In this document: piece by piece, positions 1-64,000 of the stretch | How the letters are laid out: each line of letters starts with the position of its first letter | How positions within the stretch are numbered: the first letter of the stretch is position 1 | Assembly (NCBI GenBank): GCA_029238255.1 | Contig: JAQWGK010000050.1 | Span: 1 to 64,000 of the forward strand | Reading direction: 5' to 3' | Source of the DNA: Porticoccaceae bacterium | Lineage (GTDB): Bacteria; Pseudomonadota; Gammaproteobacteria; Pseudomonadales; Porticoccaceae | DNA length: 64,000 nt | Translations under genes and position numbers: made by a program | The notes under the pieces: model-generated | Seen by the model: only the letters and a program-made list of their open reading frames with translations | What the model was told of the DNA's origin: nothing | Database searches by the model: none

Positions 1-478
<478 letters not shown>

Positions 479-660
479 AATCTGTTTAACCTCACCAATT
501 AAGGAGAGGGAACGGTTACGCAAAACTTGCTTTACCATTCAAAATCTCAGTTTCATACAACTGTACGCTTATCACATTCATAAATGATTGCGTGAGCTAC
601 TTGTTACATGATGTTTACTTATCCAACATCAACTAGCAAGTACCCACACGCATTGCTTGA

Positions 661-679
661 TTAATTTTTTAAAGAACGA
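661..679 (-). promoter_or_regulatory. rRNA leader boxA (Nus antitermination site)
   Basis: On the minus strand the leader reads TCGTTCTTTAAAAAATTAA, then a stretch ending TGCGTGTGGGTAC. This closely resembles the E. coli rrn leader boxA (TGCTCTTTAACA) and its following GTGTGGGCAC. It lies between the promoter-proximal P4 and the 16S start, as expected for a NusB/NusE antitermination signal. The match to boxA is seen directly; the function is inferred from the rrn family. Confidence 0.75.
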
Positions 680-703
680 TTCGCTCATCAGAGCGGGGGG
701 CGT

Positions 704-731
704 ATTCTATAGATCGCCGACCCTTTGTCAA
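704..731 (-). promoter_or_regulatory. rRNA promoter, gene-proximal (P4)
   Basis: Minus strand: TTGACA (complement of 726-731), a 16-bp spacer, TAGAAT (complement of 704-709), then a G/C-only discriminator reading ACGCCCCCCGC. The upstream DNA (732-770) is A/T-rich, like an UP element. This is the layout of a strong growth-rate-controlled rRNA promoter. It is the most diverged of four copies spaced 113 bp apart. Confidence 0.85.
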
Positions 732-816
732 CAGTGAAAGTGTAATTAATTAACTTTAATTTCACTCTCTAATTTCTTGCTTGTTTCGCTTCTCAACATT
801 GCTGTCGGGAGCGCGC

Positions 817-844
817 ATTCTAGCGTCGAAATTACTTATGTCAA
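817..844 (-). promoter_or_regulatory. rRNA promoter (P3)
   Basis: Minus strand: TTGACA at 839-844, a 16-bp spacer, TAGAAT at 817-822, and a GCGCGCTCCC discriminator. A-tracts just upstream (about 850-880) look like an UP element. The -10/-35 geometry is identical to the neighbouring copies. Confidence 0.85.
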
Positions 845-929
845 CAGCTGGATAAAAATAAATATGAAGCTATTATTTTTCCATTTTTTGCCGCTGTGTT
901 TCTAGCAGCTCATCCTGTTGGGAGCGCGC

Positions 930-957
930 ATTCTAGCGTCGAATCTGCTCATGTCAA
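930..957 (-). promoter_or_regulatory. rRNA promoter (P2)
   Basis: Minus strand: TTGACA at 952-957, a 16-bp spacer, TAGAAT at 930-935, and a GCGCGCTCCCAA discriminator. It is nearly identical to P3, including the A/T-rich UP-like region at 960-1000. Confidence 0.85.
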
Positions 958-1042
958 CAGTTGGATATAAATAAATATAAAGATCATATTTTTCCACTTT
1001 TTGCCGCGGCTTTCATAGCGGCTCACCCTATTGGGAGCGCGC

Positions 1043-1070
1043 ATTCTACAGACAGGCCGAATACTGTCAA
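1043..1070 (-). promoter_or_regulatory. rRNA promoter, distal (P1)
   Basis: Minus strand: TTGACA at 1065-1070, a 16-bp spacer, TAGAAT at 1043-1048, and a GCGCGCTCCCAA discriminator. It lies only about 50 bp beyond the tyrS stop codon. The spacer sequence differs from P2/P3 while the -35, -10 and discriminator are kept. Confidence 0.8.
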
Positions 1071-1121
1071 CAAGTATTTGGTTTTATTTTCAGACTGGCC
1101 AAAAAGTGGTCAAAAAAGCAG

Positions 1122-2426
1122 CTAAACCCGCTCAAATAGGTGGTATTTCTTCTTGCCCAGACGGACGAGATAGAAGCGGCCGAAAAGTGCACGGTCAACA
1201 GCGAAGCATTCAACCGCTTTCATATTGTCTTCAGCACCCCTGGCAACACCATTAATAAACACTGAATTTCGTCCCAGGGCGTCCTTTACTTCACGGCCGG
1301 CTTTCGCCATTCCGCAATCGGTCAGTAAGTTTGTTAATGGCTTTTCAACTAAACCCCCATCAGATAACTCAGAGGATGGCATACCATCTAATCGCAGGTG
1401 CTCAAAATCTGTCTCGGATAATCGATCCGGTTCACCATTAAATAGCGCTTCGGTTATTCGCAGTGCAGCGGCTAGCCCCTCTTCACCATGAACTAATCTG
1501 GTCGCCTCTCTGGCCAGCAGAGCTTGCGCCTGCGGTCTGCCCTGAGCCTGACGGTCGGTTTCTTCGACTGCTGCTATCTCTTCTATAGAGAGGAAAGTAA
1601 AGTAATGCAGGAATTTGTAGACATCTGCGTCCGCTACATTTAACCAAAACTGGTAAAACGCTAGCGGGGAAGTCTTATTCGGATCGAGCCAGACTGCGCC
1701 GGCTTCGGTTTTGCCAAACTTTGTACCATCGGCTTTGGTAATTAAAGGCACGGTCAATGCAAAGCAATGAGCCTTATTTTGTCGGCGAGCCAAATCTATG
1801 CCACCGACTATATTACCCCACTGGTCACTGCCACCCACCTGCATGGTGCAGTCATGACGGCGATTGAGCTCGGCAAAGTCCATACCCTGTAATAGAGAGT
1901 AGGAGAATTCGGTAAAGGATATGCCCGAGCCCTCGCGATCAAGCCGCTGCTTTACCGACTCTTTATTGATCATATTATTAACGGAGAAGTGCTTGCCCAC
2001 ATCGCGCAAAAACTCCAGCGCCGACATCTCAGCAGTCCAGTCGAGATTGTTAGCGACAATAGCCGAGTTTTCGCCACAGTCGAAATCGATAAATTGACTG
2101 ACCTGGCTTTTAATCTTATCCGCCCAGCCTGAAATTACATCCGGCGTATTAAGCTTGCGCTCGGCGGCCTTAAAACTGGGATCGCCAATCAATCCAGTGG
2201 CACCACCCACCAGTGCAATCGGTGTATGGCCGGCTTCCTGAAAACGCTTTAGAACAAGTAGCGGCACAAGGTGACCAAGATGCAGGCTGTCAGCAGTGGG
2301 ATCAAAACCACAATAGAGCACTCGCGGTTGATCGAGATGGGTTTCTAATTCTTCTTCTGCAGATACCTGCGCAACAAGGCCGCGCTGGCGCAATTGATTG
2401 ATTAACTGACTGCCACTTTGTTTCAT
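1122..2426 (-). CDS. tyrS: Tyrosyl-tRNA synthetase
   Basis: Charges tRNA-Tyr with tyrosine in the cytoplasm. This is a class I synthetase with the HLGH nucleotide-binding motif at residues 49-52, a KFGKT loop (KMSKS equivalent) near 230, and a C-terminal S4-like RNA-binding domain. The sequence closely tracks the E. coli TyrS type ([27 protein letters not shown]). The ATG at 2426 was chosen because it matches the E. coli N-terminus; an in-frame GTG at 2441 would add five residues, and neither has a strong ribosome-binding site. The gene is co-directional with the rRNA operon, and no intrinsic terminator is visible between its stop and the distal rRNA promoter. Confidence 0.97.
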
Positions 2427-2624
2427 CGGAACTGATTTCACTGGTCACTAATTAGGAGCGCCAACTCTACACATTGAGGGCGCAAATACAAGATTTTCTC
2501 GCCTACTTATATGCTGCTACATTATAAGTAGTACTCAGTTAGCTCTCGAAAAGCACGAGCTTGTCTCTGTAACTTGTTAATTTATTGAGCTAAACTTGCG
2601 AAAATCTCACAGCAATGGCTTTTT

Positions 2625-3983
2625 ATGACAGTGAATAAAGTGCGCGAAACGATTCGTTTTCTGCATTCCACTCTCAAGGACTTTCCGCGACACCATCTTA
2701 TAATGGCCTCGGCCGTTGGCTGCTGCCTGTTGGTTGTAGCGCTCTACCCGGTTAGCGATGCGGAAGCCAATCGCAAGATTGCAGAGCCAATAGACATTCC
2801 AGTGGCGACTCAGCCACTGACAATTGCACCAGAAGAGATTACACCCGCATTGAGCTGGACAGAACAGCGCGTCTCCTCCGGCGATAGTCTCTCTACTCTA
2901 TTTACCCGCGCAGAACTCACCGCTATAGATGTCTACCAAGTCTCTTCATCACAGGATGGCAAGCTACTGCGCAACCTCTATCCGGGCGAACTATTCCGTT
3001 TCGGACTCGACAGTGTCGGGCAGCTTCAGGAATTGCATCATGTGCAGTCGAAGCTAGTCAGCCGTGTCTTTACTCGTGAAGGGAAAAGCTATAGTTCCGA
3101 GCAGCGCGTTCTGGAACCAGATACATTATTAAATTACCGCGAGGGAGTGATTAAAGACTCTCTCTATATGTCAGGCCTGGAAGCTGACCTGCCAGACAAG
3201 CTTATTATGGAACTGGCCAATATATTTGCCTGGGATATCGACTTTGTTTTCGATATCCGCAAAGAAGATTCATTTTCGCTACTGTTTGAAGAAAACTTTC
3301 TCGAGGGCGAGAAATTAAGCGTAGGCGATATTGTTGCCGCAACCTTTACCAACCGCGGAAAAACTTATCAGGCGGTGCGCTATACCAATGATCAGGGTGT
3401 CTCCAACTATTACACACCGGAAGGCCTGAGTATGCGCAAAGCCTTTTTGCGCACACCGCTAGATATCTTCCGGATTAGCTCTGGCTTTAATCTCAAGCGC
3501 AAACACCCTATTCACAAGAAGATTAAGGCACACCGTGGTGTCGACTATGCCGCACCGAGAGGCACACCGGTTTACTCGGCAGGTGATGGTAAGGTTATTG
3601 CCGCCGGCTACAGTAAAGCCAATGGCAACTATGTGTTTGTTCAGCACGGCCAGACCTACATTACAAAATACCTTCACCTCAATAAGAAAAAAGTGCGCAA
3701 AGGGCAGTCTGTTCGTCAGCGTCAGCTAATCGGTACAGTCGGCTCCACAGGCTATGCCACAGGCCCACATCTGCACTATGAATTTTTGGTTAACGGCGTT
3801 CACCGCAATCCACGCACCGTTAAACTTCCTCAGGCCAACCCAATTCCCAAGGCCGAGTTTGCCGCATTCCAAACTGCCACCCAGCCTATGTTAAGGCAGC
3901 TCGCGCAGCATGGCGGCACTAGCACCTTTGCCGGAAGCAAAGCGGCAGCAGACGTAAAGAGCGGCACTAACAGTGCCAACTAG
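2625..3983 (+). CDS. M23 murein endopeptidase (MepM/OapA-like)
   Basis: Predicted envelope LytM-type DD-endopeptidase that cuts peptidoglycan cross-links to allow wall growth. An N-terminal membrane anchor or uncleaved signal is seen at about residues 25-45. It is followed by an OapA/LysM-like region (about 85-140) with the typical GDSLSTLF motif. A C-terminal M23 domain has zinc ligands in HRGVD (about 303) and HLHYE (about 381). At 452 residues the length suits the MepM group. It is divergent from tyrS and only 9 bp ahead of anmK, so the two are probably co-transcribed. The active-site residues look complete. The exact substrate bond is inferred from the family. Confidence 0.9.
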   Translation: MTVNKVRETIRFLHSTLKDFPRHHLIMASAVGCCLLVVALYPVSDAEANRKIAEPIDIPVATQPLTIAPEEITPALSWTEQRVSSGDSLSTLFTRAELTAIDVYQVSSSQDGKLLRNLYPGELFRFGLDSVGQLQELHHVQSKLVSRVFTREGKSYSSEQRVLEPDTLLNYREGVIKDSLYMSGLEADLPDKLIMELANIFAWDIDFVFDIRKEDSFSLLFEENFLEGEKLSVGDIVAATFTNRGKTYQAVRYTNDQGVSNYYTPEGLSMRKAFLRTPLDIFRISSGFNLKRKHPIHKKIKAHRGVDYAAPRGTPVYSAGDGKVIAAGYSKANGNYVFVQHGQTYITKYLHLNKKKVRKGQSVRQRQLIGTVGSTGYATGPHLHYEFLVNGVHRNPRTVKLPQANPIPKAEFAAFQTATQPMLRQLAQHGGTSTFAGSKAAADVKSGTNSAN

Positions 3984-3992
3984 AGCAGCCTG

Positions 3993-5117
3993 ATGGTCAG
4001 CCCGAATATTTATCTGGGACTGATGTCCGGCACTAGCATTGACAGCATCGATGTAGCCGCCGTTGAATTTAACAAGGATATTCCTCGAGTTCTCGGCAGC
4101 CACTCCCACTCTATACCGGAAAAGCTCAGACAGCAGATTCTTAATCTCAGCCTTCCCGGCAATGATAATATCCAACTGTATTGTGAAACCGACAATCAGC
4201 TCGGCGAGTTATTTTCCGAAGCCGCCCTAACATTAATCGACTCACTGAATATTCTGCCCAATCAGATTGCGGCTATTGGCAGCCATGGGCAGACCATCCG
4301 TCACTTGCCGCCCTCCTCCTGCACGAGCACAGAAAAAGCCGGCTACAGCCTGCAGATTAGCGACCCCAATATTATTGCCGCGCGAACCGGCTGCACTGTA
4401 GTCGCAGACTTTAGACGCGCCGATATGGCACTGGGCGGACACGGCGCACCTCTGGTTCCCGCATTCCATCAAAAGCTCTTTTCGCACTCGGAAAAAAATC
4501 GGGTTATTGTCAATATTGGCGGCATCGCCAATATCACAGTGCTCGCCGCAAATGGCGACTGCAGCGGCTACGATACCGGGCCGGGAAATATACTGATGGA
4601 TAGCTGGTGTCAGCGACAGCTTGGCACTGCCTACGACAACAACGGCGACTGGGGTGATGGCGGCACGGCAAACAACCCACTATTAAATCAGCTAAAGTCA
4701 CACAGCTTTTTTGCTCAGCCCGCCCCTAAAAGCACTGGCCGTGAAGCGTTTAATCTGCGTTGGCTTGAACAACAGCTGGTTGATTGTGATTTATCCGCAC
4801 AGGATATTCAGGCAACCTTAATACAATTAACCGCAGAGACCATTGCCGATCAGATCAATAATCTCGATCTACCCATCAGCGAGGTTTTTGTCTGCGGTGG
4901 TGGCATGCTTAACGGGGCTTTAATGCAGCGACTTGCCGAGGCTATGCCCGAATCAACGGTTAGCTCAACGTCCGAATTGGGTCTGAATCCAAATTGGGTT
5001 GAAGCCTGCGCTTTTGCTTGGTTGGCTAAACAAAGACTGGAAGGAAAAACGGGCAATTTACCTAGTGTAACCGGCGCTAGCAAAGAAGCTATTTTAGGTG
5101 GAATTTACCTCGCCTAA
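3993..5117 (+). CDS. anmK: Anhydro-N-acetylmuramic acid kinase
   Basis: Phosphorylates and opens 1,6-anhydro-MurNAc released from murein, feeding MurNAc-6-P back into recycling in the cytoplasm. The N-terminal phosphate-binding motif GLMSGTSID (about 9-17), the GSHGQT block, GYDTGPGN and the late CGGG motif are all present. At 374 residues it has the usual family length. It follows the M23 peptidase with a 9-bp gap, a wall-turnover pairing also seen in Pseudomonas. Its TAA stop (5115-5117) overlaps the stop of the convergent DsrE-like pseudogene. Confidence 0.96.
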   Translation: MVSPNIYLGLMSGTSIDSIDVAAVEFNKDIPRVLGSHSHSIPEKLRQQILNLSLPGNDNIQLYCETDNQLGELFSEAALTLIDSLNILPNQIAAIGSHGQTIRHLPPSSCTSTEKAGYSLQISDPNIIAARTGCTVVADFRRADMALGGHGAPLVPAFHQKLFSHSEKNRVIVNIGGIANITVLAANGDCSGYDTGPGNILMDSWCQRQLGTAYDNNGDWGDGGTANNPLLNQLKSHSFFAQPAPKSTGREAFNLRWLEQQLVDCDLSAQDIQATLIQLTAETIADQINNLDLPISEVFVCGGGMLNGALMQRLAEAMPESTVSSTSELGLNPNWVEACAFAWLAKQRLEGKTGNLPSVTGASKEAILGGIYLA

Positions 5118-5602
5118 AAGTAGCTGTACTCCTGCTCCTCAAGTAACCGACTCACCTCCGCCGGACCAAATGGTACCGAAGAAACAAATGGCAGTAGCGT
5201 CGACTTATCCAACCCCTCCCGTTCATAGCTAACCTGACAAACTTTGACATCTATTACTTCAAGCGCCGAAAGCCGTGCCGCCAGATCAACTATAGGTTTA
5301 AAGCTGCGGTAATTTTCTTTGAAAAATATCTCCACATCCGGGCCATAGATAACAAAGGCAATCGGCGGTATAGAGGAAGAGGCTTGGGAATCCTGATACT
5401 GTTTTGATTGGAATTAGGCTTCGGCGCGCTGAAGAGCTTCGTAAACCTCATCGGCCTTATCGAGATTGATTCTGGCCACATAGCCAGTCACCGTTTTGCT
5501 GTCTGCGGTAATTAGCTGATCGGCAGCCCAGGTAGAGTTAACCTGCGCCAGAAATAAATTGGGTAGCAGTGCTAATAGAAATAGCCATCGCATACTGAAC
5601 AT
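5114..5602 (-). pseudogene. DsrE-like exported protein interrupted by an in-frame TAA
   Basis: One minus-strand reading frame runs from ATG 5602 to TAG 5114 but is broken by a single TAA at 5414-5416. The first 62 codons give a clear signal peptide (MRWLFLLALLPNLFLA, then STWAADQ) and the start of a mature domain. The 99 codons after the stop stay open and encode a DsrE/DsrF-like half (FVIYGPDVEIFFKENY, ending VPFGPAEVSRLL). The two halves share a frame, so a nonsense mutation, possibly CAA to TAA, explains the break better than a frameshift. A GTG at 5335 could restart translation but would make a domain fragment with no export signal. It lies between anmK and erpA. The family assignment rests on pattern only. 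Confidence 0.75.
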
Positions 5603-5623
5603 CCTTGCTCACATAAAATTGTT

Positions 5624-5977
5624 TTAGATAGAAAAAGAGGCGCCACAACCACAGGTAGTTGAAGCATTGGGATTGGTAATCAAAAATCTTGACCCCATCA
5701 GCCCCTCTTCATAGTCGACCGTCGATCCAGCCAGATATTGGTAACTTAGTGAATCGATCAATACAGTGACCCCATCACGGGAAACCGCGGTGTCATCCTC
5801 AGCCATAACATCTTCAAAAGAAAAGCCATATTGAAACCCCGAGCAGCCGCCGCCAGTCACATAGACGCGCAACTTCAGCTCTTCGTTAGCCTCTTCTAAT
5901 TTGAGGCTCTGCACCTTGGCTACTGCACTTTCAGTAACCTCTAGTACTGAGGGTGTAAATGTTTCAATACCTGACAT
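5624..5977 (-). CDS. erpA: Iron-sulfur cluster insertion protein ErpA
   Basis: A-type carrier that delivers Fe-S clusters to apoproteins such as IspG. The 117-residue protein has the three conserved cysteines of the HesB/IscA family: C45 in GGGCSGF, and C109 and C111 in CGCG near the C-terminus. A good ribosome-binding site (GGAG) precedes the ATG at 5977. ErpA rather than IscA is favoured because there is no isc cluster nearby and the Pseudomonas-like neighbourhood (tyrS/anmK/argC) contains erpA. Confidence 0.93.
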
Positions 5978-6029
5978 TTTTTCTCCGTGTTTCCTATGAT
6001 TCCAAACTGTTCTATTTTAACAGTCTTAT

Positions 6030-6488
6030 TTAAACAGCTTCGTCGCGATCGGCTGGGACTTCCTCGCGGTCGGCTGGAACCTCATCGCGATCAGCTGGAA
6101 ATAGTGTGATATTTGACTCGGCGGAATGATAAACAAAACTGCCGACAACTTCAGCGCCTTTCTCTATTCCAATCAAGTTATAGTTTAAATTACCTTCGAC
6201 TACAGCTTTCGCGGCTAATTCAACCAGTTCACTGGCGTATAGATCGCCTTTCACATGGCCGTTGACAATAATAGTGGCAACATCAATATTGCCCTGCACC
6301 GAGCCGCTCTCTAAAACTCTTACCCGAGACTTATCGCCCTCTGCGCTAACATTGCCAACCACTTCGCCTTCAATTTCCAGATTGCCGGTAAAACTGATAT
6401 CTCCAGTCAGCTTTGTGCCAGCGGCAATCAGCGTAGTTGTTCCGGAATTAAAACCATTTTCATTTTTAAAGCGTTTTAAACCAAACAT
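6030..6488 (-). CDS. Bactofilin (polymer-forming cytoskeletal protein)
   Basis: Bactofilins self-assemble into filaments linked to cell shape and wall enzymes. The core (about residues 18-115) shows the repeating beta-helix pattern: GTKLTGDISFTGNLEIEGEV, VQGNIDVATIIVNGHVKGD, AKAVVEGNLNYNLI. The C-terminus ends in three copies of a seven-residue acidic unit (PADRDEV, PADREEV, PADRDEA). It starts 3 bp after the upstream coiled-coil gene, so the two are likely co-translated. Proximity to an M23 peptidase is a known bactofilin association. Confidence 0.9.
   Translation of the reverse strand: MFGLKRFKNENGFNSGTTTLIAAGTKLTGDISFTGNLEIEGEVVGNVSAEGDKSRVRVLESGSVQGNIDVATIIVNGHVKGDLYASELVELAAKAVVEGNLNYNLIGIEKGAEVVGSFVYHSAESNITLFPADRDEVPADREEVPADRDEAV
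6045..6107 (-). repeat. 21-bp in-frame tandem repeat in the bactofilin tail
   Basis: Three imperfect 21-bp units encode PADRDEV, PADREEV and PADRDEA at the C-terminus of the bactofilin. Differences are mostly at single bases. The unit length is a multiple of three, so copy-number changes keep the frame. Confidence 0.8.
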
Positions 6489-6491
6489 TTT

Positions 6492-7196
6492 TCAGCCCTC
6501 AACTTGCCAGTCATATTTTTTATCGAACTGTGTCTTTTCCATCCACGGATAACGCAGAGTTATTCGCACCTGTCTGGGCTCAAAATTGTCCGGCAATGTG
6601 ATGACACCGCGACTAATTGAAAAATACTTAAATTCCATTTTTAGCGGCAACTGTTCAATCCCCGGATCAAGCTCTGCCAGTGTTAGTCTGGTCTCTTTAC
6701 CGTCGAGCAATCCCGAAATCCAAAAGTTCGCCGAGACACTTAGGGTTTTCATCTTTTCTGTTTTTTGTCTTGCCACCCAGCGATAGCTGATGCGCCCATC
6801 ATCCAGTTGATTAAACTTGAGGTCCGCCACAGACAGACCATTGGGCTGACTGCCATCCTGCAGCAGTTCACGGTAGAGCTTTAACTCTTCATCCCGCAGG
6901 TAAATACTTTTCTGCAGGACAATCATTTCCTGACGAGTACTTTCCAGCGCCGCAGAATCCACCTGCAGATTCAATTCCACTCGACTCAACTGCTGCTGAA
7001 GCTGGGCAACTGAAGTGGCAAGCTTATCAGCCTCAACTTCAAGACGCGCCTTCTCCTGCATTTCATCCTTGAGGATCTGCTGTTCCCAAGACTTGCCGAA
7101 GAAGAATGCCCCTGCCATTAGAGCAGCAAACACCGCAACCAGCACATAGACTACTGTCGGCCGGTAGGGAATAACAATGGACTTTACTTCACTCAT
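6492..7196 (-). CDS. Membrane-anchored coiled-coil protein (DUF6776-like)
   Basis: Function unknown. The 234-residue protein has one N-terminal membrane segment (about 14-33, VVYVLVAVFAALMAGAFFFG). A coiled coil follows at about 40-110 (KARLEVEADKLATSVAQLQQ). The C-terminal beta-rich domain has an MKMEFKYF-like core and a final RITLRYPWMEK. Orthologues sit beside argC and bactofilin genes in Pseudomonas relatives. It overlaps the argC stop by one base (TAATG) and precedes the bactofilin by 3 bp, suggesting an argC–DUF6776–bactofilin transcript. A scaffold linking the membrane to bactofilin filaments is a guess from context. Confidence 0.75.
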   Translation of the reverse strand: MSEVKSIVIPYRPTVVYVLVAVFAALMAGAFFFGKSWEQQILKDEMQEKARLEVEADKLATSVAQLQQQLSRVELNLQVDSAALESTRQEMIVLQKSIYLRDEELKLYRELLQDGSQPNGLSVADLKFNQLDDGRISYRWVARQKTEKMKTLSVSANFWISGLLDGKETRLTLAELDPGIEQLPLKMEFKYFSISRGVITLPDNFEPRQVRITLRYPWMEKTQFDKKYDWQVEG

Positions 7197-8239
7197 TAGG
7201 GCAGTAGTGCCGGCGCAGTTAATCCACTGTTTTCAGGTAGCCCAAAGATAATATTCATACATTGAACGCCCTGACCAGAAGCACCTTTGGTGAGATTATC
7301 CTCTACCACCAGAACCACAACTTTGTCACCGCCGCCGGGGCGACAGACTGCAATACGACAGAAATTAGAGCCGCGCACCGAGCGTGTCTCTGGATGACTG
7401 CCACCGGGCAGTACATCGACAAAAGGCTCATCTTTATAACGCTGCTCAAATAGCGCCTGAACATCCACTTCCTTGCTCAGATTGGCGTACAGCGTGGTAT
7501 GTATACCTCTATTAATCGGCAACAGATGAGGGACAAACGTCAGCTTAATATCGGCTGCAGCGGAATTGCCGGCAGCAATATCACCGAGCCCCTGAACAAT
7601 TTCCGGATGATGACGGTGGCCAGAGGACGCATAGGCCTTAAAGCTATCGCTCATCTCTGAGTGCAGTGTGCCAATACTGGCCTGACGACCGGCACCGCTA
7701 ACACCAGAAGCGGAGTTGGCGATCAGGTCAGTCACATCGATACAGTCAGCCTCCAGCAGAGGCAAAAAGCCCAGCTGAACACTGGTTGGATAACAGCCTG
7801 GGCAGGCAATAAGGTTAGCGCCTTTAATGGCTTCGCGGTTCACTTCCGGCAAGCCATAGACCGCCTGAGGTATCAGGTCGCGAGCGCTGTGAGGTTGGCC
7901 GTACCAGCTCTCCCAGAGATCGGCATCTCTAATTCTAAAGTCAGCGGAGAGATCTATAACCTTGACCCCACGCTGTAAAATTTCTGCCACCATGCTCTTC
8001 GCCACACCATGGGGCGTAGCAAAGAACACAACATCACATCCAGAGAGCTGATCTACATCCGGCGCAGAAAAGGCCAGATCGATTACGCCTCTCAGATTGG
8101 GATACAGATCTGCAACCGGCAGACCTTTTTCGCTGCGCGAAGTAATCACCGTTACCTGCGCCTGGGGATGGCCAGCCAGCAGCCTTAATAACTCAACACC
8201 GGTATATCCGGTTGCACCTACAATTCCAACTTTAATCAC
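7196..8239 (-). CDS. argC: N-acetyl-gamma-glutamyl-phosphate reductase
   Basis: Third step of arginine synthesis: NADPH reduction of N-acetyl-glutamyl-phosphate to the semialdehyde. The N-terminal Rossmann motif [14 protein letters not shown] (about 9-22) and the catalytic cysteine in CPGCYPTS (about 150) are present, as is a conserved [11 protein letters not shown] near the end. At 347 residues it has the typical type-1 ArgC length. It is divergent from hemJ and leads the minus-strand operon towards the coiled-coil and bactofilin genes. Confidence 0.97.
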
Positions 8240-8332
8240 TTGTCTTCTCTTGTGTCTTCTCTAATTAGTTATCCAGAATCAAACCATCGGTCTATAATAC
8301 CCGAAAATTACAGTCTAAACGGGAGATATTAA

Positions 8333-8761
8333 ATGTACGCATGGGTTTTGTCCTTCCATTTAATTGCCGTTATCTGCTGGTTTGCCGCGCTGTTTTACCT
8401 TCCGCGCCTGTTTGTCTATCACGCTATGTCAGATGACACGGTGAGTATCGAGCGCTTTAAACTGATGGAGCGCAAACTCTACAATGGCATTGCCACCCCC
8501 TCCATGATCGCCACTGTGATCTTCGGCGGCTGGCTGGTACTGCTAAATCCCGACTATTATTTGAGTCAGCTGTGGTTTCAATTAAAAGCACTGCTAGTTG
8601 CAGTACTAATAGGCTATCACTTTGTTTGTGCCGCCTATATGAAACAGCTAAGCAACGACAGCAGCACTAAGACCCATGTGTTTTTCCGTCTATTTAATGA
8701 AGTGCCGGTGCTGTTTTTGGTGGTCATTGTGATTCTGGTGATTGTAAAACCTTTCAGCTAA
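8333..8761 (+). CDS. hemJ: Protoporphyrinogen IX oxidase HemJ
   Basis: Oxygen-independent membrane enzyme converting protoporphyrinogen IX to protoporphyrin IX in heme synthesis. The 142-residue protein has four hydrophobic helices. The conserved early histidine is in SFHLIAVICWFAALFYLPRL (about 8-27), and FQLKALLVAVLIGYH follows. A good ribosome-binding site (GGGAG) precedes the ATG. It lies close to hemL and hemB in the window. Confidence 0.92.
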   Translation: MYAWVLSFHLIAVICWFAALFYLPRLFVYHAMSDDTVSIERFKLMERKLYNGIATPSMIATVIFGGWLVLLNPDYYLSQLWFQLKALLVAVLIGYHFVCAAYMKQLSNDSSTKTHVFFRLFNEVPVLFLVVIVILVIVKPFS

Positions 8762-8785
8762 ACCCGGCTAAACCCAACAAAGCCC

Positions 8786-9382
8786 CTAAAAGCCACTGCC
8801 AGGCTGATCGAGATAGAGCTGTTCTGCTGCCGTACTCTCTCTGCCAACAATACTATTGCGATGAGGGTAACGGCCAAACTGCTGAATCACCTCGCGATGG
8901 CGTTGAGCAAAATCCTTAAAGCCCGAAAAGGTATCGCCCTTTTTTGCCCCTGCCAACTGAGCCAGTTCAGTAAATTTTTGCACCGACAAATCCTGCATCT
9001 CAAGTGACTCTGAATGTTCCAGCGGCAAATAAAAAAACACCCTACCTATATAAGGTAATTCCAGATCCTGCTTTAAGCTCATACCCTCCAGACACCAGTT
9101 TAAAGCCAACGAATCCTGAGCAAATGCCCGAGCCCTGTCGCGATACATATTTCGTGAGAATTGGTCCAGCACAATAATAGCCGCCAGACGACCTCTGGGA
9201 GTCTCAAGCCAGTGCTTGTAATCGCCGCTGACCAACCCCTGTAATCCGTCTGTAAATTTTTCTCGTATGAGAGCATCTGTGTGAGGATTTTTTTGCCACC
9301 AAAGTGGTGACTGACGCTTCGCCAGTTCCGGGTCGTGGAGATCACTGCCAAACCAAAACTCAAGTACCTGTTCTATTTCCAT
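8786..9382 (-). CDS. DUF924 family protein
   Basis: Function unknown. The 198-residue protein matches the DUF924 family: N-terminal EQVLEFWFG, then LAAIIVLDQFSRNMYRDRARAFAQD, FFYLPLEHSE, and a final RYPHRNSIVGRESTAAE. It is all-helical and TPR-like by family. No signal peptide is seen. It is convergent with hemJ (24-bp gap) and divergent from hemL. Confidence 0.85.
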   Translation of the reverse strand: MEIEQVLEFWFGSDLHDPELAKRQSPLWWQKNPHTDALIREKFTDGLQGLVSGDYKHWLETPRGRLAAIIVLDQFSRNMYRDRARAFAQDSLALNWCLEGMSLKQDLELPYIGRVFFYLPLEHSESLEMQDLSVQKFTELAQLAGAKKGDTFSGFKDFAQRHREVIQQFGRYPHRNSIVGRESTAAEQLYLDQPGSGF

Positions 9383-9517
9383 GAATATTGCCCTGTCGAT
9401 TGCCCTTTAGATAGCCTCTAAGATAAGTCTTCAGATGGCATTACCGAGTTATATTCAGGATAATACACAATTAGCAATTTCGCCCTACAATGGCTTTTAC
9501 CCTTTCAGGAAATCTAA

Positions 9518-10804
9518 ATGACTCAATCGCGCTCCAAACAACTTTTCGATGCTGCTCAGAAACATATTCCCGGTGGCGTAAACTCGCCAGTGCGAGCCTT
9601 TCGCGCTGTAGGTGGAACACCGATCTTCTTTGAGCGCGCTCAGGGTCCCTATATGTTCGACGCTGACGGCAAGCGCTATATCGACTATGTAATGTCCTGG
9701 GGACCCATGATTTTGGGTCACGGCCACCCAGTAGTGTTGGACGCTATTCGCGAGCAGTTAGAAAAAGCCATGACCTTTGGCACCCCCACCGAACTGGAAA
9801 TTTCCCTCGCCGATAAAATCTGCGAGCAGGTTCCGGGCATGGATATGGTACGCATGGTCAACTCTGGCACCGAAGCCACTATGAGCGCCATTCGACTGGC
9901 GCGTGGCTACACCGGTCGCGACAAGATTGTAAAATTTGAGGGCTGTTACCACGGTCACTCAGATTCACTGCTGGTCAAAGCCGGCTCCGGCGCCCTCACG
10001 CTGGGCGTACCCAGCTCACCCGGCGTGCCCGCCTCCCTTGCGGACCACACAGTGACCCTCAACTATAACGATATAGAGCAGGTTAAAGAGACCTTTGCCG
10101 AAATTGGCGAACAGGTCGCCTGTATTATTGTTGAGCCTGTAGTGGGCAATATGAACTGCGTGCCACCAATCCCCGGATTTTTGGAAGCCCTGCGTGAAGT
10201 CTGCACAGCTTCTGGCGCGGTACTGATTATTGATGAAGTGATGACCGGCTTCCGAATCGGCCCTCAGGGTGCCAGCGCCTACTACGGTATCGAGCCAGAT
10301 CTAATCTGTCTGGGTAAAGTTATTGGCGGCGGTATGCCGGTGGGCGCCTTTGGCGGCAAGCGCGAGATTATGGAACAGATATCGCCACTGGGACCGGTTT
10401 ATCAGGCCGGCACTCTCTCCGGCAATCCAGTCGCCATGGCAGCGGGACTGGCAACTCTTAACCAGGTTTCACAGCCCGGTTTTCTCGATCCATTAGTCGC
10501 CCATACAGATCAGTTGGTCAACGGACTTCGCGAGCGCGCAGCCGCCGCAGGTATCCCTATGACCAGTAACCATGTGGGCACTATGTGGGGACTGTTCTTC
10601 TCTGAGGAAGAGAAAATTATTAACTATCCGCAGGTTATGCAGTGCGACACCGAGCGCTTCTCGCGCTTTTTCCACGGCATGCTAGAAGAAGGCATCTATT
10701 TGGCTCCGGCCTCTTACGAAGCAGGCTTTATGTCTGCCGCTCACACTGATGCGGATATTCAATTTACTCTGGATGCAGCTGAGCGAGTATTTAAAACTCT
10801 GTAG
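9518..10804 (+). CDS. hemL: Glutamate-1-semialdehyde 2,1-aminomutase
   Basis: PLP enzyme making 5-aminolevulinate from glutamate-1-semialdehyde in the C5 heme pathway. Landmarks are [13 protein letters not shown] near the N-terminus, the [14 protein letters not shown] block, and [10 protein letters not shown]. The PLP lysine is in [16 protein letters not shown] (about K266). It is full length at 428 residues. The stop codon lies within a GTAGG...CCTAC hairpin (10801-10819) with no T-run, so any termination there would be weak. Confidence 0.98.
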
Positions 10805-10850
10805 GTCGAAGCGGCCTACATTTGGCGGCTCTGTTTTGCCGGTTAGATAG

Positions 10851-11948
<1,098 letters not shown>

Positions 11949-11957
11949 GAACCCATC

Positions 11958-12656
11958 ATGCTTAGAGTTGATAAATATATTAGCAATGCTACGGATCTGT
12001 CGCGCTCCGAAGTTAAACGCCTGATTAAATACGGTGAAGTTACCGTCGACGACGAACCGGTCACCAATCCCGGGCAAAAAGTCAGCGGCAGCGAAGAAAT
12101 CTGCATTGAAGGCTCGGCGATTAGCATGCCGACAAACCGCTACTTTATGCTGAACAAACCGGCCGGCGTTGTCTCGGCCACCAAAGATAATAACAACAGC
12201 ACCGCCCTCGATCTTATCTATGAACACCGCAGCGCCGAACTACAAATCGCCGGACGACTGGATATAGATACCACCGGCCTGTTGCTAATCACCGATGACG
12301 GCAAGTGGAATCATCGCCTGACATCACCGCGCAGCGATTGCCAAAAGATTTATCAGGTTAGATTGGCAACCCCGATCAGCCCCGACTATCAGGAACGGCT
12401 GGCCAACGGTGTTTGGCTAGAAGGGGAAAAGCATCCCTGCCTGCCTGCAACCATGGAAATTATCGATGATCAGCATGTGCTGTTAAGCATTGCCGAAGGA
12501 AAATATCATCAGGTTAAACGAATGTTTGCGGCGCTGGGCAATCATGTGGATGCCCTGCACCGCACTCAGGTTGGCGGCATTACACTGGACGAAGATCTTG
12601 AGCCCGGCGACTATCGGCCGTTAACCGAAGAAGAAGTTGCCAGTATCCATGAATGA
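11958..12656 (+). CDS. rsuA: 16S rRNA pseudouridine-516 synthase
   Basis: Isomerises U516 in 16S rRNA. An N-terminal S4 RNA-binding domain (about 1-55, MLRVDKYISNATDLSRSEVK) is followed by the catalytic domain. The active aspartate is in GRLDIDTTGLLLITDDG (about D100), and the typical IAEGKYHQVKRMFAALGNHV follows. The 232-residue length suits RsuA. It starts 9 bp after hemB and overlaps rsmC by 8 bp. Confidence 0.93.
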   Translation: MLRVDKYISNATDLSRSEVKRLIKYGEVTVDDEPVTNPGQKVSGSEEICIEGSAISMPTNRYFMLNKPAGVVSATKDNNNSTALDLIYEHRSAELQIAGRLDIDTTGLLLITDDGKWNHRLTSPRSDCQKIYQVRLATPISPDYQERLANGVWLEGEKHPCLPATMEIIDDQHVLLSIAEGKYHQVKRMFAALGNHVDALHRTQVGGITLDEDLEPGDYRPLTEEEVASIHE

Positions 12657-13704
12657 TCAAAGTGTTGAATTACTGGTTCAACAACTCTCTCGCTGTGAGG
12701 GAAAATGCTTAATTGTCGCCGATGAAAACTGGGCTAATGTAGGATGGCACAGTTTTGCCCATTCGGGCAGCGCCAACCGCACACTGTTTAGCAACCGCTA
12801 TGAAATCGCCCAGAGTGCCGAGCAGGCAGGTATTGAAACGGTCTTTAATGACTTCGATTTTTCTGCGCTGGCAGCGGGCAGTTTTGACAGCATATTATTT
12901 CGCGTTTCCAAAGAGCGTCCGGTCAGCCACCATATAATCAATCAGGCTTCGGCCCTGCTCAAAGACGGCGGGCAATTACTGCTTAGCGGTGAAAAAAATG
13001 ATGGGGTTAAAACTTATTCAGAGCATGCCTGCAAATTATTTGGCGATAAGTGCAAACCACAAAAGCACGGCAATTATTACCTCGCCTGCATCACTAAATA
13101 CGCTGTTAGCAACAAACTGTTGGACGATAAAAATTATTTAAATCTGCGTACTATAAAGAGTACCGAAAATTTGCCCCTACAGAGCAAGCCGGGAATTTTT
13201 GGCTGGAATAAAATCGATCAGGGCAGTGCATTTTTAATCGAGCATCTATCCGGGTTTTTGCAGTCTTATCCCGACGGAAATGCACCCCAGTCTCTACTGG
13301 ATTTGGGTTGTGGCTATGGTTATTTATCCTGTGCAGCAAGCCTGTATGGTTTTCAACAGATAACCGCAACGGATAATAATGCCGCTGCACTAAGAGCCTG
13401 CGCAGAAAATTTAGACAGTTTAAAGATTAACGGAAAGGTTATTGCCGGCGATGCCGGTAGTCAGATTAATGAAAAATTTGATGCGATTATCTGCAACCCG
13501 CCCTTTCATCAGGGCTTTAATATAGATAGCGCCCTAACCGAGAAATTTCTCAGCTCAAGCAAGCGTTTGTTAGCCCCTTCAGGGAAGGCGCTATTTGTAG
13601 TGAATAACTTTATTGCTCTGGAAAAGAAGGCTAAGGATTATTTTGCCGAAGTAGAAGAAGTTGCCAGAAGCGGCTCTTTTAAACTGATTAGCGTTTCTCA
13701 GTAA
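12649..13704 (+). CDS. rsmC: 16S rRNA m2G1207 methyltransferase RsmC-like
   Basis: SAM-dependent methyltransferase expected to modify G1207 of 16S rRNA. The ATG at 12649 was chosen over an in-frame TTG at 12637 because it forms an ATGAATGA overlap with rsuA. The N-terminal half is the degenerate methyltransferase-like domain of RsmC. The C-terminal half carries the SAM loop LLDLGCGYGYLS (about 220) and the catalytic NPPFHQG (about 282). A length of 351 residues fits RsmC. Coupling with rsuA makes a 16S-modification pair. Confidence 0.85.
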   Translation: MNDQSVELLVQQLSRCEGKCLIVADENWANVGWHSFAHSGSANRTLFSNRYEIAQSAEQAGIETVFNDFDFSALAAGSFDSILFRVSKERPVSHHIINQASALLKDGGQLLLSGEKNDGVKTYSEHACKLFGDKCKPQKHGNYYLACITKYAVSNKLLDDKNYLNLRTIKSTENLPLQSKPGIFGWNKIDQGSAFLIEHLSGFLQSYPDGNAPQSLLDLGCGYGYLSCAASLYGFQQITATDNNAAALRACAENLDSLKINGKVIAGDAGSQINEKFDAIICNPPFHQGFNIDSALTEKFLSSSKRLLAPSGKALFVVNNFIALEKKAKDYFAEVEEVARSGSFKLISVSQ

Positions 13705-13711
13705 GGTCATT

Positions 13712-13825
13712 GTCATCCTGCCTGCCATCCTGACAGAGCGCAGCGACGAGAGATCTCCCGTCATACTGGCGAAGGCCAGTATCTCTGTAACCTTGCAGAC
13801 AGATCCCAGCCTACGCTGGGATGAC
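13712..13825. repeat. 114-bp palindromic intergenic repeat element
   Basis: The element is bounded by 7-bp inverted ends, GTCATCC (13712-13718) and GGATGAC (13819-13825). Inside are two perfect 8-bp hairpins: ATACTGGC-gaag-GCCAGTAT and ATCCCAGC-ctac-GCTGGGAT. The GTCATCCTGA...GCGCAGCGA...GATCT wording resembles short dispersed intergenic elements of many proteobacteria. It sits between convergent rsmC and ubiI and has no coding potential. Confidence 0.75.
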
Positions 13826-13868
13826 GTGTTGGGTTCGAGAATAACTATGGCTGGCTCGATAATTCCAA

Positions 13869-13884
13869 GCGGAGCTAGCTCCGC
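13869..13884. repeat. 16-bp perfect palindrome between convergent genes
   Basis: GCGGAGCTAGCTCCGC is a perfect palindrome lying 24 bp from the ubiI stop. It could fold as a hairpin in either transcript, but it has no T-run on either side, so a terminator role is uncertain. Confidence 0.5.
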
Positions 13885-13907
13885 GACCACTCCAAACCAA
13901 ACCCCAA

Positions 13908-15125
13908 CTAAAGCCCCATCACCTGCTTAATAATCTCATTCTTCACCGGCTTTAACTTATCAACCTGACTCAACCCCATATTCCGCAATAACCGCACCGC
14001 CAGATTATCCGCCGCAAAAAGCCGCTTAAACCCTTCCATTGCCGCCATCATCGCCAGATTCTCAGGCTTGCGCTGACGCTGATATTTATTCAACGTCATC
14101 AATGAACCCAAATCATTCCCGCGCTTTGCCGCCGCCGAAAGCGTCTCCACCAACGCCGCAACATCAGCAAAACCCAGATTGACCCCCTGCCCCGCCAGTG
14201 GATGAATGGTGTGGGCAGAATCACCCAACAGCGCCACTCGCTCAACCACATAATCCGTTGCATGACGCTGGCGCAGTGAAATCGAATAACGCTTATCTAC
14301 AGCAGTAACTTTACCCAGACAGTGCTCACTGCCAAGACTTAAAGCCTGACAAAACTCAGTATCATCCAGAGCCATTAAACGCTCCGCCTCACCCGACTCC
14401 TGAGACCAAACCAACGAACAGTAATGCTGATCGCCAGCCTTATTCAGTGGCAACAATGCCAGGGGGCCGGTAGGCATAAACCGCTGCCAGGCGGTTTGCT
14501 GATTGACCTGCTCGGTCTGCACCGTGGTAACAATCGCGCTGTGACCATAGTCCCACTCACGGGTAGGGAAATTAAACTGCTGACGAATAGCGGAGTTACC
14601 ACCATCGGCCGCGACTAACAGCGGCGCCGATAACAGCCGACCATCATCCAATTCAAGAGTGACCTGCTGCTCTGAATCACTGTAGCTAGCAACCCGGACT
14701 GGACACAGAAACTCAATATTATCCAACTGCTGTATCTTATTAAGCAGACTCTCAACCACCAGAGAGTTTTCTACAATATGACCCAGATTAGGCTGATGAA
14801 CATCCTGAGCATCAAACCGAATTCGACCTGTACCCTCGGCATCCCATACATCCATCGCCAAGTAAGCACTTACCCTTTTTTCCGCTATTTGCTGCCAAGC
14901 GCCGCAACATTCCAACAGGCTTCGCGACTTTTCGGTTAGGGCCGCCACTCTTGGATCGAATTGCTCAGTGCTGTAACTGTCAGCTTGATAAGCCTCAATA
15001 AGCGCCAGCTTAAGCTCAGGGTTTGCCTGGGCAAAAAGGCTGGCGAATGCCGCACCGACCATTCCGGCACCGACAACAATGACATCGTATTGCCGAGCCC
15101 CTTGACCATTAGTTTTATCAACCAT
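13908..15125 (-). CDS. ubiI: FAD-dependent ubiquinone-pathway hydroxylase (UbiI/VisC-like)
   Basis: Flavoprotein monooxygenase that hydroxylates the ubiquinone precursor ring, probably at C5. It has the FAD dinucleotide motif VVGAGMVGAAFASLFA near the N-terminus, the middle LVAADGGNSAIR, and the FAD-binding LLGDSAHTIHPLAGQGVNLG. The ATG at 15125 was chosen because it overlaps the ubiH stop by 8 bp and gives a normal N-terminus of 405 residues. An upstream start would add a non-homologous extension. The order ygfB–pepP–ubiH–ubiI matches E. coli. The C5 specificity is from context and not from the sequence itself. Confidence 0.87.
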   Translation of the reverse strand: MVDKTNGQGARQYDVIVVGAGMVGAAFASLFAQANPELKLALIEAYQADSYSTEQFDPRVAALTEKSRSLLECCGAWQQIAEKRVSAYLAMDVWDAEGTGRIRFDAQDVHQPNLGHIVENSLVVESLLNKIQQLDNIEFLCPVRVASYSDSEQQVTLELDDGRLLSAPLLVAADGGNSAIRQQFNFPTREWDYGHSAIVTTVQTEQVNQQTAWQRFMPTGPLALLPLNKAGDQHYCSLVWSQESGEAERLMALDDTEFCQALSLGSEHCLGKVTAVDKRYSISLRQRHATDYVVERVALLGDSAHTIHPLAGQGVNLGFADVAALVETLSAAAKRGNDLGSLMTLNKYQRQRKPENLAMMAAMEGFKRLFAADNLAVRLLRNMGLSQVDKLKPVKNEIIKQVMGL

Positions 15126-16368
15126 GTCCAGCCTCTCTGGTCGCCATGCCCATTCCAAACTGTGCAAAACGACTGCGCAGCCCGGGAATTAAATCCATCA
15201 TCAGCAAACCGGAATTACGCCCTAGGGCGATGGCTGATGAGGATTGGGAAAAGAGTTTAGGAAGATTGTCGCTAAACAATAAGGTGTTTTGCTGATCCGC
15301 AAGCTGTTGCTGCTGATAGGACTCAAGGGTTTCCAGGGCCGAGAAATCATTGCCCGCGGATCTGGCTCCGCCCAACACCTCGGCCAATACGGCAACATCT
15401 CGCAGAGAGAGGTTAAACCCCTGCCCGGCAACTGGATGCAGACTATGAGCCGCATTGCCCAACACCACCAGATTGCGCCGCACCTGTTCGGTGGAAGTGG
15501 TTAACGCCAGTGGATAGGCGTAACGCTCGCCAACCTGTGCAAGCATTCCCAAGCGATAGCCAAAACGTTCTTGTAAGGTTTGCAGAAATTCTTCGTCGCT
15601 GGCGGCCATTAACTGTTCGGCCTTTTCGGCCGGCTCTGTCCACACCAGTGCACAGCGGGGGCTATCCTGATAGTCGGGAAGCGGCAACATGGCCATCGGC
15701 CCCTGATCGGTAAAGCGCTCATAGGCAACGCCATCATGAGGCTTTTGGAGCGCGATATTGGCGATAATGCCCTGCTGGCCATAGGGCTGTTGATTGCTAT
15801 GGATACCGATTTTTTGTGCCGTCTTGGAGTTGGCACCATCGGCAATCACCACTAGCGAAGACTCCACAATCTGCTCGCTGCCTTCAAGGGTCAAGCGCAT
15901 ACCATTCTTTAATGGCTTAATCGTCGCCACGCGCGCCGGTGCCAACACCTCAACCGATGTGGCGGCCAACTTTTCCAGTAGAACCGAGCCAATCCATCGA
16001 TTCTCAACCACATAGCCCAGCGCTTCAACACCGGCCTCATGGGCATCGATTCGAGTCAGGCCCATATGGCCGCGATCGCTAACATGGATTTTTTTGATCT
16101 GACCGGCTTGGGACTCAAGTGCCGCCCACAGGCCTGCGGCTTCAAAAATCTTGCGGCTACTCCAGGACAGAGCCGTGGACCGCGCATCAAAACTAGGACG
16201 GTATTCAGACTTATCCGACTGTTGATAAGCCTGGGCTTCAAGAAGCAAGACTTTCCATGGATGCTTTTGCTCGGCCAGCATTAGAGCCAGACTAATACCC
16301 ACCATGCCGCCGCCGACAATAACAATGTCGTAACTGGCGCTGCTGTTCTTGGGTGCTGTCTCGCTCAC
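15118..16368 (-). CDS. ubiH: 2-octaprenyl-6-methoxyphenol hydroxylase
   Basis: FAD-dependent monooxygenase of aerobic ubiquinone synthesis (C1 hydroxylation). Visible motifs are VVGGGMVGISLALMLAEQ (FAD ADP-binding), VIADGANSKTAQ, and VLGNAAHSLHPVAGQGFNLSLRD. At 416 residues it is full length. It starts 2 bp after the pepP stop and overlaps ubiI, so the three are almost certainly one transcript. Confidence 0.93.
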   Translation of the reverse strand: MSETAPKNSSASYDIVIVGGGMVGISLALMLAEQKHPWKVLLLEAQAYQQSDKSEYRPSFDARSTALSWSSRKIFEAAGLWAALESQAGQIKKIHVSDRGHMGLTRIDAHEAGVEALGYVVENRWIGSVLLEKLAATSVEVLAPARVATIKPLKNGMRLTLEGSEQIVESSLVVIADGANSKTAQKIGIHSNQQPYGQQGIIANIALQKPHDGVAYERFTDQGPMAMLPLPDYQDSPRCALVWTEPAEKAEQLMAASDEEFLQTLQERFGYRLGMLAQVGERYAYPLALTTSTEQVRRNLVVLGNAAHSLHPVAGQGFNLSLRDVAVLAEVLGGARSAGNDFSALETLESYQQQQLADQQNTLLFSDNLPKLFSQSSSAIALGRNSGLLMMDLIPGLRSRFAQFGMGMATREAGHG

Positions 16369-16370
16369 AT

Positions 16371-17666
16371 TTAGCCTACCATCAGTAATTCTATTTCGCT
16401 GCGTTTCTTGGGTACGCCAGCGGTTAAGTCTTCGCAGCCAGTTTTGGTCACCGCAACATTGTCCTCAATGCGCACCGCCAACCCGCGCCACTTGGCAGCG
16501 ACATTTTTACTGTCCGGCGCTATATAGATTCCCGGCTCCACGGTTAACACCATACCCGGCTCAAAATCTCGCCACTGACCTTCAATTTTGTAGTCACCGA
16601 CATCGTGCACATCCATACCTAGCCAGTGACCGGAACTGTGCATATAAAATTCTTTGCAGGCCTGCTGTTCAATTAACTCGCTGACATCGCCATTGAGAAC
16701 CCCCAGATCGACCAGACCCTGAGTGATCACAGCAATGGTTATCTCATTGGCAACATTGTAGGCAGCGCCGGGAGCAATTTTTGCTATCGCCTGAATCTGC
16801 GCCTCTAAAACAATATCGTAGATAGCTGCCTGCTCGCGGCTAAATTTCCCATTAATGGGAAAGGTGCGGGTGATATCCGCCGCATAGTTCTGGTATTCAC
16901 AACCAGCGTCGATCAGTACCATATCACCGTTGTTAATTTTTTCGCGGTTCTCAATATAGTGCAGGATGCAGCCATTTTTTCCGCCACCGACAATGCTGGT
17001 ATAGGCCGGAGCCGTGGCTCCGGAAGCCATAAACTCATGCTCAATTTCAGCCTGCAGCTGATATTCGTATATGCCGGGCTTGGCAATGCCCATGGCGCGA
17101 CAGTGGGCACGTGCTGAAATTTCACCGGCCTGACGCATTAACTTTAGCTCAGATGCAGTTTTTATCAGGCGCATTTCATTGACAATATGATCCAGATCGA
17201 CAAACTCGCCCGGCGCTGAGGATCCGCCAATGCCATTGACCCAACTCATCAGGTGACGATCAAAATCAGCGTCTTTGCCTATAGCGTAATAGACCCGCTC
17301 TTTACCTTCTAACAGTCCGGGCAAAATATCGTCCAGATCACCAATAGGAAAGGCATCGTCCACCGCGTAGTCCGCAACCGCTCCCTCAGGGCCAACTCGG
17401 TAGCCATCCCAGGTTTCGCGAAGCTTATCTTTTTCGCGACAGAACAGTATAGATTCACCCTGATCGCGCCCGGGAATTAACACCAGCACAGATTCCGGTT
17501 CGGAAAATCCGCACAGATAACTGAGATTGGTGGCCTGCTTGTAGGGGTAGAGGGTATCTCGAGAACGAACTTTTTCTGCCGCCGCCGCTATTATGGCAAT
17601 GCTGTTACCCTGCATTGTCGCCATTAGCTCTCTGCGCCTTGCGGTGTATTCTTTGGCGGTGATCAT
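16371..17666 (-). CDS. pepP: Xaa-Pro aminopeptidase P
   Basis: Metalloprotease removing an N-terminal residue ahead of proline. The 431-residue protein has the aminopeptidase-P N-domain (about 1-130). The pita-bread fold follows, with metal ligands in LIDAGCEYQNYAADITRTFP, HSSGHWLGMDVHDVG, LTVEPGIY and VRIEDNV. It lies between ygfB and ubiH as in E. coli. It is cytoplasmic, with no signal peptide. Confidence 0.96.
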   Translation of the reverse strand: MITAKEYTARRRELMATMQGNSIAIIAAAAEKVRSRDTLYPYKQATNLSYLCGFSEPESVLVLIPGRDQGESILFCREKDKLRETWDGYRVGPEGAVADYAVDDAFPIGDLDDILPGLLEGKERVYYAIGKDADFDRHLMSWVNGIGGSSAPGEFVDLDHIVNEMRLIKTASELKLMRQAGEISARAHCRAMGIAKPGIYEYQLQAEIEHEFMASGATAPAYTSIVGGGKNGCILHYIENREKINNGDMVLIDAGCEYQNYAADITRTFPINGKFSREQAAIYDIVLEAQIQAIAKIAPGAAYNVANEITIAVITQGLVDLGVLNGDVSELIEQQACKEFYMHSSGHWLGMDVHDVGDYKIEGQWRDFEPGMVLTVEPGIYIAPDSKNVAAKWRGLAVRIEDNVAVTKTGCEDLTAGVPKKRSEIELLMVG

Positions 17667-17710
17667 AGCCTCGTAATCCTTTGATTATTGCCCACGCCGG
17701 CAGAGCTGGA

Positions 17711-18256
17711 TCAGTGGATGGTTGGCTCTGCGCTGGGTCCGGACTCTGGATGAAGGTCGCTGAAAATAAGTTGTACGGCAATACGAATATATTCGACCAA
17801 CTCGGCATAATCCCGCTCGCCGTCATCGTCGCTATCAAAGTCCACCGAGATCTGCCCTATGGCGGCAATATCTTCCAGCGCTTCTTTGGCATCTTCGGAA
17901 ACTTCAAATTCGCTGCTCATTCCTTCGCCGAGGCCAGAGATATAATTGCTACACCAAGTTCCCACCGCAACTAAACGCTCGGGTAGTGGCAGCTCATCAT
18001 CGGGGAGGATTGGCTGAAAGATAAAGGAAATATCTTCGAGGCTAGTCAGCGCCTCTTCATAGAAATCACGCAGAGGATTCTCCGCCGCATCACCCTGCTC
18101 TTCGGTCAGCCCCAACCAACTGGTGGAGGTCTTGACCAATGTCTCCAGCGGCATAGTTCCGCAACACAAACGGCCGCATAAAAAGCCGTGAAATCCGGAC
18201 GGATCGGCTTTTACCTGCAACTCAAAAAAAAGATCTTCTAGCTGTTCAAATGTCAT
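17711..18256 (-). CDS. ygfB: YgfB family protein (UPF0149)
   Basis: The 181-residue helical protein matches the UPF0149/YgfB family: early SGFHGFLCGRLCCG, WCSNYISGLG in the middle, and DYAELVEYIRIAVQLIFSDL near the end. In Pseudomonas aeruginosa YgfB acts as a regulator affecting AmpDh3 expression; whether that holds here is unknown. It heads the minus-strand pepP–ubiH–ubiI cluster and is divergent from the TIGR02449–zapA pair. Confidence 0.88.
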   Translation of the reverse strand: MTFEQLEDLFFELQVKADPSGFHGFLCGRLCCGTMPLETLVKTSTSWLGLTEEQGDAAENPLRDFYEEALTSLEDISFIFQPILPDDELPLPERLVAVGTWCSNYISGLGEGMSSEFEVSEDAKEALEDIAAIGQISVDFDSDDDGERDYAELVEYIRIAVQLIFSDLHPESGPSAEPTIH

Positions 18257-18402
18257 TTATCCACCTCAATATCACAGCGGCCATCCTAACATTCTATATA
18301 TACCACTGCACGCCAGTTTATTAATGTTGTAATTGACCAAATCCACCACAATGCCTATAGTTAGTCGGCTCCAAGTAGTTAATACGGAAAAGTTCCCTGC
18401 TT

Positions 18403-18603
18403 ATGAATGGTTACGAAGATCTCGAACAAAAACTGGATAGCTTAATTGAGCTATGCCAGCAGCTTAAAAGCGAAAATCAGGCACTGCGTGAACGCGAGTC
18501 CACCCTGTCTGGTGAGCGCGGAAAACTGATGGAACAAAATGAAATGGCGAGACAAAAAATCGAAACCATGATCAATCGTCTAAGAAACCTGAACGCAGAA
18601 TAA
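18403..18603 (+). CDS. Small coiled-coil protein (TIGR02449 type)
   Basis: A 66-residue protein that is almost entirely one coiled coil (LEQKLDSLIELCQQLKSENQ and following heptads). It matches the small TIGR02449 family found directly before zapA in many gammaproteobacteria. A role in division alongside ZapA is inferred from that linkage. The zapA start is 2 bp beyond its stop. Confidence 0.8.
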   Translation: MNGYEDLEQKLDSLIELCQQLKSENQALRERESTLSGERGKLMEQNEMARQKIETMINRLRNLNAE

Positions 18604-18605
18604 TT

Positions 18606-18902
18606 ATGTCAGCCATCTCCCTTAAAATTCGCATCCTCGACAAAGAATATCAGGTCAACTGCAAGCCCGAAGAGCGTGAAGCTCTTGAGCTGTCTGCAAA
18701 GTTACTGGATGAAAAAATGGAAGAGATTCGTCGCGGCTCACACCTTATCGGGGTAGAGCGTATTGCTGTTATGGCCGCTCTGAATTTGGCCCATGATCTG
18801 ATTCGCAGCGAGCAGGATGTGAAAGCCGATGAGCAGACATCTCATCTGTTGCAGTCTATGAACTCCAAGCTCAGTTCTGTTCTTACAGATCTGAACAGCT
18901 AA
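18606..18902 (+). CDS. zapA: Cell division protein ZapA
   Basis: Promotes FtsZ protofilament bundling at the division ring. The 98-residue protein has the ZapA N-terminal globular part (ISLKIRILDKEYQVNCKPEE) and a C-terminal coiled coil (about 60-98, VMAALNLAHDLIRSEQ). It sits directly upstream of 6S RNA and fau, the classical gammaproteobacterial order. Confidence 0.93.
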   Translation: MSAISLKIRILDKEYQVNCKPEEREALELSAKLLDEKMEEIRRGSHLIGVERIAVMAALNLAHDLIRSEQDVKADEQTSHLLQSMNSKLSSVLTDLNS

Positions 18903-18985
18903 TTCCAGTCACGCTTTTCCCGGACAAATTTCCCGACAACTCCCTTTAGTCGACTCTTTTTTAAGCCTGCTCTGCTATACTTTTG

Positions 18986-19158
18986 CTTCCTGGGGTGTGC
19001 GCCAGTCAAGAAGTCCCTGAGCCGATAATTATTATCCGGTTTTTCTCCGTCAATATTGTTGTGCACTTCCGTGCGTCGGAAAGCCTGATATATTGCGAGC
19101 GAAGCCACCTTGAACTCTTCGGTTCAAGGCCACGTTGACAGCGGCACCTTGGGGTTTT
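18986..19158 (+). ncRNA. ssrS: 6S RNA
   Basis: The segment has 6S hallmarks seen in E. coli: AGTCCCTGAGCCGATA on the 5' side, then GCCTGATATATTGCGA. The conserved CCTTGAACtcttcgGTTCAAGG hairpin and a 3' segment ACAGCGGCACC that pairs with the 5' end complete it. It lies between zapA and fau, its standard position. A TATACT -10 box (18976-18981) supports a start at about 18987. The 6S molecule mimics an open promoter and traps sigma-70 RNA polymerase in stationary phase. Both ends are estimates. Confidence 0.92.
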
Positions 19159-19194
19159 AATGAAAGCAATCTGATAAATAGCGGTTGGCTGCCA

Positions 19195-19773
19195 ATGAAT
19201 ACTGGCGAGATACGCAAAACCATTCGAACCAAACGCCGAGCATTAACTCCGGCTCAGCAGCAAACTGCGGCCCAAAACCTGGCCACCCTTATCGCTCAAC
19301 AAGGCTTTTTCCTGCGGGCAAAACGCATCGGCATCTATCTTGCCAATGACGGTGAAATTGATCCTGCGCTGTTAATGGGTATCGCACTCAACGCTAACAA
19401 AGCCTGCTATTTGCCAATTATTCATCCACTGCAATTTAATCGACTCTACTTTGGTGAGTACCGCGAAGGTGATCATCTTAAAGCCAATCGTTTTGGTATT
19501 TTAGAACCACAATTTAACTCAACGAAAATTGCGCCAATCTGGACATTGGATTTGATTTTACTGCCACTGGTGGCATTTGATCGCAGCGGCAGCAGAATTG
19601 GTATGGGCGGTGGATTTTATGATCGCACTTTGGCTACTTGTGCCAACCAGCCGCGCAGGCCAACCCTGATTGGATTGGCCCACAGCTGTCAGGAAGTTGA
19701 CCGCATTTCACAGCAGAGCTGGGATATTCCCCTCGACCAAATAATCACTGACCGCGAAATTATCTGCGCCTAG
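19195..19773 (+). CDS. fau: 5-formyltetrahydrofolate cyclo-ligase
   Basis: ATP-dependent conversion of 5-formyl-THF to 5,10-methenyl-THF. The 192-residue protein has the phosphate-binding IRTKRRALTPAQQQ at the N-terminus, a central IGIYLANDGEIDPALL, and the typical LPLVAFDRSGSRIGMGGGFYDRTL loop. The ATG at 19195 is preferred over an in-frame TTG at 19135, which would overlap the 6S RNA. Position immediately after 6S RNA matches ygfA/fau of E. coli, where the two are co-transcribed. Confidence 0.95.
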   Translation: MNTGEIRKTIRTKRRALTPAQQQTAAQNLATLIAQQGFFLRAKRIGIYLANDGEIDPALLMGIALNANKACYLPIIHPLQFNRLYFGEYREGDHLKANRFGILEPQFNSTKIAPIWTLDLILLPLVAFDRSGSRIGMGGGFYDRTLATCANQPRRPTLIGLAHSCQEVDRISQQSWDIPLDQIITDREIICA

Positions 19774-19792
19774 CTTTTATACCGCCGACTGC

Positions 19793-21307
19793 TTAAGAGC
19801 CAAGAAAGAACTGATAGGCTTCATTATCAGTCTCGTTGACGTAGTGATAGCCGAGCTTATCGAGAAAGCCCGAAAGCTTTTTAATATCTTTCTTCGTCGC
19901 CTGAACACCGACCAGCACCCGACCAAAAGCCGAACCGTGATTGCGGTAGTGGAACATGGAAATATTAAACCCACTACCCAACTGGTTGAGGAAATTTAAC
20001 AGCGCACCGGGACGCTCGGGAAATTCAAATCTAAACACCTGCTCCTCACCCACCTGCGGCGAACGACCACCGACCATATGTCGGATATGCAATTTAGCCA
20101 CTTCGTTATCGGTCATATCCGATACCTGATAGCCCTTGCTGCGAAGGTCTTCGACCAGCTGGTGACGATCTTCATCACTGGTTACCTGAGCGCCGACAAA
20201 AATATGCGCTCGCTTCTCATCGCTAAAGCGATAGTTAAATTCCGAGATATTGCGTTTTTGCATGGCCGTACAGAACGACTTAAAGCTACCGGGTTTCTCA
20301 TCGATAGTTACCGCCAGAACCGCCTCGCGCTTTTCACCAATTTCTGTGCGTTCAGAGATATAACGCAGGCGATCGAAATCTATATTGGCGCCACATTGAA
20401 CCGCCAGTAATGTCTGGTCCTCAACGCCCTTCTGCTCGACATATTTTTTCAGACCCGCAAGGCCCATAGCACCGGATGGCTCGCAGATTGCACGGGTATC
20501 GTTGTAGACATCTTTGATCGCCGCACAGATTTCATCGGTGCTGACGGTGATAACCTCATCGACCAATTCTTTTAAAATTCTAAATGTCTCTTTACCAATC
20601 TGCGCGACGGCTGTGCCATCGGCAAAAATACCCACTTCTTTTAGACGCACTCGACGGCCAGCCTTTAAAGCGGCATCCAAGCAGGCGCTGTCATCGGCTT
20701 CGACAGCGATAATTTTTACATCCGGGCGAACATACTTTATATAGGCAGCAACACCGGCACAGAGCCCACCCCCGCCCACAGCAATAAAGACGGCATCCAG
20801 ATCACCAGACAGCTGACGCAGGATTTCAACACCGATAGTGCCCTGACCGGCAATAACATCCGGATCATCAAAGGGATGGATATAGACCATACCCTTCTCT
20901 TCAACCAGCTTATTGGCATGAGCTGATGCGGCATCATAGTTATCGCCAACCAGTACAACTTTGGCTCCACGGGAGCGCACTGCATCAACTTTAATTTGCG
21001 GTGTTGTCTTGGGCATAACAATGGTCGCTTTTACGCCCATCTTTTTAGCCGCCAGCGCCAGACCCTGAGCATGATTTCCCGCAGACGCTGCAATCACGCC
21101 ATTGGCTCGCTGCTGCTCTGAAAGCTGTCGCAGTTTGTTGTAGGCACCGCGCAACTTAAATGAAAACACCGGCTGCAAATCTTCGCGCTTTAGCAGCACC
21201 TGATTATTGAGTCGCTGGGATAGCAACGGCGCTGGATCTATAGGGGTTTCAACCACTAGGTCGTAGATCCGCGCATCGAGAATTTTTTTCACATACTTAT
21301 TCGGCAT
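19793..21307 (-). CDS. ilvA: Threonine ammonia-lyase, biosynthetic
   Basis: PLP enzyme making 2-oxobutanoate from threonine, the first committed isoleucine step. The PLP lysine is in SFKLRGAYNK (about K51), with the glycine loop AVGGGGLCAGVA. Two C-terminal ACT-like regulatory domains (about 325-410 and 420-504) identify the isoleucine-inhibited biosynthetic form. It is full length at 504 residues. It is divergent from rpiA with a gap of about 170 bp. Confidence 0.96.
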   Translation of the reverse strand: MPNKYVKKILDARIYDLVVETPIDPAPLLSQRLNNQVLLKREDLQPVFSFKLRGAYNKLRQLSEQQRANGVIAASAGNHAQGLALAAKKMGVKATIVMPKTTPQIKVDAVRSRGAKVVLVGDNYDAASAHANKLVEEKGMVYIHPFDDPDVIAGQGTIGVEILRQLSGDLDAVFIAVGGGGLCAGVAAYIKYVRPDVKIIAVEADDSACLDAALKAGRRVRLKEVGIFADGTAVAQIGKETFRILKELVDEVITVSTDEICAAIKDVYNDTRAICEPSGAMGLAGLKKYVEQKGVEDQTLLAVQCGANIDFDRLRYISERTEIGEKREAVLAVTIDEKPGSFKSFCTAMQKRNISEFNYRFSDEKRAHIFVGAQVTSDEDRHQLVEDLRSKGYQVSDMTDNEVAKLHIRHMVGGRSPQVGEEQVFRFEFPERPGALLNFLNQLGSGFNISMFHYRNHGSAFGRVLVGVQATKKDIKKLSGFLDKLGYHYVNETDNEAYQFFLGS

Positions 21308-21480
21308 TAGCTGTCCTCAACATGGAGGCTCCGATTTGGGGTTTAAAGAAATTATTATTTAGGGGCAATGGTATGTTGATACAACAATTTACGCCACCCT
21401 CAAAGCATTGAATCTGTTTTATTCCTGCTATCACCGTATAATCGTCCACTTCTGATGGCGGATAATTATCGAGGCATAAG

Positions 21481-22161
21481 GTGGATCAAGAGCAACTTAA
21501 ACATGCGGTGGCAGCAGCGGCTGTAGAATACACATTAACCAAGATTGATAGCGATAGCATTGTCGGTATAGGCACAGGCTCAACTGCTAACTTTTTTATC
21601 GACTTACTCGCCGAACACAAAGAAAAATTTCAAGCGGCGGTAGCCAGTTCTGAAGCATCGGCCGAACGTCTTCGCGGTCATGGCATCGATGTTATTGAAT
21701 TGAATTCTGCACCGGAAATTACCATCTATATCGATGGTGCTGATGAGGCCAATCCGCGTCTAGAGCTTATTAAAGGTGGCGGTGCCGCTCTTACCCGAGA
21801 AAAAATTGTTACCGCCGTTGCCGATGAATTTGTCTGTATCGCCGACGAAAGTAAGTGGGTGGACTATCTTGGCACCTTCCCTCTGCCGGTTGAAGTGATT
21901 CCTATGGCGCGCAGCCATGTGGCTCGCGAGCTGGTTAAATTAGGTGGCGATCCGGTGTGGCGAGAAAATGTTATTACCGATAATGGCAATCAAATCCTCG
22001 ATGTCCATCATCTCTATCCAGTGGGTTCAACCACTGATCTCGAAGAGAAAATTAACCAGATTACCGGTGTAGTGACCAATGGCTTTTTCGCCTGCAAGCC
22101 AGCCGATATATTATTTCTAGCCACTCAGCAGGGTATTGTTACCCATCACGCCGTAGATTGA
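21481..22161 (+). CDS. rpiA: Ribose-5-phosphate isomerase A
   Basis: Interconverts ribose-5-P and ribulose-5-P in the pentose phosphate pathway. The GTG start is preceded by GAGG. The 226-residue protein shows [16 protein letters not shown] (phosphate loop), [27 protein letters not shown] (split here across the active site) and the late [12 protein letters not shown] PfkB kinase follows 14 bp after the stop. Confidence 0.97.
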
Positions 22162-22175
22162 AGCAGGAAGCAATT

Positions 22176-23171
22176 ATGAAAAAGTACCATGTCTATGGTC
22201 TTGGTAATGCCTTGGTAGATACCGAAATTGAAGTAACAGATAACAACCTTAACGATCTCGGTATTGAGAAAGGTTTAATGACATTGGTCGATGAGGAGCG
22301 GCAGCATTTTTTGCTGGATAACCTTGCTGATCATATGGTGATGTCAAAGCTTGCCTGTGGTGGTTCTGCGGCCAACACAGTTATCTCTCTCAGCCAGTTT
22401 GGTGGCAAAAGTTTCTTTTCCTGTAAAGTTGCCGATGATGACAACGGTCGCTTCTATATGCAGGATCTCGCCGACAATGGCGTTGACCACAATGCTCATG
22501 CGCAAATATCCTCAGGAATTACCGGCAAGTGTCTGGTGATGATTACTGACGATGCCGAGCGAACCATGAATACCTTTCTTGGCACTAGCACTGAGTTGTC
22601 ATCCGCTGACCTCGATGGCGACGCTATCGCAGATTCAGAATACCTTTATATAGAAGGCTATTTAGTGACAGGCGACAGCGCTCGACAGGCTGCTATAGAA
22701 GCGGTTGAAGTGGCTCGGCAGGCCGGCACCAAAATCGCCCTAAGCCTCTCTGACCCGGGTATCGTTGAATTTTTTCGCGACGGCTTAAAAGAGATCGTCG
22801 GCGCAGGTATTGATCTTTTATTCTGCAATGAACAGGAAGCGCTTAACTGGTGTGAAACTGATAATTTGGATCAGGCTCTGGAGCACTTACAAAACACCGC
22901 CAAACAGTTTGTGGTGACTCGCGGCAGTCAGGGCTCGGTGGTTTTTGATGGCGATGAATATCTTACCGCACCGGCACAGCCGATAACCGCAGTGGATACC
23001 AATGGCGCCGGAGATATGTTTGCCGGAGCTTATCTGTATGGCATAACCCATGGTTACGGCAGCCTATCTGCGGCAGTTTTTGCCAACCGCGCTGCCAGTG
23101 CTGTGGTCGGTCAATACGGTCCGCGCCTGCACAGTGCTGAGTATGATGGTTTAAAGGAAGGGCTAAAATAA
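22176..23171 (+). CDS. PfkB-family carbohydrate/nucleoside kinase (adenosine-kinase-like)
   Basis: Predicted ATP-dependent ribokinase-fold kinase. The ATG at 22176 has a ribosome-binding site (AGGAAG) and gives 331 residues; an upstream TTG overlapping rpiA is less likely. Visible features are GLGNALVDTEIEV at the N-terminus, CGGSAANTVISLSQFGG (substrate loop), and the catalytic DTNGAGDMFAGAY (anion hole and base aspartate). The overall pattern is closest to bacterial adenosine kinase-like proteins. The substrate cannot be fixed from the sequence; linkage to rpiA suggests ribose or nucleoside salvage. Confidence 0.82.
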   Translation: MKKYHVYGLGNALVDTEIEVTDNNLNDLGIEKGLMTLVDEERQHFLLDNLADHMVMSKLACGGSAANTVISLSQFGGKSFFSCKVADDDNGRFYMQDLADNGVDHNAHAQISSGITGKCLVMITDDAERTMNTFLGTSTELSSADLDGDAIADSEYLYIEGYLVTGDSARQAAIEAVEVARQAGTKIALSLSDPGIVEFFRDGLKEIVGAGIDLLFCNEQEALNWCETDNLDQALEHLQNTAKQFVVTRGSQGSVVFDGDEYLTAPAQPITAVDTNGAGDMFAGAYLYGITHGYGSLSAAVFANRAASAVVGQYGPRLHSAEYDGLKEGLK

Positions 23172-23184
23172 TAACCGGTTGTGA

Positions 23185-23205
23185 GGGGCTCAGATCAAGA
23201 GCCCC
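23185..23205. terminator. Hairpin between convergent genes
   Basis: GGGGCTC-agatcaa-GAGCCCC is a perfect 7-bp G/C-rich stem lying between the kinase stop and the convergent GGDEF/EAL stop. There is no T-run, so it may act as a bidirectional mRNA end or stabiliser rather than a classical terminator. Confidence 0.55.
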
Positions 23206-23214
23206 ACTAAACCA

Positions 23215-25740
23215 TTAGAGCGACATTTTATTAAGCGGTTGTGGATGTTGAAACAGAAAGCCCTGTAGATAATCCACACCGATCTTTTTCAATAGCTGTA
23301 ACTGCTTTTCATTTTCAACACCCTCGGCCACCGTGGGAATTCCCATAATATGACCGAGGTGATTAATGGTGCTGACCACCGAATAATCCACATCGCTATT
23401 TTCCATGGTATGAATAAAACTGGAATCAATTTTCAGACAGTCAATTGGTAGTTCTTTTAAATAGGCAAAGGATGAGAGTCCGCTGCCAAAATCATCCAGC
23501 GCAATCGACACCCCCACCGACCTCAATGTTGCGATCAATCGTTTAGCTTCCTGCAAATGTTTTACCGCTGCGGTCTCTGTGATCTCAAACTGAATATGTC
23601 TGGGCGATATACCACTGTCGCTAAACCCGCTAAGAATATAATCAATCGCATTCTCATCACCCACGGTACTGCCGGACAAATTTACCGAAAGCATCGGCAG
23701 CGGCGAACCCTTGGCTTTAAGCATCTGCAAAAACTTTAGTGAATGGTTAAATACCCATTTATCCAAATCATCAATTAATGAAAAGTGTTCGGCGACCGGA
23801 ATAAATTCTGAGGGCTGCAAAATACTGCCATCGCTGTCGCGCATTCGCACCAGCACCTCGTAGTATTTGGCGGGTCCAGTGGATCGATTCATCGGCACTA
23901 TCGGTTGGGCAAACAATGTAAAGCGATCTTCATCCAGTGCCGAGACTATTTTTGGCATGCTAGTGGCCAGACTGCGGCGTTTGGCGACCTCTTCATTAAA
24001 TGACTGAAAATGGATTTTATTGCGGCCTTTATCGCGAGCGGTGGCGCAGGAGGAGCCGGCGGAGATCATCAGATCAATATCGGAGACGGCATCCGCATCA
24101 ATCAGTATGCCGCCGATACTGGCACCGATCTTTAATACCTCACCCTCCCAGGGAATACTCAGCTCTTTTAATTCACTGAGTATCTGCTCTGCCAGTGCCA
24201 TGGCTTTGTCGTAATTTACTCGGTGCAATAACAGCGCAAATTCATCATTGCCAATTCGCGCCGCTATATCACTGGGACCGGCCAATTTGACCAGTAGATG
24301 AGCAAACTGTTTAAGCAGTTCATCTCCCGCATTGTGACCACTGGTGTCGTTGATCACCGAAAAGTTGTAGAGGTCTATATAGAGTAGCGCGTGAATAGCA
24401 CCCTCTAGCTTGGCGATTTCGATAGCTTTTTGAATGCGCTTAGCCAGCGAGGCGCGATTGGGAAGTCCGGTTAATGGATCGTGCATCGCCTGCCATTTAA
24501 GGCGACTGGAGACTCTGCGTGCTTCGCTGAGCGGTCTAAAAATAACCAGACATTTGGTTATTCTGCCCATGGAATCGCGTAGCGGAAATGCCGATACCGA
24601 AACACTCATCGGTGTTGCACCACGCACCTTTAGTAATAGGGATTGATTGGACTCTACATTGAGTGCCTTGTTTAAGGCATCGTGAACCGGAGTGACGGAC
24701 ACGCCAGTATCTTCATTGGCCAGTGGCATAGCCACATGTATCTGGGTCGGTTTGGATTTATCCAGTTCAAAGCCTAAAAGCTGCTCGGCAATCGGGTTCA
24801 TCTCAATCAAAAAACCCTCGGCATCAACCATGAGTACACCATCGGCTATATGCTTTGAGGTTAGATCAAATAGTCGCCCGCGATTAATTAAATCGTCGGC
24901 CTTTTGACTGGCATGGGTCCAGTCGCGACAGACAATAATCAACTCATCCTCTGCGCCGGCGGATGCAAATAACGCCACATCCAGAAAGCGACTCTCTCCC
25001 TGAGAGGTTGCCGCAAGCACGCAACCCTGAATATGCTGCTCTCTAAGATCGGTAAAGTTTTCCCTTAAATCCAGACTTTCCATCGCGTCGAGCCCGGGAA
25101 ATAAAATACGCACGGAGCTGCCAATCAGCAGATCGTTGCTGTAGGCAAACAACCGCTCTGCCGCCTCGCTGACACGGGAAATAAATCCGTAGCGGTCGGT
25201 AGCAATATAGGCGGAATTATTATCTACAAGAAATGCGTTTTTCTGCTGTTCTGTCGCTGCCGGGGCTGAACTGGATAAATCTTCGCTGATCGGCTGGGTG
25301 AGATTATTCTGTTGAGATTTCTGGGGCAGGTTTTGCAGCTTGAGCTGTATCAGGCCATAGATATTCGAACCATCGTCGTAGGCTTTAATTGAAATACCCA
25401 GCAGTGCCGAACGGTCTCGGGCAAAGGCCTCGACAAACTGATCCAGCATCGAATTATCTGTCGGCCGAGAGCAGCGTTTAGCACCCAGGGTGCTAGTAAC
25501 TTCATGTAAATGGGCGGCAAAGTCTGTACCCAAGAGTGCGGGAAACAGCGCATAGAAACGCTTACCCTGTGACTGTCCTGCAGAAACGGCGCAGAACTCG
25601 GCGGCCTTGCGGTCGATCATAACCACTCTAAAGTTGCGGTCGACCACCATAACGCCGCCCTTTAGCCGCGCCGCAACCAGAGCCCGACTTAGTTCAGGCC
25701 CGGCTCCACTAACTCCTTTTATGTGGAAAATATTGTTCAT
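23215..25740 (-). CDS. PAS–GGDEF–EAL cyclic-di-GMP protein
   Basis: The 841-residue protein carries N-terminal PAS-like sensor segments (about 25-140, 165-290 and 290-405), then a GGDEF domain and an EAL domain. The GGDEF signature is degenerate (GNDEF, about 499), so diguanylate cyclase activity is doubtful. The EAL domain keeps its key residues: EVLVRM (about 630), the NLSGS asparagine, EITET, DDFGSGLSS (about 747), KIDSSF and AEGVE. It is therefore most likely a c-di-GMP phosphodiesterase with a regulatory GGDEF. No membrane segment is evident. It follows the DUF2333 gene by 47 bp. Confidence 0.9.
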   Translation of the reverse strand: MNNIFHIKGVSGAGPELSRALVAARLKGGVMVVDRNFRVVMIDRKAAEFCAVSAGQSQGKRFYALFPALLGTDFAAHLHEVTSTLGAKRCSRPTDNSMLDQFVEAFARDRSALLGISIKAYDDGSNIYGLIQLKLQNLPQKSQQNNLTQPISEDLSSSAPAATEQQKNAFLVDNNSAYIATDRYGFISRVSEAAERLFAYSNDLLIGSSVRILFPGLDAMESLDLRENFTDLREQHIQGCVLAATSQGESRFLDVALFASAGAEDELIIVCRDWTHASQKADDLINRGRLFDLTSKHIADGVLMVDAEGFLIEMNPIAEQLLGFELDKSKPTQIHVAMPLANEDTGVSVTPVHDALNKALNVESNQSLLLKVRGATPMSVSVSAFPLRDSMGRITKCLVIFRPLSEARRVSSRLKWQAMHDPLTGLPNRASLAKRIQKAIEIAKLEGAIHALLYIDLYNFSVINDTSGHNAGDELLKQFAHLLVKLAGPSDIAARIGNDEFALLLHRVNYDKAMALAEQILSELKELSIPWEGEVLKIGASIGGILIDADAVSDIDLMISAGSSCATARDKGRNKIHFQSFNEEVAKRRSLATSMPKIVSALDEDRFTLFAQPIVPMNRSTGPAKYYEVLVRMRDSDGSILQPSEFIPVAEHFSLIDDLDKWVFNHSLKFLQMLKAKGSPLPMLSVNLSGSTVGDENAIDYILSGFSDSGISPRHIQFEITETAAVKHLQEAKRLIATLRSVGVSIALDDFGSGLSSFAYLKELPIDCLKIDSSFIHTMENSDVDYSVVSTINHLGHIMGIPTVAEGVENEKQLQLLKKIGVDYLQGFLFQHPQPLNKMSL

Positions 25741-25787
25741 TCCTTTTTACCCTGAGGGGATACCTCGGTAACAATCCTTTTGGGCAA

Positions 25788-26858
25788 TTAACCCTGAGAG
25801 AGAAGCTCCCTTAAATCAATAATAGCCGCATTGGCGCGACTGATATAAGAGGCCATCACCAACGAGTGGTTGGCCAACAGACCAAAGCCCTCACCATTGA
25901 CAATAACCGGTGCGTGAACTGGTTGCTGACTCATTTCAAGTTCGCGAATAATCTGCTGAACACTGGCAACTGCATTCTTTCGCGCCAGCACTTCGGCAAA
26001 GTCCACCTCAATCGCTTTGAGAAAATGGAGCAGCGCCCAGGTTGTGCCGCGCGCTTCATAGAAAACATTATCTATCTGCAGCCAGCTGGTTTTTACCAGT
26101 ACCTCTGCCGCCGTCTGAGTGGATTGACGACCCGCCGCATCTCCGGAAAGGTCGGTATTAATCCGCCGCTGACCAACACTGGCCGAAAGACGCTGTGAGA
26201 GACTGCCCAACCGAGTCTCTACGGTGCCCAACCAATAGCGCAGGTTATCTGCCCGAGCAAAAAACTGTCCATCGTAGGCTTGATTGTCGTGGAGTCGCTG
26301 AAGATATTTGGCTAGATATTCTTGCCCCTCAGCATATTCAGACTCAGGCCAGGGCACTGCCCAACTGGTGTGGTCAATATGAAAGCGCGGTTCAGCTATT
26401 GCCAGATCCGGATCTTCGGTGGACTGAGACTGGGAGCGACTAAAGGCTTCGCGTTTGGCTTTACTGAGGTCCCGCACCTGCACCAGCACACCAAATTCCC
26501 AGCTGGGAATATTATCCAGCAACAGGCCCGGCGGCATCAGGTCATTACTGAGATAGCCCCCCGGCTTGTCCAACAGAACATCTATAGTGTGAATCAACGT
26601 GGCGGTGGTGGTGGCGCCAACTACGGGAGTGCGCTCACCTAGAATCTTTGCGGTCTGCTCGCGAACATCAAACAGATCTGGCTCGCTGCTCCAGTAAAAG
26701 GCAAGCCCGATCAGTATCAAAAGAAGAACCAATAAGGCTTTTAGCCCATGGCGAAGGACTTTAGATTTCTCTCTGCTGACGAAGTCATCAGCGATCTCTT
26801 CGTTGGAGTCGAGAAACGGTTTCCGTCCCGCCATCTTTAGTCTTCGCCAAAATCTCAT
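25788..26858 (-). CDS. DUF2333 family membrane-anchored protein
   Basis: Function unknown. The 356-residue protein has one N-terminal membrane helix (about 40-60, LKALLVLLLILIGLAFYW). A large periplasmic part follows, with the family phrases SWEFGVLVQVRDL, TSWAVPWPESE and TWALLHFLKAIEVDFAEVL. It overlaps the copper-chaperone stop by one base (TAATG), indicating translational coupling, and is followed by the GGDEF/EAL gene. Confidence 0.85.
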   Translation of the reverse strand: MRFWRRLKMAGRKPFLDSNEEIADDFVSREKSKVLRHGLKALLVLLLILIGLAFYWSSEPDLFDVREQTAKILGERTPVVGATTTATLIHTIDVLLDKPGGYLSNDLMPPGLLLDNIPSWEFGVLVQVRDLSKAKREAFSRSQSQSTEDPDLAIAEPRFHIDHTSWAVPWPESEYAEGQEYLAKYLQRLHDNQAYDGQFFARADNLRYWLGTVETRLGSLSQRLSASVGQRRINTDLSGDAAGRQSTQTAAEVLVKTSWLQIDNVFYEARGTTWALLHFLKAIEVDFAEVLARKNAVASVQQIIRELEMSQQPVHAPVIVNGEGFGLLANHSLVMASYISRANAAIIDLRELLSQG

Positions 26859-27454
26859 TAGCTATTGTCCTGCATCTTTTTGTCGCTGTGGCCATGGTGA
26901 TTGTGATGACTGTGGTCGTGATGGTTATGGCCTTCATGGCTGTTGGTAGGCTTAATAAGCTCAGGGCTGTTTGTAAGCTCAGGGCTGTTAACCGGCTGTC
27001 TTTTGAAAAGACTGCGCACTTCCGCCGCAACCACAATCGAACCACAGTCTTCTGTGGTTAGAGTAAATTCTTGCTGCTGACCTGGCACCAACGTCTGGTT
27101 AATACCAAATAGCATTAGGTGCAATTGGCCGGGCTGGAATAACAGTATTTGTCCTGCTTCGATAGCAACCGATTCCAACGGACGCATTTTCATCATTCCA
27201 TTGCTGTGCTGATGTTCGTGAATCTGCAGATCAGTGGCTATAGGTGAGCTGCCGCCGATAATCTTGCAGGCTTGCTCGCCACTATTGGTCAGCTTGAGAA
27301 AAGCTGCCGTAATCTGTTGCCCAGGAGGCATAGCGCGAATATAGGCACCCTCCGCACGCAAGCCCCCTGCACTGAGACTTTCAGCCGCCGCTAGTGAGAC
27401 AGCGAAGCTGCTAGCCAAGCCAAATAATAAACTGTTAATTATTGTTTTTTTCAT
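26858..27454 (-). CDS. Periplasmic copper chaperone PCu(A)C family with His-rich tail
   Basis: Exported Cu(I) chaperone, a family that helps build the CuA site of cytochrome oxidase. A clear signal peptide (1-24, ending VSLAAAES) precedes the domain. Copper ligands follow the H/M pattern (LQIHEHQHSNGMMKMRP and HLMLFG). Beyond the usual end (about residue 150) is an extension with a duplicated NSPEL and a histidine cluster (HEGHNHHDHSHHNHHGHS). Many PCu(A)C proteins have His/Met tails that bind Cu(II). It is divergent from dsbD by about 200 bp. Confidence 0.88.
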   Translation of the reverse strand: MKKTIINSLLFGLASSFAVSLAAAESLSAGGLRAEGAYIRAMPPGQQITAAFLKLTNSGEQACKIIGGSSPIATDLQIHEHQHSNGMMKMRPLESVAIEAGQILLFQPGQLHLMLFGINQTLVPGQQQEFTLTTEDCGSIVVAAEVRSLFKRQPVNSPELTNSPELIKPTNSHEGHNHHDHSHHNHHGHSDKKMQDNS

Positions 27455-27674
27455 AGGAATCCCTGATCAAACTCTTGATCAAACTATAGCATGTGATATG
27501 AACGTTAATCGTTCCCGTAAACTATTTTTATTCGCTGAGCGAATTATTACCTAAACCCTGAGTCAAACCCTAACTTAAAAGGTAGGGCTAACTTTATCCC
27601 TAACAAAAGATATTCAAACACTCAGTCAATACGCTGCCCTATAATGGCTTATGGTAAAAATGTCCGGATCTATT

Positions 27675-29432
27675 ATGAACATCAATTTACGCATTGTTTT
27701 GTTGTGCCTTGCCCTGCTCGCCAGTCCCTTTTCAGGCCTGCTTGCGAGTGACAGTCCGTTCGATCAAAAGTCCGGCAATTCACTTACTACCAGCCCTGCT
27801 TTAGGCAGCTCTTTACTAAGCGCTCCGGAATTTGTTCCCGTCGAACAAGCCTATCAATTCAATCTGGTGATTAAAGATCAGCAGCTGGTCTTTAACTGGG
27901 ACATTCGCGATGGCTACTACTTATACCGCGATCGCTTCGATTTTAGATCTCTCGATAGCAGTTTCGAACTGCAGCCGGCAATCTTTGATAGTGGCGTAGT
28001 TAAGTGGGATGAGTTCTTTGAAAAAGAACTGGAGGTTTATTACTCCCAAACCACCGTGCGAATCCCCTTCAGCTCAACTAGCGATACACTGCTCTTACAA
28101 ATCGAATCTCAGGGCTGCGCGGATGCCGGTCTCTGTTACCCCCCCTATAAGCAGTGGCTGGAAATTGACCTGCAAACTGGTGCGGTGGATATCAGTACTG
28201 TGCCGCCGGAGTCTCAACAAAACCAGATCGCTCAAACCTCAGCAGAGAATTTTTCTCTGGCCACGGTGTTAATCTTCGCCCTGATTGGCGGCATGATTCT
28301 TAATCTGATGCCCTGTGTATTTCCAATTCTGTCGATCAAAGTGTTGAGCTTTACCACCACTCATCAAAGTGCCCGCAGCCGTCATATTCACGGCTTGGTA
28401 TATACCTCCGGTGTGGTTCTGAGCTTTGTTGCCATTGCAGTTGTGATGCTGGCACTGCGTGCCGCCGGCGAAAGTATCGGCTGGGGCTTCCAGTTGCAGT
28501 CGCCAATCTTTGTTATCTTTTTAATCTATCTATTCTTTATTATGGGTCTGGGTCTTTCAGGGTATCTGGAAATTGGCAGCAACCTGATGTCTCTCGGGCA
28601 GCTGTCAAAGCGCGAAGAGGGGCTGATGTCGTCCTTTATGACCGGCGTACTGGCAACCACCATTGCCAGCCCCTGCACCGCACCCTTTATGGGCCCGGCT
28701 CTGGGCTTTGCGATTTCTCAGCCGACCTATATCGCCCTGTTAGTATTCGCCTGCCTGGGAATGGGTATGGCCCTGCCATTTATTCTGTTGGCGTGGATTC
28801 CCGGCCTGACCAAACGCCTGCCCAAGCCCGGTATGTGGATGGATACCTTTAAGCAGTTTCTCGCCTTCCCCCTCTATATAACCGCTGTATGGCTACTCTG
28901 GGTCGCCGGCCGTCAGACATCCATGGATGTGGCTGCGGCAGTGGTCGTCGGATTGGTATTGCTGGTTATGGGGCTATGGCTATGGAAGTTAAGTGCCAGA
29001 CCTGCGGGACGGCTACTCGCTATCGCCGTTATGGCCGGGGCACTTGCAGCGCCGCTAACCACGCTTTCTGAGGAGGGAGATAAAACTGCATTTCAGGAAT
29101 ATAGCCCCGAGCGACTCGCTACTCTGCGCAACTCTGGGCAACCGGTATTTATTAATCTAACCGCAGACTGGTGCATCACCTGTCTGGTTAATGAGCGTGT
29201 GGCGCTGAGTTCGGATAAGGTGGCTCAGTTAATGGGTGATCAGGGTATTGTCTACCTCAAGGGGGACTGGACTAACAGTGACCCGCAGATCACCGCACTG
29301 CTAAACCGATTCCAGCGCAACGGCGTTCCACTCTACCTAGTCTATCCGCGAGGCTCTGGGCCGGCGCAAGTTTTGCCGCAAATTCTCAGCGAATCCATCG
29401 TTATTGAAGCCCTAACTCAGGCCTCAAAGTAA
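27675..29432 (+). CDS. dsbD: Thiol:disulfide interchange protein DsbD
   Basis: Moves electrons from cytoplasmic thioredoxin to the periplasm. Order: signal peptide (1-25); DsbD-alpha domain with the cysteine pair in GCADAGLCYPP; eight-helix membrane domain with NLMPCVFPILS and ASPCTAPFMGP; C-terminal thioredoxin domain with DWCITC (about 497). The ATG at 27675 was chosen because a TATAAT at 27640-27645 lies too close to the ATG at 27651 for that one to be used. It is 585 residues. The dsbD–aroQ–accB order is that of Pseudomonas. Confidence 0.93.
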   Translation: MNINLRIVLLCLALLASPFSGLLASDSPFDQKSGNSLTTSPALGSSLLSAPEFVPVEQAYQFNLVIKDQQLVFNWDIRDGYYLYRDRFDFRSLDSSFELQPAIFDSGVVKWDEFFEKELEVYYSQTTVRIPFSSTSDTLLLQIESQGCADAGLCYPPYKQWLEIDLQTGAVDISTVPPESQQNQIAQTSAENFSLATVLIFALIGGMILNLMPCVFPILSIKVLSFTTTHQSARSRHIHGLVYTSGVVLSFVAIAVVMLALRAAGESIGWGFQLQSPIFVIFLIYLFFIMGLGLSGYLEIGSNLMSLGQLSKREEGLMSSFMTGVLATTIASPCTAPFMGPALGFAISQPTYIALLVFACLGMGMALPFILLAWIPGLTKRLPKPGMWMDTFKQFLAFPLYITAVWLLWVAGRQTSMDVAAAVVVGLVLLVMGLWLWKLSARPAGRLLAIAVMAGALAAPLTTLSEEGDKTAFQEYSPERLATLRNSGQPVFINLTADWCITCLVNERVALSSDKVAQLMGDQGIVYLKGDWTNSDPQITALLNRFQRNGVPLYLVYPRGSGPAQVLPQILSESIVIEALTQASK

Positions 29433-29729
29433 ATTTGATCGATTTAGTGTCTTTTAGAGGCCTATTCAAAGATTTTTACAGAATTTAGCCGATTTTAGCT
29501 TTTTTGGGCGGTTTTTTCGCAGAAAAGCCCCCTAAAAAACCCAAACGTCGCACTTCGAGAAACAAACAATTTATTAAAAACATAAAAAACACCAGTTATC
29601 GTCGACATTTTCTGTAAATTTCGTCGAAAAGCGTATTTTTTAATCTATTCATAGACAGCCGTTTTATTTTCGGGCAGACTTCCCGCACTAATAGAACACC
29701 TCGCAGAAGGTAATCGGGAAATACTGACT
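29433..29729. other. Noncoding gap between dsbD and aroQ
   Basis: No open frame stands out. The region is A/T-rich and holds an imperfect hairpin (29506-29529, GGGC...TTTTC-gca-GAAAA-GCCC) and a nearby GGTTTTTT/AAAAAACC pair. Neither has a following T-run. The second half probably carries the aroQ/accBC promoter, but no convincing -35/-10 pair was found. Confidence 0.4.
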
Positions 29730-30170
29730 ATGGCTTCAATACTAGTAATTCACGGACCCAATCTAAATTTACTCGGATCTCGAGAGCCAGAAATCTATGG
29801 CGCAGAGACTCTTGAAGATATTAATCAGACCCTGAGCGATCAAGCCGCAGCTGCCGGACACAGCCTTTCCGCTGTGCAGAGCAATGCAGAGTTCGAACTG
29901 ATCCAGCATATTCACGATGCCAAAAAACAAGATGTCGCCTTTATTATTATTAATCCCGGCGCCTTCACCCATACCAGCGTCGCCCTTCGCGATGCTCTGC
30001 TCGGTGTAGAGATACCCTTTATAGAAGTACACCTGTCGAATGTTTTCGCCCGCGAAGCATTCCGCCACCACTCCTATTTTTCAGATATTGCTGAAGGCGT
30101 TATTTGCGGCTTCGGTTCTAAAAGTTACCAGCTAGCTTTGCAAGCAGTGCACAGCAAGCTTGATCATTAA
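29730..30170 (+). CDS. aroQ: 3-dehydroquinate dehydratase, type II
   Basis: Third step of the shikimate pathway (trans dehydration). Motifs are [20 protein letters not shown] with the catalytic tyrosine, the arginine-bearing lid, [17 protein letters not shown], and the late [20 protein letters not shown] length of 146 residues is typical for the dodecameric type II enzyme. It starts the aroQ–accB–accC run, 20 bp before accB. Confidence 0.97.
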
Positions 30171-30190
30171 TCCCAGAACGAGAGAAATTC

Positions 30191-30646
30191 ATGGACATTC
30201 GCAAAGTAAAAAAACTAATCGAGTTACTCGAAGAGTCAAACATCAACGAACTGGAAATCACCGAAGGTGAAGAGTCTGTTCGTATCAGCCGTGGTGTTAC
30301 TACAGTAGCAGCTCCCGTAGCTCCAGCAGCAGTCATTGCTGCTCCTGTAGCCGCAGCGCCAGCCGCAGCCGCACCAGTAGCAGCTGCACCCGCCGCCTCA
30401 GAAGAGCTAGCCGGCCATGTAGTTCGCTCGCCAATGGTAGGAACCTTCTACGGTTCTCCAGCACCTGGGTCTGCAGTTTTTGTTGAGCCGGGCAAAGCCG
30501 TTAAAGTCGGCGATGTTCTGTGTATCGTCGAAGCCATGAAAATGATGAACCAAATTGAAGCTGACAAGGCCGGTACCATTGGTGCAGTTTTAGTCGAAGA
30601 CGGTGAGCCAATCGAATACGACCAGCCACTGTTCACCATCGTTTAA
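30191..30646 (+). CDS. accB: Biotin carboxyl carrier protein of acetyl-CoA carboxylase
   Basis: Carries CO2 on biotin between AccC and AccAD in the first step of fatty-acid synthesis. An N-terminal helical segment ([18 protein letters not shown]) is joined by an Ala/Pro/Val-rich linker (about 38-75) to the biotinyl domain. The biotin lysine is in EAMKMMNQI (about K117). It is 151 residues, with accC 20 bp downstream. Confidence 0.97.
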
Positions 30647-30666
30647 ACCTAGTCAGGAATAAAATC

Positions 30667-32007
30667 ATGCTCGACAAAGTACTGATCGCAAACCGCGGAG
30701 AAATTGCTCTACGCATTCTTCGCGCTTGCAAGGAATTAGGCATTAAAACTGTTGCGGTTCACTCCAAAGTGGATGCGGACCTAAAACATGTGAAACTCGC
30801 AGATCAATCAATCTGCATCGGACCCAACCCGTCCCCGAAAAGCTACCTGAATATCCCCGCTATTATTAGCGCCATGGAGGTTACCAATGCGGTAGCCGTT
30901 CACCCGGGCTATGGCTTTCTGGCTGAAAATGCCGATTTTGCCGAGCAGGTTGAGAACAGCGGTTTTGTATTTATCGGCCCAACCGCCGATTGCATCCGCA
31001 CCATGGGTGACAAAGTGGCGGCGATTAAGGCCATGAAAGCCTCTGGCGTACCAACAGTTCCAGGTTCTGATGGTCCTCTTAATGATGACCCGGACACACT
31101 GAAAGCCATGGCCAATCGCATCGGCTACCCAGTGATCATTAAAGCCGCAGCTGGTGGCGGTGGTCGCGGTATGCGCGTTGTAGAAGACGAAGAGAGTCTG
31201 GTCACGTCGATAACTATTACCAAAACTGAAGCAGAAGCGGCATTTGGTGATGGTACGGTTTACATGGAGAAGTTTTTACAAAATCCTCGCCACGTGGAAG
31301 TGCAGGTTCTCTCAGATGGTCAGGGTAACGCTATCCATCTTGGGGATCGCGACTGCTCACTGCAGCGTCGTCACCAGAAAGTTCTCGAAGAAGCGCCAGC
31401 ACCGGGCATTCCCGAAGATGTGCGTCAGGGGGTTTTTGAAAGCTGCACCAATGCCTGTATTGAAATCGGTTACCGCGGTGCGGGCACCTTTGAATTTCTC
31501 TATGAAGATGGCCACTACTACTTTATCGAAATGAACACTCGTGTTCAGGTAGAGCACCCTGTATCAGAAATGATCACCGGTGTGGATATTGTTAAAGAGC
31601 AGCTGTTGATCGCTGGCGGCGAGCCGTTGAGCATCAAGCAGGAAGATATTATTTTCCGCGGCCACTCTTTTGAATGTCGAATCAATGCTGAAGATCCGGT
31701 TACTTTCCTGCCGCAGCCCGGCACGATTACCAGTTACCACGCTCCCGGCGGTAATGGTGTGCGCGTAGACTCACATATCTACAACGGCTATCGCGTACCC
31801 CCCAACTACGATTCCCTGATTGGTAAAATTATTACCTATGGTCACGATCGCGATTCAGCGCTTTCAAGAATGCGCAACGCGCTGGATGAGATGATGATCG
31901 ACGGTATTAAAACCAATATTGAGTTGCATCAGGATCTGGTAGAGGACGTTGAATTTAAGAAAGGTGGCGTCAATATCCACTATCTCGAGAAGAAGCTCGG
32001 ACTGTAA
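30667..32007 (+). CDS. accC: Biotin carboxylase
   Basis: ATP-dependent carboxylation of biotin on AccB. ATP-grasp enzyme with the N-terminal [20 protein letters not shown], the glycine-rich loop [12 protein letters not shown], and catalytic [18 protein letters not shown]. It is full length at 446 residues. Its stop codon is built into a strong intrinsic terminator hairpin. Confidence 0.98.
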
Positions 32008-32026
32008 TTTACAGTCCGACTTTTTT
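31998..32026 (+). terminator. Intrinsic terminator after accC
   Basis: CGGACTGTA-att-TACAGTCCG is a perfect 9-bp stem followed two bases later by six T. The TAA of accC lies within the left arm, so the aroQ–accBC transcript ends immediately after coding. Confidence 0.85.
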
Positions 32027-32057
32027 ACAGACTTACACTCCTCAGACTTATACCTCC

Positions 32058-32948
32058 ATGCAATGGCTTCAGCTTATTATCAGTGCTACTCGCGAAACTA
32101 GCGGTAGCATTGAAGATGCAGTTCTCGACTGCGGTGCAGTGTCCGTGACTCTTGAAGATGCGGCCGACCAGCCGATCTTTGAGCCCGGTGTTGGGGAAAC
32201 CCCGCTGTGGGACAACTGTCAGATCAAAGCGCTGTTTGATGCCACCACAGATACTGTTCAAATCACCTCGCAAATTAAACAACAACTGCAAGCGCTGACT
32301 GCTCAGCAACCAGATTTTCGCTGGGAACAGCTCGAAGATAAAGACTGGTCTCAGGAGTGGAAGAAGTATTTCTCTCCCGTAAAGTGCGGTGACCGACTGT
32401 GGATCTGCCCGAGCTGGATAGAACCACCAGATGCCGATGGCATCAATCTAAGCCTTGATCCCGGTCTGGCTTTTGGCACCGGCAGCCATCCGACGACACA
32501 CCTCTGTCTGCGCTGGCTGGATCAGCAAGACCTTGAGGGCAAGATCGTTATTGATTACGGCTGTGGCTCAGGGATTCTGGGTATTGCTGCACTGCTGCTC
32601 GGCGCGGAAAAGGTAATTGCTGTCGACAATGACCCCCAGGCACTGCTGGCGACGCGCGACAACGGGCAGCGCAATAATATTGATCAGGCACGTCTGTTGA
32701 CCTATCTGCCCGAAGAACTTCCTTCCGATGCCTGCTGCGACATGATGATCGCCAATATTCTGGCCGCACCACTGATTGAACTGGCCCCCAGATTAATCGC
32801 TCATACTGCGGCTGGCGGCCAACTCTGTTTATCAGGTCTGCTTGAACATCAAATAGAAGCTGTCAGCCTTCCCTACGGCGAAGATTTTGTATTTGCTGAA
32901 CCGGCCATTGAGACTGAATGGGCGCAGCTCTCTGCTGTTAAGAAATAG
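32058..32948 (+). CDS. prmA: Ribosomal protein L11 methyltransferase
   Basis: Trimethylates ribosomal protein L11. The N-terminal L11-recognition domain (about 1-100) is followed by GLAFGTGSHPTTHLCLRWL and the SAM loop VIDYGCGSGILGIAALLLGA. The NILAAPLIELAP motif with catalytic-site residues comes next. A length of 296 residues is normal. The gene lies between accC and the zinc-ribbon gene, as in Pseudomonas. Confidence 0.96.
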   Translation: MQWLQLIISATRETSGSIEDAVLDCGAVSVTLEDAADQPIFEPGVGETPLWDNCQIKALFDATTDTVQITSQIKQQLQALTAQQPDFRWEQLEDKDWSQEWKKYFSPVKCGDRLWICPSWIEPPDADGINLSLDPGLAFGTGSHPTTHLCLRWLDQQDLEGKIVIDYGCGSGILGIAALLLGAEKVIAVDNDPQALLATRDNGQRNNIDQARLLTYLPEELPSDACCDMMIANILAAPLIELAPRLIAHTAAGGQLCLSGLLEHQIEAVSLPYGEDFVFAEPAIETEWAQLSAVKK

Positions 32949-33036
32949 TTAGCTCCAAATAACCTCAGAGACTATCGCGAGTTTTTTATCCTGCTAAACT
33001 CAAGTAGAGCCTTCGAGAAACCCATACCCTATAAAC

Positions 33037-33840
33037 ATGCCATCTAAAAAAGAGACTTCAGGGATAGTGACCCGCTGCCCAACCTGCCAAACCGCCTTTC
33101 GGGTTACCTCGGAACAGCTTCTGGTCGCCAATGGCATGGTTCGCTGTGGTAAATGTATTGGTGTTTTCAATGCACCGGAGCATCAGCTGGCCTCTAGCAC
33201 TGAACTTTCTAAAGATCCTAAAGATCCTAAAGAGCCTAAAGAGCCTAAAGAGTCCGAAAAAACACCAGAAGCAGCGCAGCCGCTGCCCCAGTTAACCGAA
33301 TTAATTCACAACGAGTTTACCCAACAGCAACCCAACCCCAAGCAGTCAAAGACAGTGCGCACCCTGGTTGGCCGGCTGGCCGTCACCGCTGTTGGCGCGC
33401 TGGTTCTAGCCGCACAAATTATTTACTTCACCAGCGCTGACCTAAGCCGCAATCAGGATTACCGTCAAGCACTTATAGACAGCTGTAACTACCTCGACTG
33501 TAAAATTGCTCCATTCCGCGACCTGAGCAAATTAAGTATCAATACCTTTATCATCCAATCTCATCCAACTCAATCCGGCGCAGTGGTGGTGGATATGCTG
33601 ATCGAGAATAAGGCGCAGTTCCGTCAGCCCTACCCGCGCATTAAAGTTCGCTTTGACGACCTGCAGGGGCAAATCGTCGCCCAGCGAATTTTTTCACCGG
33701 CGGAATATACCGCCGAAAAAAATTCTGGCCGCACAAGCGCAATCAAAAATATCTCTGGAGGCCGTCAGACGCATATCAGTTTTAGTCTGGTGGATCCGGG
33801 GCTGGATGCGGTTAACTATCTGGTTGAGTTAAGCCCTTAG
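33037..33840 (+). CDS. Zinc-ribbon, DUF3426 membrane protein
   Basis: Function unknown. The N-terminal MJ0042-type finger has paired cysteines CPTCQTAF and CGKC (about 14-40). A short repeat-rich linker (KDPKDPKEPKEPKE, about 62-75) follows. One membrane helix lies at about 112-133 (GRLAVTAVGALVLAAQIIYF), and a C-terminal DUF3426 domain ends in DAVNYLVELSP. At 267 residues it belongs to the conserved gene between prmA and dusB. Confidence 0.87.
   Translation: MPSKKETSGIVTRCPTCQTAFRVTSEQLLVANGMVRCGKCIGVFNAPEHQLASSTELSKDPKDPKEPKEPKESEKTPEAAQPLPQLTELIHNEFTQQQPNPKQSKTVRTLVGRLAVTAVGALVLAAQIIYFTSADLSRNQDYRQALIDSCNYLDCKIAPFRDLSKLSINTFIIQSHPTQSGAVVVDMLIENKAQFRQPYPRIKVRFDDLQGQIVAQRIFSPAEYTAEKNSGRTSAIKNISGGRQTHISFSLVDPGLDAVNYLVELSP
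33208..33255 (+). repeat. 9-bp in-frame tandem repeat in the DUF3426 protein linker
   Basis: Five near-identical 9-bp units (AAAGATCCT, then AAAGAGCCT, then AAAGAGTCC) encode KDP/KEP/KES tripeptides. They link the zinc ribbon to the membrane helix. Confidence 0.8.
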
Positions 33841-33947
33841 AGAAAGCCGATAATAATTTAATTTTTTTCAATTGATCACTTTTTAATCAGCTAGCCAAAG
33901 GGTATCATTAGCGCCCTTTTTCACACCAAGTCCATCTCGAGGCTAAA

Positions 33948-34937
33948 TTGTTCAATATTGGGCCCTATCAGATTCAGCGAAAGACCGTGCTAGCGCCTAT
34001 GGCAGGGGTTACAGATCTGCCTTTCCGTCAGCTCTGTCGAGAGATGGGTGCCGGTCTGGTGGTCTCAGAGATGGTCGCCGCAGACCCGAGCACATGGTCG
34101 AGCCGCAAGTCGAGATTGCGTATCCAGTTTGCCGATGAACCGGCCCCCAGATCTGTGCAGATCGCCGGCTATGATCCGCTGATGATGGCCGAGGCTGCCC
34201 GCTTCAATGTGAAGCAGGGTGCCGAGATTATCGATATCAATATGGGTTGCCCGGCCAAGAAAGTTCTTAAAAAGGCCGCTGGCTCTGCCCTGTTGCAACA
34301 TCCGGATCTGGTTCGCGATATTCTTCACGCGGTGGTCGACAGTGTCGATGTGCCAGTCACCCTGAAAATTCGTACCGGCTGGGATCGCCAGAATCGCAAT
34401 GCGGTAACCATTGCCAAAATTGCTGAGGATGCCGGTATTGCCGCCCTCGCTATTCATGGCCGCACTCGCGCCTGTCGCTTTGTTAAAGAAGTCGAGTACG
34501 ACAGCATTGCCGATGTGGTCTCCGCCGTATCCATGCCGGTGATTGCCAACGGCGATATCACCTCTCCGGAAAAAGCATTGGCGGTACTGCAACATACCGG
34601 CGCAGCCGCGGTTATGATTGGCCGCGCAGCCCAGGGTAATCCGTGGATATTCCAGCAGATCAATCACTTTCTCGAGTGCGGTGAAGTGGCTGCCAAGCCC
34701 TCTATCGAAGAGGCACAGCGTGTTATGTGCAGACATCTTTTAGCGCTGCACGACTTTTATGGCGAGATTGCCGGCGTGCGCATCGCGCGCAAACATATTG
34801 GCTGGTACGTCAATAATCTGAGTGGTGGTAAAGCCTTTGCTCAGCAATTTAATAAAATAGAAAATCATTTAGAGCAGCAGGATTTACTGCAGCAATTTTT
34901 TCATTCAACTGATATTTACCAGGAACAGGCCGCATGA
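33948..34937 (+). CDS. dusB: tRNA-dihydrouridine synthase B
   Basis: FMN enzyme reducing uridine in tRNA D-loops. The TTG start fits the normal N-terminus (IGPYQIQRKTVLAPMAGVTD). Catalytic cysteine is in INMGCPAKKVLKKAAGSALL, and the FMN site is in AAAVMIGRAAQGNPWIF. It is 329 residues and overlaps fis by 4 bp, the conserved dusB–fis operon. Upstream, TATCAT (about 33901-33906) followed by a GCGCCC discriminator suggests a stringently controlled promoter, as for fis in E. coli. Confidence 0.95.
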   Translation: MFNIGPYQIQRKTVLAPMAGVTDLPFRQLCREMGAGLVVSEMVAADPSTWSSRKSRLRIQFADEPAPRSVQIAGYDPLMMAEAARFNVKQGAEIIDINMGCPAKKVLKKAAGSALLQHPDLVRDILHAVVDSVDVPVTLKIRTGWDRQNRNAVTIAKIAEDAGIAALAIHGRTRACRFVKEVEYDSIADVVSAVSMPVIANGDITSPEKALAVLQHTGAAAVMIGRAAQGNPWIFQQINHFLECGEVAAKPSIEEAQRVMCRHLLALHDFYGEIAGVRIARKHIGWYVNNLSGGKAFAQQFNKIENHLEQQDLLQQFFHSTDIYQEQAA

Positions 34938-35218
34938 ATTCTGCACCACAAACACCCAATGACTCCGCAGAAGAACGGCTTAACCACCAGCGTCAGTCCC
35001 TGAAACAGAGCGTTACCGAAGCGATGCAACGCTACTTTTCCGACCTGGACGGACAGGCGACCCATGACCTCTACGATATAGTGATGGCCGAAGTTGAGCC
35101 GCCACTGCTGAAAGCGGTTATGGCTTACACCAGACAAAATCAAAGCAGGGCTGCGGAAACTCTCGGCCTTAATCGCGGTACACTGCGTAAAAAACTAAAA
35201 CAATACGACCTTCTGTAA
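34934..35218 (+). CDS. fis: Fis nucleoid-associated regulator
   Basis: DNA-bending protein that activates rRNA promoters and shapes the nucleoid. The 94-residue protein has the N-terminal dimerisation region and the C-terminal helix-turn-helix SRAAETLGLNRGTLRKKLKQY. It is translationally coupled to dusB. It is a candidate activator of the four-promoter rRNA array in this window. Confidence 0.96.
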   Translation: MNSAPQTPNDSAEERLNHQRQSLKQSVTEAMQRYFSDLDGQATHDLYDIVMAEVEPPLLKAVMAYTRQNQSRAAETLGLNRGTLRKKLKQYDLL

Positions 35219-35236
35219 TTTTTCCTCGAGGACTCC

Positions 35237-36811
35237 ATGAGCGACCTGAAAAAAGTTTCACGTGCATTAATAAGCGTTTCTGATAAAACCGGCATTGTTG
35301 AATTTGCCCAAGCCTTAACCGCACAGGGAGTGGAAATACTCTCTACGGGAGGCACTTTCCGCCTTCTGACAGAGAATAATATTGCGGCAACCGAAGTATC
35401 GGATTACACCGGTTTCCCAGAGATGATGGACGGCCGAGTAAAGACTCTGCACCCGAAAGTTCACGGCGGTATTCTTGGTCGCCGCGGCACCGATGACGGC
35501 GTAATGCAGGAACACGGTATCAAGCCCATCGATATGGTTGTGGTAAATCTCTATCCTTTTGCCGCGACAGTTGCAGATCCAAACTGCTCACTGCCAAACG
35601 CAATTGAGAATATCGATATCGGTGGACCGACCATGGTCCGCTCGGCTGCGAAGAACCACAAAGACGTGGCCATTGTGGTTAACGCCAGTGACTACCAGTC
35701 CGTACTCGACGAGATGCAGGCCAATCAGGGTCAGCTAGATTACAGCACTCGCTACCAGCTGATGGTTAAAGCTTTTGAGCACACAGCTGCTTACGATGGC
35801 ATGATCGCCAACTACTTTGGCGCTCGCGATATCGACAATCAGGCGCGCAACTTCTCCGATACTTACAATGTTCAGTATCACAAGACGCAAGAGATGCGCT
35901 ACGGTGAAAACCCTCACCAGAAAGCGGCCTTCTATACAGAAGCCAACCCCACGGAAGCCAGTGTTGCGACCGCCAAGCAGTTGCAGGGTAAAGAGCTGTC
36001 GTTTAACAATATTGCCGATACAGATGCGGCTCTCGAATGCGTTAAGCAGTTTGATCAGCCGGCCTGTGTCATCGTAAAACACGCCAACCCCTGCGGTGTA
36101 GCTGTGGCAACAGATATCAATCTGGCCTACGAACTGGCCTTTGCCACTGACCCGGAATCTTCCTTCGGCGGCATTATTGCCTTTAACCGTGAACTGGATG
36201 CAGCCACGGCGGCAACAATTTGCGAGAAGCAATTTGTTGAAGTAATTATCGCCCCTTCGGTTTCTGCTGAAGCCGTTGAAGTTGTTACCGCGAAAAAGAA
36301 TGTGCGACTGCTAGAGTGCGGCACCTGGGGTACTGAGCGACCACAGGACTTTGACTACAAACGCGTTAATGGCGGCCTGCTAATCCAGGATCGCGATAAC
36401 GGTATGGTGGCTGAAAAAGATCTTAAAGTGGTCAGTGAGCGCGTGCCTAGCGAAGATGAAATGAGCGATATGATGTTTGCCTGGAAAGTCGCCAAGATGG
36501 TTAAATCCAACGCGATTATCTACGCCAAAAACAACCGCACTATAGGTGTAGGCGCTGGCCAGATGAGCCGTATTAACTCAGCTCGAATTGCCGGCATTAA
36601 AGCCGAACACGCTGGACTCGAAGTCAAGGGTGCAGTGATGGCATCAGATGCGTTCTTCCCATTCCGCGACGGTATCGACAATGCGGCAGAGGCGGGTATT
36701 AGCTGTGTAATTCAGCCCGGCGGATCTATGCGTGACGATGAAGTGGTTGCTGCGGCCAATGAGCATGGTATGGCAATGGTGTTTACTGGGATGCGTCACT
36801 TTAGACACTAA
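35237..36811 (+). CDS. purH: Bifunctional AICAR transformylase / IMP cyclohydrolase
   Basis: Last two steps of IMP synthesis. The N-terminal cyclohydrolase (MGS-like, about 1-195) has [19 protein letters not shown] and [13 protein letters not shown]. The C-terminal transformylase has the catalytic [11 protein letters not shown] and ends in [17 protein letters not shown]. It is 524 residues, full length, and follows fis by 18 bp. Confidence 0.98.
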
Positions 36812-36834
36812 GCTATTCACGCGGCTAAAAAATC

Positions 36835-36870
36835 AAACCTGCTTAAGAAATTCTTAAGCAGGTTTTTTTT
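36835..36870. terminator. Strong bidirectional terminator between purH and the photolyase
   Basis: AAACCTGCTTAAG-aaatt-CTTAAGCAGGTTT is a near-perfect 13-bp stem with a run of eight T on the plus strand and four A before it on the same strand. It can therefore end both the purH transcript and the convergent photolyase transcript. Confidence 0.9.
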
Positions 36871-36892
36871 CGCCAGCCGAAATGTCGCCTAT

Positions 36893-38326
36893 TTATATCA
36901 CATCATTTTTGGTTAGCTTAAATGCCGCCAGTGCTCTTTCACGCGACTCTTTAATATCAACAATCGGTGCTGGATAATCAGCGCCAATTTCCACACCGGC
37001 TGCGGCAAGAATCTCCGCCGGTGCCAGCCAGGGAGCATGAATATACTTGGCCGGCATATTGGCCAACTCTGGAACAAAGCGGCGAATATAGTCGCCCTGC
37101 TTATCAAACTTTTCGCTCTGGGTGATCGGGTTAAATATGCGAAAGAACGGTGCTGCATCGGCACCACAGCCGGCGACCCACTGCCAGCTGGCGCTATTGC
37201 TAGCCAGATCTGCATCCACCAGACAATCCCAGAACCACTGCTCACCACTGTGCCAATGAATCAACAGATTCTTAACCATAAAAGAACCCACCACCATGCG
37301 CACACGGTTGTGCATATAGCCGGTCTCCCAGAGTTCACGCATACCTGCATCTACCAGCGGATAGCCAGTCTGGCCTTTTTGCCATGCATGCAGATCAGCC
37401 TCGGTATTTTGTGCCCAGGGAAAAACATCAAATCTCGGCTGCAGATTTTTGCTTGGCAGTGCCGGGAAATGGTAGAGCAGATAGTAGGAAAACTCGCGCC
37501 AACCCAACTCACTTAAAAAGGTATCCAGATTGGTTTCATTGTCGATTAATGCGGCGGCATCATTAGCCGCATACCAGGCGCTATTGACCGAGATCTGACC
37601 AAAGTGCAGGTAGGGTGAAAGCCGCGAGACATTCTTTTTATTGGGGAAGTTACGTCCTTCGCGATAATCCTGAATGCCGTTAAAGACAAATTCATCGAGC
37701 CGATCTTTAGCGCCCTCTTCACTAATATCCCAGTGCTCATGCATCTTTTTATCCCAACCGATTTTTGGCAGCAGGGATAGGTCTGTAACGGTTAAATTAT
37801 TTTCCAGTTTGATCAGCTGCATATTGGCGGGTTTGGCTAACGGCTTTCTCGGTGCCGGCTGCTGCAGGCAACCTCTGCGGTAATAGGGGGTGAAAACTTT
37901 GTAGGGGGTGCCATCCTTTTTCAGAACCTGCCAAGGCTCCCAGAGCAGCGAACCATTAAAACTCTGCACCTCGAGTCCAGATTGTTTAAGACTGGCTTTA
38001 ATCGCTCCATCTCGCTCGATACTCTGGGGCTCATAACAGCGGTTCCAGAACACTCGGCTGACATTATTCTCTGTCGCCAGTTGCGAGAGTATTGCCAGAG
38101 GCTCGCCCTGATAGATATTCAGCTTGCCGTGCAAACTTGAATTTAAAGATTCCAGCCCATGGTGCAGCCACCAGCGACTGGCGCCACCCATTGGCCACTG
38201 CTGATCAGCCGAATCTTCGAGAATATACACAGGAATAACCGTGCCGGCTTCGCAGGCGGCGACTAGTGCGGGATTATCAGAGAGACGAAGGTCCTGTCGG
38301 AACCAGAAAATAGTGGGCTGTGAGAT
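36893..38326 (-). CDS. phrB: Deoxyribodipyrimidine photolyase (class I CPD), ATC start
   Basis: Light-driven repair of cyclobutane pyrimidine dimers with FAD. The FAD/DNA-binding core is intact: KKNVSRLSPYLHFGQIS, GWREFSYYLLYHFP, QKGQTGYPLVDAGMREL and MHNRVRMVVGSFMVKNLL. The characteristic first strand (PTIFWFRQDLRLSDNPAL) is encoded upstream of the first conventional start, a GTG at 38230. It is preceded by ATC at 38324-38326, correctly spaced from an AAGGAAAA ribosome-binding site, and an in-frame TAA lies 15 nt further up. Homologues begin MSQPTIFWF-like, so ATC appears to replace ATG. The length from ATC is 477 residues, normal for the family. A lost start or a sequencing error are alternatives. 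Confidence 0.88.
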   Translation of the reverse strand: MSQPTIFWFRQDLRLSDNPALVAACEAGTVIPVYILEDSADQQWPMGGASRWWLHHGLESLNSSLHGKLNIYQGEPLAILSQLATENNVSRVFWNRCYEPQSIERDGAIKASLKQSGLEVQSFNGSLLWEPWQVLKKDGTPYKVFTPYYRRGCLQQPAPRKPLAKPANMQLIKLENNLTVTDLSLLPKIGWDKKMHEHWDISEEGAKDRLDEFVFNGIQDYREGRNFPNKKNVSRLSPYLHFGQISVNSAWYAANDAAALIDNETNLDTFLSELGWREFSYYLLYHFPALPSKNLQPRFDVFPWAQNTEADLHAWQKGQTGYPLVDAGMRELWETGYMHNRVRMVVGSFMVKNLLIHWHSGEQWFWDCLVDADLASNSASWQWVAGCGADAAPFFRIFNPITQSEKFDKQGDYIRRFVPELANMPAKYIHAPWLAPAEILAAAGVEIGADYPAPIVDIKESRERALAAFKLTKNDVI

Positions 38327-38470
38327 GGGGTTTTCCTTTTATTTTTATACCCTTTTTACGCAGGCACAGCGGCTAGTGGATTGATCGACAAGGGATTTAG
38401 CATTTGAGCATATTTGGTGTTTTACTCTGGTACAATCTTCGCCTTTAATTTTGACTGTGGATTTATAGTG

Positions 38471-39766
38471 ATGAATGTATTGGTTGTCGGGTCAGGTGGT
38501 CGCGAACATGCTCTTGCATGGAAAGCTGCGCAGAGCGCTGAGGTTGAAACTGTATTTGTAGCACCGGGCAATGCGGGTACTGCTATAGAAGCAAATCTGC
38601 AAAATGTCGCCATCTCAATAGATGACTTTGCAGCACTGGCTGATTTCGCTGAGGCGAACAATGTTGGCTTGACGATTATTGGACCGGAACAACCACTGGT
38701 AGACGGCGTAGTCGACTTCTTTAACCAGCGTGGCCTGCCAGTTTTTGGCCCATCAAAAGGCGCTGCTCAGCTAGAGGGCTCAAAGGCATTTACCAAAGAC
38801 TTTTTGCTGCGTCACAATATTCCCACTGGCAGCTATCAAAACTTTACTGATATCGACGAAGCCTTGGCTTACCTAAATCAGGTGGGTGCGCCGATTGTTA
38901 TTAAAGCCGACGGTCTGGCTGCGGGCAAAGGCGTTATTGTCGCCATGACTATGGATGAAGCCGAAGCCGCGGTTCGCGATATGCTGGCAGGCAATGCCTT
39001 TGGCGAAGCGGGACACCGTGTGGTTATCGAAGAATTTCTCGACGGCGAAGAGGCGAGCTTTATTGTGATGGTCGATGGCAAAAATGTACTGCCAATGGCC
39101 ACCAGTCAGGATCACAAGCGCGTTGGCGATGGTGATACTGGCGTTAATACCGGCGGTATGGGTGCCTACTCTCCCGCGCCCGTGGTTGACCAAACGATTT
39201 TCCAGAGAGTGATGGACGAAGTAATCACCCCTACGGTTGAGGGTATGGCGGCTGAGGGCAATGATTACACTGGATTTTTATATGCCGGCCTGATGATTAT
39301 GGCCGATGGTACGCCCAAGGTTATTGAATACAATTGCCGCTTTGGCGATCCGGAAACACAGCCGATTCTGCTGCGCCTGAAATCAGATCTGGTCGCTCAC
39401 TGCCTGGCGGCACTCAATGGTGCGCTGGATACGGAACAGGCCGACTGGGATTCTCGTCCTGCGGTAGGTATTGTTATGGCGGCCGGTGGCTACCCCGGAA
39501 GCTATGCCAAGGGGGAAGTGATCAATGGTCTGTCAGCAGACAATACTGCTGGCGAAAAAGTTTTCCACGCCGGCACTGCGATGGTAGATAATCAGGTGGT
39601 AACCAATGGCGGCCGGGTACTCTGTGCAACGGCTCTGGGAAATAGCGTTGCTGAAGCGCAACAGGCTGCTTACAAGTTAGCGGCAACGGTTAATTTTAAG
39701 GATGTTTACACGCGTACGGATATTGCTTGGCGCGCCATAGAGCGCGAACAAAAATCTAGCAGATAG
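38471..39766 (+). CDS. purD: Phosphoribosylamine–glycine ligase
   Basis: Second step of purine synthesis (GAR synthetase). ATP-grasp enzyme: VLVVGSGGREHALAWK at the N-terminus, PIVIKADGLAAGKGVIVA and EYNCRFGDPETQ. The ATG at 38471 matches family N-termini; an upstream in-frame start at 38414 would overlap a TACAAT -10 box (about 38440). It is 431 residues. Pseudomonas also has purH followed by purD; here the photolyase is inserted between them on the other strand. Confidence 0.96.
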   Translation: MNVLVVGSGGREHALAWKAAQSAEVETVFVAPGNAGTAIEANLQNVAISIDDFAALADFAEANNVGLTIIGPEQPLVDGVVDFFNQRGLPVFGPSKGAAQLEGSKAFTKDFLLRHNIPTGSYQNFTDIDEALAYLNQVGAPIVIKADGLAAGKGVIVAMTMDEAEAAVRDMLAGNAFGEAGHRVVIEEFLDGEEASFIVMVDGKNVLPMATSQDHKRVGDGDTGVNTGGMGAYSPAPVVDQTIFQRVMDEVITPTVEGMAAEGNDYTGFLYAGLMIMADGTPKVIEYNCRFGDPETQPILLRLKSDLVAHCLAALNGALDTEQADWDSRPAVGIVMAAGGYPGSYAKGEVINGLSADNTAGEKVFHAGTAMVDNQVVTNGGRVLCATALGNSVAEAQQAAYKLAATVNFKDVYTRTDIAWRAIEREQKSSR

Positions 39767-39779
39767 GAGCACAGTATCC

Positions 39780-40502
39780 ATGTGGCAGAGCTTTCTTCGC
39801 AACGATTATGATTTTCAGGCTTTTGGCGATCAACATCTGGCCGCGGTACTGGTCTTTTGCCTTTTTGTTATTGGTGCCATCTGGTCGGTTCGCAATTTAA
39901 ACGCTGCACAAAATCTGCTGCTCAGCCGCTGCTTTTCGATTTTTATCTTTTTAACCCTCGTGGTTTGGACGCTGATTAAAATTTATTTCGACCGCTTTAA
40001 TATTCTGGTCGATCTGCCTCTGTCTCTGTGCAATCTCTTTGCGGTACTGGCTCCATTGCTATTCTGGCGTCCCGATCGGAGACGCCTTGAGGTGATGTAT
40101 TTTCTGGTTACCGTGGGCACCTTTCAGGCCATGCTGACACCGGATCTCTATGTGGGCTTCCCCAGTAATGAGTTCTTTAAATACTGGATTGTCCATGGCG
40201 GTGTGGTGCTGTTGGTTATTCACAGTATCTTTGCCTTTCAACTCTACCCCAGATTCAAAGGCGTGCTGGTTACCTTCGGCTGGCTAAATCTGTATTCCGC
40301 TATTCTCTACCCGTTTAATCTGCTGATCGGCGCCAACTATTTTTATCTGATCAGCAAGCCCGGTAACGCGTCTATACTGGATTTATTTGGCCCCTGGCCG
40401 ATGTATATTTTCGTCGCAGAGCTGGTGGCTATGGCCTTTTTTGCCGTGGCGTACCTGCCCTTTTTGCTGATTAAGAAATCTCCACAGACCGCTACTGCGT
40501 AA
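39780..40502 (+). CDS. Multi-pass membrane protein (TIGR02206/YwaF-like)
   Basis: Function unknown. The 240-residue protein has six to seven hydrophobic helices (for example LAAVLVFCLFVIGAIWSV, SIFIFLTLVVWTLI and LVAMAFFAVAYLPFLL). Family phrases are DLPLSLCNLFAVLAPL and YLISKPGNASILDLFGPWPMYI. It follows purD by 13 bp and is probably co-transcribed with it. Confidence 0.82.
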   Translation: MWQSFLRNDYDFQAFGDQHLAAVLVFCLFVIGAIWSVRNLNAAQNLLLSRCFSIFIFLTLVVWTLIKIYFDRFNILVDLPLSLCNLFAVLAPLLFWRPDRRRLEVMYFLVTVGTFQAMLTPDLYVGFPSNEFFKYWIVHGGVVLLVIHSIFAFQLYPRFKGVLVTFGWLNLYSAILYPFNLLIGANYFYLISKPGNASILDLFGPWPMYIFVAELVAMAFFAVAYLPFLLIKKSPQTATA

Positions 40503-40596
40503 CCATCAAGCAAACAGCGCGTAACTGTTTACTCTGGGCGACAGTTTTAATCTACAATAGCCCTATCAGTTGAAATAACCGACCCTGAGACAAGCC

Positions 40597-41250
40597 ATGT
40601 CACAATTTTCAAAAAAACGACTTTCTCCACTGGATAATTTTCTGGTTCAGGCAGATCAGGCTCTGCGCACGCTAGCGGGAAGTGCACCGCTGCCAAAGCG
40701 CGAATCACCGGCGCGGGATGCCGCTGAAGGCGAGCTGTCGGAACAGGAAAAACGTCATGCGGCAGGTCTAATGCGCGTTAACCATTCCGGCGAAGTCTGC
40801 GCTCAGGCGCTCTATCAGGGTCAGGCATTAACGGCCAAGCTTCCGGAAGTGGAGCAGCAAATGGCAGAGGCGGCCTCGGAAGAGATCGATCATCTGGCAT
40901 GGTGTGAAGAGCGCATTACCGAATTAGATGGCAAGCCAAGTCTGTTGAATCCACTCTGGTATGCCGCTTCTTTTGGAATAGGTGCCACTGCCGGATTGAT
41001 CAGCGATAAACTCAGTCTTGGATTTGTCGCGGCAACTGAAGATCAGGTGTGCACACATCTGCAACAGCATCTCGACAAACTGCCGGCCAATGATAGTAAG
41101 AGTCGTGCGGTTATTGAGCAGATGCTGATCGACGAAAAACATCATGCGGAAAGTGCGCTGGATGCCGGTGGTTACCGTTTCCCCAGCCCGGTTAAAAAGC
41201 TGATGACTGTAGTTTCATCGGCGATGACCGCGAGCAGCTACCGCCTCTAG
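40597..41250 (+). CDS. coq7: 3-demethoxyubiquinol 3-hydroxylase Coq7
   Basis: Di-iron monooxygenase for the penultimate ubiquinone step. Iron ligands are visible in [33 protein letters not shown] and [15 protein letters not shown]. The 217-residue length and membrane-associated helices fit the bacterial Coq7 family. It completes, with ubiH and ubiI, three of the ring hydroxylases in this window. It is convergent with the LysR gene. Confidence 0.95.
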
Positions 41251-41259
41251 TCGATCTAT

Positions 41260-42234
41260 CTAGTCTTTAGCCAGACCTTTTGCGCTTTCAGAGCCTTCCA
41301 TACCGGTCGCCAGATCAACAATTATCTCCGATAACCAGCGGTGCATAGGTGAACCCAGTGTTCGCTTGTGCTGCAATAAAACCAGTGGAACTGTTCCCTC
41401 GTGGGGAAGATCTGCCGGATAGCGCTTGCTGACCACTCGGTGTAATTCACGCTCCATCCCCGAACCAAACTTCGCCGCAACCATCAGGCAATCGGTATCA
41501 CAGATAGTCTCAATCGCGGTCATCAGCTGATTGGTCACCATGGCTTTTTTACGTTTGCGGCCCTGCTCTCTCAGCGCCCGGTCAAAACGCGCATCGGTTC
41601 TGGCACTCACGCGTTTGGCAATTAGCAGGTAGTACTGCACAAAGGGGTATTCGAGAATTTCATTGAGCGTCACTCGCGACTTCTTCGCTAGCGGGTGGCC
41701 TTCACGCATCCAGATTGTCGGGCTGAAAATTGCCAGATGTCTCTTAGTAATATCGCTGGTGATATCTTTTTCAATATCAATCGCAAAATCCAGAATGCCG
41801 TCGGCCAATTCGCCTTCCACAGAATCTGTCTCACTGGAGATCGACAGCACCACGCCTGGGGCATATTTATTCAGCACTCCAGACAGCTGAGAGGCCAGCG
41901 AGATAGCAATAAATTCCGGAATCGCAATAGTCACCTCACCCACATAGGCGGCAGGATCAAACTCACCCTCGGTGACCATATCGAGAATATCCTCGAGCAT
42001 ACTCGGCAGCCGCAGCTGTAAATCACGGGCCTTGGGTGTCGGGATCAGCTTATTTCCGGTGCGAGTAAATAGTGGGTCATCCAATTGATCACGCAATCGC
42101 TGTAGCACTCGGCTCATGGCCGGTTGGGTAATAAACAGTCGTTCAGCGGCACGTGTCACACTTTTTTCTTCAAGAAGTGCCTGTAAAGAGACCAGCAAAT
42201 TGAGGTCGAGACGGGATAATTTCTGTAAATTCAT
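41260..42234 (-). CDS. LysR-type transcriptional regulator
   Basis: The 324-residue protein has the N-terminal winged helix-turn-helix (about 1-65, LDLNLLVSLQALLEEKSVTRAAERLFITQPAMSRVLQRLRDQ, given here in two overlapping family motifs: AAERLFITQ and PAMSRVLQRLR). A periplasmic-binding-type effector domain (about 95-300) follows. The effector is unknown. It is divergent from a unit encoding a 40-residue peptide, and repeated ATGC half-sites lie in the shared gap, suggesting that it controls that unit, itself and a second small unit further on. Confidence 0.92.
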   Translation of the reverse strand: MNLQKLSRLDLNLLVSLQALLEEKSVTRAAERLFITQPAMSRVLQRLRDQLDDPLFTRTGNKLIPTPKARDLQLRLPSMLEDILDMVTEGEFDPAAYVGEVTIAIPEFIAISLASQLSGVLNKYAPGVVLSISSETDSVEGELADGILDFAIDIEKDITSDITKRHLAIFSPTIWMREGHPLAKKSRVTLNEILEYPFVQYYLLIAKRVSARTDARFDRALREQGRKRKKAMVTNQLMTAIETICDTDCLMVAAKFGSGMERELHRVVSKRYPADLPHEGTVPLVLLQHKRTLGSPMHRWLSEIIVDLATGMEGSESAKGLAKD

Positions 42235-42259
42235 AGAGTTAGCCTAAGTCATTACCTGA

Positions 42260-42316
42260 GTGCATATAAATGATGCGAAGAATGCATTTGGATTATGACA
42301 TACCTCTGAGTATATT
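42260..42316 (+). promoter_or_regulatory. Operator and promoter of small unit 1 (peptide)
   Basis: A 31-bp block (42260-42290) has TGCAT, ATGC and AATGCATTTG elements and runs directly into a -35 (TTGGAT, 42288-42293). A 17-bp spacer and a -10 (TATATT, 42311-42316) follow. The start should be near 42324 (CGCA). The block matches the one at 42653-42683 at 22 of 31 positions with identical spacing. A LysR-binding role is inferred from the adjacent gene. Confidence 0.7.
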
Positions 42317-42363
42317 GACACGCATAGGGCAGATGACCCAGTTAACACTCAAGGAGATAGACC

Positions 42364-42486
42364 ATGACACTCGTATACGTACTAATCGGATTTGCTGGAT
42401 TAGCGGGTGCTGCAATTGCGAAAGATGACTTCGCCAATGTTAAAGCACCAAAACTCAAAAATTCAGATAAAACGCTGACACAGTAA
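42364..42486 (+). CDS. 40-residue peptide, signal-like N-terminus
   Basis: Starts at an ATG 7 bp after a strong ribosome-binding site (AAGGAG, 42351-42356) and ends TAA at 42486. The first 20 residues are hydrophobic and end AGAAIA (MTLVYVLIGFAGLAGAAIAK), like a cleavable signal or small membrane anchor. The remaining half is polar and basic (DDFANVKAPKLKNSDKTLTQ). I do not recognise the family. It has its own promoter and tandem terminators, so it is a stand-alone small gene and not a leftover of a larger one. Confidence 0.7.
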   Translation: MTLVYVLIGFAGLAGAAIAKDDFANVKAPKLKNSDKTLTQ

Positions 42487-42514
42487 GTCGGCGCTTTGAA
42501 ACCAAACCCCTCTT

Positions 42515-42567
42515 AATCCTTGCTATAGGATTTTTTATAGGGGCCCACCACTGGGCCCCTTTTTTTT
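42515..42567 (+). terminator. Tandem intrinsic terminators of small unit 1
   Basis: A first hairpin (AATCCT-tgctat-AGGATT plus a T-run, 42515-42536) is followed at once by a very stable one (GGGGCCCA-ccac-TGGGCCCC, 42540-42559) and eight T. Confidence 0.92.
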
Positions 42568-42652
42568 GTCTGCTAAAAAATCCAACATAGATAAAATTCT
42601 CAGTCAAACGCTATAGCCCATAATACCGGCTTATTTCAGCGACATTACCAAA

Positions 42653-42709
42653 ATGCATGACCCTAATGCAAACAATGCATTTGATGTATACCTTGGAGAT
42701 TCTTATTAT
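42653..42709 (+). promoter_or_regulatory. Operator and promoter of small unit 2 (RNA)
   Basis: A 31-bp block (42653-42683) with ATGCAT, AATGC and AATGCATTTG leads into a -35 (TTGATG, 42681-42686). A 17-bp spacer and a -10 (TATTAT, 42704-42709) follow. The predicted start is 42716, again at CGCA. The layout superimposes on the promoter at 42260-42316, pointing to shared control. Confidence 0.68.
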
Positions 42710-42715
42710 GCTCGC

Positions 42716-42823
42716 ATTGAAGAGTTACTGAGAAGTAACTTTTAACAGATTTACCCCCTACCCCTTTCTTGTGATTCATCCAAGGATTTTTTTAAGGAAC
42801 CTCCCTCAGGTTCCTTTTTTTTT
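42716..42823 (+). ncRNA. Candidate small regulatory RNA of about 108 nt
   Basis: No convincing reading frame fits between the promoter and terminator; the only short frame starts inside the -10. Near the 5' end a 7-bp hairpin with a GNRA loop (AGTTACT-GAGA-AGTAACT, 42723-42740) is seen. Then comes a single-stranded pyrimidine-rich stretch (TTTACCCCCTACCCCTTTC, about 42750-42770) and a strong terminator. A C-rich unpaired segment could pair with purine-rich ribosome-binding sites. I know of no named RNA that it matches. Confidence 0.6.
42794..42823 (+). terminator. Intrinsic terminator of small unit 2
   Basis: AAGGAACCT-ccctc-AGGTTCCTT is a perfect 9-bp stem followed by T's to 42823. Confidence 0.9.
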
Positions 42824-42861
42824 GCCTGCGATTTATTGAAAGGTTTGAGCTATTTCACAGC

Positions 42862-43281
42862 TCAGGCTGCAACCAACTCATAGCTGTGGGACATTTCTAC
42901 CCCCGCCGCTTCCATCATAATGGATGCAGAGCAGTATTTTTCCGCAGACAACTCAACCGCACGCTTAACCTGTGACTCTTTAAGATTGGTGCCGGTTACC
43001 ACAAAGTGCAGATGAATCTTGCTGAATACGGCGGGAACCGCATCAACTCTTTCCGCTTCAATCTCGGTGCGGCAGTCAGCTACCTGCTGGCGGCTCTTTT
43101 TGAGCATACTCATCACATCAAAAGAGGCGCAGCCCCCCAGACCCAACAGCAGCATTTCCATGGGTCGAATACCCATATTGCGACCACCCTGACTCTCCGC
43201 TCCATCCATCACCGCCGAGTGCCCGCTGCCGGACTCACCAAGGAACATAACGCCATCAACCCACTTAATTGTCGCCTTCAT
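42862..43281 (-). CDS. OsmC family protein
   Basis: Predicted thiol peroxidase-type protein acting on organic hydroperoxides, or a YhfA-like member. Two conserved cysteines are in LGGCASFD and EKYCSAS. The ATG at 43281 has a ribosome-binding site (GAGGC) and gives 139 residues; a track start 12 codons further up has no homology support. In Pseudomonas an OsmC-like gene also sits beside vfr. Confidence 0.88.
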   Translation of the reverse strand: MKATIKWVDGVMFLGESGSGHSAVMDGAESQGGRNMGIRPMEMLLLGLGGCASFDVMSMLKKSRQQVADCRTEIEAERVDAVPAVFSKIHLHFVVTGTNLKESQVKRAVELSAEKYCSASIMMEAAGVEMSHSYELVAA

Positions 43282-43435
43282 AATTTGCCTCATTTTCAAG
43301 AGCGCAAAGATTACCATAGAGCAGTGGGCAAAATTTACTCGCTATTAGGTTTTTTTTACTACTATTACCTCTAGGAGTCGCGGATAAACACTATATAAAG
43401 CGGCATTTAGCTAAACTTGTAAATGGAGAAACAAA

Positions 43436-44071
43436 TTGGCGCCTGCACCCCTCACACCACACATTGAGAATGTGGAAGAATTTTTATCACACTGTCACAG
43501 ACGCCGATACCCGGCGAAAAGCACAATTATTTACGCCGGAGACCAGGGAGATACCCTTTATTACATTATTAAGGGTTCGGTTACGGTAATGATTGAAGAC
43601 GACAGTGATGGCAAAGAAATTATTCTAGCGTATCTGAATCCCGGCGATTTCTTTGGCGAGATGGGTCTATTCGACCAGGAACATCGCAGCGCCTGGATTC
43701 GCACCAAAACCGAATGTGAAGTCGGTGAAATCAGCTATGCAAAGTTTATCGAACTCAGCCATAAGCACCCGGCCTTTCTGTTTGCGATCAGTAAGCAGGT
43801 CGCCCAGCGACTTCGCGACACCACCCGCAAAGTCAGTGATCTGGCATTTCTCGACGTTACTGGTCGGGTTGCTCGAACACTGCTGGATCTCTGCAAAGAG
43901 CCCGATGCTATGACTCATCCGGATGGTATGCAGATTAAAATCACCCGCCAGGAGATTGGCCGCATTGTTGGCTGCTCCCGGGAGATGGTCGGTCGCGTGC
44001 TAAAGGAACTCGAGGAGCAGGGGCTGGTATCGGTGACGGGTAAGACGATGGTGGTGTTTGGTACTCGATAG
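43436..44071 (+). CDS. crp: CRP/Vfr-type cAMP receptor protein
   Basis: Global regulator; the Pseudomonas homologue Vfr controls virulence and twitching motility. The TTG start is preceded by a GGAG site. The N-terminal cAMP pocket shows [19 protein letters not shown] and the hinge [17 protein letters not shown]. The C-terminal helix-turn-helix is [28 protein letters not shown]. It is 211 residues. It is convergent with trpC (16-bp gap). The Pil-Chp system in the same window feeds into cAMP and Vfr in P. aeruginosa, so a link is plausible. Confidence 0.93.
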
Positions 44072-44087
44072 ACTATTAGGCTACCAA

Positions 44088-44888
44088 CTAGCTAAACATC
44101 TCCGCCAATCGCTCACCGGGCTCTTCACTACGCATAAATGCTTCACCCACCAGAAAGGCGTTTACATTATGTTGTCGCATCGCGGCAACATCGGCTGGGC
44201 TGTGAATGCCGCTCTCTGTAATCACGATTTTACCGTCGGGAATTTTGCTGAGTAGCTGGTAGGTATTTTCCAGTGAAACTTCAAAACTGTGCAGGTTGCG
44301 GTTATTGATGCCGACCATTGGATTATCCAGTTTCAGGGCGATATCCAGTTCCGCTTCGTCGTGCACTTCAATCAGCACATCCATACCCAGCGACCGCGCT
44401 ACTTCATGCAGCTGATTAAGCTGCTCTTCACTTAGCGCCGAGACAATTAGCAGTATGCAATCTGCACTCATAGCTCGAGCTTCATAGATTTGGTATTCGT
44501 CGATAATAAAATCTTTGCGAATTACCGGCAGCGTGCTGGCGCTGCGAGCCATTTGTAAATATTCATCTGCGCCCTGAAAGAAATCCACATCGGTTAAAAC
44601 CGACAGGCAGCAGGCGCCGCCCTTTTCGTAGCTCTGGGCAATGGCGGCAGGGTCAAAATCTTCGCGGATAACCCCTTTACTGGGCGAGGCTTTTTTAATC
44701 TCGGCGATAACCGCAGATTGACCGGCGGCAATTTTTGCGGCAATAGCGGCGACAAAACCCCTTGGCGCTGAGGCTGTTGCGGCTTTTTCTATCAGCTGCG
44801 GTATAGATACCCGTGCGCTGCGCTCGGCAATTTCTTCCTGCTTACGGGCAAGGATTTTTTTCAATATGGTGGGCGTATCTGAACTCAT
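44088..44888 (-). CDS. trpC: Indole-3-glycerol phosphate synthase
   Basis: Fourth step of tryptophan synthesis. TIM-barrel motifs visible are [57 protein letters not shown] and [12 protein letters not shown]. It is monofunctional at 266 residues. It is the last gene of trpEGDC, 22 bp after trpD. Confidence 0.97.
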
Positions 44889-44910
44889 TTTTGAATCTCT
44901 TAATTTTGTA

Positions 44911-45948
44911 TTAGGCGTCTTGCTGAACCTGAGTAAAGGTTGCCAGATCTGTGATTCTCGCTCGCGCTAACCCTGAGCCTATAGCATCCTGGGCCATGGC
45001 GACACCTTCGTGCATATCTGCCGCACAGCCTGCTACATAGAGTGCAGCGCCGGCGTTGAGAGCAATAATATCTGCTGCTTTGCTAGCATTGGGTCCTGAC
45101 TGTTTGCCCAGCGCATCAACAATCATCGCCAGTGACTGTTTGGCATCCTCTACATCCAGACCTTCTAGGCTCTGGCGTTGACCTAAAAAGTCTTCCGGGG
45201 CAATGCTGTATTCTGTCACTGCGCCATCTTTAAATTCGGCAACAAAAGTTTCTGTGGCGATACTGATTTCATCGAGACCGTCGGCAGAGTGGACGATCAT
45301 TATATGCTCTGCACCCAGTCGCCCAAGGACTTCAGCCATCGGCTTGCAGAGTGCTTTGTCGTAGACACCAATCAGCTGTCGCTTGACTCCTGCAGGGTTA
45401 GTCATGGGCCCAAGAATATTAAAGATAGTTCGCAGACTTAGCTCTCGTCGCGGACCAATCGCGTGCTTCATGGCACTGTGATGGGCTGGGGCAAACATAA
45501 AGCCAACACCCAATTCCTGGACACAGAGTGCTACCTGTTCGGGGCTGAGATTTAGATTTACACCGGCGGCTTCGAGCAGATCAGCGGCACCACTGTTGCT
45601 GCTAACGGAGCGATTGCCATGCTTGGCTACCTGACCACCGGCCGCGGCAACCACAAATGTGGATGCGGTTGAGACATTAAATAAATTTGATTCATCGCCA
45701 CCGGTGCCGACAATATCAACCAACCCATCACCGGAAACTTTTACGCCAGTTGCCAGCTCGCGCATCACTTCCACGGCAGCGGCAATCTCGTCGATGCTTT
45801 CGCCCTTCATGCGCAGGGCAATTAGGAACCCTCCTATTTGGGCATCGCCGGCATTGCCGGTCATAATCTGGCGCATCACATCGCGCATATCTGCGGAGCT
45901 CAGGTTTTGGCCGTTAACAACTAGTTCCAGTGCCTGTTTGATATCCAT
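44911..45948 (-). CDS. trpD: Anthranilate phosphoribosyltransferase
   Basis: Second step of tryptophan synthesis. Motifs are [19 protein letters not shown] (PRPP loop), [19 protein letters not shown] and [19 protein letters not shown]. The ATG at 45948 was chosen because it has a good ribosome-binding site and sits 14 bp after trpG; 345 residues, typical. A start further up would overlap trpG. Confidence 0.96.
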
Positions 45949-45962
45949 TATGTGGCTCCCGC

Positions 45963-46541
45963 TCAACGCTTGAGAAAATTATTTAACAGGTCGTGCCCAT
46001 GCTGAGTCAGGATCGACTCGGGGTGAAACTGCACCCCTTCAATGGCCAGCTCTTTGTGTCGAACGCCCATGATTTCATCGATACTGCCATCATCATTTTG
46101 CGTCCAGGCAGTGACTTCAAGACAGTTGGGAAGCGTTGCCTGATCTATGACCAGCGAGTGATAGCGTGTGGCTTCAAAGGGTTTACTCAAACCTTTAAAA
46201 ACACCGCTGTCGCTGTGGTACATCATGGATGTCTTGCCGTGCATCACCTGTTTGGCGCGAACAATATCGCCGCCAAATGCCTGACCTATACTCTGGTGGC
46301 CGAGACAGATACCCAGTATGGGAATTCTTCCGGCAAAGGTTTTAATCACTTCCACGGATACACCGGCTTCATTGGGTGTACAGGGGCCGGGGGAAATTAC
46401 AATTTTCTCCGGCGCCAGTTTTTCGATTTCGGCGATGGTGATTTCGTCGTTGCGATAGACCTGCACATCGGCATTTAACTCGGCGAGGTACTGCACGATG
46501 TTGTAGGTAAACGAGTCGTAGTTATCGATCATTAATATCAT
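45963..46541 (-). CDS. trpG: Anthranilate synthase glutamine amidotransferase subunit
   Basis: Supplies ammonia to TrpE; may also serve PabB for folate. Class I amidotransferase with the oxyanion and nucleophile region [18 protein letters not shown] and the catalytic His/Glu in [12 protein letters not shown]. It is 192 residues. It overlaps the trpE stop by 4 bp (ATGA). Confidence 0.96.
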
Positions 46542-48049
46542 TTTGACTCTCCACCAGACGCTTTTGACTCGTTATTGGGGCGACCACACACCATTGCCGC
46601 CGCGCGCATAACTGCACGAGCCTTGTTCATTGTTTCTTTCCACTCCAGCTCGGGAATAGAATCTGCCACTACGCCGGCGCCAGCCTGAACGTGAAGCATT
46701 TTGTCTTTGATCACCGCGGTGCGGATAGCAATGGCGGTATCCATATTGCCGTTCCAACCTATATAGCCAACGGCGCCACCGTAGATACTGCGCTTGACCG
46801 GTTCCAGCTCATCAATAATTTCCATGGCGCGAATTTTTGGCGCGCCACTGAGGGTGCCGGCCGGCAATGTCGCCTTAAGTACTTCGAGGCTGCCCATACC
46901 ATCGACCACCTGACCGATCACATTGGAGGTGATATGCATAACGTGAGAGTAGCGTTCGACGACCATTTTTTCGGTGACTTCTACGCTGCCGGTTTTACTG
47001 ATACGGCCAACATCGTTGCGGCCTAAATCGATCAACATTAGATGCTCGGCAATCTCTTTTGGATCGGCGAGCATTTCGTCTTCCATCGCCTGATCTTCCT
47101 CTGCAGTTTCACCGCGCTTGCGGGTGCCGGCAATAGGTCGAACAGTGACCTCACCATCTTCGAGACGAGCCAGCACTTCTGGCGACGACCCAACAATATG
47201 GAAGTCACCCATATCGAGAAAATACATATAGGGCGAGGGATTGAGTCGGCGCAGTGCGCGGTAGAGATTAATCGGCGAGGCATCAAAGGGGGCCGAGAGT
47301 CGCTGTGATGGAACCACCTGCATAACATCGCCGGCCATCACGTAGTCTTTAATTTTATTGACCGACTGCTTGAATTCCTGCTCGCCAAAACTGGAGACAA
47401 AATCTTTTTCCGAGATGCCATCGCCATTCATATTCATCGGCGGCAATTCAGGGGTTGGCCGCGCTAACTGTTGTTCCAACTCATCGAGCCGCGCTTCGGC
47501 TTTTTGCAGTGACTCGGGATCTTTGGCATCCACATGAACCACTAACATAATAGTGCCGGAGAGGTTATCAAACACCGCAACCTCATCGGAGGCCATCAGC
47601 ATTATGTCTGGAGTTCCCAGCTCATCTGAGGGCGCACTCTCAGCCAGTCGGCGTTCGACAAAGCGCACGGTGTCGTAACCAAAATAACCGACCAGACCAC
47701 CGGTAAAACGCGGCAGTTCGGGAAGGTTGGGCATGCTGAACAGTTGGCGGAATTTTTCTACTTCGCCAAGTGGATCGCTGGTATTGCGATTAACCATGGG
47801 CTTGCCGTCGCGAATAATTTCGAGACGCTGACCAAACACTTTTAGCACGGTGGAGGTCTGCAATCCGATCAGCGAGTAACGTCCCCACTTCTCTCCGCCC
47901 TGAACAGATTCAAACAGGTAGGAGTTGGGACCCTGAGCCAGTTTTAAATAAACGCTTAAGGGGGTTTCAAGATCGGCGAGGACTTCGCGGGTAACCGGTA
48001 TACGGTTAAAATCCTGGAGGGCTAAATCAGCAAATTTTTCGGGGGTCAT
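46538..48049 (-). CDS. trpE: Anthranilate synthase component I
   Basis: Converts chorismate to anthranilate. The N-terminal LLES-type feedback motif is here [20 protein letters not shown], as in tryptophan-inhibited enzymes. The chorismate-binding domain has [28 protein letters not shown] and [15 protein letters not shown]. It is full length at 503 residues. A Trp-rich leader peptide lies upstream, and rpe is the next gene in the same direction. Confidence 0.97.
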
Positions 48050-48096
48050 AATAGGTTCCTAGTTCTCTGACAGAGTGGTTTTGTTTTGACGTTAAT

Positions 48097-48130
48097 ACGC
48101 CTTGTCTGGCGTCTAGATGCGCCAACGCCA
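48097..48130 (-). promoter_or_regulatory. Alternative hairpins of the trp leader
   Basis: Segment A (TGGCGT, over the Trp codons) can pair with B (ACGCCA), and B can instead pair with C (GGCGT). The pairings exclude each other, the geometry expected when a stalled ribosome covers A. A classical terminator with U-run is absent downstream, so any readout may be at translation initiation of trpE or by another route. Confidence 0.5.
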
Positions 48131-48175
48131 CTCGCGACAATCACTGTCAAACTGTGTAGAACTCAAGTATTTCAC
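48113..48175 (-). CDS. trpL: Tryptophan operon leader peptide
   Basis: A GTG-started 20-codon frame on the minus strand ends in EWRWRI followed by TAG. Tryptophan codons are at positions 16 and 18. A ribosome-binding GGAG (complement of 48183-48186) sits 7 bp before the start. A -10 box TACAAT (complement of 48202-48207) places the transcript start near 48195. The Trp codons lie in one arm (TGGCGT) of a hairpin with ACGCCA, which can alternatively pair with GGCGT (complement of 48097-48101). This suggests attenuation. No U-run terminator is seen, so the final step is unclear. Confidence 0.72.
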   Translation of the reverse strand: MKYLSSTQFDSDCREWRWRI

Positions 48176-48201
48176 GACCCGTCTCCAGTAAGGGATTCGC
48201 T

Positions 48202-48207
48202 ATTGTA
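48202..48207 (-). promoter_or_regulatory. -10 box of the trp operon promoter
   Basis: TACAAT on the minus strand, 27 bp before the leader-peptide start. The -35 region is not well conserved. Confidence 0.5.
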
Positions 48208-48262
48208 ATCAATTGCGCTGTTTCAACAAACCGTCTGCGCAAAAAGACTGCTATTTATAATT

Positions 48263-48931
48263 TTAGGCCTGCGCCAGCTCGCTGCGCATTTTGCCAATCA
48301 CCTCGGGGTAATCGGAGGTGCCAAAGATAGCCGACCCAGCAACAAAGGTATCTGCACCTGCGGCGGCAATTTCACGGATATTTTGTACGGTAACGCCACC
48401 GTCGATCTCAAGGCGAATATCATGGCCACTGCTATCAATCAGTTTTCTCGCTTCAGCCAACTTATCGAGGGTTGACGGAATAAATTTCTGACCGCCGAAT
48501 CCCGGGTTAACGGACATCAGTAGCAACATATCCATGCGATCCATGACCCAGCGTACCGAGTCCAGACCTGTGGCCGGATTAAGTACCAGTCCCGCTTTAC
48601 AGCCCAGATCGCGAACCAGCTGCAATGAGCGATCTACATGGTTAGAGGCTTCTGGGTGGAAGGTAATGTAAGTTGCACCGGCATCGGCAAACATACGAAT
48701 CAGATCATCGACGGGCTGAACCATTAGATGCACATCAATGGGTGCGGTTACACCGTGATCGCGCAGGGCTTTACAGACCATTGGGCCAATGGTCAGATTC
48801 GGCACATAGTGATTATCCATCACATCAAAATGAACAACATCGGCACCGGCTTCGAGTACCGCGTCAACCTCTTCTCCAAGACGGGCAAAATTGGCGGACA
48901 AAATGGATGGGGCAATCAAAAAATCAGTCAT
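48263..48931 (-). CDS. rpe: Ribulose-phosphate 3-epimerase
   Basis: Interconverts ribulose-5-P and xylulose-5-P. TIM-barrel metal and catalytic motifs are [59 protein letters not shown] and [11 protein letters not shown]. It is 222 residues. In Pseudomonas gph lies between rpe and trpE; here that gene is absent and a short noncoding gap with the trp leader is found. Confidence 0.97.
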
Positions 48932-49066
48932 AAAACACCAGCGGTTAATTAAGCCGTAACTATGCGCGACTTCGTTATTGGGTGCAAATAATTTGCTCTA
49001 AAATAACTGATAAAAAGCGGTATAAAAACCGGCGTAAAAATAGACCGCAGCGACCAAACCTCTATA

Positions 49067-50689
49067 TCAAGAGTATTGGTAATCTTTGAACTGATCGCGG
49101 AGATCTTTTTTACTGATTTTACCGGTTGCCGTATGGGGAATTTCATCGATAAATACACAGTCCTGAGGTATCCACCACTTGGCTATTTTTCCCTCGAGGG
49201 AGGCGAGAATATGCGCTTTATCAGGACTGGATCCTTCGACCGGCACAACAATTAATAGCGGGCGCTCTGTCCACTTGGGATCATAGACACCAATCACCGC
49301 GGCCTCCTGAACATCCGGATGAGACATGGCGGCATTCTCCACATCGATGGAGCTAATCCATTCACCACCGGATTTAATAACATCCTTAACCCGATCGGTA
49401 ATGACTACATAACCGTACTCATCGATCGCCGCCATATCACCGGTATCAAACCAGCCCTCAGCATCTAGCGCAGGCTTATCATCCAACTTGAAATAGCCGC
49501 TGCAAACCCAGGGGCCTTTGACTTTAAGTACCCCAGAGGCAATGCCATCCCAGGGCAATTCATTGTTGTCGGCATCGACAATTTTCATTTCGACACCATA
49601 GACAACGCGACCGGCGCGAATACGATAGGCATCAATCTCTTCCTGCGAGCGGTCTTTCATCCACTCCATAGGCCTGTTGTAACTGCCCAGCGGACTCATT
49701 TCCGTCATGCCCCAGCCGGCGTGCATCCACACACCGTGCTTTTCCATCTCTTTCATCAGCGATAGCGGACAGGCGGAGCCGCCCACTACAACACTCTTTA
49801 ATGATTCGACTTTTTCACCAGAGGCATTGAGGTAATTGACCAGCGCCAGCCAAACCGTTGGCACGCCGAGAGAATAATTGACCTGTTCGCTATTAATTAA
49901 TCTGGTCAGGGTCTCACCATCGGCCATTTTCGGGCCGGGGAAAACCAGCTTTGCACCGACCATAGGTGCGTTGTAGGAAGTGCCCCAGGCATTAACATGA
50001 AACATGGGAACGATCGGCATAATCACATCTTCGCCGGAGAGGTTCATAATATCCGGCAGTGATCCCATCATTGAATGCAGCAGCGTGCTGCGGTGACTGT
50101 AGACAACGCCTTTGGGATTGCCGGTTGTACCCGAGGTGTAGCACATTGAACTGGCGGTGTTCTCATCGAACTCCGGCCATTCAAAGCTATCGCTCTGGGA
50201 GCCAATAAAGGTTTCGTAACAGTGGGCATTGCGCAGACTGGTGTCTGGCATATTGGCTTCGTCGGTCAACACAACAAAGCCCTCTACGCTGGGCAACTTG
50301 TCTTGCAGCTGTTCGAGCAGTGGCACAAAAAGCACATCGGCAAATACCCATCTGTCTTCTGCATGATTGATAATGTATTCAATCTGCTCGGGAAATAATC
50401 TTGGGTTGATGGTGTGGCATATCTGACCTGAACAGGAGATGCCGTAATAGAGCTCGAAGTGGCGATAGTCATTCCACGCCAGCGTGGCGATTCGATCACC
50501 CATTTCAAAACCGATATTTTGCATGGCATTGCCGAGTTGGCGAACCCGCCGGAAGGCATCTTTGTAGGTGTAGCGGTGGCATGGGTTGTCCATGGTTACG
50601 GAGACAATTTCGCGGGAACCATGAATGCGATCAGCATGCTTCATTATTGTTGTTATGGTTAGCTGGGAGTCCATCATTAAGCCGTGCAT
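49067..50689 (-). CDS. Acyl-CoA ligase (DmdB-like, AMP-forming)
   Basis: ANL-superfamily adenylating enzyme joining a carboxylic acid to CoA. The core motifs are TSGTTGNPKGVVYSHRS (P-loop), GWGMTEMSPLG, WFDTGDMAAIDEYGYV and DVIKSGGEWISSIDVEN (hinge). The C-terminus has HTATGKISKKDLRDQF with the catalytic lysine. The overall wording (MPIVPMFHVNAWGTSY, KMADGETL) is of the long/medium-chain or DmdB 3-methylmercaptopropionyl-CoA ligase type. It is 540 residues. No dmdA/C/D neighbour is seen, so the substrate is open. Confidence 0.85.
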   Translation of the reverse strand: MHGLMMDSQLTITTIMKHADRIHGSREIVSVTMDNPCHRYTYKDAFRRVRQLGNAMQNIGFEMGDRIATLAWNDYRHFELYYGISCSGQICHTINPRLFPEQIEYIINHAEDRWVFADVLFVPLLEQLQDKLPSVEGFVVLTDEANMPDTSLRNAHCYETFIGSQSDSFEWPEFDENTASSMCYTSGTTGNPKGVVYSHRSTLLHSMMGSLPDIMNLSGEDVIMPIVPMFHVNAWGTSYNAPMVGAKLVFPGPKMADGETLTRLINSEQVNYSLGVPTVWLALVNYLNASGEKVESLKSVVVGGSACPLSLMKEMEKHGVWMHAGWGMTEMSPLGSYNRPMEWMKDRSQEEIDAYRIRAGRVVYGVEMKIVDADNNELPWDGIASGVLKVKGPWVCSGYFKLDDKPALDAEGWFDTGDMAAIDEYGYVVITDRVKDVIKSGGEWISSIDVENAAMSHPDVQEAAVIGVYDPKWTERPLLIVVPVEGSSPDKAHILASLEGKIAKWWIPQDCVFIDEIPHTATGKISKKDLRDQFKDYQYS

Positions 50690-50833
50690 TATTATTTCCT
50701 CACCGTATTTTCAAGATGCCAGTGACTAAGACTAACACTCGGACAATCTGTATAAAACTACTTATAGGTGAACCGCAGGTCACGACTCAGAAACACTGCT
50801 GAGACTGAGGGGCTGGGGCAACAGCACAGGAAT

Positions 50834-51340
50834 TTACACTTCTGCAGGAACCTGTTGAAGGTGCTTTTCGATCTGCTGAAAATCCGGCAGCTGTAAATGC
50901 TCGCCCTCACAGTCGAGATTGATGCTGATACAGGCGGCCAACTCAGCGCCGTCCTGAGGCTCCAAAACCGAGTCCTGCTCGATTCGCAGGGTATGGGGAA
51001 AGCCCTTGGCAATAATGGCGTAATAGCGATGCTGATGCCCCTCAACCAGACTGTTTAGAACCAGTATTCTAGTACTGTCGGCAAAATCTTTTGCCGACTG
51101 GTTGGCTTGCAGGGCCGCGAAATCGATTAGCGGAATTTCCAGATTGCGCCAGTTGATCCAGCCGAACATCCAGTCCGGTGACCGTTTATCCCCTGTCACT
51201 TCCTGATTGTGAATAATCTCTGCCACCGCAGACATTGGAATCAAGATATTGGGATTGCCCCCGGAGGACGAGCCTATATTGACCGACAGGCAGTCTATCT
51301 TGGCCACGGGCCCCTGTTGATCGAGAAAGAACAAACTCAT
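50834..51340 (-). CDS. chpC: CheW-like adaptor ChpC
   Basis: Small CheW-domain protein coupling receptors to the ChpA kinase. The ATG at 51340 was chosen because it forms a TAATG overlap with chpB; it gives 168 residues. Visible phrases are NILIPMSAVAEII, WMFGWINWRNLEIPLIDFAAL and a C-terminal LEPQDGAELAACISINL. It is the last gene of the pil-chp operon. Confidence 0.85.
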   Translation of the reverse strand: MSLFFLDQQGPVAKIDCLSVNIGSSSGGNPNILIPMSAVAEIIHNQEVTGDKRSPDWMFGWINWRNLEIPLIDFAALQANQSAKDFADSTRILVLNSLVEGHQHRYYAIIAKGFPHTLRIEQDSVLEPQDGAELAACISINLDCEGEHLQLPDFQQIEKHLQQVPAEV

Positions 51341-51933
51341 TAGCTGCACACCTCCATTTGATTAATCTCTTCGCTTACCCTGTTGGCAAGCTGATCTACA
51401 CTGCCGATAAAGTCAGTTTCACAGCGCTCAATAACCGCCTGCGGCATAGCCGGCACCGTGCACTCCGACGGATCCTGAACCCAGACCTGACCGGCATACT
51501 CTTTCACTGCACAGCAACCTCTGGCGCCATCGTCACCCATACCGGTAAAAATTATGGCCCCGCAATCTCGACGATAGAGTTGCGCTAGACGGTTGGCTAA
51601 CTGATCAATTGAGGGTGCGTAATGTCCCTGCCAGGATGAGCCGAAACGCAGTATCCAGCCCTGCCGGCTAACCCTTGTTTCGAATTGCGGCGATATAACG
51701 GTCACTGCGCCGGGACGAATAAACTGCCCAGTCGATGGCTCGCGAGCTGGCCATCCGGCTTGAGTTTCAATCATTCTCAAGACTGTGGCCATCTGCTGCC
51801 CGCCAATATGCTGGGCATAGACAAAGGCCAGATCACTGGTGACAGGCACCTTGGACAAAAACTGCCTGACCGCTTGCAGCCCACCCGTGGACGCACCGAG
51901 CAGCCAAATCCTTTTTGCTTTTAGGGGCTGCAT
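51340..51933 (-). CDS. chpB: CheB-type methylesterase, catalytic domain only (ChpB)
   Basis: Removes methyl groups from receptor glutamates, opposing PilK. The catalytic triad is visible: Ser in LLGASTGGLQAVRQ, His in YAQHIGGQQM and Asp in FTGMGDDGARG. At 197 residues there is no N-terminal receiver domain, so it cannot be phosphorylated like E. coli CheB. It lies 9 bp after chpA. Confidence 0.88.
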   Translation of the reverse strand: MQPLKAKRIWLLGASTGGLQAVRQFLSKVPVTSDLAFVYAQHIGGQQMATVLRMIETQAGWPAREPSTGQFIRPGAVTVISPQFETRVSRQGWILRFGSSWQGHYAPSIDQLANRLAQLYRRDCGAIIFTGMGDDGARGCCAVKEYAGQVWVQDPSECTVPAMPQAVIERCETDFIGSVDQLANRVSEEINQMEVCS

Positions 51934-51942
51934 AGTTTGAAA

Positions 51943-54900
51943 TCAGCTCTCCACGGTTAACAGTTGGTTGAGGGTCTCCAACAAATGCTCTTCCTGATAG
52001 GGCTTACCCATATAATGATCGACACCTAGCTCCATGGCTCGCTGACGATGTTTATCTCCGGTTCTCGAGGTGATCATAACAATGGGTATCTGTTTTAAAT
52101 CTTCACTGGCTCTAACCCTTGTCGCCACTTCAAAACCATCCATCCGCGGCATCTCAATATCCAATAAAATGACCGCGGGTATTTCTTCCTGCATACTTTT
52201 AAGCGCTTCAATACCGTCTTTGGCGGTCAGCACTCGGTATCCCTGACGGCGCAGTATTCGACTGGTAACCTTTCTCACGGTGACCGAGTCGTCGACGACC
52301 AATACGCAGGGAGAGATATCTATAGAAACCCCTGAGTCCGATGACTGGCTGGGCTCAATCACTTTCTTATCACCACCTACCCGGGGTAGGTCGGCAATTG
52401 CCACTCGGGCCAATTCATTGAGATCGATAATTACCACTACCTGACCATCACTGAGAATCGTCGCACCACCCAGCCCGGGAACGCCAGAGAACTGCGGGCC
52501 AAGGGTTTTTACAACAATTTCTTTGGTGCCAATAATCTCATCGACCTGAACCGCAAAGCGACGGTTGTCGGAGTGGAACAGAACCAGTGCCGTATCCACA
52601 TCCAGATTATCCGAGCGTCGGGTAACCTCTGGATTGAGCAGCGTGCCCAGATAACAGAGTTCATACTGGGTGCCGGCATAACTGATCGTGCCGCCATTTT
52701 GCAGCGCGGTATCTATAGCGCTGGAAGACATAAAGTGCACGCCATCAATTGAGTTTAGAGACAGTGCGTAGTGATCACCGGTCACATTAATCATCAGCGC
52801 GCGGTTCACCGATAAGGTGAAGGGCAAGACAATGGTGAACTGGGTTCCCTGTCCGGCAGAGGTCTCAATTTCCACACTGCCACCGCACTGACGCACTTCA
52901 CTGTTAACCACATCCATACCCACACCCCGACCAGATATCTGACTGACCGAGTCAGAGGTGGAGAATCCCGGATGAAAAATAAACTGTGCAATTTCGTGGT
53001 CAGAGAGGGCCGCATCTTCGCTGATCAAATCCCGCTCAAGGGCTATCTGACGAATTCGCTGAACATCCAGTCCGCGACCATCATCGGCTAAATGAATAAC
53101 TATATCGCCGCCCTGCCTGTAGGTGGTGATAGCAATACTGCCGGCTGCCGGCTTGCCGGCCTCGGTGCGCTGCTGTTCGGTTTCAATACCGTGGTCTACG
53201 GCATTGCGAATCATATGCTCAAGGGGCGCAACCATTCGATCCAGAACTGATCTGTCCATTTCGCCGTGGATACTGTCCATGCGCAGTTCGACCTTTTTAC
53301 CCAACTCAAGTCCGACCTGTCGAACGATTCGACGCAGCCGCGGAACAATCCGGGCAAATGGCACCATACGCGTTTTCATCAACCCTTCTTGCAGGTCGGT
53401 GTTAATTCGCGATTGGTGTAAAAGCAGGGTTTCAGTGCCAACCAGTCTCTCGTTAAGGGTTTCTTTAAGATCGTGTAAATCTGAGGCGGACTCCATCAGC
53501 GAGCCGGTCAGCTGCTGCAGATGGGAATAGCGATCCATTTCCAGCGGATCAAAACTGTCCGCTTCTCCGGAGGCCTCAATCTGCTCGCGACGATAATCGA
53601 TCTGCGCTTCGGTCTCTGTGCCTAAACGTCTGACCTGTTCCTGCAGTCGCACTACTGTGGCATCCATTTCATCGAGGAACTGATTAAACTCACTGACCTG
53701 CTCTTCGATGCGACCGCGGAAAATTATATTTTCACCGGATAGATTCACCAAAGTATCCAGAACCTCAGCACCGATCCGCACCACTTCCTTGATCTCGCCC
53801 TTCACCGAAAATGCTTTTCCGGCTGGCTCGCCAGACTGATCTGACTGTGGTTTTATTAAAGAAATGTCTTCTGGCGTTGGAGATTCAACCAAGCCTGAAG
53901 AAGACGCTGGCTGTTTAGCGTCCGGCTCTACAACTTCAGTTTCAAGGGCTTCCAGCTTCTGACGAAGGGACTTGATATCACCCCCATGGGCGATTTGACG
54001 AACGATATCGTAAGCACTTACTAGCTTTTCCTGCTGCGAAACCATTGCTTTAAAGAATTTTTTATTGTGCTTTTTAGTCTCGTCGATCAGCGATTCTATA
54101 GCATGAGCCAGTTCACCAAGGGCATTGAATCCGGCCATCCGCGCGCCACCTTTTAAGGTGTGCAGATCGCGCTTTAATCGATCGGCAAGTTCCACTTGCG
54201 CAGGATTGGATTGCCAAGCCAACACCGACTCTTCAATACTGCTAACAATATCATCCGCCTCTTCAACAAAGACGGCGACAATTTCCTGATCGAGCTCGGC
54301 ATCTATTAAGGATGCTGAGCGCTCCTCCATCGGCTTTTGATCTGGCTCTGTTTGTCGCTCTTGATCGACTAAGTCGGTCTGAGGTATTTCACTCTGCTCT
54401 TGATCAGCAACAGACTTATCTGAATCTTCCTCAGTCAAATCAGACTCAGGCTGCTGATCCTCACTCGTCTGTTCTTCCTGCTCCTGTTTCTCAACAATGG
54501 TGTTCTGTTGATCCGCCGCCTTTTGATCCTTCTTTAGCTGCTCCTCAGCAGCCCGTTCCTGCTCTACTCGCTCAAGCTCTTCAAGATCAAGTTTTTGCTT
54601 TTCTGCCAGCTGTTCAGAGAGCTGTTGTTTGACTGCCAATAAGTCGGCTTTTTGGGTTTCTTCAAGGCTATTGAGATCCTGATCTGCGGCGAGCATATCA
54701 AACAGATTTAGCAGTGTTTCATGATTGGTCTGCATTACCTCAGCCACCGGCTGAGTAGGTGCCTGACCAATACCTTGAAGCAGCTGATAGACCTCGGACA
54801 TTATTCCCGACAGTTCGAGAATCGGTTCTATATCAGCATCTTTTAACTTGCTGCCAATCTCATTGAGATCACTGAGCAGCTCGTAAAATACAACTCGTGG

Positions 54901-57900
54901 CGGTGCCGTTTGGTGTTGTAGATGGGTATAGAGTTGCGGATAATTCTGCAGCGATAACAGACCCTCGGCCATCAGTTTTTTAACCGCAGAGAAATCTTTA
55001 CCACTGCTGCCATCGTCCGCTCGATTAAGAAGATGACCAACCGCTTTTTCACGCAATTCTGCAAGGCGCGCACGGAACATCGGCAAGCCGTCTTGAGCGC
55101 CGGCATCACCGCCGGTCATTGTGGCTAATGTACTGCGGAAGAAAGCTGCCGCATCTTCGACAAGATGAACGATATCCTCGTCGAGACAGATGCGGTGATG
55201 GTGAAGCTCTTTGATAAATTCTTCTAGGGGCGCAACTAGCTGACCAAGCTCGGAGAAGTCCGCCACCTCGGCGGTGCCCTTTAAGGTGTGCAGCGCTCGC
55301 TGCAGGGAGAGTGGCGGGGCTCTATAAAGTGGCGCCATGCTTCGCGTTGCCGAGACAAAATCATCAATGGTTTTTAAGTGCCCCTGAGCTTCATTGACAA
55401 AGATTTCTAACAGGATTGCCTCGTGTTCCTGCTCTTCGGAGACCTGATCATCAATTTCCTCCTCATCAACCTCCACTACCTCTGGCTCAGAGGTTTCCAG
55501 ATTCTCTGCGGGGGGCTCTATTAATTTATCTTCAGCTTCAGTTGCCGCCTCGGGTTGCGCAATTTCTTCAGGGGACGGGGTAGCTGTGTCAAATGCTAAA
55601 GCTTCTAATTCGGGAGATTCTAATTCGGGAGATTCTAATTCAGGCGTTTCTGCTTCAATACTTTCTGCTTCAACGCTTTCTACTATATCTGCCTTAGGGT
55701 CTAGCTGTTCACTCTTATCCGCTAGCGGCTCTGGTTCTGTCTGGGGCTGCTGCTCCAACGCCTCACCTTTGGCCAGACGCTCTGCACTAGCAATAATGGT
55801 TCGACTAATTTCCGGCGTTGGGGTTGCGAGTCTTTCAGCAAAAGCGGCTATTAATAAGGGCATTCGCTGAATGCTCTGCTCGACCAATTCGACCATTGGT
55901 GTGGTGCAGTTGATGCGCCCATCAAGAACCCGGTTGAGCATATCCTCAATCGACCATGCCAGCTCACCAATATCCTCGGCACCGACCATGCGACCACTGC
56001 CTTTGAGGGTGTGGAAGGCGCGACGGACTACGGCGAGCTGATCTTTTGATTGGGGCTGATCTTTCCATTGCGGTAGTAGGGTATTGAGAGATTCGAGAAC
56101 CTCTTCGGCCTCTTCGATAAAGATTTCAATAATCTCATCATCGAAGATCGGCTCTTCTTGACTGATTGTTTGTGCAGAATCTTGCTGTTGCTCAGGGCTA
56201 TCTATTCGCTCAGGGCTGTCTTCCCGCTCAGGGCTTCCTTCTAGCTCAGGGCTATCTATTGGCTCAGGGCTGTCCTCCGGACTTACCAAACTGATAGAAA
56301 GATTATTTTTATCCGTATCCTGATCGTCTTGTAGCGCGGAGAGCTCTTCGATAATTTCTTCCGGCTCAACATAGAGATCTTTGTCACCGAGCATTACCGG
56401 TTGAGGCGGACGGCTTTCCAACAGTGCGAGAATACTCTCTTCTGCTGCGGCTAAAACATCATCCTGTTTATCAGCGGTATCTCTATTAAATTGTTCAAGA
56501 TAGTATTCAACAATCGTGATCGCATCGGCAAAGGTATCTAAGGCATGCCACTCTACCGCGCGGCCCTGATTGATAAGCACTTCTTGCACATACTTTGAAC
56601 AACCCTCGATTACCGACGCCGCCCGGGTCAGCCCAATAATATCTAACGCGCCCTGCAGCTCTCGAAACATTGCTGGCACATTGGACAGCAGCTGCAGATC
56701 CCACTGTGAATTTATAAACTCAACAACCGCTTCTTTTATGCGTTCAATACCAGTTCTAGACTCTGCTAAAAGTGCCTGGCTGGCACTGTTAAATTCAAAT
56801 TGATTCTGCTGACTATCCAGATCGACACTTCCAGAAAATTTATCCGGTCGCGCCGCCCAGGCATTTAATGCCAATTCAACTTCGGTCAGGCTCTGGACTG
56901 TATTAATAACATCGACATCATTAATTCCGGAGCCATCTGCAGTGAAAATCTGACGCAACTTCTGCTCTATCTGACTGATCGCATCGCGCAGCTTACCCTG
57001 CCCGACCAGAGCCAGAGAATCTGACATGCTCAGTAATACGGGCAAACTATCGCGAACATCATCCGCCGAGAGGCCGCCCTCAATGGAGAAGCGTTCAAGT
57101 GCTGATCGCACATTTGCCAACTCGCCCTGAATAGCACTAACCAGTGCGCGCACAACCTGAGGATCGTACTGGGGCATCAATCGCCCGCCCTCGGGATTGA
57201 CTGCACCTGAAGGAAAAGCAGCGGCGAGATTGTAGTCAGCCCAAATCGACTTGAGCTCTGCGCTATTGGGTTCGGCTGTGGTCAGATAGTAGAGCAGATT
57301 TTTTACTAGACTCAGATCTGCCCCATTAGTTTCTTGAGAGCTAGTTTCTGAAGAGTCAGCCTCTTTAGAGATTGCTTCTTTTGCCTGTATTTTTAACTGG
57401 CTATCCAGTGCGCGAAAAAGTTTTTTCAGGGCGATGCTAAAGTTGATTTCCCGTGAGGCAACCAACCCTAAAATCTGCCGCGCAATGCGCCATAAATTTT
57501 CACGCCAACTGCCCTTTGATAACTCCTGCATACGCTGAAGTACTTTTATTAAGTTGGCGCAATTTTTATTTTTTTCCTCACCCTTAATAAGCTTGATCAA
57601 TGACAGCTGATAAACCTGACGCAGGCGTTTAATTAAATCCGCGGCGGCTGGATTGGCATTGCTGCTGAACTGAATTTTAGTTTCAAACGAACTGATATCC
57701 GGTGAAAATAAAACCCCTTCAGAGACTAGCGCTCGACCCTGTGCGGCTCTTAAATCGTTGAGCAATATAATCAGCGCTTCAGGATGGTCCTCTCTACTGG
57801 AGAGTATTTGTCTGAGGTAAATCGGTAGTTTGATAATCGCCTGAACAAGAATTTCGCAGGCTTCATTGATATTAGAAATCTTCTTGTCGAGAATGCTCTG

Positions 57901-58167
57901 TGTCAGTGCTTCCATCTCTTCAATAAGCAGTGTGCAACCTTCGCACTGAAGAATTTTAAATGATCCGGCAATCTGGTGAAGATGTCCCAGACAAAAACGT
58001 ATTTTGGTTTCGTCGCTGTTGTTTTGGGTAAAGGCTTCCAACTCATTGAACGCCGACTGCAGGCTGCTTTCAATTTCACCAACCAGCCATTCGAGTCCGG
58101 TGAAAGTTTTTACGCTTTTTACCTGCACGCCTTTCTCCTGGATTCCCTGCTCCTGAAACTGGCTCAT
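51943..58167 (-). CDS. chpA: ChpA hybrid chemosensory histidine kinase
   Basis: Central kinase of the Pil-Chp system controlling type IV pilus twitching. It is 2074 residues. An N-terminal HPt-like domain has H64 (HLHQIAGS), then a FimL-like region. Three clear HPt modules carry HTLKG at about 716, 960 and 1336. The CheA core has HMIRNAVDHGIE (about 1655), DDGRGLD and GRGVGMDVV. A CheW-like domain and a C-terminal receiver (VLVVDDSVTVRKV, about 1952; phosphorylation Asp in LLDIEMPRMDGF) end it. Linkers are acidic and repeat-rich (several DSPE/ESPEL units). P. aeruginosa ChpA is longer, with more phosphotransfer domains. It overlaps the pilK stop by 4 bp. Confidence 0.93.
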   Translation of the reverse strand: MSQFQEQGIQEKGVQVKSVKTFTGLEWLVGEIESSLQSAFNELEAFTQNNSDETKIRFCLGHLHQIAGSFKILQCEGCTLLIEEMEALTQSILDKKISNINEACEILVQAIIKLPIYLRQILSSREDHPEALIILLNDLRAAQGRALVSEGVLFSPDISSFETKIQFSSNANPAAADLIKRLRQVYQLSLIKLIKGEEKNKNCANLIKVLQRMQELSKGSWRENLWRIARQILGLVASREINFSIALKKLFRALDSQLKIQAKEAISKEADSSETSSQETNGADLSLVKNLLYYLTTAEPNSAELKSIWADYNLAAAFPSGAVNPEGGRLMPQYDPQVVRALVSAIQGELANVRSALERFSIEGGLSADDVRDSLPVLLSMSDSLALVGQGKLRDAISQIEQKLRQIFTADGSGINDVDVINTVQSLTEVELALNAWAARPDKFSGSVDLDSQQNQFEFNSASQALLAESRTGIERIKEAVVEFINSQWDLQLLSNVPAMFRELQGALDIIGLTRAASVIEGCSKYVQEVLINQGRAVEWHALDTFADAITIVEYYLEQFNRDTADKQDDVLAAAEESILALLESRPPQPVMLGDKDLYVEPEEIIEELSALQDDQDTDKNNLSISLVSPEDSPEPIDSPELEGSPEREDSPERIDSPEQQQDSAQTISQEEPIFDDEIIEIFIEEAEEVLESLNTLLPQWKDQPQSKDQLAVVRRAFHTLKGSGRMVGAEDIGELAWSIEDMLNRVLDGRINCTTPMVELVEQSIQRMPLLIAAFAERLATPTPEISRTIIASAERLAKGEALEQQPQTEPEPLADKSEQLDPKADIVESVEAESIEAETPELESPELESPELEALAFDTATPSPEEIAQPEAATEAEDKLIEPPAENLETSEPEVVEVDEEEIDDQVSEEQEHEAILLEIFVNEAQGHLKTIDDFVSATRSMAPLYRAPPLSLQRALHTLKGTAEVADFSELGQLVAPLEEFIKELHHHRICLDEDIVHLVEDAAAFFRSTLATMTGGDAGAQDGLPMFRARLAELREKAVGHLLNRADDGSSGKDFSAVKKLMAEGLLSLQNYPQLYTHLQHQTAPPRVVFYELLSDLNEIGSKLKDADIEPILELSGIMSEVYQLLQGIGQAPTQPVAEVMQTNHETLLNLFDMLAADQDLNSLEETQKADLLAVKQQLSEQLAEKQKLDLEELERVEQERAAEEQLKKDQKAADQQNTIVEKQEQEEQTSEDQQPESDLTEEDSDKSVADQEQSEIPQTDLVDQERQTEPDQKPMEERSASLIDAELDQEIVAVFVEEADDIVSSIEESVLAWQSNPAQVELADRLKRDLHTLKGGARMAGFNALGELAHAIESLIDETKKHNKKFFKAMVSQQEKLVSAYDIVRQIAHGGDIKSLRQKLEALETEVVEPDAKQPASSSGLVESPTPEDISLIKPQSDQSGEPAGKAFSVKGEIKEVVRIGAEVLDTLVNLSGENIIFRGRIEEQVSEFNQFLDEMDATVVRLQEQVRRLGTETEAQIDYRREQIEASGEADSFDPLEMDRYSHLQQLTGSLMESASDLHDLKETLNERLVGTETLLLHQSRINTDLQEGLMKTRMVPFARIVPRLRRIVRQVGLELGKKVELRMDSIHGEMDRSVLDRMVAPLEHMIRNAVDHGIETEQQRTEAGKPAAGSIAITTYRQGGDIVIHLADDGRGLDVQRIRQIALERDLISEDAALSDHEIAQFIFHPGFSTSDSVSQISGRGVGMDVVNSEVRQCGGSVEIETSAGQGTQFTIVLPFTLSVNRALMINVTGDHYALSLNSIDGVHFMSSSAIDTALQNGGTISYAGTQYELCYLGTLLNPEVTRRSDNLDVDTALVLFHSDNRRFAVQVDEIIGTKEIVVKTLGPQFSGVPGLGGATILSDGQVVVIIDLNELARVAIADLPRVGGDKKVIEPSQSSDSGVSIDISPCVLVVDDSVTVRKVTSRILRRQGYRVLTAKDGIEALKSMQEEIPAVILLDIEMPRMDGFEVATRVRASEDLKQIPIVMITSRTGDKHRQRAMELGVDHYMGKPYQEEHLLETLNQLLTVES
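55590..55665 (-). repeat. Short in-frame repeat encoding ESPEL units in ChpA
   Basis: A 15-bp unit (minus strand GAATCTCCCGAATTA and variants) is repeated about four times, encoding ETPEL/ESPEL. It sits in the acidic linker between HPt modules. Confidence 0.75.
56195..56285 (-). repeat. Short in-frame repeat encoding DSPE units in ChpA
   Basis: On the plus strand the motif CTCAGGG(C)T recurs about every 15-18 bp six times. It encodes repeated (D/G)SPE units with P, L, R or Q next. It lies in the acidic linker between the first HPt-like region and the next HPt module. Confidence 0.75.
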
Positions 58168-59072
58168 CGAGTTTCTCCCTGTTGAGCTTTTTGCTCAGCT
58201 CTTTGCTCAATTCTTTCATCCTTGATATAGGCCTGAATATTACGCTGCGTGACGCGAGTCAATCCGCTTGGCAACCAGTTGCTCAGTTCTCCTAACCCCA
58301 ACATCAGACAGCCCTGGTCATCCAGATGGTTGGTCAGTTGGCCAATAATTTCGCGACGCTTCCAGCGACGAAAATAAACCAACATATTCTGGCAGTAGAT
58401 CAAATGCATCTTGCGCCTGATCAGGGGCGATTTATCTGTGAGTATATTGCTGGTCAAAAAACAGACCCTTCGGCGTAAATCCGCTTTTACTCGCCACAGC
58501 CCACGGCCAACTGGATCGAAATAGGCGCGGTTAACTGACTGCTCAACAGAGGCCATTTTGCTCTCGCGGTATATACCCCGACGCGCTTGGAAAATCGCTT
58601 CGCGGCTTATATCTGTGCCAATAATTCCATAGCGCGGTTCAAGCCCCTCGGCTTTCATTGCCTGCTCAACCGTTATCGCCAGCGAATAGGCTTCTTCGCC
58701 TGTCGAGCATCCGAGACTCCAGATCCACAGCGGCTCAGTAGAAGATTTATCCCTGACCGCACACTTCACCCAACTGCGCACATAATCCATCGATGGGCGG
58801 TGGCGGAAAAAACTGGTTTCTTTAACCAGCAAACTATCGATAAGACCGCTCCACTCCTGGGCACCTTTGGCCACGTCCAGAGCATCCGCCATATACTGAT
58901 CTACATCCTCAGAATCCAATTCCTTCATTCGGCGGTCGAGTAACAGTGCCAGTGCTCTTTCGCGATCCGGCGTGATCTGCACACCAGTGCGCTCTTCGAT
59001 CGTCGCTTTCCAGACATCGAAATAACCGAAATCGCTTTTCTGGCTGATTGCGTTCTCCATTCTGTTAGCCAC
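58164..59072 (-). CDS. pilK: CheR-type methyltransferase PilK
   Basis: SAM-dependent methylation of PilJ receptor glutamates. Visible features are an N-terminal CheR helix bundle, ETSFFRHRPSMDYVRSW, the SAM loop IWSLGCSTGEEAYSLAITVE, ARYGIIGTDISREAIFQARRGIY-type region (seen as YGIIGTDISREAI) and YCQNMLVYF. The protein is 302 residues. It overlaps chpA by 4 bp and follows pilJ by 26 bp. Confidence 0.9.
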   Translation of the reverse strand: MANRMENAISQKSDFGYFDVWKATIEERTGVQITPDRERALALLLDRRMKELDSEDVDQYMADALDVAKGAQEWSGLIDSLLVKETSFFRHRPSMDYVRSWVKCAVRDKSSTEPLWIWSLGCSTGEEAYSLAITVEQAMKAEGLEPRYGIIGTDISREAIFQARRGIYRESKMASVEQSVNRAYFDPVGRGLWRVKADLRRRVCFLTSNILTDKSPLIRRKMHLIYCQNMLVYFRRWKRREIIGQLTNHLDDQGCLMLGLGELSNWLPSGLTRVTQRNIQAYIKDERIEQRAEQKAQQGETR

Positions 59073-59098
59073 AGATCAATCCTATGCTCGTCGGTTAT

Positions 59099-61480
59099 CT
59101 AATTGCGCTTGTCGTCCTCGGCCAGCATGGCTTCAATCTCTGCTTCAAATTCTTCCAGATCCTCAAGGTTTTCTTCCTCATCGACTTCTAGCTCTTCATC
59201 CACTTCTGGCTCAGCATCAGCGGGGGAGACAAAACCGAGATCGAGCATCTCGTCTTTTTCTTCAGCAAACAATTTATCGGCTTCCGGCGACTCATCCGCT
59301 TCGTTGGCATCCTTGGCTTCTGGCGTATCTAAATTTTCGAGTGTGTTGGGACTATCCGGAGTGTTGGGCGTTTCGGCCACAGCAAATAATGCGCCCAGTG
59401 AGCCATCATCCAGCTCATCTATAGCTTCGGATTCGTCGCTATCAGCGAACGCTTCGATTAATTCTTCATCCGCATTTTTACCGGGCAGAATAAAGCCACT
59501 CACCGAGTCCTTCATCTCAACAGCCATACCCGCCAGCTCACCAATCGAGTTCGCTGTGTCATTGGTTCCCGAGAGTGTCTGTGACGTAATTTCCTGAATC
59601 ACGTTCATCGTGTTGGAGATATGTGCGGAGGTGGTGGCCTGATGTTTTGCCGCCTCGGAAATATCCTGAATCAACTCGGCCAGATTAGTCGATACACTTT
59701 CAATTTCTTCCAGTGCGGTACCGGCGCTGTTGGCCAGCTCGGCACCTTTAACCACCTCAGCGGTGGTCTGCTCCATCGAGCTTACCGCTTCGTTGGTATC
59801 GGTTTGAATGGTTTTTACCAGACCGGCAATCTGTTTGGTCGCTGTCGCCGAGCGCTCAGCAAGTCGCTGAACCTCATCCGCTACAACTGCGAAACCCCGT
59901 CCGGCTTCACCGGCCATGGCGGCCTGAATAGCCGCGTTCAGTGCGAGAATATTGGTCTGATCGGCAATCTCATTAATCAACGAAACTATATCGCCAATTT
60001 CCTGCGAGCTTTCACCGAGACGTTTAATTCGCTTTGCCGTGTCCTGAATCTGCTCGCGAATAGTGTCCATGCCCTCAATGGTATTGCGCACTAGCTGCGC
60101 GCCATTTTTTGCAATGGATACCGAGCGCTCCGCTACCGCCGCCGACTCTGAGGAGTTGGAAGAAACCTGATCAATGGTTATAGCCATTTCATTAATGGCC
60201 GCTGATGCTCCGGCAATTTCCTGGGCCTGATGCTCGGCACTCTCGGCCAACTGCAGAGATGTGGCTCGAGTCGCATCGGCAGAACTGGTTACCTTGCCGG
60301 AGGAACTCGCGACGTTTTCTACCAGACTTCTGAGCTCAGCAATCGCAAAGTTAATCGAGTCAGCAATGGTTCCGGTAAAGTCTTCGGTCACCGTTGCCTC
60401 GACGGTTAGATCACCATCGGCGAGATCAGAAATATCGTCTAGCAGGCGCAAGATAGCCTGCTGATTTTGATCTTTGATCTGCTCTGATTCTATTAGGTTG
60501 CGTCTTGTGGCACGGAAGTTAATCAATCCCAACATCACCAGTGCAGCAAAAAATCCGGCGACGGCCATCAGGGTTGTGAAGTTATTAAAAATTCGTTTTC
60601 CGGAGGTATTTAAATCTACGACGGTGTTATCTAACTGATCAAACTTGGTCAGCAGCGCCGGCACATCACCAAACAGTGAGGCGGCAGACATTCGCGCGAC
60701 GGAGAGGTCGTCTGCGGAGTTATAGATACGGTCAATATCATTGGCAACCACATCGAAAGAGGCCTGAATTTGATCAATGCTGGCGATCGCTTCTTTGTCG
60801 GTGACCTTGGTAATGCCGAGAATAAAGTTGCCGTTTTTCATTGAATCCAAGGTGTCACGAAAGACATTGGAGTCACTTTTAAACTGGTCGGCAGCCACAT
60901 TGGCATCACCGCTACCGGAGATCATCTTGTCAATATTTCGACCGATGCGCTCAATCAGCCACAGCTGTTCCTGAGCAATCGCAATCTGTCCGGCGGGTGC
61001 CGATTGGGTAATCAGCGCATCAACCACCTGACCGGAATTATCCTGCACCAGGGGTAATTTTGCGTTTAGCTCACTGGCAACCTGAGAGACAAATAATACC
61101 GTTTCGCGGTTATCGGCCAGTAGCTTTAATCGATCACTTACCGTACTCCAGCTATCGGCTACCGATTGCACCTGTGGTCGCGAGATTTCACCCTGATCGT
61201 AGAGGCGCTTTTGGAGCCGCTGCCAAGCTTGGGTCATTTGACCATTGAGTCTGCTGAGAGCATCGAAGGCGTTGTTATTAGCAGCACTGGCATCTTCCGC
61301 CAGCTGGGTAATCCGCAGTGCATTAACGCGCAGATTGGCAATACTCTGAATATTGCTCTGGTCATTTTTGACCTGATTGCTAACCTCTATCGCACTGTAG
61401 GTGCCGACCATAATGCAGGCTATACCCAACACAATAATTAATGTGCGGAACGCTGACCCTTTCCCGGTGTTTCCTTTCAT
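59099..61480 (-). CDS. pilJ: Type IV pilus chemoreceptor PilJ
   Basis: Transmembrane receptor of the Pil-Chp system. The order is a first membrane helix (about 10-30), a periplasmic sensor with PilJ-type helical repeats, and a second helix (about 305-325, [18 protein letters not shown]). A HAMP-like stretch and a methyl-accepting hairpin follow with the PilJ tip [20 protein letters not shown]. After the signalling domain comes an unusual acidic tail of about 115 residues with repeated Asp/Glu/Pro segments. P. aeruginosa PilJ is about 680 residues; this one has 793, the excess being mostly the tail. Confidence 0.93.
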
Positions 61481-61541
61481 ATAATCCTCCAGATTGATTC
61501 TGTATTGCTTTATTTATCGAGTATTCCGGCAATCAATCCCT

Positions 61542-62069
61542 CTAGACCGAAACACTCATAAACTGACTGTCCTCAATCAGCTTATGGGCGCAAAAAAGTG
61601 GTGTGTCTTTATTTTCTTCGGCAAAACTACCGTCGATAAAATGAACCAGTGGTCCGTTATTGCGTGCGTCGCTATGGCTGTCTACCGCCAGAGATTTAAT
61701 TCCCTGAACAGCGTCGACAATCAGGCCGACATAGATGCCGTCCATATCTAGTACCAGAACTCGTCTATCCCTGACCGAACCGGCCAGCGAGCCACCGAGA
61801 AAATCAGCGAGGTCGATAATCGGCAGCAGTCGCCCGCGCACATTGGCCAGCCCACGAACCCAGGATTTCACTCTCGGCAACTTGGTGCATTCGGGGACGT
61901 CTAGTACTTCGCTAAGCTCATTCAGCGGCATCACATAGTTGTCGCCGAGAACAGAAAAGCCGACCAGCTTGCGGGTCTCAACAATCTCTTTCTGGGCCGG
62001 CAAGCCGTAGGTCGACTGACCGAAACGGCTGACAACGCTGCTGATGACTGAAAATATATCTTTTGCCAC
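61542..62069 (-). CDS. pilI: CheW-like adaptor PilI
   Basis: Links PilJ to ChpA. The GTG at 62069 (AKDIFSVIS follows) has a good ribosome-binding site (AGGAAA) and sits 10 bp after pilH. The upstream in-frame start at 62126 overlaps pilH and gives a non-homologous N-terminus. CheW landmarks are LPRVKSWVRGLANVRGRLLPIIDL and VGLIVDAVQGI. It is 175 residues. Confidence 0.88.
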   Translation of the reverse strand: MAKDIFSVISSVVSRFGQSTYGLPAQKEIVETRKLVGFSVLGDNYVMPLNELSEVLDVPECTKLPRVKSWVRGLANVRGRLLPIIDLADFLGGSLAGSVRDRRVLVLDMDGIYVGLIVDAVQGIKSLAVDSHSDARNNGPLVHFIDGSFAEENKDTPLFCAHKLIEDSQFMSVSV

Positions 62070-62079
62070 GGCTGCTTTC

Positions 62080-62442
62080 CTAGCTGAGTACAGCGCTGAT
62101 AGCTGAAACCAACTGCTTTTCATCAATCGGCTTTACCAGATAGGCTTTAGCGCCCTGCCGCTCACCCCAGACCTGATCTGCCTGCTGGTTTTTCGCGGTG
62201 ACAATAATCACTGGAATATGTTTGGTCTCTTTGCTGCGACTTAGTTGGCGGGTGGCCTGAAATCCATTCAACCCCGGCATAACAATATCCATCAACACCA
62301 CATCCGGCTGCTCATCTTTTGCCAGATTAACGCCCTGCTCACCGGAGTCAGCAGAGAGAACGGAAAAGCCATTGCGCTCAAGAATATTTGTCAGTTTGTA
62401 TGTCTCTGTGGGGGAGTCATCCACAATCAGTATTTTCGCCAT
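62080..62442 (-). CDS. pilH: Response regulator PilH
   Basis: Stand-alone receiver of the Pil-Chp pathway, linked to pilus retraction and phosphate turnover in P. aeruginosa. Phosphorylation aspartate is in DVVLMDIVMPGLNGFQ, with acid pocket LIVDDSPTE and lysine in AYLVKPIDEK. The protein is 120 residues. Confidence 0.93.
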   Translation of the reverse strand: MAKILIVDDSPTETYKLTNILERNGFSVLSADSGEQGVNLAKDEQPDVVLMDIVMPGLNGFQATRQLSRSKETKHIPVIIVTAKNQQADQVWGERQGAKAYLVKPIDEKQLVSAISAVLS

Positions 62443-62463
62443 GATCCAACCTCTAAGTCCTTT

Positions 62464-62841
62464 TTAGTTTTGAATGTATTTGTCCAACACATCGAGGAGC
62501 TCTGCCCGACCAAAGGGTTTGGTCAGGTAGTCATCCGCGCCAACAATGCGGCCCTTGGCCTTATCGAAAAGACCATCCTTGCTCGAAAGCATAATGACTG
62601 GTGTCGATTTAAAATCGGGATTATTTTTTATCAGTGCGCAGGTTTGATAGCCATCGAGTCGAGGCATCATGATGTCGACGAAAATTATGTCGGGATTGAT
62701 ATCGACGATTTTGGCAAGAGAGTCAAAACCATCCGATGCAGTAGAAACGGCACACCCCGCCTTAGCCAGTAGGGTTTCTGCCGTACGTCTTATTGTGTTG
62801 CTGTCGTCTATGACGAGCACTTTAAGGCCCTGAACATCCAT
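62464..62841 (-). CDS. pilG: Response regulator PilG
   Basis: Stand-alone receiver that promotes pilus extension and cAMP production in P. aeruginosa. Receiver landmarks: VLVIDDSNTIRRTAETLL, IIFVDIMMPRLDGYQT, MLSSKDG and DDYLTKPFG. At 125 residues it is the first gene of the operon and is divergent from gshB. It is 21 bp before pilH. Confidence 0.93.
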   Translation of the reverse strand: MDVQGLKVLVIDDSNTIRRTAETLLAKAGCAVSTASDGFDSLAKIVDINPDIIFVDIMMPRLDGYQTCALIKNNPDFKSTPVIMLSSKDGLFDKAKGRIVGADDYLTKPFGRAELLDVLDKYIQN

Positions 62842-63051
62842 TTTATCACCACTGTAAAACCACTTAACGCCTTAAGCACCGTCAATGTCACTCAAGATGT
62901 GGAATTTTAAACACACTTGTAATATATAATCCACAAGCCTCTAAATTTAACAATAAAATTGATTTATAGGTCACAGATTTTTCTGTGGCACATGCATTGC
63001 TGTTGCCACACTTAGTTATAGCGCAAAAACTCATCACAGGGTCGTCAATTT

Positions 63052-64000
63052 ATGGGCACAACTCTTGGGGTCGTTATGGACCCGATTCAGGCAATCTCTT
63101 TCAAAAAAGACTCCACTCTCGCGATCTTGCTCGCGGCTCAGAGACAGGGTTTCGAATTGTTTTATATGGAACAGCAGGATCTCTTTTTAGAAAATGGCGA
63201 ACCTCGAGCCAGACTTACGCCGCTTCGCGTATTCGACGACCCCAATCGCTGGTATGAATTGGGCGAGCCCCGCGATGGCGCACTGGAAGAAATGAATGTT
63301 TTGCTGATGCGCAAAGACCCGCCCTTTGACAGTGAGTTTATCTACTCCACCTATATTCTCGAAGCCGCCGAACAGCGTGGTTCACTGGTGGTCAACAAGC
63401 CGCAGAGTTTGCGCGACTGCAATGAAAAAGTCTTCGCCACTCAATTTCCCCAGTGCACACCCCCACTGCTAGTCAGTCGCGATCAGGCTCGGCTAAAGCT
63501 ATTTTTAGCGGAGCATAAGGATGTGGTGTATAAGCCGCTGGACGGTATGGGCGGTACTTCGATATTTCGGATTAAGGAAGGTGATCAAAATCTCAATGTT
63601 ATTCTCGAGACCCTGACTGAATATGGCCAACAGACTATTATGGCGCAGAAGTATCTGCCGGAAATCACTCAGGGCGATAAACGCATTCTGGTTGTCGACG
63701 GCGAAGTTATTCCCTTCGGTCTGGCACGTATACCCACCGGCAGTGACTTTAGAGGCAATCTTGCCGCTGGCGGTCGCGGGGTTGTCCAGCCATTGAGCGA
63801 ACGGGACCAATGGATTGCCGAGCAGATTGCACCCACATTAAAACAGCGCGGTCTGATTTTTGTCGGGCTGGATGTTATCGGCGACTATCTAACCGAGATT
63901 AACGTCACTAGCCCAACCTGTATTCGAGAAATTGATAATGCCGAAGATACGCGTATTGGCGATCGCCTAATTGCCGCCATTCAAAATCGACTGGCCCAAC
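63052..64000 (+). CDS. gshB: Glutathione synthetase (partial, 3' end beyond the window)
   Basis: Joins gamma-glutamylcysteine and glycine. From ATG 63052 the frame stays open to the window end (316 codons, the usual full size). Motifs are VMDPIQAISFKKDSTLAIL at the N-terminus, VVYKPLDGMGGTSIFRI, RILVVDGEVIPFGLARIP, LAAGGRGVVQPLS and LTEINVTSPTCIREID. gshB beside pilG is the Pseudomonas arrangement. The stop codon is probably just outside. Confidence 0.95.
   Translation, partial: MGTTLGVVMDPIQAISFKKDSTLAILLAAQRQGFELFYMEQQDLFLENGEPRARLTPLRVFDDPNRWYELGEPRDGALEEMNVLLMRKDPPFDSEFIYSTYILEAAEQRGSLVVNKPQSLRDCNEKVFATQFPQCTPPLLVSRDQARLKLFLAEHKDVVYKPLDGMGGTSIFRIKEGDQNLNVILETLTEYGQQTIMAQKYLPEITQGDKRILVVDGEVIPFGLARIPTGSDFRGNLAAGGRGVVQPLSERDQWIAEQIAPTLKQRGLIFVGLDVIGDYLTEINVTSPTCIREIDNAEDTRIGDRLIAAIQNRLAQ

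Follow-up and report, generated by a model that had tools for sequence, protein, structure and literature searches.

The window, a 64,000-nucleotide stretch of DNA, comes from a SAR92-type (Porticoccaceae) genome of 2.2 Mb that carries two promoter/operator blocks, in register with one another, on the 5' side of a LysR gene. The gene order is coq7, LysR (minus strand), two small units that we call unit 1 and unit 2, an OsmC-like gene (minus strand) and a crp-type gene, past which lie genes that are presumably trp-like (Table 1). This layout, a LysR gene divergent from a small transcript, is repeated in relatives. Beyond the units, the first protein gene recognised is the OsmC-like one, which is convergent with them, and they are therefore unlikely to act by attenuation of a downstream gene. 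Coastal sea water commonly contains SAR92 bacteria, and in the literature searched, nothing on small RNAs in these bacteria surfaced beyond single-cell-genome work. Elsewhere in the window, a 6S RNA was recognised at 18984-19159 on the plus strand (93.8 bits; Rfam RF00013), and the contig starts with a partial 16S rRNA (1-478, minus strand).

Table 1. Features of the LysR locus, in window coordinates
Feature	Position	Strand	Basis or remarks
LysR-type regulator, 324 aa	41260-42234	-	Divergent from unit 1; Pfam HTH_1 and LysR_substrate
Operator 1	42251-42296	+	ATTA-N7-GCAT 42251-42265; ATGC-N7-GCAT 42273-42287; ATGC-N7-TTAT 42282-42296
Unit 1 -10 box TATATT	42311-42316	+	TATANT, fixed offset in 79-site profile; inferred start ~42324
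Unit 1 transcript (predicted), microprotein mRNA with sRNA-like 3' module	42324-42567	+	Promoter and terminator positions
40-aa hydrophobic microprotein, AAGGAG upstream	42364-42486	+	Motif GLxGxAIAxDD; homologs in other genera
Unit 1 3' module	42506-42567	+	C-rich motif search; model R1
Unit 1 C-rich strand ACCCCUCUUAAUCC	42506-42519	+	
Unit 1 hairpin AUCCU..AGGAU	42516-42531	+	
Unit 1 terminator, U8	42540-42567	+	
Operator 2	42644-42689	+	ATTA-N7-GCAT 42644-42658; ATGC-N7-GCAT 42666-42680; ATGC-N7-GTAT 42675-42689
Unit 2 -10 box TATTAT	42704-42709	+	Fixed offset from operator core; predicted start ~42716
Unit 2 RNA, ~108 nt, probably noncoding	42716-42823	+	Fold z-score -3.2; H0 covariation; no common ORF
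Unit 2 hairpin H0	42720-42743	+	
Unit 2 C-rich strand	42753-42764	+	Hairpin H1 then follows
Unit 2 terminator	42794-42823	+	

Both units lie behind a conserved triple operator

The initial annotation had drawn attention to two 31-bp blocks said to agree at 22 of 31 positions. We confirmed this agreement and found it only moderately unusual, as 7 of 300 first-order Markov controls of the 627-bp intergenic region also reached 22. Since Markov sequences can match this well, the pair of blocks taken alone is weak evidence, and it is conservation that decides. We read the regions 5' of LysR in 90 loci from 89 of the 98 family genomes (L074 and L096 belong to one genome, and contig ends truncate L029 and L039). 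In the window's genus, the block pattern occurred 79 times in 36 upstream regions (the first 620 nt of each), compared with a mean of 0.98 and a maximum of 3 over 50 rounds of mononucleotide shuffling. Every one of these 36 regions held at least one block, and 35 held at least two. The same fixed pattern was present in 3/3 regions of genus g13, 2/2 of g6, 6/12 of g10 and 33/37 of other genera, counts that have to be read with the strictness of the pattern in mind: it missed variants visible by eye in four of the 37 regions (L065, L070, L084 and L089) and two diverged g10 regions (L053 and L054), and two of its six g10 matches (L043 and L047) are best disregarded, as they seem to fall within the next gene.

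Each block proved to be longer than described, with the limits given in Table 1, and to hold three 15-bp inverted repeats. The 79 genus copies yield an extended consensus of approximately GGTCATTAC-AAAA-GCATA-N6-AATGCAAACAATGCATTTGATTTATG, followed at constant distance by a TATANT -10 box; in this alignment the core columns were fixed by the search pattern, and the flanking columns and the -10 were left free. The -10 boxes proposed for both units were borne out by a constant offset in the profile of the 79 copies. The proposed -35 elements, which had been placed at equal offset in the two units, were not: the copies have no conserved -35 hexamer, and the sequence taken for one falls inside the operator. 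Given that the -10 is conserved and a -35 is not, an activator is probably needed.

Measured from the predicted starts (42324 and 42716, placed by the position of the -10 box), the centres of the repeats lie at -66/-44/-35 in unit 1 and at -65/-43/-34 in unit 2. Phylogenetic footprinting has located the repeats recognised by OxyR at oxyS at -66, -44 and -35, and those recognised by GcvA at gcvB at -65 and -43 (PMC5002191). Judged by its sequence and spacing, the block is a LysR triple operator of textbook form. We also considered the NodD/nod box class, which is defined by an ATC-N9-GAT palindrome (PMC5596368), and rejected it, as the operator reads ATGC-N7-GCAT. Since operator 1 starts 16 bp past the start codon of LysR, it probably serves LysR autoregulation as well. 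In the window's own genome, the operator pattern was found with at most one mismatch only at the two unit sites, so the regulon of this species may consist of just these two units. Four more places need three mismatches, one of them being the opposite strand of operator 2, and a reversed control gives one.

The regulator and its distant homologs

The best match to LysR had an E value of 1.1e-67 or better in 91 of the 98 family genomes, and its ortholog is present in the cultured SAR92 strains HTCC2207 and MOLA455. Its nearest solved structure was 2uye, a LysR-type regulatory protein (E 1.8e-22), which we take to be of the DntR/NahR type. The NCBIfam equivalogs matched LysR far below their cut-offs, which leaves it with no named ortholog and no assignable ligand. 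Among 35 distant homologs (L162-L196; 34-42 percent identity), 23 have a matching box no more than 150 nt away from the LysR start, compared with a mean of 0.3 and a maximum of 2 in a shuffled control for the same regions (pattern slightly relaxed). Read by eye, many of the short units beside these distant homologs have a terminator and no peptide.

Unit 1 encodes a microprotein under purifying selection

The 40-residue peptide that had been claimed for unit 1 is encoded by a real ORF under protein-level constraint, with a pN/pS of 0.15 in 25 species (codons 1-24) and of 0.20 in 12 close species (codons 1-40). The peptide was readable in 30 of the 36 genus regions; it was masked in one (L033) and not seen in five, namely L034-L037 and L029, which is cut short. 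Homologs in other genera have a hydrophobic start and the motif listed in Table 1. When 293 genomes of the order were searched with a peptide profile, nine genomes matched at E 0.001 or better, all of them Porticoccaceae; weak matches in G047, G063, G036 and G028 were dropped, there being no peptide motif in the stretches examined.

The window peptide matched nothing in Pfam or PADLOC and nothing at 0.001 in NCBIfam, where MamG reached 15.3 bits against a cut-off of 100. When 18 peptide homologs were compared, DUF1328 matched one of them (E 0.008) and PRK13682 hypothetical proteins matched three (best E 0.00065), weak matches that we take to reflect a common small-hydrophobic composition. The DUF1127 small protein was a candidate that we set aside, as it was absent from the Pfam matches of the 18 homologs (E up to 1). 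From its composition, the microprotein is probably a single-pass membrane protein. At six distant loci in Halieaceae and other Gammaproteobacteria (L162, L171, L179, L183, L191 and L192), the LysR homolog faces a hydrophobic peptide of 24-28 residues that ends near IAW(D/E)(D/E) or IAV(N/E)D. These distant microproteins were found by reading upstream regions, and their homology is a matter of resemblance in alignment.

The 3' halves of the two transcripts are related

The two transcripts had been described as unrelated. We found that their 3' halves are related, and that models built from either one find the other. Model R1 was made from 40 distinct 3' modules of the unit 1 type, and model R2 from 27 unit 2 modules. 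In the window, the unit 2 module is matched by R1 over its full length (38.4 bits, E 4.9e-7), and in 25 of the 25 genus genomes in which unit 2 scores at least 54 bits with R2, R1 recovers that place too (E 4.2e-8 to 0.0038); R2 in turn finds the window's unit 1 module with 27.6 bits (E 4.9e-6). Terminator-only matches reach 22 bits, and since a cross-match of 38 bits is not far above an ordinary terminator, we judge the 3' halves to be related because the match recurs where it is expected. R1 also gives full-length matches, of 30 and 33 bits, at two sites that are unlinked (L233, near 653, and L234, near 784, in genomes G055 and G095). These two sites are alike, each having a C-containing stretch and a terminator behind what appears to be an ordinary long ORF.

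Of 39 genus genomes, R1 matched 37; among those with a completeness of 90 percent or more and a contamination of no more than 5 percent, it matched 24 of 24. The LysR survey includes 29 of the 37 matched genomes, and each of these has a match beside the LysR coordinates; among the matches listed, six lie away from LysR (in the window's own genome, G000, and in G055, G064, G074, G089 and G095).

Each 3' half has an unpaired C-rich stretch, along with a small hairpin, a linker rich in U and a strong terminator that carries about eight U. In genera g1 and g13, 39/39 regions contained the unit 1 motif C[CT]CCTCTTA[AGT], compared with a shuffled mean of 0.27. This comparison is the fair measure of its conservation, because the pattern used to select the aligned unit 1 modules itself includes the C-rich motif, whose invariance in the module alignment is therefore partly built in. 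The terminators noted earlier are present in both window units. A run of eight or more T ends both of these units and most of the aligned relatives, whose extraction depended on a T run no shorter than 5 or 6.

Unit 2 has a 5' hairpin in addition, which makes it an RNA of three hairpins; it folds more favourably than its shuffles (z -3.2; 2/200 as good), with the C-rich stretch unpaired. Its best 5' stem retained a mean of 7.73 of 9 pairs over 26 relatives, whereas shuffled sequences gave 6.38 (sd 0.27, maximum 7.04). In hairpin H0, four of nine pairs changed on both sides, and the covariation score was reached by 2/500 shuffles; because the 10 sequences used were a subset chosen from 26 for equal geometry, the covariation leans in favour of the hairpin. 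RNAalifold on MAFFT alignments gave five pairs for unit 1 and none for unit 2, a poor yield that follows from the variable lengths of stems and linker, so R1 and R2 are mostly sequence models. As the initial annotation had supposed, unit 2 seems to be noncoding: no ORF is common to its 26 surveyed relatives (L027 was left out of 27), and 11 of the 26 have no ORF of at least 8 codons.

Searches of Rfam at the gathering threshold and up to an E value of 5 brought no family to its cut-off for either unit. The GcvB and OxyS RNA families proper were rejected as candidates, being absent from the matches at both settings, and judged by family name there was no AbcR entry among the seven weak matches (E up to 5).

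The number, order and linkage of units vary

The C-rich motif follows within 220 nt of the peptide gene in 27 of the 30 genus peptide genes and is absent in L044, L048 and L051. Given these three, and the five genus regions in which no peptide was seen (one of them the shortened L029), the peptide and the RNA appear to be separable. Nine genus regions have at least two boxes before the peptide gene, and by eye it is a noncoding unit that adjoins LysR in these regions, with the peptide unit next. One region, L042, has three units. In genus g13 we found one noncoding unit only (L055, L056 and L059), and some other genera have several peptide units, two in L073 and three in L094.

Units with the same operator also occur on contigs other than that of LysR. 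In g10, L294 (G020 contig 28, 23600-28200) holds an array of at least four units, with three intact peptide frames, one decayed frame and some masked tails. Also in g10, G042 has one unit with the same operator on a separate contig. Relatives that keep LysR and lack the blocks, which the initial annotation had named as grounds for giving up its proposal, do occur as far as the surroundings of LysR are concerned: LysR has no linked unit in six of 12 g10 genomes (L043, L045, L046, L047, L049 and L050). In three of these six genomes (G036, G071 and G047), however, a unit with the operator and a C-rich tail, and with no evident peptide, lies on another contig. A fourth of the six, G057, has the RNA module, but no operator was recognised with it, and the remaining two, G028 and G063, showed nothing convincing. 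The unlinked g10 units with the same operator hint more strongly than anything else seen here that the operator moves together with the RNA tail, and that the regulator works in trans. By eye, the LysR upstream region at the six g10 loci runs into a trpC-like gene, and neither small units nor the OsmC-like gene were seen there.

A probable local LysR regulon of two small transcripts

We consider it likely that LysR governs a local regulon here, in which two small transcripts are under joint control, one of them an sRNA and the other a microprotein mRNA ending in a sibling RNA tail. The divergently encoded LysR protein would bind the triple inverted-repeat operator before each unit and activate promoters that have a -10 and no conserved -35. 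Unit 2 would then give rise to a small regulatory RNA of about 108 nt, and unit 1 to an mRNA for the 40-residue, probably single-pass membrane microprotein, with the related RNA module as its 3' end. In the simplest reading, the unpaired C-rich stretch by the U8 terminator would be the pairing seed typical of Hfq-dependent sRNAs, and it would be directed at G-rich stretches such as the ribosome-binding regions of target mRNAs. The genome from which the window comes does have an Hfq gene. Sites complementary to the unit 1 C-rich stretch were not clearly enriched, with 13 matches, including the unit itself, compared with 8 for a reversed control. The support at the level of sequence is made up of the conservation and geometry of the operator, the -10, purifying selection on the peptide, the related RNA modules and the Hfq gene; the role of LysR as an activator, transcription, Hfq binding, base pairing, targets and the membrane location are what we infer.

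The initial annotation had proposed that one regulator, likely the adjacent LysR, co-controls the peptide and the RNA. Operator geometry, family-wide linkage and two-site specificity speak for this proposal, and the six of 12 g10 genomes with a unit-less LysR speak against it. On balance, the adjacent LysR is very probably the common regulator of the peptide transcript and the RNA. Alternatively, a different regulator may recognise the same operator, with the neighbouring LysR a bystander, which would suit both the persistence of LysR in half of the g10 genomes while the units are unlinked or not found, and the further peptide-plus-tail units that genus g11 has behind a different promoter sequence. 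We regard this as quite improbable, however, given that the units are linked with this LysR across most of the genera read, that the operator geometry is of the LysR type, and that matching boxes also lie close to the start of 23 of the 35 distant homologs.

It is also conceivable that the locus consists of two LysR-regulated microprotein genes, that their C-rich 3' ends are mere tails or terminators without a function in trans, and that unit 2 is a decayed copy that has lost its ORF. The several peptide units of L073 and L094 fit this history, as do the nine genus regions in which a noncoding unit precedes the peptide gene, as if units duplicate and lose ORFs, and the ordinary terminators that can reach 30-33 bits with R1. 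Yet unit 2 keeps the C-rich motif, the covarying H0, a favourable fold and the operator in 27 regions, which would not be expected of a leftover, and the noncoding unit is the only unit seen in g13; we therefore think this explanation unlikely, although it retains some weight. A small hydrophobic peptide gene beside a small RNA is the usual outline of type I toxin-antitoxin pairs, and the locus has this outline, so that unit 1 might encode a toxin and unit 2 an antisense antitoxin RNA. We find this hardly credible, since the two RNAs resemble each other and the operator is common to both. Antisense pairing of unit 2 with the translation start region of unit 1 was no stronger than that of shuffled unit 2 in 9/9 species.

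Precedents for the circuit

The statement that no described system has such a layout was wrong in kind, as GcvA-GcvB, OxyR-OxyS, VtlR-AbcR and WatR-WatS are precedents. In OxyR-OxyS and GcvA-GcvB, the LysR regulator is divergent from an sRNA, which is activated, and the regulator is autorepressed (PMC5002191). Our locus resembles these two systems in its divergent LysR and in its 15-bp inverted repeats at about -66/-44/-35 or -65/-43, here counted from predicted starts. It differs from them in having ATGC-N7-GCAT repeats where theirs are ATAG-N7-CTAT or ATTA-N7-TAAT, in having one to three tandem units of which one encodes a microprotein, and in the lack of an Rfam match.

VtlR (LsrB) of Rhizobiales directly drives AbcR1/2, VrsA and the small protein Atu1667 via a common 15-bp box, and it shares with our regulator the small number of genomic sites and the tandem sibling sRNAs near its gene (PMC7486931). 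In contrast to VtlR-AbcR, we found no DUF1127 or AbcR-named match, and the tandem units here are both coding and noncoding, with operator and RNA tail in common. A small-protein gene is linked to several homologous sRNAs in the CcaF1-CcsR1-4 (CIN1) locus of Rhodobacter and relatives (PMC10253847). These arise from a single RpoH-driven precursor cut by RNase E, whereas each unit here has its own promoter, operator and terminator; a DUF1127 match is also lacking here.

WatR of Methylomonas is a LysR regulator that controls the microproteins WatS1-5, four of which are homologous, with one predicted transmembrane segment; its sites overlap the -35 region and have the motif ATTGTT-N11-AACAA, and an efflux pump is also under its control (PMC10355033). 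A LysR regulator and microproteins of a transmembrane type, here predicted, are common to both cases, and we set WatS apart by description rather than by sequence. The available part of the WatR report mentions no sRNA tail for WatS, whereas such a tail is a feature of unit 1 here.

Compared by description, unit 1 also resembles the dual-function sRNA of the SgrS/SgrT type, in which one RNA has both an ORF and a pairing region; it has an ORF and a putative pairing region, under a different regulator and with a sibling noncoding copy. One operator and one RNA tail common to coding and noncoding units were not met in the literature that we searched, a body that leaves most subscription journals outside it. 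The locus looks like a so far unnamed circuit of an already known kind, and what is unusual about it is the cassette-like behaviour of operator, optional microprotein and C-rich tail. At cut-off, the RNA matches no Rfam family, and the window microprotein no Pfam or NCBIfam family.

A possible regulatory cassette

A conserved regulator with compact operators and one to three tiny products offers an easy place to learn what signal is sensed and what the products do. In addition, the versions found in nature (RNA alone, RNA with a peptide, units in swapped order, arrays that are unlinked and a peptide without a tail) amount to a ready comparative experiment on how transcripts gain or lose coding function while keeping RNA function. 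We put forward tentatively that the LysR operator, an optional membrane microprotein and the C-rich sRNA tail may be inherited as one module, a regulatory cassette. Such a cassette would duplicate, swap coding and noncoding content and spread to unlinked places with its operator kept, so that one LysR might govern an expanding set of dual-function RNAs in Porticoccaceae; Halieaceae would have reduced versions. Our confidence in the cassette is lowered by the three of 30 peptide genes that have no tail.

Five further peptide-plus-C-rich units were found at unlinked sites in G022, a genome of genus g11 (L255-L259). Each has a peptide gene followed by a ACCTACCC-type stretch and a terminator, and the five share a promoter region of their own, around CTTAACATTG, that is unlike the operator. 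This different promoter region suggests that units of this kind have a second regulator, and it indicates that peptide and tail can sit under other control.
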